In this document: piece after piece, positions 1-38,435 of the stretch
How positions within the stretch are numbered: the stretch's first letter is position 1
Layout of the letters: each line of letters opens with the position of its first letter
Virus record (IMG/VR): IMGVR_UViG_3300048921_000071
Coordinates: 1 to 38,435 of that record
DNA length: 38,435 nt
Source: a virus
Reading direction: 5' to 3' (one strand)
Program-made: the position numbers and the translations under genes
Notes under the pieces: model-generated
Seen by the model: only the letters and a program-made list of their open reading frames with translations
The model's database searches: none
What the model was told of the DNA's origin: nothing

Positions 1-270
1 CCGTGGGTTTACACGGACGAGCCGTTCAAGATGGACCGCAAGGCGGTCGTCGAATTGATCGCAACCGAGGCTAGCAAGCTCAAGAGCCTGCATTCCGTCA
101 TCGGCTTCACGGTCGGCGGACAGTGTCGCGATCTCACCAAAGAGATCATGACAGAGGTCTCGACGAAGTGGGCTCATCAGGGCGAGCCGCTGAGCTACGA
201 GCAGTATAGCCTCGTCGAGCTCGTGCTCGGCACTCGCGTCGCCCGCAGCTTCGTGTGCGAGGTCGCGTAA
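1..270 (+). CDS. Hypothetical protein, probably 5'-truncated by the window edge
   Basis: The reading frame is open from base 1 and ends with TAA at 268-270. An ATG at 31 would give 79 residues, but it has no convincing ribosome binding site and the ten preceding codons are open, so the true start probably lies outside the window. The product is mixed alpha/beta-looking with no membrane segment and no motif I recognise. It leads a run of tightly packed plus-strand small genes, with the next ATG one base after its stop. Its function is unknown. Confidence 0.5.
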   Translation, partial: PWVYTDEPFKMDRKAVVELIATEASKLKSLHSVIGFTVGGQCRDLTKEIMTEVSTKWAHQGEPLSYEQYSLVELVLGTRVARSFVCEVA

Positions 271-271
271 C

Positions 272-472
272 ATGACAAACCCAGCTCCGCTCCCACTTCA
301 GCAACTCCTCGCCGCGTCGAACCTCTTGGTGTTCGCAGAGCGCATGGCCTCCTCAGGTCGCCTGTCTGAGGAGGAGGAAAAAGAAGTGCGCGTGATGATC
401 GTGCGCGTCTGCAAGGCCTTCGACATCCCGACCGTTGCAGAGCGGGCGATCGAGCGGGACAGCGCAGCATGA
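272..472 (+). CDS. Small hypothetical protein (66 aa)
   Basis: A 66-residue, largely helical product with an acidic stretch (EEEEKE) near the middle. No known family is recognised. It starts two bases after the preceding stop codon and its own TGA overlaps the ATG of the next tiny frame, so translation is probably coupled along the cluster. It may be a small regulatory or host-interaction protein, but nothing in the sequence decides this. Confidence 0.5.
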   Translation: MTNPAPLPLQQLLAASNLLVFAERMASSGRLSEEEEKEVRVMIVRVCKAFDIPTVAERAIERDSAA

Positions 473-540
473 CCCTTTATGAAGCCTTCATGTGCTGGTT
501 GATCTTCAACGAGATCGTGATGATTAGGATTTTGCGATGA
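469..540 (+). CDS. Tiny hydrophobic peptide (23 aa)
   Basis: The ATG at 469 overlaps the previous TGA (ATGA) and the frame ends with TGA at 538-540, which in turn overlaps the ATG of the next gene at 537. The 23 residues are mostly hydrophobic (Trp, Leu, Ile, Val, Met) with a basic end, like a single membrane-spanning mini-protein. The continuous stop-start overlap on both sides is the main argument that it is translated. It could also be a leader that only couples translation. Confidence 0.35.
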   Translation: MTLYEAFMCWLIFNEIVMIRILR

Positions 541-656
541 TCCTCCTCGCATCCACTCCCATGCCCTTCGCTGCGCTTTTGGTATTCGCAACTCTCCTCG
601 GCCTCGGATCGATTGTTCTGTCGATCCACGATGCAATCAAGACTTTGAGGAAATGA
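537..656 (+). CDS. Small membrane protein (39 aa)
   Basis: A 39-residue product with a hydrophobic stretch over about residues 2-30 and a basic C-terminus (KTLRK), consistent with a single-pass inner-membrane peptide. The ATG overlaps the preceding stop (ATGA), and the next gene begins two bases after its TGA. No family is recognised. With its neighbours it makes a set of three consecutive tiny membrane proteins. Confidence 0.45.
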   Translation: MILLASTPMPFAALLVFATLLGLGSIVLSIHDAIKTLRK

Positions 657-657
657 C

Positions 658-843
658 ATGCCCATCCCACACGGCCTTCTCGGCAAAGCCTACCTCCCGA
701 CGCTGATAGTTGTCGCCGCTCTCGTTGCAGCGGCCCTGGCATGGTGGCTGTTCGGGTTTCGATACGCGCTGATGCCGGTCGGGCTGCTCGCTCTGTTGCT
801 GGTATTGAGCGAAAACGACGCGCCGACCGGGACCGCGGGGTGA
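658..843 (+). CDS. Small two-helix membrane protein (61 aa)
   Basis: The sequence has two hydrophobic segments, about residues 13-34 and 36-51, joined by a short aromatic/basic turn, and a polar tail ending in acidic and Gly residues. This is a helical-hairpin inner-membrane protein. Its size would suit a holin or antiholin-like role, but it is far from the lysis genes (about 12.2-14.2 kb) and in the accessory arm, so I do not assign that function. Confidence 0.5.
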   Translation: MPIPHGLLGKAYLPTLIVVAALVAAALAWWLFGFRYALMPVGLLALLLVLSENDAPTGTAG

Positions 844-886
844 TGCCCATTTTCGCTACGGAAGTGATTAAGACAACGGGGATGAC

Positions 887-1459
887 ATGAGTGACACGGC
901 GGAATTGTCTGGCCTGACCGACGATCAGATCACGGCCTATATTGCCGATCCGGCAACAATCGAGACGCACGAGATCGCACGCGAAGTGATCGACTGCCTT
1001 GATGCCGAGATCGCCGGCATCCAGGCTCAGGTTGATGCCGCGATGATCGAGGCCAACATCCGCCCATTGTCCGAAGATCGTCAGGTGTGGGTCAAGCGGG
1101 CGTCCTATGCCGCAGCAATGCGTAAGAACTCGCGCCACAGGGTATATCAGCGCGACAAAGAGCTGCGCGGCCTGAAAGGGCCAGCGACGATGGAGCCGAA
1201 GCACTCGAAAGAGGAAAAGGCCCTGAAACAGCAGCGGCTTCTCGTCGAGGCAGAGGCCCGGCGAGACGCCAAGAAGCTGGCTTTGCAAAACACAACGCTT
1301 CAGATCGCCACGATCTCTCAGCAGAGGCGCGAAATGGATGCAAGGCGTTCATTCGAGCACCGCTTTTACATGGCTGCAACTCGATTGCTGGCGCCAGAAC
1401 AGGTCGCCGCGATCAAGGCTGAAGCCTCACCCCCACTCTCATCGCCGGAGCCGTCATGA
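887..1459 (+). CDS. Hypothetical coiled-coil protein (190 aa)
   Basis: A charged, helix-rich protein. Residues about 100-160 are Lys/Glu/Gln/Ala-rich and look like a coiled coil, and the C-terminus is Pro/Ser-rich. It starts at an ATG after a 43-base gap, one of the few gaps in this arm, and its TGA overlaps the next ATG. No domain is recognised. A role as a DNA- or host-protein-binding accessory factor would be speculation. Confidence 0.6.
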   Translation: MSDTAELSGLTDDQITAYIADPATIETHEIAREVIDCLDAEIAGIQAQVDAAMIEANIRPLSEDRQVWVKRASYAAAMRKNSRHRVYQRDKELRGLKGPATMEPKHSKEEKALKQQRLLVEAEARRDAKKLALQNTTLQIATISQQRREMDARRSFEHRFYMAATRLLAPEQVAAIKAEASPPLSSPEPS

Positions 1460-1683
1460 GCGAGAAATTTCCAACGCCGTGGGTTGTCGGGCCATTCGGC
1501 TGCATCTGGGTAGCCGCCGACGTCGAATTCAAAGACGGGAAATGGCGTGAGACATGCGCCAACCCGAGGCTCGTTGTGGACACCGGGCCAAGTAGCCAGG
1601 ATGTCGCCGAGCAGATCGTTTCCGCCGTGAACGCCACTGCACTCGCGCAGTCTCAACACCAACGGGGATCTGAAAATGGTTGA
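1456..1683 (+). CDS. Small phage protein with PTPW motif (75 aa)
   Basis: The N-terminus carries F-PTPW-V followed by a short beta-rich part, and the C-terminal half has a helix with VAEQIVSAVNA. The same two elements occur in the next gene (PTPW near residue 6, then an A-FIVKAVN helix), so the two appear to be tandem paralogs. Proteins of this look are common in phages and prophages of rhizobia, with no defined function. It overlaps both neighbours by 4-8 bases. Confidence 0.55.
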   Translation: MSEKFPTPWVVGPFGCIWVAADVEFKDGKWRETCANPRLVVDTGPSSQDVAEQIVSAVNATALAQSQHQRGSENG

Positions 1684-2116
1684 GCATACGCCGACGCCGT
1701 GGCGCGTTGAAGAAGGCACTGGCCTCGTATGGGGCGACTGCACTCTATTCGACGACGGTACACCCGATAGACTCGGCGTCCCCGTGACCGATGGTCAGTT
1801 GGAACGACCGTGGGCTCAAGGGAAAGGCCCATCCTACGATGAAATGGAGGCCAACGCCGCCTTCATCGTCAAGGCCGTGAACAATCACGAGAAGCTGCTT
1901 GAGTTCTTCAAGTGGGCGATGCGTGAGGGGCCGTGGGATGGAGGCGACCTCGACGGCGGCTCAGTGCAGGACAAGGCGGAAGCGCTCGGGCTAATCGTCA
2001 AGACCCAATACAACGCCGAGAAACACGGAGTCCAATCAGATTTTGAGACCGGCGATGACTGGTTCGAGTACGCGCCTGACCTCCGCGCTCCTCTCATCCC
2101 ACCGAGGCACACATGA
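1676..2116 (+). CDS. Phage protein with PTPW and NAAFIVKAVN motifs (146 aa)
   Basis: Residues 5-9 read TPTPW. At about residues 59-72 there is an EANAAFIVKAVNNHEK helix of a type seen in many small proteins of alphaproteobacterial phages. The remainder is acidic with aromatic residues. It overlaps the upstream paralog by 8 bases and the downstream gene by 4. The function is unknown. The shared motifs with 1456-1683 suggest an old duplication. Confidence 0.6.
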   Translation: MVEHTPTPWRVEEGTGLVWGDCTLFDDGTPDRLGVPVTDGQLERPWAQGKGPSYDEMEANAAFIVKAVNNHEKLLEFFKWAMREGPWDGGDLDGGSVQDKAEALGLIVKTQYNAEKHGVQSDFETGDDWFEYAPDLRAPLIPPRHT

Positions 2117-2319
2117 GCATCGATCAGATCCGCAAGCAGTACAGCGTACCCGCGAAGAAGGGTGGCCGCGTCGAGTATACCGGCGGCGGGATATCAAGGT
2201 TCGGCACAATCAAAAGTGCCCGCGGACCTCACCTCATGATCCTGCTGGATGGATCGAAGCATGCGATGCCGTTCCACCCGACTTGGGAGCTTCGCTACCT
2301 CGATGCGGAGGCGAACTGA
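2113..2319 (+). CDS. Small KOW/SH3-like phage protein (68 aa)
   Basis: The protein has an N-terminal helix, then a basic KKGGRVEYTG strand, an R-FGTIKSARG turn and an LMILLDG-KHAMPFHPTWELRYLD end. This pattern of short beta strands with a conserved HPTWE is known from small proteins of rhizobial phages and resembles an SH3/KOW-type barrel. Binding to nucleic acid or ribosomes is an inference only. It overlaps its neighbours by 4 bases upstream and 1 base downstream (TGATG). Confidence 0.6.
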   Translation: MSIDQIRKQYSVPAKKGGRVEYTGGGISRFGTIKSARGPHLMILLDGSKHAMPFHPTWELRYLDAEAN

Positions 2320-2468
2320 TGCCTCCCACCCTCAAAGAAACCGCCATGGCAGCGTTCGGGCTTGTGCTCGTCGCCCTGGCCTATGGCCCCATCCTCGTCA
2401 CTGGGTGCGCGATCATCGGCTTTGCGATGGGCGGCCTGCAAGCAATCGGAGCGTGGCCCCATGGCTGA
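2319..2468 (+). CDS. Small membrane protein (49 aa)
   Basis: The ATG at 2319 shares a base with the previous stop (TGATG). The 49 residues contain a long hydrophobic region at about 10-42, with Gly/Ala-rich helix features, so it is a one- or two-pass inner-membrane protein. Its last 8 bases overlap the next gene's ATG at 2461. No family is recognised. Confidence 0.5.
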   Translation: MPPTLKETAMAAFGLVLVALAYGPILVTGCAIIGFAMGGLQAIGAWPHG

Positions 2469-3246
2469 GCATAACGACAGATCCGCTGCCACTGAGGGAC
2501 TGACCAATATCGAGCGCGTGCGACTGGCGCTCGCCATGGCTGACGCCGGCTACGAATGGGATGTCGAACTGGAATATGTCGAGGCGCTGCTCAGAGCCTA
2601 TGACGACCTGCGCGCTCCTGCCCAACGACCGTCAGTGATGGACGCGGTCATATTGACTGAGAAGCTGATACAGGCTGCGGTCGATTATGAAAACGGAGTG
2701 TGTGGCCGGCAAGAGTTGTCGAAGGCCCGCGCTGCTGTCGAAACAGCCCTCGCCGCCCAGCCGCCGGCCGCTCCGGCCGAGACGAATACGAATGCGAACC
2801 CTGCCAGCCGCTCCACTGCTACGGCAACGGCGATAGCTGGAGACGACAGGGAGAGCATGGAGACCCGGCCGCTGAAGGTAGTGTCGCCGGAGGCCGGGTC
2901 TCCACCCCAATGTTCTGCCGGCAATGCGGATGTACGTGAAACGCTGTTGGATGTGAAATCGCATCGGGAAGCTTGGCGTTCAGCGCTTCTTGAACAGCAA
3001 ACTCCGTTTGGTTCCGATGATGACGGCAGCTATTGGGCGCACGAATTGCGCGTATTTGATCGGACCTTTGCGGCACTGGGAAAGATCATCCTCAATGAAC
3101 CGCAGGAAGTGCCAGAGCGCGACCTGATCGATTTTTTCAACTTTCATGGAAGCGAAAGCATCCTCGAACTGGTGCAGCTTCTAAGATCAACCTACCGGAT
3201 TATTCCGGCTCCCCCACTGTCGCGCCCACATGGGGGACGTGAATGA
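2461..3246 (+). CDS. Hypothetical protein (261 aa), possible two-part composition
   Basis: The start chosen is the ATG at 2461, which overlaps the previous stop as elsewhere in this cluster; a longer frame from 2362 would run through the membrane-protein gene. The N-terminal 90 residues and the C-terminal 110 residues look like separate helical domains, joined by an Ala/Pro/Thr/Asn-rich low-complexity linker (about 95-130). No motif is recognised. The linker suggests a modular protein, perhaps a regulator or adaptor. Confidence 0.55.
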   Translation: MAEHNDRSAATEGLTNIERVRLALAMADAGYEWDVELEYVEALLRAYDDLRAPAQRPSVMDAVILTEKLIQAAVDYENGVCGRQELSKARAAVETALAAQPPAAPAETNTNANPASRSTATATAIAGDDRESMETRPLKVVSPEAGSPPQCSAGNADVRETLLDVKSHREAWRSALLEQQTPFGSDDDGSYWAHELRVFDRTFAALGKIILNEPQEVPERDLIDFFNFHGSESILELVQLLRSTYRIIPAPPLSRPHGGRE

Positions 3247-3614
3247 GAATTGGCGAGCTGATAGCAGCGCGACGCAAGGAAAAGGGCTGGAGCCTTCGCA
3301 AGCTGGAAGTTTTGAGCGGGGTTTCTAATGCGGTCATTTCTCAGATCGAAACCGGCCACGTCAAGGACCCAGGGTTCACGACGGCAGTTAAGCTATGTGA
3401 TGCGCTTCACATCAATCCGATACATGCCTTTGGCGCCGGCCGCGACCCTATCGTTGCAAGAGACGTTCTCAAGGTAGCAACGAAGGCTGTCAAACCCGAT
3501 GTGCCAGCCTATGCCGACCCTAATTTCAAATACGATGAAGCGACGGGAAGCTATCGCCGGATTGCCGACGCCTCATCCCCGCATCCTTCGCAACTGTCAG
3601 GAGGTGAAAAATGA
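3243..3614 (+). CDS. XRE-family HTH transcriptional regulator
   Basis: Residues 2-60 form a textbook Cro/C1-type helix-turn-helix: IGELIAARRKEKGWSLRKLE, then SGVSNAVISQIETG as the recognition part. The roughly 60-residue C-terminal extension is unrelated to peptidase-type repressors (no LexA-like Ser/Lys dyad seen). It is embedded in the plus-strand operon with 4-base overlaps on both sides, not in a divergent repressor/Cro pair. A role in lysogeny control or in autoregulating this arm is possible but not shown. Confidence 0.85.
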   Translation: MRIGELIAARRKEKGWSLRKLEVLSGVSNAVISQIETGHVKDPGFTTAVKLCDALHINPIHAFGAGRDPIVARDVLKVATKAVKPDVPAYADPNFKYDEATGSYRRIADASSPHPSQLSGGEK

Positions 3615-3853
3615 GCGACATGGATTATGACGATCATCTTGATGGTGCCGAGTGCTGGAACTGTGGCGGCGCGGGCCGCGTCAATCACTGCATCGATGGC
3701 TGTTGCGTCGATCAAGACGACGTCTATTGCGAGTTCTGCTCCAGACGCTGCGATGTCTGCTGCCCGCCGACTCCCGAGCAGGTGAAATCAGGCAACGAGC
3801 TGAGGCAAATTCTCGCTGGCGCCCTCGATGATGTGGGAGGATCGCGTGAGTGA
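3611..3853 (+). CDS. Cys-rich zinc-finger-like phage protein (80 aa)
   Basis: A dense set of Cys pairs is visible: CWNCGGAG (as in DnaJ-type CxxCxGxG), then C-DGCC, then CEFCSRRCDVCC, followed by a short helix with ELRQILAGALDD. This looks like one or two zinc sites and matches a type of small protein frequent in rhizobial phages. No enzymatic motif is present. It overlaps the XRE gene by 4 bases. Confidence 0.65.
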   Translation: MSDMDYDDHLDGAECWNCGGAGRVNHCIDGCCVDQDDVYCEFCSRRCDVCCPPTPEQVKSGNELRQILAGALDDVGGSRE

Positions 3854-4157
3854 ATTAGCCAACGCAATCGCCAAGGCGATTGAATCCGCAGAGGTCGGGT
3901 ACCACCTGAGGCTTACGAGCCTCGTTGATGGCGTCTCGACGTACACGCTCACATATGACGACGGCTCAAAGCAGCTTGAGTTCGACGACATCAATGACGG
4001 GTACGCCCATATCGCTCAGAAGAAGCGATTGAAGGCTGCGCGCGCCGTGGTCGCCGCCGTCAAAGGCTACTTGGCAGATAGCGGACGCGACACGGGCTCG
4101 GCGATCAGCGTGCTCACGTCCGCATTGGCTTCAGATCAACGCCAGGGAGGCGGCTGA
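3846..4157 (+). CDS. Hypothetical helical protein (103 aa), GTG start
   Basis: The same frame has ATG codons at 3828 and 3831, but these lie well inside the previous gene. The GTG at 3846 is preceded by a good GGGAGG Shine-Dalgarno about five bases upstream and overlaps the previous stop by eight bases, matching the spacing used elsewhere here, so I chose it. The product has an Ala-rich helix at each end and a beta-rich, acidic middle. No family is recognised. Confidence 0.55.
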   Translation: MSELANAIAKAIESAEVGYHLRLTSLVDGVSTYTLTYDDGSKQLEFDDINDGYAHIAQKKRLKAARAVVAAVKGYLADSGRDTGSAISVLTSALASDQRQGGG

Positions 4158-4375
4158 TGGGCTGCGTGCACGGCGATATCATCCGCATGACCTCGTTCAC
4201 CCATGTCGAGCCACACATGAGCGTCGGCATCAAGGTTGGCGACCGTAAGAAGGTCGCAGTGTTCATGCTGCTCGGCGAGGAAAACAAGGACGGCACCGAG
4301 CCGCTTGATCTTGAAAAGCGCCTCAATGAACTCGGGTGGGTGCGCGATCCAGCATTGGCCTCAAAGGAGCGCTGA
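4157..4375 (+). CDS. Small hypothetical protein (72 aa)
   Basis: Begins in a TGATG overlap with the preceding gene. The protein has a beta-rich N-terminal half (H-EPHMSVGIKVGDRKKVAVFMLLG) and a C-terminal helix with RLNELGWV, and resembles other small phage proteins of unknown role. The downstream glycosylase-like gene starts one base after its stop. Confidence 0.55.
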   Translation: MGCVHGDIIRMTSFTHVEPHMSVGIKVGDRKKVAVFMLLGEENKDGTEPLDLEKRLNELGWVRDPALASKER

Positions 4376-4376
4376 C

Positions 4377-4973
4377 GTGGCGATCACAAAGCAGGTTTTT
4401 GCGGATGCTCTCTCCGCTCTTGGTGAGCAAGGGCAAGACGATATTGCGTGGGCTGAGGCCATCAGGGAGCCTGTAGACGCTGACGATTTTGCGCTTGAAG
4501 CCATCTTCGTCATCTGCAACAGCGGGATGAAAAACACGGTCGCGCGCGGCATCTACGAGCGCATCGTGAAACAGCTCTATGCCGGCGCCCCGGCCAGAGA
4601 TGCCTTCAAACATGAGGGTAAGGTCAAGGCTATCGAGGCCATCTGGTTTGATCGCAGGCCACTCTTTGAGCAGTTCCGGCAAGCCCCTGACAAGCTTGCC
4701 TTCTGCGAGTCCCTACCCTTTATCGGCGGGATCACCAAATATCATCTCGCGAAGAATTTCGGCGCCCAGGTCGCGAAGCCGGATGTCCATCTCCAGCGCT
4801 TAGCCGACCATGAGGGCGTCACGGCTCAGGCTCTGTGCGAACGGCTAGCAGCCGAAACCGGCTACTGTGTCAGCACGATAGATACGGTCCTTTGGCGGGC
4901 GTGCGCGAATGGCGTGATCAACTCGCGCACTGGCCAGATCACATCCCCGCTGACGTCGAAGGATAGCCAGTGA
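4377..4973 (+). CDS. HhH-GPD (OGG-type) DNA glycosylase/AP-lyase-like protein
   Basis: The 198-residue product starts at GTG 4377, one base after the preceding stop; the longer frame from 4236 would overlap that gene by 140 bases. Residues 113-141 read LPFIGGITK..., then KPDVHLQR, which aligns by eye with the helix-hairpin-helix and catalytic loop of 8-oxoguanine glycosylases (hOGG1 GVGTK...PVDVH). On that alignment K121 would be the Schiff-base lysine and D136 the activating aspartate. Family knowledge says such enzymes excise oxidised bases. The protein is shorter than OGG1 or Nth and seems to be the core domain only. It sits directly upstream of the excisionase/integrase pair, overlapping it by 4 bases. 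Confidence 0.65.
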   Translation: MAITKQVFADALSALGEQGQDDIAWAEAIREPVDADDFALEAIFVICNSGMKNTVARGIYERIVKQLYAGAPARDAFKHEGKVKAIEAIWFDRRPLFEQFRQAPDKLAFCESLPFIGGITKYHLAKNFGAQVAKPDVHLQRLADHEGVTAQALCERLAAETGYCVSTIDTVLWRACANGVINSRTGQITSPLTSKDSQ

Positions 4974-5317
4974 GCATCATCCCGCGCACGGTCACGCCGA
5001 AACAGCTTGCCGAAGAACTCGGCTGGTCGGAGAGATTTGTGCGGGAAACGGCCAGGGCGCACAATGCGTGCCTTGGCACCGGAAGGAACATGCGGCTAAC
5101 TGCGGCCGACGTCGAGACCATTATGGAGGCGAGGCGATGCCAATCAAGGTCTACCGCCCGAAAGGCAGCAAAATCTACAACTACCGCGGGACAGTTGCCG
5201 GCCGGAGATTACGAGGAACTACGGGCACAACTGACCGCGCCCGCGCGGAAAGAATTGCGGCCAAGAAAGAAAACGAACAATGGGACTGTCATCTTGATGG
5301 CCCCGAGGCAATCCTGA
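4970..5317 (+). CDS. Excisionase-like HTH DNA-binding protein
   Basis: Starts at GTG 4970 in a GTGA overlap. Residues about 7-56 form a MerR/Xis-type winged helix: TPKQLAEELGWSERFVRETA, then R-MRLTAADVETIMEARR. The position immediately before the integrase supports a recombination-directionality or int-regulating role. The recognisable domain ends exactly where the integrase ATG begins (5137). The remaining 60 residues are basic, low in hydrophobics and read in a second frame through the integrase gene, an unusually long 181-base overlap. Confidence 0.65.
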   Translation: MSIIPRTVTPKQLAEELGWSERFVRETARAHNACLGTGRNMRLTAADVETIMEARRCQSRSTARKAAKSTTTAGQLPAGDYEELRAQLTAPARKELRPRKKTNNGTVILMAPRQS

Positions 5318-6138
5318 CCTTCGCCAAGGCTGCGCTGCTCTATCGCTCGGCCGGCAAGCCCAGTCGGTTTCTGGCCAAGGTCGCGGACTATTGGAAGGAC
5401 ACGTTAGTCAAGGACATCAAGCCTGGCGCGATCCGCCAATCGGCCATGGAGCTCTATCCAGGTTGCATCGGCGCGAGCTGGGACAGGCAGGTCATCACCC
5501 CCACCCAGGCCGTCATCAACCACTGCGCTGATCTCGAGCTGTGCGCGCCCATCCGGGTCAAGCGATTCAAGGGCGAGAAGAAGATCAAGAAGCCGATCCT
5601 GCTGGATTGGATCACCACGTTCTGCGCCCACGCTCGGCCAGACATTGGCGCGTTGGCTCTGTTCATGTTCGCGACCGGCTGCCGGATCTCGGAAGCCCGC
5701 CGGCTGGAGTGGGAGGACATCGATTTCAAGCAGCGGACGATCCTGATCCGCAAGACCAAGAACCAACAACAGCGGATGCCGCACATGCCGCAGGCTCTAC
5801 TTGTGGCGCTGGCGAACCTGCCGCGGGCAAAGAGGCCGTTCTACAAGTCCGGCACGACCTTGCGACTCCACTGGGATCAGGCCATCCAGGAGGCCGCTAA
5901 AGCCGCCCCAGATGGCAAATTCGAGCGGCTGACCTTCCATAGCTGCCGCCACGGCTTCGCGACCAAGCTCCTGCGGGACGGGATCGACCCCAAGACGGCT
6001 GCGTGGCTCGGCGGGTGGAAGTCGATCCAATTGTTCATGGACACCTACGCGCACGAGATTCAGGATCGCTCACTCACCGAAGGGCTTTTTGACCAATCCC
6101 TGACAAGGTCGATCGCCTCGTACAAGCAAAAACAATAG
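5137..6138 (+). CDS. int: Tyrosine recombinase / phage integrase
   Basis: A 333-residue site-specific recombinase. The N-terminal 50 residues are a basic arm-type DNA-binding part (YRGTVAGRRLRG), followed by a core-binding region and a C-terminal catalytic domain. Visible active-site residues are R183 in ATGCRISEARR, a Lys in the KTKNQQQR hairpin (about 206-208), H268 and R271 in HSCRH, and nucleophile Y304 in MDTYAH. The usual second His/Trp position is W294 (LGGWKS). I chose ATG 5137 over an upstream in-frame ATG at 5068 because GGAGGCGAGG precedes it and the N-terminus then matches family members. It should drive integration and, with the HTH protein upstream, excision. Confidence 0.93.
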   Translation: MPIKVYRPKGSKIYNYRGTVAGRRLRGTTGTTDRARAERIAAKKENEQWDCHLDGPEAILTFAKAALLYRSAGKPSRFLAKVADYWKDTLVKDIKPGAIRQSAMELYPGCIGASWDRQVITPTQAVINHCADLELCAPIRVKRFKGEKKIKKPILLDWITTFCAHARPDIGALALFMFATGCRISEARRLEWEDIDFKQRTILIRKTKNQQQRMPHMPQALLVALANLPRAKRPFYKSGTTLRLHWDQAIQEAAKAAPDGKFERLTFHSCRHGFATKLLRDGIDPKTAAWLGGWKSIQLFMDTYAHEIQDRSLTEGLFDQSLTRSIASYKQKQ

Positions 6139-6256
6139 GTTAAGTGGTGTTCGGAAATCCTTATGAGGGACATCACAAGATAGACGTTGAATCGAAAAAC
6201 CCTAGCATTTCCAGTACTTAGAAAACGCAAACGTGAACGAACTTGGAGCAACTTGC
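6139..6256 (+). other. Non-coding gap downstream of int; candidate attP region
   Basis: This 118-base gap is comparatively AT-rich and is the longest non-coding stretch in the left arm. In many temperate phages the attachment site lies beside int, so it is the most likely attP location, but I see no tRNA-like segment and no clear repeats to define a core. It must also hold the ribosome binding site, GGAG at 6245-6248, for the next gene. Confidence 0.3.
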
Positions 6257-6550
6257 ATGAACGAATCGGAAACTGGCTCGATCTCTGACCCGGAATTGAC
6301 ACAGGCGGGTTCACGGAGCGTTCCGGTCACGGGTGACCTAAAGCGGATGCGCACCAGGTACGGCTACGACAGCCCGATCGGCCGGCGCTGCTCGAACATC
6401 CTGGAGATCATGGACGGGATGCCGCGGCCGCCTGAGGAATGGATCGATTACCTCATGCCGGACTGGGTTCCGGAGAAGTACGCGAAGAACTGCCGCTCGA
6501 TCGAGGTTCAAGCCGCCGATCTTCGGCAGCTTCTTAGCCAGCCGCGCTGA
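6257..6550 (+). CDS. Hypothetical protein (97 aa)
   Basis: ATG 6257 is preferred because GGAG lies about eight bases upstream; an in-frame GTG at 6233 lacks any ribosome binding site. The N-terminal 35 residues are polar and probably flexible. The rest contains a helical PRPPEEWIDYLMPDW-VPEKY segment and a C-terminal helix. No family is recognised. It is the first gene after the integrase and may begin a second transcription unit. Confidence 0.55.
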   Translation: MNESETGSISDPELTQAGSRSVPVTGDLKRMRTRYGYDSPIGRRCSNILEIMDGMPRPPEEWIDYLMPDWVPEKYAKNCRSIEVQAADLRQLLSQPR

Positions 6551-6566
6551 GCAGGGGAGATCGTTC

Positions 6567-6905
6567 ATGAGGCGAGTTACCCGCAAGCCTAATTGCATCT
6601 GCGATAGCGGCCTGCCCGTTAACGCTTACCGCGCCAACGGGCAGCCGATCGCCATCTGGACGTGCCCGGAGCATGGGAATGTCTTTGAGGACAGAGCGTC
6701 ATCAATAACGTTGACGCCATTCCAGCGAGATGTGCTTCAGGCCATTTCGGATGAATATAAGGCCGGACGATCAGCTTCTTCGGAAGCGGTTTCGTGGATA
6801 GTCAACCGAACTGTCGGCGCCGTCGAGAAGGAGATGATCTATCTGCGGGCCATCAACTTTATAGAGCCGAACTCATCAGCAGTGGGGCAAGGAGAGCGAT
6901 CATGA
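6567..6905 (+). CDS. Hypothetical protein with Cys motif and HTH-like C-terminus (112 aa)
   Basis: The N-terminus contains CIC and, about 25 residues later, CPEH, a possible zinc-binding arrangement. The C-terminal half (about 50-105) is helical with LTPFQRDVLQAI and ASSEAVSWIVNRT-GAVEKEMIYL, which resembles a winged-helix fold. DNA binding is an inference. The TGA overlaps the next ATG by 4 bases. Confidence 0.5.
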   Translation: MRRVTRKPNCICDSGLPVNAYRANGQPIAIWTCPEHGNVFEDRASSITLTPFQRDVLQAISDEYKAGRSASSEAVSWIVNRTVGAVEKEMIYLRAINFIEPNSSAVGQGERS

Positions 6906-7126
6906 AGGGACGACATACGATCACGGTGGAAGAGTTGGACGAGTGGATGCGCCGGCCGCAGTGGCAGGCTTACGCCCGCAGCGGCAGCAGCGTGTCCAAC
7001 AAGGCCCTGGAATTCGATGCAGCCGCTTCTGGAGGCCCTGTGTTCAGGGTGACGGACCATGGCGAGACTACGTTCTTGGGGACGGACAGGGCCGCCGCCG
7101 TGGCCGCCTACAACGCTGCTCAGTAG
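6902..7126 (+). CDS. Small hypothetical protein (74 aa)
   Basis: The ATG at 6902 overlaps the preceding stop (ATGA); a longer in-frame start at 6794 would lie inside that gene and is not used. The sequence has an N-terminal ITVEELDEWMRRPQW helix and a beta-rich C-terminal part with FRVTDHGETTFLGTD. No family is recognised. Confidence 0.5.
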   Translation: MKGRHTITVEELDEWMRRPQWQAYARSGSSVSNKALEFDAAASGGPVFRVTDHGETTFLGTDRAAAVAAYNAAQ

Positions 7127-7135
7127 GACAGTGAC

Positions 7136-7330
7136 ATGGACACTCTGAAAGAAGTCAAAAGCTACATGAACTTCTGGGGCTGGACCAACAGCGGCACCCC
7201 CGGATCGGTAAAGCTTGACGCTGACGAGAAGATCATCGCCCACCATGGCGACGCTACATGGATCGCTGACGTCGATCGAGCGTGCGACACGATCAAGCGA
7301 CTGGCCGACCGCATCACAGCAGATCAGTAG
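7136..7330 (+). CDS. Small hypothetical protein (64 aa)
   Basis: A 64-residue product rich in Trp, Gly and Asp with an amphipathic C-terminal helix (DVDRACDTIKRLADRI). The spacing to both neighbours is 9 bases. Nothing identifies its function. Confidence 0.45.
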   Translation: MDTLKEVKSYMNFWGWTNSGTPGSVKLDADEKIIAHHGDATWIADVDRACDTIKRLADRITADQ

Positions 7331-7339
7331 GGAACGCCA

Positions 7340-7564
7340 ATGACCGAGAAGCGAGACGACGAGACCATGACACAGTTCACCATGCGGAAGATCCGCGAGG
7401 AGATCATCGACGAGTGCGCTAGGTGCGTCCCCACCAATTGGTGCGATTCCTTGCTCACCGGGCCAAGCAAGGTCGGCAACCTGCCAGGACGTGAGACAGA
7501 GGCTCTTTTGCGGGGAATTCAGGACCGCATCCACGCACTCAAAGTGACGAATGGAGATCGCTGA
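7340..7564 (+). CDS. Small hypothetical protein (74 aa)
   Basis: A charged protein with a helical N-terminal half followed by CARCVPTNWC, three cysteines that could bind a metal, and a C-terminal helix. It overlaps the next gene by one base (TGATG). No family is recognised. Confidence 0.45.
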   Translation: MTEKRDDETMTQFTMRKIREEIIDECARCVPTNWCDSLLTGPSKVGNLPGRETEALLRGIQDRIHALKVTNGDR

Positions 7565-7737
7565 TGACCGCCTGGGTTCTGATTATCTCGCTTGGGACAA
7601 CTGCGGCTACTACCGTGTCGGGGATCGAGTCAGAATATGAATGCAGGCGGCTCGCGTCTCAGATCGCAAAAGAATGGACCACGTTACCTGCGCCACCGAT
7701 GCAGTGCTTTTCGTACCGCGGCGCCTACCGTTTCTGA
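7564..7737 (+). CDS. Small secreted or membrane-anchored peptide (57 aa)
   Basis: The ATG shares a base with the preceding stop. Residues 2-20 are hydrophobic and small (AWVLIISLGTTAATTVSG), like a signal peptide or anchor. The remaining mature part has two Cys residues about 21 apart (C27 and C48) that could form a disulfide in the periplasm. Coupled position and composition suggest a real gene, but I know no family. Confidence 0.45.
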   Translation: MTAWVLIISLGTTAATTVSGIESEYECRRLASQIAKEWTTLPAPPMQCFSYRGAYRF

Positions 7738-7780
7738 CCGATCAACATCAGTCTGACTTTTAACCCGAAGGAGAGACCCT

Positions 7781-7978
7781 ATGACGAAGAAATTCCCGAA
7801 GACCATTTCCGTGAAGTGGGAAAAGCCGAGCAACGATGAGGCCTATCTCGTTGCCGGAGAGGACATGTATGGCATGGTGGACGTCGGCGGAAAGACTGTG
7901 ATTGCCACCTATCAGCTCGTCGAGACGACCGAAGCTGAAATGGTCGTCAAGACTGCTTCACCCAGGCGCTCACGATGA
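7781..7978 (+). CDS. Small hypothetical protein (65 aa)
   Basis: Preceded by a good AAGGAGAG ribosome binding site, eight to ten bases before the ATG. The product is beta-rich, starting KKFPKTISVKWEKP and containing EDMYGMVDVGGKTVIATYQLV, with a basic tail. Small proteins like this are frequent in phage early regions and their function is unknown. The stop overlaps the next ATG by 4 bases. Confidence 0.55.
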   Translation: MTKKFPKTISVKWEKPSNDEAYLVAGEDMYGMVDVGGKTVIATYQLVETTEAEMVVKTASPRRSR

Positions 7979-8166
7979 AGAGGGTGATCAAAAAACGCAG
8001 CCCATCGCCGCCGCGCCTTGCGGACACCACCGAGCTTTGCAAGGAGCTCGTGGCAATGGCGGGATTTCTTGAAGATAAAAGAGTCCAAGAGAAAATCTAC
8101 AAGGCCGTTCGCCAGCTCCAGCTTTTGGACAAGGCTGCGGCCGACGCCGTACTCTCGCGATCTTGA
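7975..8166 (+). CDS. Small basic hypothetical protein (63 aa)
   Basis: A Lys/Arg-rich N-terminus (KRVIKKRSPSPPR) is followed by two helices (ELCKELVAMAGFL and KIYKAVRQLQLLD). The basic tail plus short helical body could suit nucleic-acid or protein binding, but no family is recognised. Confidence 0.5.
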   Translation: MKRVIKKRSPSPPRLADTTELCKELVAMAGFLEDKRVQEKIYKAVRQLQLLDKAAADAVLSRS

Positions 8167-8179
8167 GCAGGGAACGATC

Positions 8180-8377
8180 ATGAGCCTTGAAGAAGCAATC
8201 ATGCACTTGTGCCGAATCCATACGGACGACGACGAGGTGACCGGATTTAACGTCAAGATGGGCGCGACGCCCGGCGTATTTGACATGGGAACGGCCGACT
8301 ACGTGAAGGCGTGGGAGACCTTGCGGGCGCACATTCATTTGCGCACCAGCAAGGACGGCTCGCGCTCGCGCAGATAA
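8180..8377 (+). CDS. Small hypothetical protein (65 aa)
   Basis: The ATG at 8180 is preceded by AGCAGGGA at a suitable distance and sits just after the previous stop. An alternative in-frame start at 8018 lies inside the previous gene and was rejected. The sequence has a short helix (SLEEAIMHLCRIH), a beta part and a basic tail (SRSRR). No function is evident. Confidence 0.5.
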   Translation: MSLEEAIMHLCRIHTDDDEVTGFNVKMGATPGVFDMGTADYVKAWETLRAHIHLRTSKDGSRSRR

Positions 8378-8407
8378 GCGACACGTTGTTAAGACAGAGA
8401 GACTGAC

Positions 8408-9076
8408 ATGACGACGAAGGGCAACGGCAAGACCTACCAGTGGCTCCTTGATCACAAGGAGCATGATGGCGACTACTGCCTCATCTGGCCGTTCAGCCGA
8501 AATCCAAACGGCTACGGCCAGCTCGGATATCTCGGCAAGTCAGGTTATGCTCACCGGATGATGTGCGAACTGGTGCATGGAGCCGCGCCAAGCCAAGATC
8601 ACGAGGCGGCGCATTCGTGCGGCAACGGACACATGGGCTGCGCTCACCCAAAGCATCTCTCATGGAAGACCCGCAGCGAGAACCTGCTTGATTGCCGCGG
8701 GCACGGCACACAAGCCAGGTCACGGCATGGCAGCAAAGGCCACCTCACCGATGAGCAGGTGATGGCGATCCGAGCCCTAAAAGGCAAGAAAACCCAGGAC
8801 GAGATAGCCTTCACGTTTGGCGTTTCGCCTCCCACAATCCGCGACATCTTTCTTGGGCGGTCTCATGCGCGACCACCGAAGATCAACTTTTACTCTCCGG
8901 AGGAGGAAGCCGTCTTGCGATCTGAAGTCGCTCAAGGCCGCAACTTTATCGAGATCGCGAAGACCCTTGGCAAATCGCATTCATCTGTTTCGATGAAGGC
9001 GTATCGCCTTGGCATTAGATCAGGGAAACCCTGCTACAGGCGCACTGAAGCAGATGGGCAAGGAGCGGGGAAGTGA
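8408..9076 (+). CDS. HNH endonuclease with two C-terminal HTH segments
   Basis: A 222-residue protein. The N-terminal 95 residues hold an HNH nuclease core: an early C24-LIWPF, H49-R50, H66-EAAHSC71, C78-AH80-PKHL and W-TRSEN at 86-92. This is the HNH_3-like form seen in phage homing endonucleases. Residues about 113-150 (LTDEQVMAIRALKG...TQDEIAFTFGVSPPTIRDI) and about 162-205 (YSPEEEAVLRSEVAQG...EIAKTLGKSHSSVSMKAYRLG) are two consecutive helix-turn-helix units that probably set target specificity. It is free-standing, with no intron visible around it, and probably acts as a mobile homing-type nuclease within the phage. Confidence 0.8.
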   Translation: MTTKGNGKTYQWLLDHKEHDGDYCLIWPFSRNPNGYGQLGYLGKSGYAHRMMCELVHGAAPSQDHEAAHSCGNGHMGCAHPKHLSWKTRSENLLDCRGHGTQARSRHGSKGHLTDEQVMAIRALKGKKTQDEIAFTFGVSPPTIRDIFLGRSHARPPKINFYSPEEEAVLRSEVAQGRNFIEIAKTLGKSHSSVSMKAYRLGIRSGKPCYRRTEADGQGAGK

Positions 9077-9468
9077 CAGAAGATGACGTCGAGATCAATC
9101 GCATCATGAGCATGCCAGAGCATGAGCTTGCGGCCGAGCTTGCCAAGGAAGGCAAGACAGTGGATGGCGTAGCCGCTGAGATGCAGCAAGCCTTCGAACG
9201 AGCCGTCGTAGAGGCCGCTAGACGGCGTATCGCCGATCCCAGGCTCTATATCGCAATCCGGCTTTGGCACAGATTCGCGCCTGAAGGTGCCGTGGATTGG
9301 AACGAGGATAAACACAAAGCCGAATATCTTGCTGCCGTTGACGGCATCGAGACGGGAGACTTGTTCAACTTACTTTTGCGCCGCATCGATTTCGATGGCG
9401 ATGACCCCCGTTGGTTCTCGCTGCGAGAGTTGCAGTCGTCCATAAAGGGTGCGGAGTTCCCAAAGTGA
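9073..9468 (+). CDS. Hypothetical protein (131 aa), GTG start
   Basis: Begins at GTG 9073 in a GTGA overlap with the HNH gene. It is an acidic, mostly helical protein (MPEHELAAELAKEGKTVDGVAAEM) with a C-terminal D-GDDPRWFSLRELQ segment. No known family. Its coupling to the nuclease may be positional only. Confidence 0.55.
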   Translation: MTEDDVEINRIMSMPEHELAAELAKEGKTVDGVAAEMQQAFERAVVEAARRRIADPRLYIAIRLWHRFAPEGAVDWNEDKHKAEYLAAVDGIETGDLFNLLLRRIDFDGDDPRWFSLRELQSSIKGAEFPK

Positions 9469-9608
9469 TCAAAGCTCTCTACCGAATCCGCTGTTGGTGG
9501 CGCTACTACCACTGCGACACGCCGACCATTGGCAAGTTCAGATACGACGTCAGCGGCATGTGCTGCTACTGCGGCAAGGTTGGAGATGGAGTGAACCACG
9601 ATGATTAG
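9465..9608 (+). CDS. Small zinc-ribbon-like protein (47 aa)
   Basis: GTG 9465 overlaps the previous stop (GTGA), and I take it as the start in preference to an upstream in-frame ATG at 9411. The 47 residues are basic and aromatic (CWWRYYHC) and end with CCYCGKVG, a CxxCG half-site. The next gene encodes a similar peptide, so they may be a divergent tandem pair, each able to hold a zinc ion. Confidence 0.5.
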   Translation: MIKALYRIRCWWRYYHCDTPTIGKFRYDVSGMCCYCGKVGDGVNHDD

Positions 9609-9762
9609 GAAATTGATCTGCAAGTGGCTCGGACACCGCTGGCAGCGCGGGCTATGGCTTCAATCGACCACTAAGCCCGTCAAGCACCGAACGGACATTT
9701 GCTCTTGCTGCGGCGCTCGGTCGAATTGGCATTGCTTGTCGCCACATCCCCGCTCTCCCTGA
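9601..9762 (+). CDS. Small zinc-ribbon-like protein (53 aa)
   Basis: The ATG at 9601 overlaps the preceding gene by eight bases. The sequence is basic and Trp-rich with C7, then CSCCGAR at about 34-40 and another Cys at 45. The layout echoes the gene before it (basic N-terminus, aromatic middle, CxxCG), suggesting duplication. Zinc or nucleic-acid binding is inferred from motif shape only. Confidence 0.45.
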   Translation: MIRKLICKWLGHRWQRGLWLQSTTKPVKHRTDICSCCGARSNWHCLSPHPRSP

Positions 9763-9772
9763 GGGAACGAGC

Positions 9773-9862
9773 ATGATATCCGCATCGATATTTTTGGGGT
9801 CGCTGCTATTCGCGCTTGTTGGCTTTGTCCGCTACCGCCTAGCCCTGAGGCAATCGCGCTAG
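9773..9862 (+). CDS. Very small single-pass membrane peptide (29 aa)
   Basis: The ATG at 9773 is preceded by GAGGGAACGAG and the frame ends with TAG at 9860-9862. Residues 3-20 are hydrophobic and the C-terminus is basic (VRYRLALRQSR), the expected topology of an inner-membrane peptide with a cytoplasmic tail. It is the last plus-strand gene of the left arm, and its stop codon shares CTAG with that of the convergent gene. Confidence 0.4.
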   Translation: MISASIFLGSLLFALVGFVRYRLALRQSR

Positions 9863-11238
9863 ACCTTCTCGATCAGGATCTTGTCGATCGCGCAGGTTTG
9901 CCCCGCGGTGCCGCCCTGCTGCCGGAACAGGACATAATGCGTTGCCTGGGTCGCGACGTAGGTAAACGGGAAGGTGAACAGGTTGATCGCCTGGAAGGTG
10001 ACGCCGGCCAGCGGTGAGCTCGTCGAGCCCGTGCCAGTGTTGAACAAGCCGAACGTCACGCCAGCGCTGGGGGACGCGCCCGTGATCGCGAAGTCGAGGC
10101 TGGTCACGCGATACGTTGCCCCCACCACATGAGTGAACGGGATTGGGCGGGCAAGGCGAGTGTCATCCGTGCCGGTGGCCGTGCGCGTCCACGTCATCTT
10201 GCCGCCGCCCCAAGCGGGCTGATTGGTGCCCGAGGTGAGGTTTACGGTCCATGCCGCGGGCTTGCTGGCCCCGTTGAAGTCCTCGACATAGACCGCAAGG
10301 CTGTCCTTGCCGTAGGTAATCGTGCGGCTAACAGTGCGCGTGCCGAGCGCGGCGCCGGCTGTGGAGGCGAACCAGAAATACAGCTTGGCTCGGTTCACAT
10401 CGACCCGCACCATCGTGTTGCTATAGCCGGACTGCTGGGGGGCGTCCGTCACGACGCGCATTGTCCGGCCCGTAGAAGGATCGCGGAGGGTCACATCGTT
10501 GGCGGTCCCTAGCGCATGGTCTTGCGCCACGCTGGTGTCGTACCAGGTGCTGTTGGCATAAGCCTGGGTGAAGGCCGTAGATGCAATCTTCATGGGCACG
10601 GCTTGCGTGCCGGCAAACGCCGCGGTCGAGGTCAGAACTGTGGTGTCGGTGACGGTCCCGCTCGGATTGAATATGATGGTGTAGGTCACGTTCATCGTCT
10701 TGCCGGCCGTATAGGTCACAAGCGATGTACGCGTGAGCTTGATCACGGTGCCGTGGAACGGACCAGTAGACGGATCAACGACCGCTCCATTGACCGTCCA
10801 GACCTCAGAAATGACCGTCTCGCCGCCATGGAATGAACCGCCAGCGAGCAGCGTTGACGACTCCTGCATGGCGTAGTCTTGAGCGCCGGTGTCGTCGCTG
10901 AAGGTGCTGACAGGAGATGCAGGATCGCTTTCAGCGGTCAGGATCTCGAAATCTCCCGTGTCGCGGTAGACCTGATACGGAGGACCGACGCTCGTGCCCG
11001 CGACGTCACCAAGGTTCCGCTGCATCCGGGTAGCGATGGCGCCGAACGATTGCGGCTGCGTGACGTAAATCAGATCCGTGCTGGGGTTGACAAGCTTGAG
11101 CCTGTTGCTCGCTGCCCCAAGGACAGCGCCAGCGTGGCCAAAGCCACCCCGAGCGCCCATCTTGCCGACGCCAAATGCGTTCGCCTGACTGACGCCAGCC
11201 AGAACAGCAGCGCCCGTCAACAATTCACGACGGTTCAT
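9859..11238 (-). CDS. Exported beta-rich protein with Tat-type signal peptide, end of late operon
   Basis: A 459-residue protein. The N-terminus reads MNRRELLTGAAVLAGV with a following A-x-A site (QANAF), which is a twin-arginine (Tat) signal by motif. The body is Thr/Ser/Gly-rich and beta-predicted. The C-terminal 130 residues resemble a jelly-roll or carbohydrate-binding module, with a Gly-rich AGQTCAIDKILIEKV end. No catalytic motif is recognised. It is the promoter-distal gene of the minus-strand late operon, one base after the next gene's stop. A surface-polysaccharide-binding or depolymerase-like role is possible; a phage structural protein with an export signal would be unusual. Confidence 0.65.
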   Translation of the reverse strand: MNRRELLTGAAVLAGVSQANAFGVGKMGARGGFGHAGAVLGAASNRLKLVNPSTDLIYVTQPQSFGAIATRMQRNLGDVAGTSVGPPYQVYRDTGDFEILTAESDPASPVSTFSDDTGAQDYAMQESSTLLAGGSFHGGETVISEVWTVNGAVVDPSTGPFHGTVIKLTRTSLVTYTAGKTMNVTYTIIFNPSGTVTDTTVLTSTAAFAGTQAVPMKIASTAFTQAYANSTWYDTSVAQDHALGTANDVTLRDPSTGRTMRVVTDAPQQSGYSNTMVRVDVNRAKLYFWFASTAGAALGTRTVSRTITYGKDSLAVYVEDFNGASKPAAWTVNLTSGTNQPAWGGGKMTWTRTATGTDDTRLARPIPFTHVVGATYRVTSLDFAITGASPSAGVTFGLFNTGTGSTSSPLAGVTFQAINLFTFPFTYVATQATHYVLFRQQGGTAGQTCAIDKILIEKV

Positions 11239-11239
11239 G

Positions 11240-11602
11240 TCAGGGCGCCGCGATAACGGAGACGGTTGCGCCGGGCTGGACGCCGAAATACTCGGGGCTC
11301 AGAGCCGGAATGAGCGTGCTCGAGGTCGTAGCGGTGCCGCCAACTTTGACTGCACATTGGACCTCACAGATAATTCGGAAGTATCTCGTCTGCGAGCCAA
11401 ATGCCGCTGAGGTCTGGACGCCGCCGCTGATGTCGAGCGTTGCCTGATCCGCGAGGCTCGGGAGCGCAGCCATTTGCCCCGCAGATCCGCCGCTGGCCGT
11501 TGCGGTCAGGACGGAAAATTCCGAGATCCACACGCGGGACGCGGCATTGGCAGTAGCAGGCAGCACGAAAAGAGCCGCCGCGAGCAGAAGCTTGCGAAGC
11601 AT
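11240..11602 (-). CDS. Small exported beta-sandwich-like phage protein (120 aa)
   Basis: Residues 1-20 are a Sec signal peptide (MLRKLLLAAALFVLPATANA, cleavage expected after ANA). The mature part looks like the small beta-sandwich proteins often found in phage virion regions: a Gly/Ala-rich start, QTSAAFGSQTRYFRIICEV in the middle and ALSPEYFGVQPGATVSVI at the end. A GGAG ribosome binding site precedes the ATG. Such proteins normally lack a signal peptide, so its presence is odd. Confidence 0.65.
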   Translation of the reverse strand: MLRKLLLAAALFVLPATANAASRVWISEFSVLTATASGGSAGQMAALPSLADQATLDISGGVQTSAAFGSQTRYFRIICEVQCAVKVGGTATTSSTLIPALSPEYFGVQPGATVSVIAAP

Positions 11603-11628
11603 TGGTAGTCTCCAGTTTTGAGAGCTAG

Positions 11629-11802
11629 TTAGAGGCCGCAGCGGCGCCGGACTTCGGCGACCTGTGACTTGGTGTATCCATTCTGAAGCGCGATCTTCTC
11701 GGCTTCAGCAGGGCTGCCGGCGTAGGCTATGAGAGCTCGCGCTTTCCAGCATGGGATGGGATTTGTGGTGGAAAGCAGAAGCATCACTGTCAAAATTATC
11801 AA
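11629..11802 (-). CDS. Small secreted two-cysteine protein (57 aa), probable TTG start
   Basis: The frame ends with TAA at 11629-11631. Its best start is a TTG at 11802-11800 that overlaps the preceding stop as TTGA; an ATG at 11784 is the alternative but has no ribosome binding site. A hydrophobic N-terminus (LTVMLLL) precedes Cys-Trp-Lys, an Ala-rich helix and a basic VRRRCGL end. Small secreted proteins ending GYxKxQVxxxRRRC are familiar from rhizobial phage lysis regions, though their function is unknown. Confidence 0.5.
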   Translation of the reverse strand: MIILTVMLLLSTTNPIPCWKARALIAYAGSPAEAEKIALQNGYTKSQVAEVRRRCGL

Positions 11803-12101
11803 CGCCGCGGCCTGACGTTATTCTTGATCTCGGTCAGGCTGTCCTTGATGGACTCGATGTTCATCTCGACGCGGGTCAGCCGATCACCCTGAGGTGCGGC
11901 AAGTTCAACCTTCCGCTCCAACGCAGCCAGCCGCTCGTCAGCCTTGGCGCCCCACCAAATCGCGGCTCCCGTCTGGACGATGACCGCCAATATGATGGAG
12001 ATGTTGACCCTTTTGTCTAGATGCCAAGAGGCGTCGCTGTCGATATTAGCCTGCTTCACCATGCTGATTAACCGGTCGTCACTGTTTTGGTTGCTGCCCA
12101 T
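11799..12101 (-). CDS. Membrane protein with C-terminal coiled coil, lysis-region type (100 aa)
   Basis: A polar N-terminal 30 residues (with WHLDKRVN just before the membrane) is followed by one transmembrane helix at about 33-50. After it comes a heptad-rich stretch (ADERLAALERKVEL, then RLTRVEMNIESIKDSLTEI). The family is common next to holins in phages of alphaproteobacteria. By topology it could be a spanin-like or holin-regulating protein, but I cannot settle which. Confidence 0.6.
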   Translation of the reverse strand: MGSNQNSDDRLISMVKQANIDSDASWHLDKRVNISIILAVIVQTGAAIWWGAKADERLAALERKVELAAPQGDRLTRVEMNIESIKDSLTEIKNNVRPRR

Positions 12102-12240
12102 GGCGCGGCCCCCGGTGTGATCTGGCTAACAAGTCGTTCACGCTTAGGTGGTATAATCATAGTCAGCCACTCTCTCGGAGGTTAGATCTTCGGGGATGGT
12201 CAGGATCGGCCCTTCGTTTGCGCGTCGGGTCGGTCCGCTT

Positions 12241-12507
12241 TCAATGCTTGCCGTTAACGATCTTTGTCAAACGCGATACTTCAGCCTGAAGCCTGATGTG
12301 CTCAGTGTGCATCTCGGAATAGTTGACGCCATGCTGAGCGAGATTGGCCTTCAAGTGACGAACGTCCTTAACCAGATCGGCAATCGCGAGTTCGTATTTC
12401 AGTTGCAACTCAGCGATGAAGCTACGAGCGCGCCATGCAACGCCGATCGATCCTAGCGCAATGGCACTGACGAAGATCAGCGCGGCCCATTGCACTGCGC
12501 CTTCCAT
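12241..12507 (-). CDS. Inner-membrane coiled-coil protein, possible i-spanin (88 aa)
   Basis: One N-terminal transmembrane helix (about 6-24) is followed by a long amphipathic helix (FIAELQLKYELAIADLVKDVRHL, ending IRLQAEVSRLTKIV). This is the size and topology of an Rz-type inner-membrane spanin subunit, and it sits right after the holin gene. No separate outer-membrane lipoprotein with a clear lipobox was found, so the assignment is tentative. The 139 bases between this gene and the next one downstream (12102-12240) show no gene I can support. Confidence 0.5.
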   Translation of the reverse strand: MEGAVQWAALIFVSAIALGSIGVAWRARSFIAELQLKYELAIADLVKDVRHLKANLAQHGVNYSEMHTEHIRLQAEVSRLTKIVNGKH

Positions 12508-12512
12508 CAGCG

Positions 12513-13028
12513 CTACGTTCCTTTCGTGGTCGTCTTTGTTTGGGTGACCGCGAGAGTCGCCGCCATCTGCTGGTTGCCGCGCAGCATCATGCGGTCGCCG
12601 AACCAGAATCCGATGATGGCGCCGAACATGGCCTGCGTCTCATCTGGCCAAAGCACCTTCACAAGCTGACCGAGGTCATATCCGCTGTTCACCGCGTAGA
12701 TGAACATGAAGACCTCTAGAAGAATCCAGAGATGGAAAAAAACCAGCGTAACATAGGGCCTGACAAAAATTGCCAGTCCGTCCACAAACTTGTTGCCGCT
12801 AAGACCAGCACCAAAACTGTAAATATGGTCTGCCTGTCGAATATCAGCCTGAGCGTTAGCGAGATCGACCTGTAGAGCCACGCCTTCCTTTTGAGCTTCC
12901 ATCTGGAGCTGAGCCATTGCGAGCTGCTGGGCATTCTGGGCTTTCAGCGTGAAGAGCTGCACGATGGCGGGGACCATGCCGGCAAGCGCGCCAAGAATGG
13001 CAGGGAGAGCTGCGAGGACCGCAATCAT
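12513..13028 (-). CDS. 3TM holin (GTA_holin_3TM-like)
   Basis: A 171-residue protein with hydrophobic segments at about 2-27, 91-113 and 132-146, separated by a long Gln/Ala-rich cytoplasmic-looking helix (30-65). The FVRPYVTLVFF segment and the final FGAIIGFWFGDRMMLR are typical of the 3TM holin family first defined in gene transfer agents. It should form membrane lesions that release the endolysin. It overlaps the neighbouring small membrane protein by 4 bases (ATGA). Confidence 0.8.
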   Translation of the reverse strand: MIAVLAALPAILGALAGMVPAIVQLFTLKAQNAQQLAMAQLQMEAQKEGVALQVDLANAQADIRQADHIYSFGAGLSGNKFVDGLAIFVRPYVTLVFFHLWILLEVFMFIYAVNSGYDLGQLVKVLWPDETQAMFGAIIGFWFGDRMMLRGNQQMAATLAVTQTKTTTKGT

Positions 13029-13264
13029 GACTTTGCCGCCATGTTGCTGATCGTCGTATCCTTCGTGGCCGAGCTCGACGAAGAGCCAACCCAGAAGCTG
13101 ACAACCTGCCCGAACGCTGCACCGAGCGCGCCGAGCATAACTAGCATCACCTCAGGCGGCGCATTGCCCTGCGTCTTGGTCGTGATCACCAGGATCAGCA
13201 CGCCCATAAAGCCGGTGGTGACGATCACCGAAACAAGCACCCGGCCCCAATCATTAAGCCCCAT
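13025..13264 (-). CDS. Small two-helix membrane protein, holin-like (79 aa)
   Basis: Two transmembrane segments at about 8-27 and 38-62 are followed by a Ser-rich FWVGSSSSSATKD tail. This form is common beside endolysins in tailed phages, where it serves as a holin or holin partner. It lies between the endolysin and the 3TM holin with 1-4 base spacing, so the lysis cassette has two candidate pore-forming proteins. Confidence 0.65.
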   Translation of the reverse strand: MGLNDWGRVLVSVIVTTGFMGVLILVITTKTQGNAPPEVMLVMLGALGAAFGQVVSFWVGSSSSSATKDTTISNMAAKS

Positions 13265-13265
13265 T

Positions 13266-14207
13266 TTAATGCACCTTTGGCTTGAAGAGATCGAACACGC
13301 GCCCCCAGAACGTCGGCGCTAGATCGGTATGAGCCTGTGAGCCCGGCGGCGGCAAGACGATGTCAGGCGGGACAGGGAGCGTTGCCACGGGCTTGCCGGC
13401 GGCAAACGCCTTATCCAGCGCGTTGAACGTGGCAGGCCCCACAAGGCCGTCTACGGTGACCCCCGCGGCCAACTGGAAGGCACGGACGGCGTTTCGCGTA
13501 GAAGGGCCAACGATCCCGTCGAGCTCGAGCTTTGGATTCGCCCCCAACCGATTGAGGCTATTCTGGAGCCAGACGCCGTCCCGCACGACCTGAGTGGAGG
13601 GAATGATAGACTTGGGCTGGACTTGAGGTGCCGGACCGTCGAACTTGATCGACGCGTCGAGCTGCATCATGGTCAGGATCAGGCCGGCGCAGCCGAGCTG
13701 CTTGTCCACGGCATTCGGATCGAACACGCCGTCGCGGACATACTTGCCAGATTGGTACTGATCGGTGCCGCTCCAAATATAGGGAGACGGGATGCCATTG
13801 TTGGCATATCCAATGCCGTTATAGCGCTCCAGGTTCGTGAGCATCCCTCCGATGCTCCAGTTCGTGAGCCTGGCCGCGTAGGGAGCACATTTGACCAGAG
13901 CATCAACCGCGGCTTCCTCGAATGACTTGAACGGACCCCGGCCGGCAGGGACATTGTGCGAAACTGCATTCCATGGGTCGCCTTGGGCCAAGCTCTTGCT
14001 GAAATCCTGCGAGGATTCCCGATAATGGCTGACCGCGATGAAAACCCACGCGATGTCAGGCATGCCGGCCTGTCTCGCAATCGCGAGATACCGGCCCTTG
14101 TTGGCGACAGCCACCCTCGCCGGCTTGGCGAATTCGGTTTCACGGGTGAGATTGGCTTTGGACCAGCGATCAACGTTCGCGCGAGTGAGCGCGTTAAGGT
14201 CTACCAT
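13266..14207 (-). CDS. Endolysin: lysozyme-like domain plus peptidoglycan-binding domain
   Basis: A 313-residue muralytic enzyme. The N-terminal 190 residues match a family of phage lysozyme-like proteins, with HYRES at 61-65 (E64 the likely catalytic acid), then QGDPWNAVSH-VPAGRGPF, and the conserved YNGIGYA and SPYIWSGT-QY-SGKYV blocks. Residues about 215-275 form a PG_binding_1 repeat (LQNSLNRLG, then LDGIVGPSTRNAVRAFQ and VDGLVGPATFNAL). There is no signal peptide, so release through the holin is expected. The C-terminal 40 residues are Pro-rich. Confidence 0.85.
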   Translation of the reverse strand: MVDLNALTRANVDRWSKANLTRETEFAKPARVAVANKGRYLAIARQAGMPDIAWVFIAVSHYRESSQDFSKSLAQGDPWNAVSHNVPAGRGPFKSFEEAAVDALVKCAPYAARLTNWSIGGMLTNLERYNGIGYANNGIPSPYIWSGTDQYQSGKYVRDGVFDPNAVDKQLGCAGLILTMMQLDASIKFDGPAPQVQPKSIIPSTQVVRDGVWLQNSLNRLGANPKLELDGIVGPSTRNAVRAFQLAAGVTVDGLVGPATFNALDKAFAAGKPVATLPVPPDIVLPPPGSQAHTDLAPTFWGRVFDLFKPKVH

Positions 14208-14219
14208 GACTGTTCCTGA

Positions 14220-15521
14220 TTATTGGACTTGGGCGCCGTAGATGACTTGCGTGCGGTTGGGCTGCCACGTCGGCGTTCCGCCCATGGTTGCCTGATTGTA
14301 GCCCGGGACCGGACTGGCCCAATCACCAAGTCCCGTCGTGTCATTGTACGACCAGTGCATCATGCCATCCTCGGAGGGCGTGAACACGTCGGCGATCACG
14401 AGCGGCACCTGACCGGGCGATAGGGAAAAATCGGTCCAATCGCACCACAGCGTCTGCGACGGATAGACGATCGTCCATGATGCCTGGAAACACAGCATGG
14501 GGACCGGCTTTGCCGTGCAGTTTGGCGATCCCGGTGCAGCCTGGATGCACACCGCCATGTTGGTAATTCGTGACGACTTGCTGTCATCGAAGGCATGAAG
14601 CAGCTTGACGCGGATCTTCGAAGAGGCCGCCGTGGCCGCCGGCAGAAGGTTGCGGATTGAGTATCCCGGATTGACGGTCTTCTTCATCGCGCTGGCCGGC
14701 AAATTCAGAACATATGGCAGCGGGGGAATGTCGGGATTTGCCATGGTGACGCTGACCAAGGTCGGGATCACGTAGCCATCGGCCCAATACCCAGGCGAGA
14801 TCGCCACTCCAGGATTTGAGACCATGGGGAACGTGAGTTTGGTCGGCGACGTCGCGACTACAGGGTGAACGCCGTTGTATGCGTCAGGACTCGCACCCAC
14901 CAAAATGATGTTGGTCCCACCACCCACCGCGATATTGTGCGGCAATGACGTCGTCATGGTAACAACGCCTACACTCCAAGTCATCGAAGCAACCGTAGAC
15001 GACGGGGAGACCGCCTGAGCGCACTCCGGCGCGAAGGCAATCGCATCCCCTGGATAGTAATCGAACGGTTGCGGCAGCGTCTGCCAGACGAACTGGTTTC
15101 CCATGTATTGCTGCGGGTTGGGTTGCCCCGCATTCGACGGCTGCAACTGCATCACAGCGAGCGTCTTGAACGTGTTCACCACATAATACTGATAGGCCGG
15201 ATATCCCGCCGTCTTCGCGTAGACCTGCTGCGGGTCAATCGCCATGGACAGGTTGCCGAAGATCGTGCTGGGAACGCCGCCCTGCACCCAGATGGTGCTT
15301 CCTGTGATGGTCACCGGGTTCGGCAGCAGCCCATCGGTCAGGTTCTCAAGGAAGAACTCGATGTTGCCGGTTTGATAGCCGGCGATGCCGCGCTGCGGGT
15401 CGGCGTAGCAGGGCGTACCGCCTGGAACAACTCCCATCAGTTGCGAGCCCGCCGCATGGACCGCCGACGCAGAGACCAGCGATAAGAGAACAGCCGCGAA
15501 AGTTCTTGCAGAAAAATTCAT
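14220..15521 (-). CDS. Exported protein of unknown function in tail region (433 aa)
   Basis: Residues 1-23 are a Sec signal peptide (basic start NFSARTF, hydrophobic core, AVHA cleavage site). The mature protein is beta-rich with many Pro/Gly/Asn residues and several Cys residues (for example TPCYADP near the start and paired Cys in the last third), which suits a periplasmic or surface location. It lies between the repeat tail fibre and the endolysin with short gaps. No catalytic motif is recognised. It could be a lysogenic-conversion or receptor-modifying protein. Confidence 0.6.
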   Translation of the reverse strand: MNFSARTFAAVLLSLVSASAVHAAGSQLMGVVPGGTPCYADPQRGIAGYQTGNIEFFLENLTDGLLPNPVTITGSTIWVQGGVPSTIFGNLSMAIDPQQVYAKTAGYPAYQYYVVNTFKTLAVMQLQPSNAGQPNPQQYMGNQFVWQTLPQPFDYYPGDAIAFAPECAQAVSPSSTVASMTWSVGVVTMTTSLPHNIAVGGGTNIILVGASPDAYNGVHPVVATSPTKLTFPMVSNPGVAISPGYWADGYVIPTLVSVTMANPDIPPLPYVLNLPASAMKKTVNPGYSIRNLLPAATAASSKIRVKLLHAFDDSKSSRITNMAVCIQAAPGSPNCTAKPVPMLCFQASWTIVYPSQTLWCDWTDFSLSPGQVPLVIADVFTPSEDGMMHWSYNDTTGLGDWASPVPGYNQATMGGTPTWQPNRTQVIYGAQVQ

Positions 15522-15530
15522 GAAATTCCC

Positions 15531-17258
15531 TTAGTTTGCAGCCATAATGACCCAGGACGTTCCATCCGACTGAAGGATGGCCCACTTGCCGGCCGTGTTG
15601 GTGAGGAGTGCAGTGCCTGCCGCGCCGCCTGCGAGCGGGACGACATTGGACGCGTTGCTGTTTACGGTCTGAGCCGCGATGTTCTTCACATTCAGCCAAC
15701 GACCCGGATAGGTGGACGCGGACGGCAGCGTGACCGTCTGAGTGGCGCTCCCGTTGAAGATCGTGCTGCTGTCCGAGACCCCAATCGTCACCGACGCGGC
15801 GGTTTGCGTTACGGGGGGTTTTGTCAGAACCGCGCCAGCGTTGACCCCGAGGTTGTTGACGCCGGGGTCGGTCGCCGCCCCGACGCTGATACTACCGGAA
15901 CCGTTGATGCGCAGTGCCAGCGAGATCGTCGTCGAGTTCAGCGGCGTCGTGTAGAAATCGATATTGGTGCCCTGATTGCTGCCCGACCATACGCCGTTGT
16001 TGGCCATCAACATCAGCGCGCCGCTCTGCCAGGACGAGCCGTTCCAGCCATAGCCGCGCATGTTGTACATATACTGCGTGACGGCGCCCGTTCCGGTCGG
16101 GCTTGGCGATGCCGCCGTGCCCGTCGCGACCGCGCCCGTCATGATGTTGCCGGCCGCGCTGCTCGGCGTATAGGATACCATTTCGAAGCCGCCGGACGTG
16201 CTGTCGGGCGCCTGCATGCGGGCCATGCTGGTTGACACTATGAGAGCTGGCGAAGACGACAGGTTCTCGTTGATATCGAGATACGTCTTCGGAGATGCAT
16301 TACCGATCGACGTAAATTGTCCGTTGCTCTGCAAGTTGACGAATGCGCTTGCCGGCGATCCGCTGGACGTTCCTTTCAGCGCCAGTGTCGATCCGGCTGC
16401 AGAACCGCCAACGTGCGTCGGAGCGATCAAAGTCCCCGTCAGCGTTGGGCTATCAGAGAGCACCATATTGCCAGTGCCGGTGACGGCGTTGTTCAGTGTC
16501 ACGCCGCCGTAGTTTATTGCTCTCGAAAGGATGATGTTTCCGGTCGATCCATTTCCGATTGCAATCGTGCCAGAGCCCTTGGCATTAATCGAAAATGGCG
16601 TGTCAGTAGCGGAATCGATGGCTGCGATCCCAGCACCACCGCCGGCCGCGTTGCCAATGATCTGGACGCCTGCCGCCTGCGATACATTCGACGCATTGAC
16701 TTGCAGAACCGGGTTGGTTGCGCCATTTTGACCGACCGCAAGAGCTGAAGCAGAATTCGATGAGACAGCAGTTGTGGTGCTGACCGAGAGGCCTCCCCCT
16801 CCCGCACCAATTTGAACGCCTCCGGTTGAAGCGTTCCCGATAATGACGGCGCCGCTTCCCTTCGCATTGATTGCACCGGCTTCGTTGGTGCCGGAAGAGA
16901 TAACAGACATGCCAGCGGCAGCGCCGGCAGCGTTGCCGAACATACGCCAGCCAGTAGCGACGCTGGCCGTCGCTGCATCTACCTTGAGGACAGGATTTGT
17001 CGCGCCGTTCGCCCCCACAGCAAGCGCAGACGAACTGTTGGACGTAACGGTAAAAGCGCCGCTGACCGTTGGGCTTGTGATCGTTGGGCTATTGATGGTC
17101 GGCGTGTTCAGAGTTGCGTTGGTGAGGGTGACATTCGAAAACGCCGCGTTCGCGTCGAAGCTGAAGGTGTAGATTGACCCGATCTTATCCAGCAGGATCG
17201 GGCTGTTAACCTCGACTTGGGCCGGAAACAGCGTGCGGAATTTGACCTTCAAAGCCAT
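15531..17258 (-). CDS. Tail fibre protein with tandem repeats (575 aa)
   Basis: The start used is the ATG at 17258-17256, in an ATGA overlap with the upstream gene; a longer frame to 17387 only reads through that gene. The protein is Ser/Thr/Gly/Ala/Asn-rich. An N-terminal LTNATLNTPTINSPTITSPT segment is typical of triple-beta fibres. Two copies of a roughly 80-residue unit follow at about 73-152 and 167-245, and the C-terminal AGKWAILQSDGTSWVIMAAN end is common in phage fibre proteins. It is probably a virion receptor-binding or fibre component. Confidence 0.8.
   Translation of the reverse strand: MALKVKFRTLFPAQVEVNSPILLDKIGSIYTFSFDANAAFSNVTLTNATLNTPTINSPTITSPTVSGAFTVTSNSSSALAVGANGATNPVLKVDAATASVATGWRMFGNAAGAAAGMSVISSGTNEAGAINAKGSGAVIIGNASTGGVQIGAGGGGLSVSTTTAVSSNSASALAVGQNGATNPVLQVNASNVSQAAGVQIIGNAAGGGAGIAAIDSATDTPFSINAKGSGTIAIGNGSTGNIILSRAINYGGVTLNNAVTGTGNMVLSDSPTLTGTLIAPTHVGGSAAGSTLALKGTSSGSPASAFVNLQSNGQFTSIGNASPKTYLDINENLSSSPALIVSTSMARMQAPDSTSGGFEMVSYTPSSAAGNIMTGAVATGTAASPSPTGTGAVTQYMYNMRGYGWNGSSWQSGALMLMANNGVWSGSNQGTNIDFYTTPLNSTTISLALRINGSGSISVGAATDPGVNNLGVNAGAVLTKPPVTQTAASVTIGVSDSSTIFNGSATQTVTLPSASTYPGRWLNVKNIAAQTVNSNASNVVPLAGGAAGTALLTNTAGKWAILQSDGTSWVIMAAN
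16524..17042 (-). repeat. Two tandem coding repeats inside the tail fibre gene
   Basis: The units begin SNSSSALAVGANGATNPVL and SNSASALAVGQNGATNPVL, 94 residues (282 bases) apart. Each continues with GNAAG, a Gly-rich loop, an INAKGSG motif and GN-STG. The protein similarity is strong but third-base differences are visible, so the duplication is not recent. Each unit probably forms a repeated segment of a trimeric shaft. Confidence 0.75.
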
Positions 17259-17602
17259 CAGACCCCCTCGATCACGGCAATCGAGCCGTCGATCACGTCG
17301 GTAATGAATCCGTCCATGGTCACCTTGACCCCAAGCCGGTAGGTGCCCGCGCACAGGCTGGACAGGTCGGTATCCTCGAATTGCCACTGGAAGCCGGGAC
17401 CGGGGACGGTCACCTTGCCGTTGGCGATCGTCGCCGTGGCGCGAGGCGTGCAGCCGTCCAGGTCCGAGATCGTCACCTCGATATCGAGCGCCACAACCGC
17501 CGTCAGGTCCGTGGTGGTATCGTCGTCCTCATCCACAAGCTCGACGACGTCGCTTCGCCAGGTGGCGCGGTTGGAGATCGTGGCGACTTGCCCCGTGTAC
17601 AT
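17258..17602 (-). CDS. Small Ig-like virion-associated protein (114 aa)
   Basis: A beta-rich, acidic protein (VELVDEDDDTTTDLTAV) with TISDLDGCTP and LSSLCAGTYRLGVKVTMDG, a pattern known from small proteins encoded beside tail-fibre genes in many phages. An AAGGGTGA ribosome binding site precedes the ATG. It probably has an Ig-like fold and attaches to the tail or baseplate. The divergent plus-strand gene starts only 29 bases beyond its start. Confidence 0.65.
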   Translation of the reverse strand: MYTGQVATISNRATWRSDVVELVDEDDDTTTDLTAVVALDIEVTISDLDGCTPRATATIANGKVTVPGPGFQWQFEDTDLSSLCAGTYRLGVKVTMDGFITDVIDGSIAVIEGV

Positions 17603-17631
17603 TGCTCACCCTTTGGTGGTATTGTGGTCTG

Positions 17632-18162
17632 ATGTATTCCAACAAAGACATGGAAGAGATATGCTTGGGTCTGGCCGACAAGGCCGAACCGCTTGAAGCT
17701 GGTGCCTTGCGCGAGGTTGCGAAGAACTACTCAATTGCTGCCGAGCCAAAGCCAAAAGCCTATGAACTCAAGCTCCGGCATCTTTTTTGGCTCGTAGTCG
17801 GCATCTCCGCAATTTGGACGCTGGTTTACCTTCTCATCCCGCACGAAGTTGGTGAGCCTCCCCCGGAGGGAAGGCGCGTCGAGCAACTTGGCGCATTCAC
17901 CAAGACGCCAGATGGGCGATTTAGAACGCGGACTTTCATCTTCGTAAGAGGCGAAAAATTCGTCGATGGCGTCCGTCACTTGACGCTTGTTGAAGATCCC
18001 ATTCCGCTTGTCGTGCATGAGGGGAGATATCCGCTCCCCAAGGGAAACTACGAGCTACAGGAACTCAGTTCACAAAATGAGTGGCGCTTTGTCACCATCA
18101 CAACGAGCGATGGAAGCGACCCGAACAAGAACGGGCGAAGGTACTTCGTCGTATTGCCCTAG
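17632..18162 (+). CDS. Opposite-strand moron candidate: single-pass membrane protein (176 aa)
   Basis: The only plus-strand gene inside the minus-strand late operon. It fills the whole gap between two tail genes and shares CTAG stop codons with the collar-fibre gene at 18159-18162. The N-terminal 48 residues are cytoplasmic-looking, a transmembrane helix spans about 50-70, and a roughly 105-residue beta-rich domain follows (FRTRTFIFVRGEKFVDG, then RYPLPKGNYELQEL). ATG 17632 is preferred; ATG 17650 is possible, and neither has a strong ribosome binding site. Location and topology suggest a gene expressed in the lysogen, for example for superinfection exclusion, but no family is recognised. Confidence 0.6.
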   Translation: MYSNKDMEEICLGLADKAEPLEAGALREVAKNYSIAAEPKPKAYELKLRHLFWLVVGISAIWTLVYLLIPHEVGEPPPEGRRVEQLGAFTKTPDGRFRTRTFIFVRGEKFVDGVRHLTLVEDPIPLVVHEGRYPLPKGNYELQELSSQNEWRFVTITTSDGSDPNKNGRRYFVVLP

Positions 18163-19103
18163 ATCTTCAGATAGACCGTGATGAGGATAGTCGGCTGCAC
18201 AACCGCGTGCGCTTGACCTCCACTCGGATTGATCGTGATCCCGGTCGTGGCCGCTGGCACAGTCACTGTTCTGAATACGCCGGTATTGGTGACGCCCCGA
18301 GGCGGGAAATCACCCGTTCCAACGGAATTTCCCATCTCGAATGATGCCCCCACATGCGGATGTCCCGGGTCCGTGTAGGGAATGCTCGACGGGAGTTGAG
18401 CGGCAGTGAGTGTTCTGCTTTCAGCGCCGCCAGAGGCACCAAGTACATCGGCCGCCGTTCCGAAATAGGTCGAGGTAAGACGCCCCGCCGCGCTAGATCC
18501 CATGCCGTCAAGACCGACCAGCGCGCGCCCGCGGAAGTCAGGAAGCACGATGTTTTTGTTGGCGCTGAAATCCGCCAACCCACTAGCGCCGCGGCCGCCG
18601 CTTACGGCGAGATTGGCATCTGCTCCCCAGAGATAGACGAACAGAGCCTGGGTGTCCGAGTTGGCTCGCTCGGTCCCGCCTGACGTCGCGCTGCCAATCG
18701 TCCGCCCGTTCGAGCGAACCCAGCCGGTTAGGACGCTAGTCCCATAGGCGCACTTCAGGTCTCCTGTGGAGAAGATCGTTGCGGCATCCACACTACCCCC
18801 GCCCCCGCCCCCGCCCGAGCTCGGCCCGATAACCAGAAGGTTGTCCTGGACGATCTGCTGGACGCCGTTCTTGTCGGTCAACCGGATCTTGATCTGGCCA
18901 TCAGCGAGGTAGAAAGCAGGGACACGGCCGGCGGAATCCAGAATGATCGGGTTCGGATGCGGCAGGGTGAGAGCCGTATCCTTGTAGGCATTCTGGGGCG
19001 TCGAGGTCGTGCCGGCCTGGATAAAATACAGCAATCCACCGGACAAAGGCTTGCCCAAGGTGTCGAATTGCTGGCTGAGCGACAAACTGATAGAACCGGC
19101 CAT
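18159..19103 (-). CDS. Tail fibre/spike protein with phage collar domain (314 aa)
   Basis: The N-terminal 90 residues (SLSQQFDTLGKPLSGGLLYF, then ILDSAGRVPAFYLADGQIKI and IVQDNLLVI) resemble the virion-attachment domain of podovirus fibres. A run of seven glycines (about 98-104) separates this from a tail-collar domain with TGWVRSNGRTIG, LPDFRGRALVGLDGMG and the terminal AHAVVQPTILITVYLKI. A GAGGAAA ribosome binding site precedes the ATG. It is the first gene after the terminator at 19121-19145. Confidence 0.85.
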   Translation of the reverse strand: MAGSISLSLSQQFDTLGKPLSGGLLYFIQAGTTSTPQNAYKDTALTLPHPNPIILDSAGRVPAFYLADGQIKIRLTDKNGVQQIVQDNLLVIGPSSGGGGGGGSVDAATIFSTGDLKCAYGTSVLTGWVRSNGRTIGSATSGGTERANSDTQALFVYLWGADANLAVSGGRGASGLADFSANKNIVLPDFRGRALVGLDGMGSSAAGRLTSTYFGTAADVLGASGGAESRTLTAAQLPSSIPYTDPGHPHVGASFEMGNSVGTGDFPPRGVTNTGVFRTVTVPAATTGITINPSGGQAHAVVQPTILITVYLKI

Positions 19104-19120
19104 ATGGTGGCTTTCCTCAA

Positions 19121-19145
19121 AGAAAAAGCGCCCCGATGGGCGCTT
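19121..19145 (-). terminator. Rho-independent terminator within the late operon
   Basis: On the minus strand AAGCGCCC and GGGCGCTT form a perfect 8-bp stem (19138-19145 with 19126-19133) around a four-base ATCG loop, followed directly by a T-rich run (TTTCTTT). It lies between the large ejection protein gene and the collar-fibre gene and would reduce or stop transcription of tail-fibre and lysis genes unless it is read through. Confidence 0.75.
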
Positions 19146-19193
19146 GTGTTCTGGCTAGTGATCTGCTGGCTTTTGATCGCCTACCCTTACGGG

Positions 19194-21137
19194 CTACTGC
19201 TGTTCGTTCTGAGCGCCTGCTGGTACAGGCCCCTGCAACGACCTGAGGAAGTCTGCCGGCGTAACGTTCTTGGCGCCTAGCGTGCTGATCAGGTTGCGGG
19301 CCGCAAGACTATAGGCCGCGATTTTCGTGGCGCTGGGAGCGACAACAACGGCCTGTTGTGCCTTGGCAAGCTTGGCGATGGAGGCCGCGCTGGCGGGCCG
19401 CGCAAGGGCCATGGCGACTGCCCTGCCACCTAGCACGGTCGTCAGTGTCGTCAGCGGCGCGGCAACCAGACCTCCACCTAAGCCAGCCCACAGACTATTC
19501 CGAGCCGTCCCGCTTGGGTTGGCGAACTTCTGAAGCTCCTTAAACCTGCTTGAGACCGTAGCGATATCGTCGAGATGGCTTGCTAGATCGGACTTTCCGG
19601 TCGAGCGGAACAGCACGTTTTTCCCGGCATCAGAGAGCTTGCCGTAGGCCGTGATAAACCGCTGCGGACTGAAATTTCCTTCAACATCCCGGCCGAGCCG
19701 GCTGACAATAGTTGAGGCGACCTCGTTCCAATCATCTGGGCCGATAGCCTTGCGGGCCTGGGCCAGCTTGGCTGCATCTGCCCGAGCCGTACTGCCGGCC
19801 ATGGCCTCCAACCGACCAAAGACCGTTTCGGCCGGTGCATTCCCATCCGCGCCTATGATCTTGGCGAGAGATTCCCGCCTATCGCTGACCAGGCTATAAT
19901 ACTTGTTTGCCCGATCAAAAGCGGCAGACGCCCTCGGACCGCCGGCAGCGGAGACCGATGCTTCCAGATCCTTCGAAAGGCCGCCGTAAATCTGCTTCAT
20001 CTCGGAGCCTGAAACCCCCTCGGGGAGGATGCCGTTTTTCAGCATCTCACCAACGTTTGTCCTCAGGGTTTTGACACCCTCATAGGTCAGGCCATCCGCT
20101 CGCTGCACCGCCTCCAGAACCGCGTCAGTGGCCTTGCCAGACGGGAGCGCAGCAGCGTCGCGCTTGGCTGCAATCTCGGCGACGACGTTCCTCGTTGCGT
20201 CCAGAGGGGTCTTAACGTCGGGGTTAACGAGCGTATCGACCTTCTTGTAAAGGTCGCCTGAAGTCTTGGCGCTTTCGCCTGTGATCCAGTCCTTGATGGA
20301 TGATCGGGCGGTCTCACCCGCGCCAGCAACCGGCGACGCACCTCCAAAGCCTTGCGCAACCTCATCGGCTTTCGTACCGACCTGATCAATCGCTCTCTCA
20401 GCCGCCTTAACAAGTGGCGTACCGGCAACCGGGATGTTTGCCGTCCCAACCCCGGCTTGCTGCACCGCCATATTATCGGAGGTGATGGCGCGCGGAATCT
20501 GAACTGGAGCGCCAGTCTGCGAAAGACGATCCGCCGCGGCGGCGACCTCTTGTCCTGGGCCAAGTGTTTTCGTCGGCGCAATGCTCGGGGCTGGGGCCTT
20601 GCCCGTAAGACCAATGCCTGGCGTGGCCAACTGCGCTGCGAATTCCGTATATTCGCGCGGGATGCCGGTTACATCCTCGACCGGCTGACCTATGACAGAT
20701 CGATAGGCGGCGCTGATCGGGGAAGCGACATAACCAGCGAGACCGGCAGCAGTTTTTCCCGCGCCGGTCAGAACCTCGGATAAGCCATGGGCTTGAGGAT
20801 CGATGAGGCTTTCCTTCGGATTTATCATCTGATCAAAGCCGCTCGAAATCTGCTCTCGCGCGTCCTTGTTCATGCGCTGGTAGGTTTCGGGATAGCTCGT
20901 GATCGGGCTTATAGCCTTTTCGACGGGCGAAAGCTTCTGCCGCTCGGAAAGGCCGTGATCGGCGGCCTCTACATCGGCCGTCTTCTCCGGCTCCTTCGCT
21001 GAAAGACCGATTTTCTTGTTAAATTCGTCTCGCGGCAGATCTGCGTAAAACTTAGCATGCAGCGCCCCCGCCAAGGCGTCGTCAGACATGTCACTGTATT
21101 GCGGGTACTTCTGGCGCACCTCGGCAATAGTCGGCAT
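19194..21137 (-). CDS. DNA ejection/transfer protein, P22 gp16-like position (647 aa)
   Basis: The N-terminus has the motif IAEVRQKYPQYSDMSDDALA followed by ALHAKFYADLPRDEFNKKIG, a hallmark of virion proteins ejected with DNA by podoviruses. The rest is a long Ala/Gly/Lys-rich helical body with hydrophobic patches near 128-145 and in the last 100 residues, consistent with membrane insertion during ejection. The length is close to P22 gp16 (609 aa), and it is the third of three consecutive ejection-type genes as in P22. Its ATG shares a base with the preceding stop. Confidence 0.75.
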   Translation of the reverse strand: MPTIAEVRQKYPQYSDMSDDALAGALHAKFYADLPRDEFNKKIGLSAKEPEKTADVEAADHGLSERQKLSPVEKAISPITSYPETYQRMNKDAREQISSGFDQMINPKESLIDPQAHGLSEVLTGAGKTAAGLAGYVASPISAAYRSVIGQPVEDVTGIPREYTEFAAQLATPGIGLTGKAPAPSIAPTKTLGPGQEVAAAADRLSQTGAPVQIPRAITSDNMAVQQAGVGTANIPVAGTPLVKAAERAIDQVGTKADEVAQGFGGASPVAGAGETARSSIKDWITGESAKTSGDLYKKVDTLVNPDVKTPLDATRNVVAEIAAKRDAAALPSGKATDAVLEAVQRADGLTYEGVKTLRTNVGEMLKNGILPEGVSGSEMKQIYGGLSKDLEASVSAAGGPRASAAFDRANKYYSLVSDRRESLAKIIGADGNAPAETVFGRLEAMAGSTARADAAKLAQARKAIGPDDWNEVASTIVSRLGRDVEGNFSPQRFITAYGKLSDAGKNVLFRSTGKSDLASHLDDIATVSSRFKELQKFANPSGTARNSLWAGLGGGLVAAPLTTLTTVLGGRAVAMALARPASAASIAKLAKAQQAVVVAPSATKIAAYSLAARNLISTLGAKNVTPADFLRSLQGPVPAGAQNEQQ

Positions 21138-22294
21138 CAGCGGATACCCAATGGATCAGCGGGGGCGGATTGCGCAGCAGGAGCCGAAGCACCGCCGCGG
21201 GCTTTTGCCTTGGCCCGCTCCATGCCGGACGAAACTACACCCCTGAAATCATCAAGTGCCTGATCGTAGGCCTGTTGCGTTTGTGCCTGCTGCATGCGAG
21301 CGAGCGCATTTTCGCCCTTTGCTCCTTCAATATCCGTGATCGCGCCGCCGCCCTTGAGGGTCTGGTACGCCTGCAAGAACGTCTGGCCCTTGAGTTGTTC
21401 AGCCGCAGCCCTGAAATCCGCCTGCGGCGTTCCTGGGATGGTTGGCGCCTTTGACCACACACCGAGCCCGTATTGTTTACCGGGATGGTTTTTGACCTGA
21501 TCGATGACCTTGATAAGCTGCTCAGAGTTGGCCAGCACCTGCGGCAGCGCGACCTCTGCGATGCCTTGGGCCGATCCTTTTTCCTTCTCGCGCTCGGCTC
21601 CGGCAACATCTTTCGGAAGCGTGCCGACAACCTGCCGCGTAATCGGATCGACCAAGTTAACGTGCGTGCCGGCGTCAACCCGAATGGGCTCTTTCGATAG
21701 CGAGAACCCTTCCGGCAATTGCGTCTGTACGGCCTTGCCGTTTTTGGAAAACTGGACCGCGCCAACCTTGCCATCAGCGGTCGTGCCATAAGCTGGATTA
21801 AGGCCGACTTCCGGCTGCCCGCCATTGGCGATCGAATCCGGAAGCTTCCCGGTCAAGACATAGGTCTTGAATTCCGGCGTGCCCTGTTCGATGCCATACG
21901 CACCGGCCGCCTTTGCGCGCTGTGCGGCTGTCTCGACCGGGCCTTCATCAGCCCGATCAGCAGCGCGCTTCTGGAGCCCGAATGACGCGCTCCAATGCTG
22001 GTCTGCGACCGTATCCCGTCCAGCCTGCCGTGCATCCTGCGCCGCCTGCCGCGCCTGATCCTCTTGCCGATTGCGCAACGCAATCCCGAGCTGCGCAAGC
22101 GAAAGATCCCCCGACTTCAGCAGCGCTGCGGCGTCGGCCTGCCCGCCCTGCCCGAGGCTCGCAAGCGTCTGCTGCTTCACAGCATCGGCCTGGGCCTGCT
22201 TATAGACGTTCCCAAGGTTCGCGAGCGACGAGAAATCAGCGCCGCCCGAGAAGGATTGAGCAGACTGCGGAATCTGAAGCGGTGCGATCGCCAT
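21137..22294 (-). CDS. DNA ejection/transfer protein, P22 gp20-like position (385 aa)
   Basis: A Gln/Ala-rich, largely helical protein. The N-terminal 110 residues have long amphipathic helices (YKQAQADAVKQQTLASLGQG), and a beta-rich middle carries THVNLVDPITRQVVGTLPK, the type of segment seen in internal virion proteins of podoviruses. The C-terminus is Ala/Pro-rich. The order relative to its neighbours matches P22 gene 20. The function would be to help build the trans-envelope conduit during DNA entry. Confidence 0.65.
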   Translation of the reverse strand: MAIAPLQIPQSAQSFSGGADFSSLANLGNVYKQAQADAVKQQTLASLGQGGQADAAALLKSGDLSLAQLGIALRNRQEDQARQAAQDARQAGRDTVADQHWSASFGLQKRAADRADEGPVETAAQRAKAAGAYGIEQGTPEFKTYVLTGKLPDSIANGGQPEVGLNPAYGTTADGKVGAVQFSKNGKAVQTQLPEGFSLSKEPIRVDAGTHVNLVDPITRQVVGTLPKDVAGAEREKEKGSAQGIAEVALPQVLANSEQLIKVIDQVKNHPGKQYGLGVWSKAPTIPGTPQADFRAAAEQLKGQTFLQAYQTLKGGGAITDIEGAKGENALARMQQAQTQQAYDQALDDFRGVVSSGMERAKAKARGGASAPAAQSAPADPLGIR

Positions 22295-22295
22295 G

Positions 22296-23036
22296 CTATT
22301 TCAACCAGCTCATTGCGCCACCGCCCGTTGCGAGTTGTCCTGCCTTGCTCAGGGTCGATCCTAGACCACCCATTCCGCCCCCGCCTCCCGCCGCCAGCGT
22401 CGCAAGGCTCAGCCCTGCACCGAGCAGGTTCTTGGCCCCAGACGCCTCGCCGGCCGCCTGAAGATTGTTCGCGCTCGCAAGGCCACTCGTGGAGTTGCCG
22501 AGCAAGCCCACCTGGTTGGTCGCGTTGTTCTGAGCGAGATCGGACAGGCTGCCATAGGCGCCGGCAACCCCCGATGACGCCGTCATGTTGTTCTGGTTGA
22601 CGCCCGACAGATTCTGAAGCCAGCTATTGTATTGCTGGTTTTGCGTGTTCTGGGCGAAGTTCAGAGCGTCGAGATCGGCGTTGCCGGAGTTGACCATGCC
22701 AGACGAGGCGCGACGCCGGTTGATCGCATCAAGTCCCTGGTCAATAACGCCCTGCGTCTGCGGGTTGGCATTCTGGAACGAATCCCATGCCGCCGAAGTG
22801 CCCCCCGTACCGTTGACGCCAAGCGCATTGAGATAGAGGTCGGTCCCCTTGCCGTACTTGTCGGCGAGACCCTGATAGACCCCCTTGGCGCTGTTCAGGT
22901 TGTCCTTCGACGTCCCATATCCAGCGTTGAGGTAGTCCGTACCCTGCGTCTGGTACGTGTTGTAAAGCCCGCGGTTCTTGTCCGCCGCTTCTTTCTCGGC
23001 GCCGCCGCCGAACAAAGTTGAGAGAAAATCAGCCAT
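22296..23036 (-). CDS. DNA ejection protein, P22 gp7-like position (246 aa)
   Basis: A Gly/Asn/Ala/Gln-rich protein with few charged residues. It starts ADFLSTLFGGGAEKEAADKN, has a central AINRRRASSGMVNSGNADLDALNFAQ segment and ends in a Gly-rich hydrophobic tail (SLATLAAGGGGGMGGLG). This composition and size fit the smallest ejection protein of P22-like phages (gp7, 229 aa). It is followed one base later by the gp20-position gene. Confidence 0.65.
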   Translation of the reverse strand: MADFLSTLFGGGAEKEAADKNRGLYNTYQTQGTDYLNAGYGTSKDNLNSAKGVYQGLADKYGKGTDLYLNALGVNGTGGTSAAWDSFQNANPQTQGVIDQGLDAINRRRASSGMVNSGNADLDALNFAQNTQNQQYNSWLQNLSGVNQNNMTASSGVAGAYGSLSDLAQNNATNQVGLLGNSTSGLASANNLQAAGEASGAKNLLGAGLSLATLAAGGGGGMGGLGSTLSKAGQLATGGGAMSWLK

Positions 23037-23044
23037 TTGCCCCT

Positions 23045-23470
23045 CTACGGGAATCGGGACGCGAGATCGGTGATGATCTCGTCCACCTTGTTTTCAAGAG
23101 CCGTCACGCGCGAATTCAAAGCTGATACCGCTGTTTGATCAGCGGTGAGGTCAGTCCTGATCTTGTTTATGTAGAAGGCTATGCTGGTGAAGCTGTCGTA
23201 AAGCGATTGGAGCGTGCCAGACGTTGAGTTATATCCGATATCGTTGTGAACAACGCCTGTCCCGTTGTTCCCGCCATCCGAGATCGCGGGCGTCGTGACG
23301 GAAACTGAAGTGCTGCCTGGAGTGATCTGGGCAATAGCAAATGACCCAGAGATCGAATCCGTAATCGAAGACAGCTTTTCGAGCGACTTCAGCGCAGGAT
23401 ACCAGGTCGGATTGACCGGGCCTCCTCCAAGCGAGATTGGTTCGTTCTGCCCTGGTATTGTGATCTTCAC
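23045..23470 (-). CDS. Putative small trimeric virion protein in the tail-needle position (141 aa)
   Basis: The N-terminal half is Ser/Gly/Thr-rich and beta-like, and the C-terminal 45 residues form a heptad coiled coil (LTADQTAVSALNSRVTALEN, then KVDEIITDLASRF). It lies right after the gp10-like gene with a 4-base overlap, where P22 encodes its needle gp26, which is also a trimeric coiled coil. I see no sequence match to gp26, so only position and coil support the idea; a fibre adaptor is equally possible. Confidence 0.5.
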   Translation of the reverse strand: MKITIPGQNEPISLGGGPVNPTWYPALKSLEKLSSITDSISGSFAIAQITPGSTSVSVTTPAISDGGNNGTGVVHNDIGYNSTSGTLQSLYDSFTSIAFYINKIRTDLTADQTAVSALNSRVTALENKVDEIITDLASRFP

Positions 23471-24882
23471 CGGAGCGCACTCACTTGCATGTCGGCGCCC
23501 ATGGTTGCAAACGGGACGTTGCTGGATTCATCGAAGCGCCAGCGAACGCCTTGAACCTCGCACTGCCCCCATATCGAGGCGCGAACGCGCTGGTTTGAAA
23601 GGGATTGACGCCCGACCTTGACAGATCGAGCATTGCTCCAGGTGTTTCCTCCATCCCGAGAGATGGAAATCTCGAGATCGGGATCGGTCTGCACGGGATC
23701 TGTCCCCGTCGCAACGCCAGCCCCCTTGGTGCAGTAGAGCTCGATCCCCTCAATCCGCATCGGCGACGGGAACGCACCCATCGGGCCAGTCTCCACCCTC
23801 ATTTTCAGCGGGTTGCCGATCTCATCCTGCGTGGCGTTGTCGATCTGGAGAATGTTCCCGGAGAGTTTGTCGCCGCACAGCCACTTTCCGAACGCCTGAA
23901 TGGGCAGGAAACCCCTCCAGTAAGTCTGGAGATAGCTTTGCCGTTCGTGCCACGTCTGCAAGGTGGTATCGTATTCCCAGCACCACGCCGCGCCCTGCAC
24001 CACCACGAAACCGTGTCCACCAGCGACATAGACCGAAACCACAATGGCCGTCTTGTCGGCTTCCAGTTCGATCAGCGTATCAATCTCTGGCGTCGAGATC
24101 GGCGTCGGCGCATATCCGTTCAGCGTCGAAACCCGGTAATCATCCCCGACCAGGAAGATACCCTTGCCCCAACCGTCTTCATCGCCGGCAATCGCGTAAG
24201 GCCCGACCACGCCGCGCGCGATCGTTGCGATATAGCTGAAGAGATAGCCGGTATCGTTTTCCCCGCCCCAGACTTCCATGGAAGCCGAGCCGACCTGCAG
24301 GATTTGGCCGTTACCGAGCGGCATCGAGCAATAGAGCGTGTCAGGCTTGCTCTCTGCCGCGGCCTGGCTCAGCGAATTGACACTGGTCGAGTTGACGTCG
24401 GAGTTCCTGATCGTGCCATCGCCATAGGTAAAGTTGAACACCCCCTTATGGTACTTTACGCTATTGGGCTGCAGCACATCTGCATCCGGGTACGACGTCA
24501 CGGCACCGGCAGAGATGATCTGCGCTCCGTCTCCGGGGGATACGATCACGACATGCGGCGTAGACGCGTTATCCCTCGCCATGAACACCGGCACCGTGCC
24601 GTTGACCGTGCCCGTGAGCTGGGTTGCGGCTCCTCCGGATGAGGTAATAGAGAACGCCTTGTTCCCAACCACGACATACAGCGTCGATCCGACCAGAAGC
24701 CGGCCGCGGAAGTTCGTGTTGACCGTCGTCCCGAACGCCTTGAGGCCGGGCACCCTCGGGTACGAGTACGGCTTGCCCGCTGTGGCCGGCAGCTTCTCAG
24801 GATAGCAATTGATCAGACGACCGCCGGCCGACTGAGGTTGCTTTCCTGGCGCCGATAGAAGCGGGAACGGGACGTCTACCAT
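23467..24882 (-). CDS. Packaged DNA stabilization protein, P22 gp10-like tail hub
   Basis: A 471-residue beta-propeller-like protein, almost the same length as P22 gp10 (472 aa). Recognisable family blocks include the N-terminal PFPLLSAPGKQPQSAGGRLINC-YPE area, a central GVVGPYAIAGDEDGWGKGIF and the late TWHERQSYLQTYWRG. In P22 this protein forms the hexameric tail hub that plugs the portal after DNA packaging. It follows the gp4-like gene directly, as in P22. Confidence 0.82.
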   Translation of the reverse strand: MVDVPFPLLSAPGKQPQSAGGRLINCYPEKLPATAGKPYSYPRVPGLKAFGTTVNTNFRGRLLVGSTLYVVVGNKAFSITSSGGAATQLTGTVNGTVPVFMARDNASTPHVVIVSPGDGAQIISAGAVTSYPDADVLQPNSVKYHKGVFNFTYGDGTIRNSDVNSTSVNSLSQAAAESKPDTLYCSMPLGNGQILQVGSASMEVWGGENDTGYLFSYIATIARGVVGPYAIAGDEDGWGKGIFLVGDDYRVSTLNGYAPTPISTPEIDTLIELEADKTAIVVSVYVAGGHGFVVVQGAAWCWEYDTTLQTWHERQSYLQTYWRGFLPIQAFGKWLCGDKLSGNILQIDNATQDEIGNPLKMRVETGPMGAFPSPMRIEGIELYCTKGAGVATGTDPVQTDPDLEISISRDGGNTWSNARSVKVGRQSLSNQRVRASIWGQCEVQGVRWRFDESSNVPFATMGADMQVSALR

Positions 24883-25221
24883 CTAGAAATACTTCGCCCT
24901 GAGCGTTTCGTTCGTCGCGGTCGGCGCGGACAGGTCGCGAAGCCTGTTTTCATGTGATTGAATGGCCCTTAGATCGAGAGCGGAATTCGAGAACTTCGAG
25001 GATGCATGCACTGCAATCAATCGCGCCAGCGTCTCGAAATACTTCAGCGGGATCTCGTCCCGGTTACTAACGACAACGATGCCGCTGATTTCCTCCAGAA
25101 CCTGATCAATGCAGCCGTCAATCGTATCGTGCTCGACGTCGCCCAAGGCTTCGCCAGGCACAAACTTGCCGAGGATCGCAGCGACCTCTTCGATCATCTG
25201 CTCTGCGGTTCTGGTCGCCAT
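24883..25221 (-). CDS. Head-to-tail adaptor, P22 gp4-like position (112 aa)
   Basis: A small helical protein (AEQMIEEVAAILGKFVPGEA, then IDQVLEEISG and ETLARLIAVHASSKF) between the head genes and the gp10-like hub gene. This is the place and fold type of the tail accessory adaptor that binds below the portal. It is shorter than P22 gp4 (166 aa) and lacks obvious muramidase residues. It starts after the hairpin at 25238-25262. Confidence 0.65.
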   Translation of the reverse strand: MATRTAEQMIEEVAAILGKFVPGEALGDVEHDTIDGCIDQVLEEISGIVVVSNRDEIPLKYFETLARLIAVHASSKFSNSALDLRAIQSHENRLRDLSAPTATNETLRAKYF

Positions 25222-25237
25222 TTGATGCCCTCAAAGA

Positions 25238-25262
25238 GGAACGGGCACCCCGAAGGATGCCC
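25238..25262 (-). terminator. Terminator-like hairpin between head and adaptor genes
   Basis: On the minus strand GGGCATCC and GGGTGCCC pair over eight positions (one G-T) around a TTCG tetraloop (arms 25255-25262 and 25243-25250), followed by a weak pyrimidine run TTCCTCTTT. This suits a partial intrinsic terminator or a messenger-stabilising end below the abundant capsid transcripts. Confidence 0.55.
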
Positions 25263-25270
25263 GCCAATCG

Positions 25271-25747
25271 TTACTGCACGCTGTAATAAACACGCAGGGA
25301 GAGCGTGCCGGCTGCGAACGTCGCCGCAGTCGCAACGCAGGTGAGCTGGATGATCGTCTCGGCGCCGAACGCCAGCGGCGGGTCGGTGATGAGGGTGCCA
25401 CCAAGCGGGTACTGATAGCCCGCTTCCGGCTTGATGCCGGCAACAGTGTCGGTAAGCATGACGCCGAGATTGCCGAGGCCATCCGGGTCTGCGGCATCCA
25501 CGCCGTTTGCGGCCCAACCAACGTCCATGTCCAAGGTTTCGGTCGCATTGGTGTCGAGGTCGTCCGAGTACACCATGCCGCCATGGACGATTGCCCCCTT
25601 TGGGAGCCGCACCATCTGGTAGATATCGGCCGCAACCGGGTTGGCCGCGACCTCGATCGTTCCATACGCAACACACATCACACCAGCCGTCGAGGGCTTG
25701 GTGACCGGATAGGTTGAAGCCGCCTGAGCGGACGTGAAAGTGGCCAT
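25271..25747 (-). CDS. Head decoration/structural protein (158 aa)
   Basis: A beta-rich, hydrophobic protein starting ATFTSAQAASTYPVTKPSTA, with Val/Ala/Gly-rich strands and an MDVGWAANGVDAADPD-GLG segment. Proteins like this follow the N4-gp56-type capsid gene in many podoviruses and are thought to be head accessory or decoration proteins. A GGAGG ribosome binding site precedes the ATG, and terminator-like hairpins flank the gene on both sides, suggesting high, separately tuned expression. Confidence 0.65.
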   Translation of the reverse strand: MATFTSAQAASTYPVTKPSTAGVMCVAYGTIEVAANPVAADIYQMVRLPKGAIVHGGMVYSDDLDTNATETLDMDVGWAANGVDAADPDGLGNLGVMLTDTVAGIKPEAGYQYPLGGTLITDPPLAFGAETIIQLTCVATAATFAAGTLSLRVYYSVQ

Positions 25748-25762
25748 GATGACCTCCTGAAA

Positions 25763-25797
25763 GATGAAAAGAGAGAGGGGGGCGCGAAGCCTCCCTC
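25763..25797 (-). terminator. Terminator-like hairpin after the major capsid gene
   Basis: On the minus strand GAGGG-A-GGC pairs with GCC-C-CCCTC (25789-25797 with 25775-25783) across a five-base TTCGC loop with one internal mismatch, followed by TCTCTTTTC. It sits directly behind the major capsid gene. It probably trims or attenuates the capsid transcript. Confidence 0.55.
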
Positions 25798-25804
25798 AGG
25801 TTGA

Positions 25805-26884
25805 TCAGGCGTCGGCGACCGCGGCGAACCAGCCGGTCACGACCCCGTTGTCCTTCGGCGTGTCGGTATCGCCGGCTCCGGTGCCGAACTCCAGCTTCTT
25901 GATGCCGTAGATCGATTCCGTGGCCACGCCGAACTTGTCGCCGTAGTCGAACGTCTTGGTCTGCGAGGTCCAGCGCTTGGCGTAGGCCGCGCCAACCGCC
26001 TGCGCACCGCACAGGATGGCCGGCCCAACCTGGATAGTGCTCGCCGTCAGGAACTGATCGAGGTCCGGGGTTTCCTTCACGATCATGCCGTCCCAAACGA
26101 TGTCGCCGCCCTCGAACAGCTTGCTGTTCTGGACTTCGAGATTCACCTCGCGCTGGGCCTGCGTGATCGTCGCATCGCCCTTCAGGTCGCGGAAGGACAG
26201 CGAGTTGACGTGCACGGTATACCAACGCTTGGCGCCACCGCCCTCGACACGAACCGGACGAACGCGCGGGTTCGCCGCAAGGGCGATGCGCTTCATCTGG
26301 CTGAGAGCCGCAGCGGAGAGCTTGTCGGTGGTGTTGTCGATGTTCTGGAGCGAGGTCGAGAACGTACCGGTGTTGTTGCTCTTGACCGCGCCGAACAGCA
26401 CACGATCGGTGTTGTCCACCAGCCAGGTGTTCTTCTGGCCGGCGGTTGCCGACAGATAGTTGACGCCGTGGATGCCCATCAGGCCGTTCGAAATCAGGCC
26501 CTCGGTGTCTTTCAGCGCCCATTCCTTCAGGATTGAGCGGGCCGCGTTGCGCAGGTCGATCGGGGACTTGACCTCTTCCATTTCCGGAATGCGCACGGCA
26601 TTACGGCGCTTGTCCACATACATGCGGAACGAGCGGGTGGTCATGTCCTCTTCTGCGCCTTCGAGGACGTTCGAGCCGGTCACAGCCTGGTTGGTCAGCT
26701 TGTTGACCAAGGCGAAGGTGATGGAGTCGCCGGGCTTCTTGGAGACGTCCTCACGGAGCTGGATGATCGAATTCTCATTCGTCCCCATCTCGCCCGAGTA
26801 ACGGTTCTCGGTGAGGTATTCCATGAAGAACTTGCTGTCCCACTGCTGGACGCGCAAGCCAGTTGCAAGTGCGGTGTCAGCCAT
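25805..26884 (-). CDS. Major capsid protein, N4-gp56 family
   Basis: A 359-residue HK97-fold-type coat protein. The N-terminal WDSKFFMEYLTENRYSGEMG and IIQLREDVSKKPGDSITFAL blocks, the FRMYVDKRRNAVRIP segment and the YTVHVNSLSFRDLKGD block are characteristic of the N4-gp56 family. It is preceded by an AAAGGAT ribosome binding site and lies between the scaffold gene and a head accessory gene, as expected. It forms the icosahedral shell. Confidence 0.92.
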   Translation of the reverse strand: MADTALATGLRVQQWDSKFFMEYLTENRYSGEMGTNENSIIQLREDVSKKPGDSITFALVNKLTNQAVTGSNVLEGAEEDMTTRSFRMYVDKRRNAVRIPEMEEVKSPIDLRNAARSILKEWALKDTEGLISNGLMGIHGVNYLSATAGQKNTWLVDNTDRVLFGAVKSNNTGTFSTSLQNIDNTTDKLSAAALSQMKRIALAANPRVRPVRVEGGGAKRWYTVHVNSLSFRDLKGDATITQAQREVNLEVQNSKLFEGGDIVWDGMIVKETPDLDQFLTASTIQVGPAILCGAQAVGAAYAKRWTSQTKTFDYGDKFGVATESIYGIKKLEFGTGAGDTDTPKDNGVVTGWFAAVADA

Positions 26885-26923
26885 GACACGCTATCCTTTC
26901 ATAACAGACACCGCCGTGCCGGC

Positions 26924-27739
26924 TCAGCCGGTTTTACGGTCAAAGATGTCTTCGAGTGAGGGAGGGCCGGACCAGGCCGGGCCGCTGCGAGTGCCGACGT
27001 TTCGAGCGCCGGCAAGGTTGGAGGGCATGACCGGCTTGGGCTGCTGCTGTTGGGCAGCGCCGCCTTCCGCAGTCAGGCCGTGCTTGGCGAGGATCTCGGC
27101 TTCCAGCTTGGCCCGATAGGCCGCCGGATCGTCACCGATCTCCTTCTGTGCGAGTTGCCGCTTGTGCCATTGAACAGCCGCCGCATAGCGGTTCGGGCTG
27201 CTGACGACTTTCTGGTAGTCTGACTGATCGAGGGTCTTGCTCTGCAAGGCGCTGATAAACGCCTGCTCCGCTTCGTTGACGGACTCCTCGGTGAACCGAG
27301 TGATCGCGTTGTCCTTGGCGAATGCCAAAAGGGTCTGATTGATCTGCTCGAACTGCGGAGATACGGTCTGCTGCACTTCGTGCCGCGTTGCCTCACCAGG
27401 GTTCTCGAAGAAATCAGGCGCCTGTGGCGTTTCAGCTTTCGGAATCGGAACACGTTGCAGAAGCTCGGCGACCTGACGCTGTAGCGCCTCGTTGGACCTC
27501 CGAAACTCCGTAACCTCTTCCGTGTAGCGCTTGACCTTCTGCTTTTCCGCGTGAAGAGCTTCATGCGGGACCATTTTGCTCTGGCCCTGCGTTTCGCCTT
27601 CCTGCGTCGTCGCTTCAGTCTGTTCCTGCTGGCCTTCGCCTTCAGAAACCGGCGCCTCCTGCTGCTGCACCTCTTTCGTTTCCGTCTCGGACACGGCATC
27701 GCCGCCCCCGGACAGAATGCTGTCCAGACCGTCGCTCAT
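26924..27739 (-). CDS. Capsid scaffolding protein (271 aa)
   Basis: A highly charged, Glu/Gln-rich, low-complexity N-terminus (residues 15-55), then an amphipathic coiled coil (LHAEKQKVKRYTEEVTEFRR, ALQRQVAELLQRV) and a C-terminal region with a final basic SLEDIFDRKTG. This composition plus its position between portal and capsid genes is typical of phage scaffolds, which direct procapsid assembly through a basic C-terminal coat-binding end. Confidence 0.82.
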   Translation of the reverse strand: MSDGLDSILSGGGDAVSETETKEVQQQEAPVSEGEGQQEQTEATTQEGETQGQSKMVPHEALHAEKQKVKRYTEEVTEFRRSNEALQRQVAELLQRVPIPKAETPQAPDFFENPGEATRHEVQQTVSPQFEQINQTLLAFAKDNAITRFTEESVNEAEQAFISALQSKTLDQSDYQKVVSSPNRYAAAVQWHKRQLAQKEIGDDPAAYRAKLEAEILAKHGLTAEGGAAQQQQPKPVMPSNLAGARNVGTRSGPAWSGPPSLEDIFDRKTG

Positions 27740-27846
27740 GGCTATCCTATTTGCTGATTAGGTCAGTACGCCCGGAGATCGGCGGCACCCGATGTTTAGT
27801 GAGGCATCGTCTCAAACGCCCGATAACCCGCGGCGGCCGGGATTGG

Positions 27847-29904
27847 TTAAGCAGTCCTCTCAGACTGGCTTGCTTGCCTCGCCTGCTGATCACGGTCAGC
27901 ATTGCGATGATGATGCTCGGCTGCCAGTTCAACCGGCGCCAGCATGGCTTGCGTGGAAATGTGAGCGGCCTGAGCGCGCTTGTGGGTCGCGCTGGCGTTC
28001 TTGTCGTTGATCTCTGCTGCTGCCTGGGCCACCTGAAGCTCCGGCGGCAACTCGAACTTGCCTGGCTCCTGTCCCGGCTGCTGGCCGGCGTCGGCGAGCG
28101 TCTTGATGCGCTGGGCATCCTTGAGGCCGGCAGATGCCGCGGTCTCCGCAACCTTCGCCTGAGCGCCCTGCAACTGGATCTGCTCAGCCTGCTGAGCTGC
28201 AGGATTGGGCTGGCCCATCTGGTCGAGCAGGCTGTCCTTGCCCTTCAGGTTCGGCATGGCCGCGACGATGGCCTTGAACGGCAGTTCGTCCTTGGCGTCG
28301 TACTTCTTCAGCTCGACCAGGGACTGGAACTGTTCGAGTTGCGGCGTCAGGCTATCCGGCGCCTCGTCAATGATGATGTCGCAATCGAGCTCGGCGACGT
28401 TGGCGACCATTCCGGCGATCTTCTTGGCCGCCTCCGGGTTCTGCGCCATCAGCATTTGCATCTGCTGCGGGTCGGCGTTCATCACAACCCATTTGACGTT
28501 CTGCTGGTCGTCGGTGACGCGGATCCACTTCTCAGCCGTCCAGAACTGCCGAATGCGGTTCCAGATCGCGCGGAATACCCGCTTGTCGAGATGACGGAGG
28601 TTATCCATGAGGTCGCCGACCTGGATCATGCCGCCCTGCTGGCTGGCAATGATTGCCTTGCCAGAGGCTGCATTGGACCCGCCGGTTTTATCACCCATCT
28701 CGGTTGCGTTCGGCCCTTTGAGGTCGATCGCAGCCTTAGCCTCTTCCAGCAATTGGAAATGCGCCGTCGCAAGATCCGTGCGGGTGTTGAACTGGACCCG
28801 CTTGTCCTTCAGAGCGCCGGGGTTAACCTTCATCTTGCCATCGGGCCGCACCGACTGACGGTGAAAATCGTTGATATCCTCGACCGCGCCGTCCTCGTAA
28901 ACGATCTGCGACACGTTCAGCAGATGTAGCGATTTGGACCGGCGCTTGTTGATCTCGTCCTGAAGCGTGATCATCTCACGCACCAGGCCATAGCGGTTGT
29001 TGTCCCGATCGACATAGGCCGACTGTAAGATCATCTCGCCGTCACTCTCGCCCTTGTCGGTCTTGTAGGGTGACGGGCCGGCCTTCAGGATGCCTCCTTT
29101 GGTGTATTCGGCGAAATACCAGTCCTTGCCGCGCTTGAGCCACATCACGACGATGCGGATGCGCTTCCGCTTGCGATCAGCCCAGACCGAGAACTTCGGC
29201 TTGTCGTCGTAGGTCTGGCTCATGGTCGCAGACAGGATCGTGTTCTCGACAATGCTGGCGGCTTCCGGGTTGTCCTTGTACTGTTCGAGCGCGTCGGTCT
29301 CATCCATCCACAGCACGCCGCCGAGATAGCCGGCATCGCTAAAATCGACCTCTGCCGAGTGCGGATCGTAGAACAGCCTGTCCCAAGACCAACGGCGAAC
29401 CTTGACCTCGATGCCTGGCTGGCCGTTGTAATCCATACACTCTTCAGCCGAGACGGAGACGCCGCCAAAGCCCTCCACCAGGATGTTGCGCCACACCGCG
29501 GAGCGCTTGGCCGAATAGTCCTCCTCATCCGTGACGAACTTGATGCCCTGGCTGGCACCGTCAGCATCGTTCTCGTGCTTTGGTGTTCGGGGAAGCGCCT
29601 TGGGCTGGATGCGCTGGGTCTTCTCCAGACCAACGAGGTAATCGACCTTGGTCTTGATCCGATTGTCGATCGTCGGCGGCTGGCCGCGGTCAGCAAACTC
29701 CTTCAGTTCCGCCGCAGTGTACTGGATATTGTCAACGTAATCCCGGTCGCGCTCCGATAGTTCGCGCGAGTTCACGGACGCGGATTCGGCCTCTTCAAAC
29801 ATGCGAACGAGGTCTTCGACCGCCAGCTTACCTTGCCGATCGGTCTCAGCCTCTTCTATGCTGTTTTCCAACTGCCAGAACCTTCGCTGTCGTTTGAGGC
29901 CCAC
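27847..29904 (-). CDS. Portal protein, P22-like
   Basis: A 685-residue protein (P22 gp1 is 725). Family blocks seen are RDRDYVDNIQYTAAELKEFADRG-QPP near residue 55, IDNRIKTKVDYLVGLEKTQR, the EDYSAKRSAVWRNILVEGFG region, and a helical Gln/Ala-rich C-terminus (about 560-680), the barrel region in P22-type portals. It forms the dodecameric ring for DNA packaging and tail attachment. The start at 29904 overlaps the terminase gene by 49 bases and has an AAGGGA ribosome binding site; ATG 29802 is an alternative. Confidence 0.9.
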   Translation of the reverse strand: MGLKRQRRFWQLENSIEEAETDRQGKLAVEDLVRMFEEAESASVNSRELSERDRDYVDNIQYTAAELKEFADRGQPPTIDNRIKTKVDYLVGLEKTQRIQPKALPRTPKHENDADGASQGIKFVTDEEDYSAKRSAVWRNILVEGFGGVSVSAEECMDYNGQPGIEVKVRRWSWDRLFYDPHSAEVDFSDAGYLGGVLWMDETDALEQYKDNPEAASIVENTILSATMSQTYDDKPKFSVWADRKRKRIRIVVMWLKRGKDWYFAEYTKGGILKAGPSPYKTDKGESDGEMILQSAYVDRDNNRYGLVREMITLQDEINKRRSKSLHLLNVSQIVYEDGAVEDINDFHRQSVRPDGKMKVNPGALKDKRVQFNTRTDLATAHFQLLEEAKAAIDLKGPNATEMGDKTGGSNAASGKAIIASQQGGMIQVGDLMDNLRHLDKRVFRAIWNRIRQFWTAEKWIRVTDDQQNVKWVVMNADPQQMQMLMAQNPEAAKKIAGMVANVAELDCDIIIDEAPDSLTPQLEQFQSLVELKKYDAKDELPFKAIVAAMPNLKGKDSLLDQMGQPNPAAQQAEQIQLQGAQAKVAETAASAGLKDAQRIKTLADAGQQPGQEPGKFELPPELQVAQAAAEINDKNASATHKRAQAAHISTQAMLAPVELAAEHHHRNADRDQQARQASQSERTA

Positions 29905-31343
29905 GCATCCCTTGCGGGCTTTGTTTGTGGCTTTGGCTTCGTGCCGGCTAGCATCTTGTCGAGGAGCTGGCCGACAAGACCGAGCGCGTCTACCTGATCG
30001 TCGTGCTTTCCTGCTGGGAAGCTAAGTAGCTCGCTGCGTAGGTCCGCATACCAGTCGGCCCCAATAGGTACATAGAGCCCTTCGAGAGCCATTCGGCCTC
30101 GGATCGACTGAGCACGAACCGCTTTGTCGCCTCGTGTTGGGAACTGCTCTCGGACGACATAAGCTTTCCTGGCTCGCTGCTGCTTCTCAAGGAACGGCCC
30201 TACGCCCGATTTGATCTGGCCATGCTCTTCAGCCCAAGCCATCGGCTTATGCTCAAGAACGAGATCGCAAAACGCCTCAACCCAGACATCGGACGAGGCT
30301 TGCTTGCGCCAGAGGTCGAGCAGATACATCCGTCCTTCAGGATCAATCCCGACGACGGCGTGGACGGTATAATCGCCTCCGTCGGCAGTGACCGCGTAAT
30401 CAGATCCGCCATAGACCCGCATCGTTTTCGGGTCTGGTGCTTTTTCATAGGGCCTCAGCCAGTCGGCCTTGAAGAAGTTACCAAGATCAGGCGAAGGCTC
30501 TTGCTGATAAAGCGCCGACCAATCGCGAGGGCCTACCGCAAGCTTGATCCGATTCAGCGCCGCAAGATCGTATTGCTCTGGCCAAAGCGCCTTGCCATCC
30601 CTGCCGATCGCCGGCAGGTTTAGAACCTCAAAGCCTTCGTGCTTGTGCTCTTCCAGCAGCCAGCCGCTGAGGTCGTCTTCATGCCAGCGTGTCTGGATGA
30701 TCACCACCCGACCACCAGGCATCAACCTGGTGTAGGCCGTCGAAGTATACCAATCCTTGGTCTTCTTGCGGACGATCTCGGAATCAGCATCCTCGCGGTT
30801 TTTGACCGGATCATCGATCAGCAACAAATGCGCGCCGCGGCCAGTAAGCGGACCACCAACACCCACGGCGTAGAAGGCGCCGCGCTGCTTCAGCGTGTGC
30901 TCGAACCCACCCTCAAGAACCACATCGTTCTCTTTGATGTGGAAGCGCTTGACGCTCCGGCTGTCGTCAGCCAGCCCAACGCCGTTGAATATCTCAGCGA
31001 ACGCGTGGTCCTCAATCTGGTTCTTGACCTTGCGGCCGAAGTCGTCAGCCAGATCCTGCGCGTATGTCGCAGTCACGACCGAATGATCCGGGTTCCGCCC
31101 CAGATACCACGCTGGGAAGAACTCGCTCGCCAGCATGGACTTGCCATGCCGGGGCGGCATCGTGATCATCAGGCGAGTGATGTCGCCCCGCTCTACTGAC
31201 TCCAGCTTCCTTGCAATCAATCTGTGGTGCGGCGCGTCACGATATCCAGGCCACTGATAGGCCGCATACGCGATCAGGCGCGAGAACGCATAGTCTTCAG
31301 CCGCTAGTGTCGGCTCGGAGCGCTGCGTTGACTGCTGCGTCAC
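29856..31343 (-). CDS. terL: Terminase large subunit
   Basis: A 495-residue packaging motor. The ATPase part shows Walker A at 63-69 (PPRHGKS), Walker B at 173-178 (LLLIDD) and the following PVKNREDADSE block. The nuclease part shows D315 in GGSDYA, E372/E373 and D448/D449/D452 in HDDQVDALG, the RNase H-like acidic cluster. It begins with GTG (31343) and overlaps the small-subunit gene by 47 bases. It cuts concatemers and pumps DNA into the procapsid. A headful (pac) mode is likely from the P22-like setting but not shown. Confidence 0.95.
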   Translation of the reverse strand: MTQQSTQRSEPTLAAEDYAFSRLIAYAAYQWPGYRDAPHHRLIARKLESVERGDITRLMITMPPRHGKSMLASEFFPAWYLGRNPDHSVVTATYAQDLADDFGRKVKNQIEDHAFAEIFNGVGLADDSRSVKRFHIKENDVVLEGGFEHTLKQRGAFYAVGVGGPLTGRGAHLLLIDDPVKNREDADSEIVRKKTKDWYTSTAYTRLMPGGRVVIIQTRWHEDDLSGWLLEEHKHEGFEVLNLPAIGRDGKALWPEQYDLAALNRIKLAVGPRDWSALYQQEPSPDLGNFFKADWLRPYEKAPDPKTMRVYGGSDYAVTADGGDYTVHAVVGIDPEGRMYLLDLWRKQASSDVWVEAFCDLVLEHKPMAWAEEHGQIKSGVGPFLEKQQRARKAYVVREQFPTRGDKAVRAQSIRGRMALEGLYVPIGADWYADLRSELLSFPAGKHDDQVDALGLVGQLLDKMLAGTKPKPQTKPARDAWASNDSEGSGSWKTA

Positions 31344-31737
31344 GTTGCTCTTTCGTCGCCTTGATTATGATCGGGCCGCCATTGGCGCCCGTGTGCTCAA
31401 TCGCAGCCAGCCTTGCATGCATGAACGGCGCAGCGTCGCGAGCACATTCCTGTGCCATCTGGCGGAAGCCTGCGGTCTTCTTCACCTGGGCCAACAGAGC
31501 CTTGAACTGCTCTTCCGGGGTTTCCGCTGTCACTTTCCCCGTGAACTCTCCTGCCGTCAGCCCCTCAAGAACAGCTTCGGCATCTAGTGCCACCTGCTGG
31601 AAGTGCCTCATGTTGTCCAGCATGACCTCAAGCGGAGACTTGCCCTCAGCAAGTGCTCTCTCGGCAGTCTCACGGGTGCGCTTCGTTAGCGCCCCTGTGG
31701 GCCTTCCAGCGCCTACTCTCTTTCCGCCGCGAGCCAT
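31297..31737 (-). CDS. terS: Terminase small subunit
   Basis: A 146-residue protein with the typical basic start ARGGKRVGAGRPTG, then helices (TRETAERALAEGKSPLEVML) and a C-terminal part with ARDAAPFMHARLAAIEH. This fits the small terminase family that recognises the packaging site. The ATG has no evident ribosome binding site, which is unusual among these genes. A large inverted repeat lies 46-113 bases upstream. Confidence 0.82.
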   Translation of the reverse strand: MARGGKRVGAGRPTGALTKRTRETAERALAEGKSPLEVMLDNMRHFQQVALDAEAVLEGLTAGEFTGKVTAETPEEQFKALLAQVKKTAGFRQMAQECARDAAPFMHARLAAIEHTGANGGPIIIKATKEQRDAAVNAALRADTSG

Positions 31738-31782
31738 GTTGAATTCATTTGATTGTTTTCAAACCATGAGGGTTGAAGGCTC

Positions 31783-31850
31783 CGAAGCGACGCGCCGGGG
31801 ATATGCTGCAAACCGCGGGGACAGATGCGGGTGAGTGGCGCGTCGCTTCG
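31783..31850. repeat. 14-bp perfect inverted repeat upstream of terS
   Basis: CGAAGCGACGCGCC at 31783-31796 is matched by its exact reverse complement at 31837-31850, leaving a 40-base loop. It lies in the 323-base gene-free stretch 31738-32060, between a strong terminator and the small terminase gene. It could be a binding site, a long RNA stem in the late-operon leader, or part of a packaging signal. The rest of the stretch shows only the terminator. Confidence 0.7.
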
Positions 31851-31857
31851 AACTGAA

Positions 31858-31895
31858 AGAAAAAAGCCCGGCTCAATGGGGGTCCAGAGCCGGGC
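31858..31895 (-). terminator. Strong rho-independent terminator before the late operon
   Basis: On the minus strand GCCCGGCTC pairs perfectly with GAGCCGGGC (31887-31895 with 31866-31874), with a 12-base loop, and is followed by six Ts and TCTTTC. It lies downstream of the NusG-like gene and upstream of terS, so it separates the regulatory/replication transcripts from the structural operon. Confidence 0.85.
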
Positions 31896-32060
31896 GAAGT
31901 CGTTTGGAGGACACGAAAGGTCGGAAAGCCCGACAGGAAAACGGCAAAGAAAACCCGCTGGCCTAGCCGGAGTCTTGGCAGGCCCGGCGGAAAGGCCATT
32001 GACCACTTCACCGTTGTTCCGCTCTTGCCACATGCGCGAATGATTTGCCTATTGTGGAAA

Positions 32061-32516
32061 CTACATAGATACGAGGTTACGCAGGCGTTTTCCTGGCCTA
32101 GGTTTGCGGCTGCTCGTCCTCAGCCGCGGCGCTCGATCGGGATTGTAGTAGCGGGTATATCGCGGCGCAGCGCGTTCGTTATGCTGCCCCCTCACATGCC
32201 CGAAGAACATCCGCAGCATCTCTTCGTCGGTGACGCGCTGGGCTTTCCCGTTTGGATTGGCGGGAACGCTGTACACCCCATGGATATCGGGGATTCCGGC
32301 CCAGTCGTATTCTCGCTTTGCATCGTTGGCCTCGGTCATGAAGAACACGTAGCCGGTGAACAGCGGGAGCTCCTTGCGGTATTCGTGCCCATCCACCTTC
32401 CGAGACCGCGCGTAGGTCGGTAAAAACGCCCCGTGGTTCGTCTTCTCGATCTCACGGCGCGCGATGTGCTCCATCTTCGAAACCGTCTGGGCAACCGCCC
32501 AATAGCGCTCAGTCAT
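32061..32516 (-). CDS. NusG N-terminal-domain (RfaH/NusG-like) transcription elongation protein
   Basis: A 151-residue protein with the NGN fold signature: YWAVAQTVSKMEHIARREIE, then FLPTYARSRK, then ELPLFTGYVFFM. The region after about residue 95 is basic (RLRTSSRKPRPGKR) and I see no KOW domain, so it would be a short, RNA-polymerase-binding NusG paralog. Family members (NusG, RfaH, LoaP) modulate pausing and termination. Its gene overlaps the LuxR-type gene by 4 bases and ends upstream of the terminator guarding the late operon, suggesting an antiterminator. Confidence 0.8.
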   Translation of the reverse strand: MTERYWAVAQTVSKMEHIARREIEKTNHGAFLPTYARSRKVDGHEYRKELPLFTGYVFFMTEANDAKREYDWAGIPDIHGVYSVPANPNGKAQRVTDEEMLRMFFGHVRGQHNERAAPRYTRYYNPDRAPRLRTSSRKPRPGKRLRNLVSM

Positions 32517-32704
32517 ACCGTGGCTCCCAGCATTTTGCGGACCAACTCGACCGCGTTGCGAACACCCATCTTGTCGTAAACGCTCGCCCTATGACCTTCG
32601 ACCGTGCGAGGTTCAATCCCTAGCTTCGCGGCGATCTCCTTGTTGCTCCACCCCAGCGCTACCAGCTCGCAAACCTGAGCCTGCTTCGGTGTCAGCGTCT
32701 GCAT
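32513..32704 (-). CDS. Stand-alone LuxR/GerE-type HTH regulator (63 aa)
   Basis: The whole 63-residue protein is one LuxR-type DNA-binding domain: LTPKQAQVCELVALGWSNKE, then IAAKLGIEPRTVEGHRASVY and NAVELVRKML. There is no ligand or receiver domain. A longer frame to 33331 only reads out of frame through the next gene. The ATG at 32704 has a GAGGAG ribosome binding site seven bases upstream. It is likely a phage transcription factor, perhaps for the late or replication promoters. Confidence 0.85.
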   Translation of the reverse strand: MQTLTPKQAQVCELVALGWSNKEIAAKLGIEPRTVEGHRASVYDKMGVRNAVELVRKMLGATV

Positions 32705-32714
32705 CTGTCGCTCC

Positions 32715-33323
32715 TCAAAATCCAATCGGCTGGTCAAGCGGCTCGTCCGTGTCCTGCACCGCCTCAAGCGGGTCATCGACCGACCGACGCACCGCGGTGA
32801 TCGTAGCGCCCGGAAAGACCAACTTGGCCTTGGCGATGTCGGGATAGTTCGATAGCAGCCGGGCGATCTCCTCGATCGTGAATACGGAGACCGCTCTGCC
32901 CTCAGCGACCACAGCGCGCGCCTGGGCGTAATCCTGGACGATCGCTGCAACGCTGCCGTCCTCAAGCGGCACCTCCCAGACCTCCGACGCCAGCGGCTGC
33001 TTGCCGGCGGCAGCCGCGGCCCGGTCCAGCGCCAGCCAAGCCGTGACCATGCGACCGGCCTCGCGGCGCACCTCCTCGAGCTCGCCATGCCAGATCGCCT
33101 GGTTGAGGAGGTAGCGCTGCCGGTCGAACTTTTCGCGGAGGTCCGGCGCGACCAGCAAGCGCAATCGATCGCATCCCCACTTCGCTTCCATCTCGGCCGC
33201 CGTCTCGTCGGCGCCATCGATGTAGGCCCGCCCTGAGATGTAGGTGCCATGGGTCCGAGCCCAGGACCGTTCGCTTCCGAGAGGTCGGACGACAGTGTCG
33301 CCGAGGGTTGCTGTTTTTGCCAT
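32715..33323 (-). CDS. Hypothetical protein (202 aa) downstream of the repeat cluster
   Basis: A mostly helical, Ala/Glu/Arg-rich protein with a central DLREKFDRQRYLLNQAIWHGEL block, a beta-like VWEVPLEDGSVAAIVQD segment and an acidic C-terminus. I recognise the type as conserved in rhizobial phages but know no function. It is the first gene after the ATAGGC repeat cluster on the minus strand, so it is a candidate to bind it or to be controlled by it. Its stop codon sits just before the ribosome binding site of the LuxR-type gene. Confidence 0.65.
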   Translation of the reverse strand: MAKTATLGDTVVRPLGSERSWARTHGTYISGRAYIDGADETAAEMEAKWGCDRLRLLVAPDLREKFDRQRYLLNQAIWHGELEEVRREAGRMVTAWLALDRAAAAAGKQPLASEVWEVPLEDGSVAAIVQDYAQARAVVAEGRAVSVFTIEEIARLLSNYPDIAKAKLVFPGATITAVRRSVDDPLEAVQDTDEPLDQPIGF

Positions 33324-33342
33324 GTCAGCACCTCACTCCCAA

Positions 33343-33367
33343 GGCGGCGCGCCTATTTGGCGCCGCC
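33343..33367. repeat. 8-bp GC-rich inverted repeat in the leader of the 202-aa gene
   Basis: GGCGGCGC at 33343-33350 and GCGCCGCC at 33360-33367 are exact reverse complements with a nine-base gap that contains the first GCCTAT unit of the neighbouring repeat cluster. It lies 20-44 bases upstream of the ATG at 33323. It may be an operator or a small leader hairpin; no T-run follows it, so it is not a standard terminator. Confidence 0.55.
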
Positions 33368-33538
33368 CCGTAGGGGAGAAACATAGGCAAATAGGCAAGC
33401 CATTGCTGTTGCTGAAGAAATTCCGCCGCTAGGCGGATAGGCGCGCCTATGTGCGATGTATAGGCGTTCTCTATGTATTTCATGCACTTAACCCCTGTTT
33501 TTGATAGGCGCTAAAAAAAGATAGGCGCAACATAGGCG
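33350..33538. repeat. Iteron-like cluster of ATAGGC(G/A) repeats; candidate origin or operator array
   Basis: Nine exact copies of ATAGGC followed by G or A lie in 190 bases. Direct copies start at 33383, 33391, 33437, 33460, 33504, 33521 and 33532. Inverted copies (CGCCTAT) lie at 33350-33356 and 33444-33450. The copies at 33437-33450 form a perfect 14-bp palindrome, ATAGGCGCGCCTAT, and a one-mismatch copy is at 33429-33435. A short A-run lies at 33513-33519. Single ATAGGC words occur elsewhere inside genes, but not clustered. The region is non-coding, between the primase-helicase and the 202-aa gene, which suits an origin or a multi-operator promoter region. Confidence 0.75.
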
Positions 33539-33546
33539 CGGGTTTT

Positions 33547-35634
33547 TCAGCGTGCCCGGTAGCCCTTTTTCCCACTCTGGCTGGTGTAGATATCGCCGCT
33601 ATCCTTGACGTTCTTGAGGGCTGAAATCAGCGCCCCGCGATCGACCCGCGTGCCGAAATGCTTGACCATCTCTGTCTCCAGATGGCGCAATCCGGGGCCG
33701 CTTTTGGCGTGATAAGGACGGTCGTCGTCCCATGCCGCAGCGACGAATTGGATGATCTGATTTTCGATTGATTTGACCGCCACGACGTTGCTGGTCGAGG
33801 CTGGCTTCAGCACCCCTTCGGACCAAATCAATTCGAGTTTCACGTCATCGCCGGACGCCGAATAATTCGACTTCTTGCGGGTCAGGACGCGCTGCTCGGG
33901 GAGCCCATCTTCCGGGCGTGTCAGGTACAGCCTGGCGCGAACAGCATTGTTCCATGCTGTGGATCCGCTCTCGCCTGATCCTGAGTTCCGGCCGGCTTGG
34001 GACGGATGCGAGAGCAGGATAACGGTCAGGACAAATCCAGCATCCTTGGCTTGCTTGATGAGGCTGCCGCAGACAGCCTTGATGAAGTAATTGACCTGGG
34101 CCCGGATGATCTCATTGCCGCCGAAGAGGTCGGCGATCGTGTCGAGAACGAGCAGGCCGATCCGCTTCTCCATGGTATGCTTCATGATCAGGCCGAAGAA
34201 CGGCGAGATCAGAGGCTTGTTGTCCTTGTCGAAGGTCACGAGCAGGTTGTCGTGCCCGACCCGCGGCCATATCCACGTGTCCGTGAACGGATTGCCGACG
34301 GCGTGTCCTAGATCAGCCTTGATGGAATTGTGCCGGCGGTGCAGCTCGTCCTCGTCGTCCTCGCAGAACACGCCAAGGCCGCGCGTGGCCGGCACGTCGA
34401 TGCCAAGCCATTTCTCGCCAAGGCCAGCCGCATAGAGGAGCTGCTGGGCCAGCAAGGTCTTTCCCATGCCGCCGTCACCGGACAGGCTGGAGACGACGCC
34501 CTTGGGGATCCAGTCCTGAACGATCCATTCGCGCGGCCGTGGCTCACCAGCGAGCTCGCCAACATCGATCGGCTGGGATTCGTCGGCTGTGCCCTCGGCT
34601 GCCGCCGGCTCGGCCGGCGCCGCGGTCGCATCCCGCCACTCATCTTTGGGTAAAGGGCGTTGGGCGGCCTCCGCAATGTCCGTTGACCACTTCGACATGG
34701 CACGGCGCCACTTCTCGGCGAAGGCTGTAGGACCGCGTCCCTCGCGCTCCAGGCCGGCTGTATTGTCGCCTTCCAATCTAGTCTTGGTCTTTCGCTCGTA
34801 AACGGCCCAGACCTCGCGCATGCGGACCTGAGCCTCAGCTTCGGTCGGCGGGATCGGGCATTCCCGATACCAATTCGCGACGGCAGCCCAGATCAGGTCT
34901 CGCATGTAGTGGTCGCGACCATCGACCCTGGCGCCGAAGGCGTCGAGATCGCTTGATGGCGAGGCCGTGTTAACTTTCTCGGTCGGATTGGAGATGCGGT
35001 GCTGGTCGCCGCCAAATCGCTCCACGAGATCGGAGACTTCCTGTAGCAGCCAATCTGGCGCGGCCGCTATCTCGCACTCCCAGGGGGCACAGCCGCTCTT
35101 CCATGCGTAGGACTGGCCGGATATGTGCTGGGATGGCGGGAGGACTGCAAACCCTCCCTGCCCGCGGATATCGACACCCAAGGGTGTCTTGTTGGTGGGG
35201 GCGTGCCAGCCTTCTGGCGCTTTGAAGAAAAGCTGCCGGCCGCCGCCGCCAGTGACCTGCTGGCAGGTCTCGATCTCCATATCGTTGTTGTGCTCAGACA
35301 TGACGCCGCGCCACCATGTCAGGGCGTCAGGCGTCTTGTATTCATCGAGGTCGATGACGAAGACGTTGCCGGAGGCGCGGCCGGTCAAGATGCCCATGTT
35401 GAGCCGGCGACCGTGCTCTCCCTGCGGCCCGTACCAGCGCTCAAACGTGGCATCAGGAACGACGGCCTCTTGCAGAGACTTCCAGTCGGCGAGCGCCGGA
35501 CGCTTCCAGTTCTGGCCTGACGACGGCATGTGGGACGGCACGACCTGCCAAGAGCAGGCGCGATACATCGAGGCCCAGTCACCGGGCCCAGCAAAATCAG
35601 GATCAAAAGCTTCGACTAGCCCCACGTTTTTCAA
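33547..35634 (-). CDS. Primase-helicase: Prim-Pol domain fused to RepA-like AAA ATPase
   Basis: A 695-residue replication protein. The N-terminal 210 residues are a bifunctional primase-polymerase-type domain, with D95 and D97 in FVIDLDEYK and the TGGGGRQLFFKAP block at about 128-140. A linker rich in Ala/Pro/Glu (330-360) leads to a RepA/DnaB-like ATPase with Walker A at 385-393 (SGDGGMGKT), Walker B at 494-498 (LLVLD) and an ILLSHPSQAGRNSGSGESGS sensor-like segment. No phage DNA polymerase was found, so the host enzyme is probably used. The start is a TTG at 35634; GTG 35625 is an alternative with better spacing from AGGA. Confidence 0.88.
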   Translation of the reverse strand: MKNVGLVEAFDPDFAGPGDWASMYRACSWQVVPSHMPSSGQNWKRPALADWKSLQEAVVPDATFERWYGPQGEHGRRLNMGILTGRASGNVFVIDLDEYKTPDALTWWRGVMSEHNNDMEIETCQQVTGGGGRQLFFKAPEGWHAPTNKTPLGVDIRGQGGFAVLPPSQHISGQSYAWKSGCAPWECEIAAAPDWLLQEVSDLVERFGGDQHRISNPTEKVNTASPSSDLDAFGARVDGRDHYMRDLIWAAVANWYRECPIPPTEAEAQVRMREVWAVYERKTKTRLEGDNTAGLEREGRGPTAFAEKWRRAMSKWSTDIAEAAQRPLPKDEWRDATAAPAEPAAAEGTADESQPIDVGELAGEPRPREWIVQDWIPKGVVSSLSGDGGMGKTLLAQQLLYAAGLGEKWLGIDVPATRGLGVFCEDDEDELHRRHNSIKADLGHAVGNPFTDTWIWPRVGHDNLLVTFDKDNKPLISPFFGLIMKHTMEKRIGLLVLDTIADLFGGNEIIRAQVNYFIKAVCGSLIKQAKDAGFVLTVILLSHPSQAGRNSGSGESGSTAWNNAVRARLYLTRPEDGLPEQRVLTRKKSNYSASGDDVKLELIWSEGVLKPASTSNVVAVKSIENQIIQFVAAAWDDDRPYHAKSGPGLRHLETEMVKHFGTRVDRGALISALKNVKDSGDIYTSQSGKKGYRAR

Positions 35635-35685
35635 ATTCCTGTCCCGCAGCTCCTGGGTTGGTTACGCACGGCTACAAAGGCGAAG

Positions 35686-35713
35686 GCCGGAGGGGCGCTA
35701 ATTCCCCTCCGGC
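35686..35713. repeat. 10-bp perfect inverted repeat (hairpin) upstream of the primase-helicase
   Basis: GCCGGAGGGG (35686-35695) and CCCCTCCGGC (35704-35713) pair perfectly around an eight-base loop. It lies in the 87-base gap between the preceding gene's stop and the primase-helicase start. On the minus strand only a poor pyrimidine run follows (CTTCGCCTTTG), so it may be a weak attenuator or a messenger-processing hairpin that sets the level of the replication protein. Confidence 0.6.
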
Positions 35714-35721
35714 ATTCCAGA

Positions 35722-36771
35722 TCAACCGAAGTCTTCAGCACCAGCGGGCTCGAGCTGCTTTGCAGCCGGCGCACTGACCTGCGTGGATCCGGTTGAAGGT
35801 GCCGACGCGGGGCTGGCGGTCGTCGGCGACGTGGTGGCTGGCGCACTGCTGCCCTTGGCGACGTGGACGAGGTCCTTCGGGCGCGGAGCCCAGCCGGAGA
35901 TCTCAAACACGGGCTGGTAGTTGGTCGACTTCTTCTCGCCTGACCCCGACGTGATCGGCATAGTCGTCTTCAGGACCACGACCGGGAGCTTGCCGGGATT
36001 GGCGGCCTTGCCGGCTTCGTAAAGCGAATGAAGTTCGTCGAAACCCTTGAGGAATGCCGCGGCGTTGCTCGACGTCTCGCGGACATCGCCGCCGCAGTCG
36101 GCGGAAAGCTTCATCATGACGCGGACGCCCTGCTTCCACTTGGAATCGGCGGGCTTGTGCGGCATCGGATCGCCGAGCTTGACGAGCAGGAACTGCGGCG
36201 CAGCGCCAGCCGCGAACAGCAGATACCCGACTTCCAGGTTCTCAAGGTCCATGACGGCCTTGAAATTGGACGTGATGTCCACGGCGTTGTTCGAGTACGC
36301 GCCATTGACCTCGCTGCGGTCGTTGCGGAAGAACCGCCCTGCCCGCGCGTCGTACTTGACGAAAGGAACGATGTCGCCGTTGTCTCCGCCGCCAGTCGAG
36401 TAATTGAAACCAAGAGCCATGTCCGTATCCTTTGAATGTGCGGCTATGTGGCCAACCGCATTGCCTTTGACCTTCCGGTCAAATTCCTTGCGACGTGGAA
36501 TTTCAGCAGGGTCTGCGCCCATGCTCGAAAACATCACGTCTAGAGCGTCGTCGCTCTTCAATTTCGTCTTGTTCGACGCTCTCGTGCGGCGATATCTTTC
36601 CTGCTTCGCTATGAGTCGCTGCGAACGCGCCCAAGACAGTGCAGCATCGATCTCCTCATCTAAAAGAGCTTTTGGCCAGCCACAGTTCAGCAGCGCCTGC
36701 TCTGCAAACGCGCGACTGTTTAGCTGCTTTTCCGGCAGCATCTGACAGCGATACGCAAGCTCCATATTCAT
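35722..36771 (-). CDS. Putative ssDNA-binding/recombination protein with N-terminal extension; two possible starts
   Basis: The open frame gives 349 residues from ATG 36771 (GAGGT ribosome binding site). A second ATG at 36420 has an even better AAGGA site and would give a 232-residue protein beginning ALGFNYSTGGGDNGDIVPF. The C-terminal part is beta-rich, then has a long Ala/Pro/Ser/Thr linker and a short acidic-aromatic tip (EPAGAEDFG), the layout of single-strand-binding proteins. Its place between the nuclease and primase genes fits. The N-terminal 117 residues look like a separate helical/basic domain. The ssDNA-binding role is inferred from form and context, not from a known motif. Confidence 0.6.
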   Translation of the reverse strand: MNMELAYRCQMLPEKQLNSRAFAEQALLNCGWPKALLDEEIDAALSWARSQRLIAKQERYRRTRASNKTKLKSDDALDVMFSSMGADPAEIPRRKEFDRKVKGNAVGHIAAHSKDTDMALGFNYSTGGGDNGDIVPFVKYDARAGRFFRNDRSEVNGAYSNNAVDITSNFKAVMDLENLEVGYLLFAAGAAPQFLLVKLGDPMPHKPADSKWKQGVRVMMKLSADCGGDVRETSSNAAAFLKGFDELHSLYEAGKAANPGKLPVVVLKTTMPITSGSGEKKSTNYQPVFEISGWAPRPKDLVHVAKGSSAPATTSPTTASPASAPSTGSTQVSAPAAKQLEPAGAEDFG

Positions 36772-36783
36772 GGGAGACCTCGC

Positions 36784-37512
36784 TTAAAAGCCCCAGGTCT
36801 CGAACCCGATCTGCCGGGCCGGAGGACCGGACCAGTAAAAGGATTCGAAATCGGGGGCCGTGATCTTGGTGAAAAATTCGGGGTCATCGGACAGCGACAG
36901 AAACGCTTCGCAGCGCAACGCGATCTGATGCAGCGCCTGCCGATGAGCATCGACGTTATCGATTTGATACGTCGCGCGCTTCTTCGGCGTGACGTAAGAC
37001 ACGCGGGCATCGGCGTTGTTGGTCGTAACATAAAGCGCGACCTGGCGAGCGTGCGGGACTTTTACGGCAGACGGCAGCTTTTCGGTCGTTTTGAGATCAA
37101 CCGTGATGTTGTGCTGTTCCCAATGGTAGTCGTAATAGCCGACGATCGGGAGCTGCAGACCTTCGGGGCGCCATTCGATAAATCCCTGGGTGTGGCTCGG
37201 GATGCCGTACGGCCGTAGCTCGTCCAGACCAGCCATGACCATGGCGCCGATCGTTTCGCGATATTCTTCGCGTCGCCTGTCGCCTGACAGGGCCGTGATG
37301 ACGTCGTATTTCTTCAATGCAGCTTCGATGCAGGCCGTGACCGTCGCATTGGGGTCGAGAAGACCTAGCGTGATGCCGTCTTCTACGGCTGTGCCACGAT
37401 GCGCGGGTGAGCCGACAGGCTGCCGGCGACCAAGTACCTTTTCGAGGACAAACATCGAAGGACTGGCGCAGAACAGATTGAGTGACGAAGGGGAATGGCG
37501 CTCGATTTTCAT
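36784..37512 (-). CDS. PD-(D/E)XK nuclease, RecB/Cas4-like exonuclease
   Basis: A 242-residue nuclease. Visible motifs are an N-terminal SPSSLNLFCASPSMF, RGTAVEDG (residues 39-46, the conserved acidic helix), D128 in VGYYDYH, D139-x-K141 in DLKTTEK, and Q157-xxx-Y161 in HARQVALYV, the full order of the RecB-type fold. It would resect or trim DNA in phage recombination or replication, with the resolvase upstream and the ssDNA-binding-like protein downstream. It overlaps the resolvase gene by 4 bases. Confidence 0.85.
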   Translation of the reverse strand: MKIERHSPSSLNLFCASPSMFVLEKVLGRRQPVGSPAHRGTAVEDGITLGLLDPNATVTACIEAALKKYDVITALSGDRRREEYRETIGAMVMAGLDELRPYGIPSHTQGFIEWRPEGLQLPIVGYYDYHWEQHNITVDLKTTEKLPSAVKVPHARQVALYVTTNNADARVSYVTPKKRATYQIDNVDAHRQALHQIALRCEAFLSLSDDPEFFTKITAPDFESFYWSGPPARQIGFETWGF

Positions 37513-37976
37513 GCCGCCACCATCATCAGGACTTCAGCGCCATAGAGAGCTAACAAGGCGGCTTCTGCCCGACCGTCGTGCTTCTTGAGCTTGAAGCTGT
37601 CGGCCACCGCCGGAAAAGTTCGGATAGCCCGGAGCCTGGATTGCTCCTTGTCCGAGGTCAGGCCGAAGTGCTTCTTCCACTTCTGAGGCGTGACGAAATG
37701 CATGGGAACGTCGAGGGCGCTGATGACACCGCGGACGTCGCCATAGGCGCGACCAAAGTTGAACATGGAGACGCCGCCATTGCCTGGCATGGCCCCTACC
37801 TTCTCGACGACCGCAAGCGTCGGCCTATGGATCTTGATCAGTCGCGCCAGCTCGTATCCGTTGATCTCGCCGCCCGCCACAGGCACGTCATCGACAGAGA
37901 TACGGCTCGGGACCATCGGGAAGTAGAATGCGACGGCGCCGCTGATACCTGGGTCAATGCCCATGATAATGGTCAT
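37509..37976 (-). CDS. RuvC-like Holliday junction resolvase
   Basis: A 155-residue RNase H-fold resolvase. The acidic tetrad is visible as D8 in MGIDPGISGA, E58 in LAVVEKV, and D134 and E138 in KKHDGRAEAALLAL; the MFNFGRAYG and VTPQKWKKHFGL blocks are typical of phage and host RuvC. The start is ATG 37976 with an AAGGAATT ribosome binding site; an in-frame upstream ATG (38090) lies within the preceding gene. It resolves branched replication or recombination intermediates before packaging. Confidence 0.88.
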   Translation of the reverse strand: MTIIMGIDPGISGAVAFYFPMVPSRISVDDVPVAGGEINGYELARLIKIHRPTLAVVEKVGAMPGNGGVSMFNFGRAYGDVRGVISALDVPMHFVTPQKWKKHFGLTSDKEQSRLRAIRTFPAVADSFKLKKHDGRAEAALLALYGAEVLMMVAA

Positions 37977-38146
37977 TTGAATTCCTTGAGAAGGATGTCT
38001 GCGGTTTTCGAGTTGAGGCCGAAAAGGTGATCTCGGGTGAGCCGAAAGCGTTGCAAATCGCCTTCCCCGATTTGGACGTTGAGTATCCAAACGCCGCGTT
38101 CCGGATCGGTGAGGAAGGCAAGCTTGGCTTCGGGATATTCGCTCAT
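37973..38146 (-). CDS. Small conserved-looking hypothetical protein (57 aa)
   Basis: A 57-residue frame from ATG 38146 to TGA 37973, overlapping the resolvase start (ATGA) and the preceding gene's stop. It starts SEYPEAKLAFLTDPERGVWI, has LTRDHLFGLNSKTADIL and ends LKEFK. The amphipathic pattern and perfect coupling on both sides argue that it is real. It may be a partner of the replication/recombination genes. Confidence 0.6.
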   Translation of the reverse strand: MSEYPEAKLAFLTDPERGVWILNVQIGEGDLQRFRLTRDHLFGLNSKTADILLKEFK

Positions 38147-38388
38147 GCCATGGGCCTAAGCTGCTCGATCATCTCAAGCGTCAGACCGGCGGCGCGAGCT
38201 GCCTGACCTAGCGAAAGGATTGAGTGAGGATCTTCGTATCGATTGCCCGAGCGCGGGATCGGAATGGAATAGCGCCGCTTACAAGCATGCACGTACTCCG
38301 GCATGCATCCGAGCTTTCGTGCGATGCGGCTGCACGTCCAATTCGGGTGCTGCGCGTGGCAATCCATCACTTGCTGCTTGGTAGCCAT
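38143..38388 (-). CDS. Small HTH DNA-binding protein (81 aa)
   Basis: The N-terminal 40 residues form a basic helix-turn-helix (QQVMDCHAQHPNWTCSRIAR, KLGCMPEYVHACKRR), and a second helical part follows with SLGQAARAAGLTLEMIEQL. This resembles small phage regulators with a short HTH. It is the first fully contained gene of the right-arm minus operon. An AGGGA ribosome binding site lies close to the ATG. Confidence 0.65.
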   Translation of the reverse strand: MATKQQVMDCHAQHPNWTCSRIARKLGCMPEYVHACKRRYSIPIPRSGNRYEDPHSILSLGQAARAAGLTLEMIEQLRPMA

Positions 38389-38435
38389 TGGTCCCTGCTC
38401 AACTTCGTTGATGAAAACGCTTCATGATCTCGGCG

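Follow-up and report, generated by a model that had tools for sequence, protein, structure and literature searches.

What is the role of the dense array of short repeats that fills the gap between a primase-helicase gene (hereafter rep) and the gene of a conserved 202-aa protein in a phage genome? The window, i.e., the whole stretch of DNA that was analysed, is a 38,435-base IMG/VR virus record. It encodes an integrase (5068-6138) along with large terminase, portal, major head, and head-closure genes, and is therefore a temperate tailed phage or prophage. Comparison with related loci leads us to regard the array as quite likely the replication origin of this phage, in which the iterons would be bound by the C-terminal winged helix of the adjacent primase-helicase (Table 1).

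The gap is non-coding, measures 223 bp, and lies between the rep stop codon (33547) and the 202-aa start codon (ATG, 33323); both genes are on the minus strand. As the first-pass annotation had counted, it holds nine exact copies of ATAGGCR, which occur in both orientations, and the near copy CTAGGCG (33429-33435). Read from the rep stop codon, iterons starting at 33532, 33521, and 33504 are followed by an AT-rich spacer (33467-33503) and then by iterons at 33460, 33444 (minus strand), and 33437. The last two meet head to head in the 14-bp palindrome ATAGGCGCGCCTAT (33437-33450), which occurs once in the record and had likewise been recognized as a fusion of two units. Beyond the palindrome cluster, away from rep, come a second spacer, iterons at 33391 and 33383, and two overlapping hairpins, the second of which contains the ninth iteron (33350, minus strand). 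Two features of iteron origins are present, namely short repeats clustered beyond chance beside a replication gene, and an adjoining AT-rich candidate melting region between two iteron clusters. Start-to-start spacings include the 11, 23, and 44 that had been read as near-helical phasing, but such phasing is not a strict rule, because the other spacings are 7, 8, 16, 17, 33, and 46. The GC skew gave no clear origin, its cumulative minimum falling at 36815, away from the array.

The density of the repeats lies above expectation, as had been anticipated. The gap (33324-33546) contains nine ATAGGCR, compared with 0.16 on average and never more than 3 in 5000 local dinucleotide shuffles; in the whole window there are 16, versus 5.35 (sd 2.3) in shuffles, and the strongest 6-mer cluster outside the gap counts 5 copies. 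Functionless repetition, through low complexity or chance, has the short length of the unit and nothing else in its favor. It is statistically refuted by the shuffle test and is also contradicted by the arrays that diverse phages carry in the matching position, so that we give it practically no credence.

Table 1. Coordinates of the putative origin, its elements, and the flanking genes in the window.
Feature	Position	Strand	Basis or remark
202-aa conserved phage protein, possibly terminase small subunit, not iteron binder	32715..33323	-	
Putative replication origin (iterons, spacers, hairpins)	33324..33546		Matching position and architecture in relatives
Second hairpin GGCGGCGC..GCGCCGCC	33343..33367		Loop holds most of iteron 33350-33356; fold z -2.0, modest
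Iteron ATAGGCG inside second hairpin	33350..33356	-	
Hairpin CCCCGTAGGGG	33366..33376		CCCCTACGGGG-type stems recur beside arrays of relatives
Iteron ATAGGCA	33383..33389	+	
Iteron ATAGGCA	33391..33397	+	
Near copy CTAGGCG	33429..33435	+	
Perfect palindrome ATAGGCGCGCCTAT, two head-to-head iterons	33437..33450		
Iteron ATAGGCG	33460..33466	+	
AT-rich spacer, candidate melting region	33467..33503		65% AT vs 40% AT genome; analogous spacers in relatives
CATGAAATACATA, degenerate counterpart of TGA(A/T)(A/T)TCA dyad	33472..33484	-	
Iteron ATAGGCG	33504..33510	+	
Iteron ATAGGCG	33521..33527	+	
Iteron ATAGGCG, cluster closest to rep stop codon	33532..33538	+	
Initiator: Prim-Pol + AAA_25 (RepA-like helicase) + C-terminal winged helix, 695 aa	33547..35634	-	
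C-terminal winged-helix domain, residues 617-695, putatively iteron-binding	33550..33786	-	AlphaFold2 model; covariation with iterons

The initiator matches Prim-Pol at residues 27-195 (E=3.6e-23) and AAA_25 (PF13481) at residues 355-545 (E=3.4e-24), and no SF3 helicase family was reported among its domain matches. Its residues 617-695 are predicted to form a winged helix. Specifically, in an AlphaFold2 model of the last 135 residues, made with 14 relatives (mean pLDDT 82 for the modelled stretch), they adopt a helix-helix-helix-strand-strand arrangement, and VIA-align matched the domain to the winged-helix domain of Pyrococcus Rpa2 with a Z of 8.0, which identifies the fold class alone. No specific family is claimed for it, because Foldseek returned nothing at E below 0.001 and the VIA Z values only reached 8.0. 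A PDB sequence search with the initiator gave no match. Profile comparison linked the window-type C-terminus to the GCGGAAGT-type C-terminus (E 2e-6) and not to the GGGACA type taken as a single sequence. Relatives differ in their N-terminal module, which is Prim-Pol, a type with no more than a weak resemblance to RepB_primase, or, in phage WO, Toprim. The second of these (..TPD(I/V)xAMxxHVEHLFGG..) takes the place of Prim-Pol in loci L021, L025, L026, L198, and L200, where it precedes the same kinds of helicase and C-terminus as Prim-Pol; it had no Pfam match above the cut-off, the weak RepB_primase match in L026 (E=0.022) falling below it.

Related loci were fetched in overlapping sets, i.e., 26 viral loci with the 202-aa protein, 80 with the 202-aa alignment, and 80 with the rep alignment; the 202-aa alignment also yielded 11 genome loci from Bradyrhizobium, Xanthobacteraceae, and others. 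An array close to the primase-helicase gene is present in more than 60 loci of related phages and prophages, but the unit differs. Units found in relatives are GCGGAAGT/GCGGAGGT, ATCGACGG, ATGACGAT, GGGACAAA, GTGCAACAT, and CTGGAGCA, and further ones are CTGAACGA, CGTAGC, GCACAGAAG, AAGGCGAT, and GAAAGCGTT. The first-pass annotation had proposed to look for the same array beside homologues of the 202-aa gene; an array is indeed kept there, but its unit is not. In 55 of the 91 de-duplicated loci the densest repeat of the locus sits by the rep stop codon or the 202-aa start, several others have the array 1-2.5 kb downstream of rep, and in some no array was detected; these exceptions count against the origin reading. 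Relatives with the same flanking genes and no array, which had been named as evidence against the proposal, were not found for most loci. We rate these loci as putative initiator-origin cassettes with an exchangeable recognition domain, carried by temperate phages mostly of alphaproteobacteria.

The position of the arrays in relatives also bears on whether a repressor or the initiator acts on the array as a transcriptional operator controlling the downstream 202-aa/late operon. Although the array immediately precedes the 202-aa start codon and includes a palindrome, nine or more units in 190 bp exceed usual operators. Moreover, arrays stay with rep when other genes separate them from the 202-aa gene (L020, L024, L025, and L040), they are also found behind rep in loci devoid of the 202-aa family (L011, L012, and L014), and the LuxR-type neighbour of the window is absent from nearly all relatives. 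We consider an operator unlikely.

As judged from sequence comparison, the identity of the unit follows the helicase/C-terminal half of the initiator, and not its N-terminal primase or the 202-aa protein. Among 65 loci, a set that includes a few spurious coding 6-mer clusters, all 20 pairs with a C-terminal similarity of at least 0.8 share iterons, whereas sharing is very rare in pairs below 0.1. For the 50 loci in which an array adjoins rep, iteron similarity was compared, on non-coding DNA only, with the similarity of each protein part by partial rank correlation. The coefficients were 0.29 (last 100 residues) and 0.25 (helicase), with 0/500 permutations each, versus -0.03 (N-terminal primase) and 0.06 (202-aa protein). 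The helicase and the C-terminus mostly pass down as one block, so that only a few natural swaps allow their contributions to be told apart. Compared with L015, the window has a 202-aa protein that is 94% identical and a similar N-terminus, whereas the C-termini are unrelated and the repeats differ. Likewise, L005 resembles the window in N-terminus and 202-aa protein and differs in C-terminus and iteron. Conversely, L021 shares CTGAACGA with L202 and L064 at C-terminal similarities of 0.61-0.65, their N-termini being unrelated (0.03-0.04), and L198 shares a GCGGA core with L016 (N-terminus 0.02, helicase 0.24, C-terminus 0.55). L200 has a helicase similar to that of the window (0.69), a less similar C-terminus (0.34), and a different unit (CGGGAGCG). 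This joint change of repeats and enzyme C-terminus suggests that the C-terminus reads the repeats. On the other hand, contrary pairs exist, i.e., the window versus L004 and L127 versus L128, in which similar C-termini accompany different units. The units of L127 (GAACGCCTT) and L128 (GAACGCTTT) are one base apart and score zero because the k-mer similarity is strict. Such close pairs with differing units would be compatible with a rapid change of specificity, but they weaken simple tracking.

The first-pass annotation had suggested a replication origin and offered three candidate binders, namely the 202-aa protein, a LuxR-type protein, and the primase-helicase. Our comparison supports the origin reading, and the primase-helicase stands well ahead of the other two candidates. 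We rejected the 202-aa protein because the iterons vary independently of it (negative covariation test); in L015, the array has a different unit beside a nearly identical protein. The LuxR-type protein was rejected with homologues in only 2 fetched loci, whereas about 182 retain the 202-aa gene, and a NusG-like neighbour was rejected with homologues in only 3. The latter (32061-32516; Pfam NusG E=3.8e-10) adjoins the 64-aa LuxR-type HTH protein, and both are rare in relatives.

The 202-aa family was present in about 180 fetched loci, some of them overlapping. The protein matched no Pfam, PHROG, or NCBIfam family at the thresholds used, and its AF2 model consists of long helices with weak ends. 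One of its structural neighbours is annotated as a terminase small subunit, and its gene precedes the large terminase in the operon, both of which would suit a pac/cos packaging site to which a small terminase binds, perhaps the 202-aa protein itself. Such a site is nonetheless very unlikely, given the entirely different unit that accompanies the 94% identical protein of L015, the partial correlation of 0.06, and the arrays that occur without this protein; the constant hairpins could serve packaging.

Besides the iterons, the origin regions share other elements. A dyad TGA(A/T)(A/T)TCA, often ATTGAAATCATT, lies between the iteron clusters of many relatives, and TGAWWTCA reaches 1.16 per kb in origin regions versus 0.057 per kb in the remaining locus DNA, i.e., an enrichment of about 20-fold. 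The counterpart in the window, CATGAAATACATA, is degenerate and departs from this consensus. The occurrence of the dyad next to iterons of very different sequence makes recognition by the variable domain improbable; possibly the dyad is a host-factor site or a melting element. An extended form, TAAGTCATTGA(A/T)(A/T)TCATTG, was seen beside differing units, for instance in L026 (3768-4000), L035, and L016. Stems beside the arrays are longer than in shuffled DNA, in part owing to the iteron palindromes, and the advantage of single-strand folds over those of shuffles is modest.

The putative origin resembles several known systems in part. The C-terminal domain of SaPI Rep recognizes iterons directly downstream of its own gene, and SCCmec Cch2 binds direct repeats downstream of its own gene (PMC7581432). 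Origins of PICIs, the phage-inducible islands of staphylococci and E. coli, consist of an AT-rich region flanked by two iteron sets (PMC6092414), and the window has this layout immediately 3' of rep. However, PICI Rep is found on satellites, whereas the window has an integrase and virion genes of its own (large terminase, portal, major head, and head closure), and its initiator combines Prim-Pol, AAA_25, and a winged helix. The visible diversification of domain and iterons is a further difference from these precedents. Like P4 alpha and pRN1 ORF904, this initiator carries primase, helicase, and C-terminal winged helix in one chain, with AAA_25 instead of an SF3 helicase. P4 alpha, whose origin is of the iteron type, unites primase, helicase, and C-terminal winged-helix origin binding in a single polypeptide (PMC4234260), a binding that we infer for the window, but it pairs a Toprim primase with the SF3 helicase, where the window has Prim-Pol with an AAA_25/RepA-like helicase. 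ORF904 of the archaeal plasmid pRN1 shares the domain order and has a stem-loop origin; together with Bordetella phage BIP-1 it resembles the window in its archaeo-eukaryotic primase, helicase, C-terminal winged helix, and origin just 3' of the gene (PMC4234260), and differs in the SF3 helicase and in a large stem-loop instead of iterons. Winged helices fused to the primase-helicases of mobile elements, among which RepA-type helicases have been noted, were proposed to act in origin recognition (PMC5862659). Finally, plasmid RSF1010 also combines iterons with hairpins (ssiA/ssiB) and a RepA-type helicase, but its RepA helicase, RepB' primase, and RepC iteron binder are three proteins, whereas the window has one fused protein.

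Some plasmids use iteron arrays as centromeres, and the array might by the same token be a partition/incompatibility site of a plasmid-prophage and not an origin. This appears extremely improbable, considering that the window encodes an integrase (5068-6138), that a scan of neighbouring proteins revealed no partition gene, and that repeat identity follows the replication protein.

A related arrangement was found in phage WO of Wolbachia; a phage WO relative carries the annotation 'similar to RepA of plasmid RSF1010'. In WOVitA1, a AAGTTGGCAA/AAGATGGCAA array (L209:3731-3990, KX522565.1) and a hairpin come straight after the RepA-like gene (Toprim + AAA_25), with 7 TGGCAA in 260 bp as opposed to at most 4 in shuffles. 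This array is a candidate replication origin of WO, although both its unit and the primase domain differ from those of the window. No array was found behind the RepA-like gene of the wKue and wMel WO homologues, which have another C-terminus. The available part of a genomic survey of WO discusses the chromosomal origin of Wolbachia and does not describe a phage origin.

If the array is the replication origin, the primase-helicase would bind the ATAGGC(G/A) iterons through its C-terminal winged-helix domain, and several bound copies would assemble over the two or three iteron clusters flanking the AT-rich spacer. The RepA-like helicase domains, to go by their family, may then form a ring and open the spacer, and the N-terminal primase would lay the first primers, perhaps (more speculatively) at the exposed hairpins beside the 202-aa gene. 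Recognition domain and iterons would move as a matched pair, which is supported by the relatives that hold other pairs in the same genomic slot. More tentatively, and with somewhat less than even confidence, we propose that diversifying selection acts on the initiator-origin specificity of these phages, domain and iterons changing together and recombining as cassettes that keep phage origins separate. Such cassettes would join different primase N-termini (Prim-Pol, the unassigned RepB'-like module, and Toprim), and related prophages or superinfecting phages would neither fire nor titrate each other's origins, like plasmid incompatibility groups. For a wide range of phages from alphaproteobacteria and elsewhere, phage WO among them, the origin reading would provide a candidate origin and initiator, and it would extend to integrase-bearing phages an origin layout reported as unique to PICIs. 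The series of matched winged-helix/iteron pairs could also serve as a data set for a protein-DNA recognition code and as a supply of orthogonal origins.

Two further observations concern the recognition domain. The arrays of L028 and L207 have the 8-mer CTGGAGCA in common, yet their C-termini look unrelated, which counts against the proposed pairing of C-terminus and unit. Separate proteins of about 210-310 aa with an initiator-type C-terminal winged helix are encoded in L038 (1370-2044), L100, L108, L174, L187, and L204, and these small stand-alone proteins are possible iteron binders or regulators.
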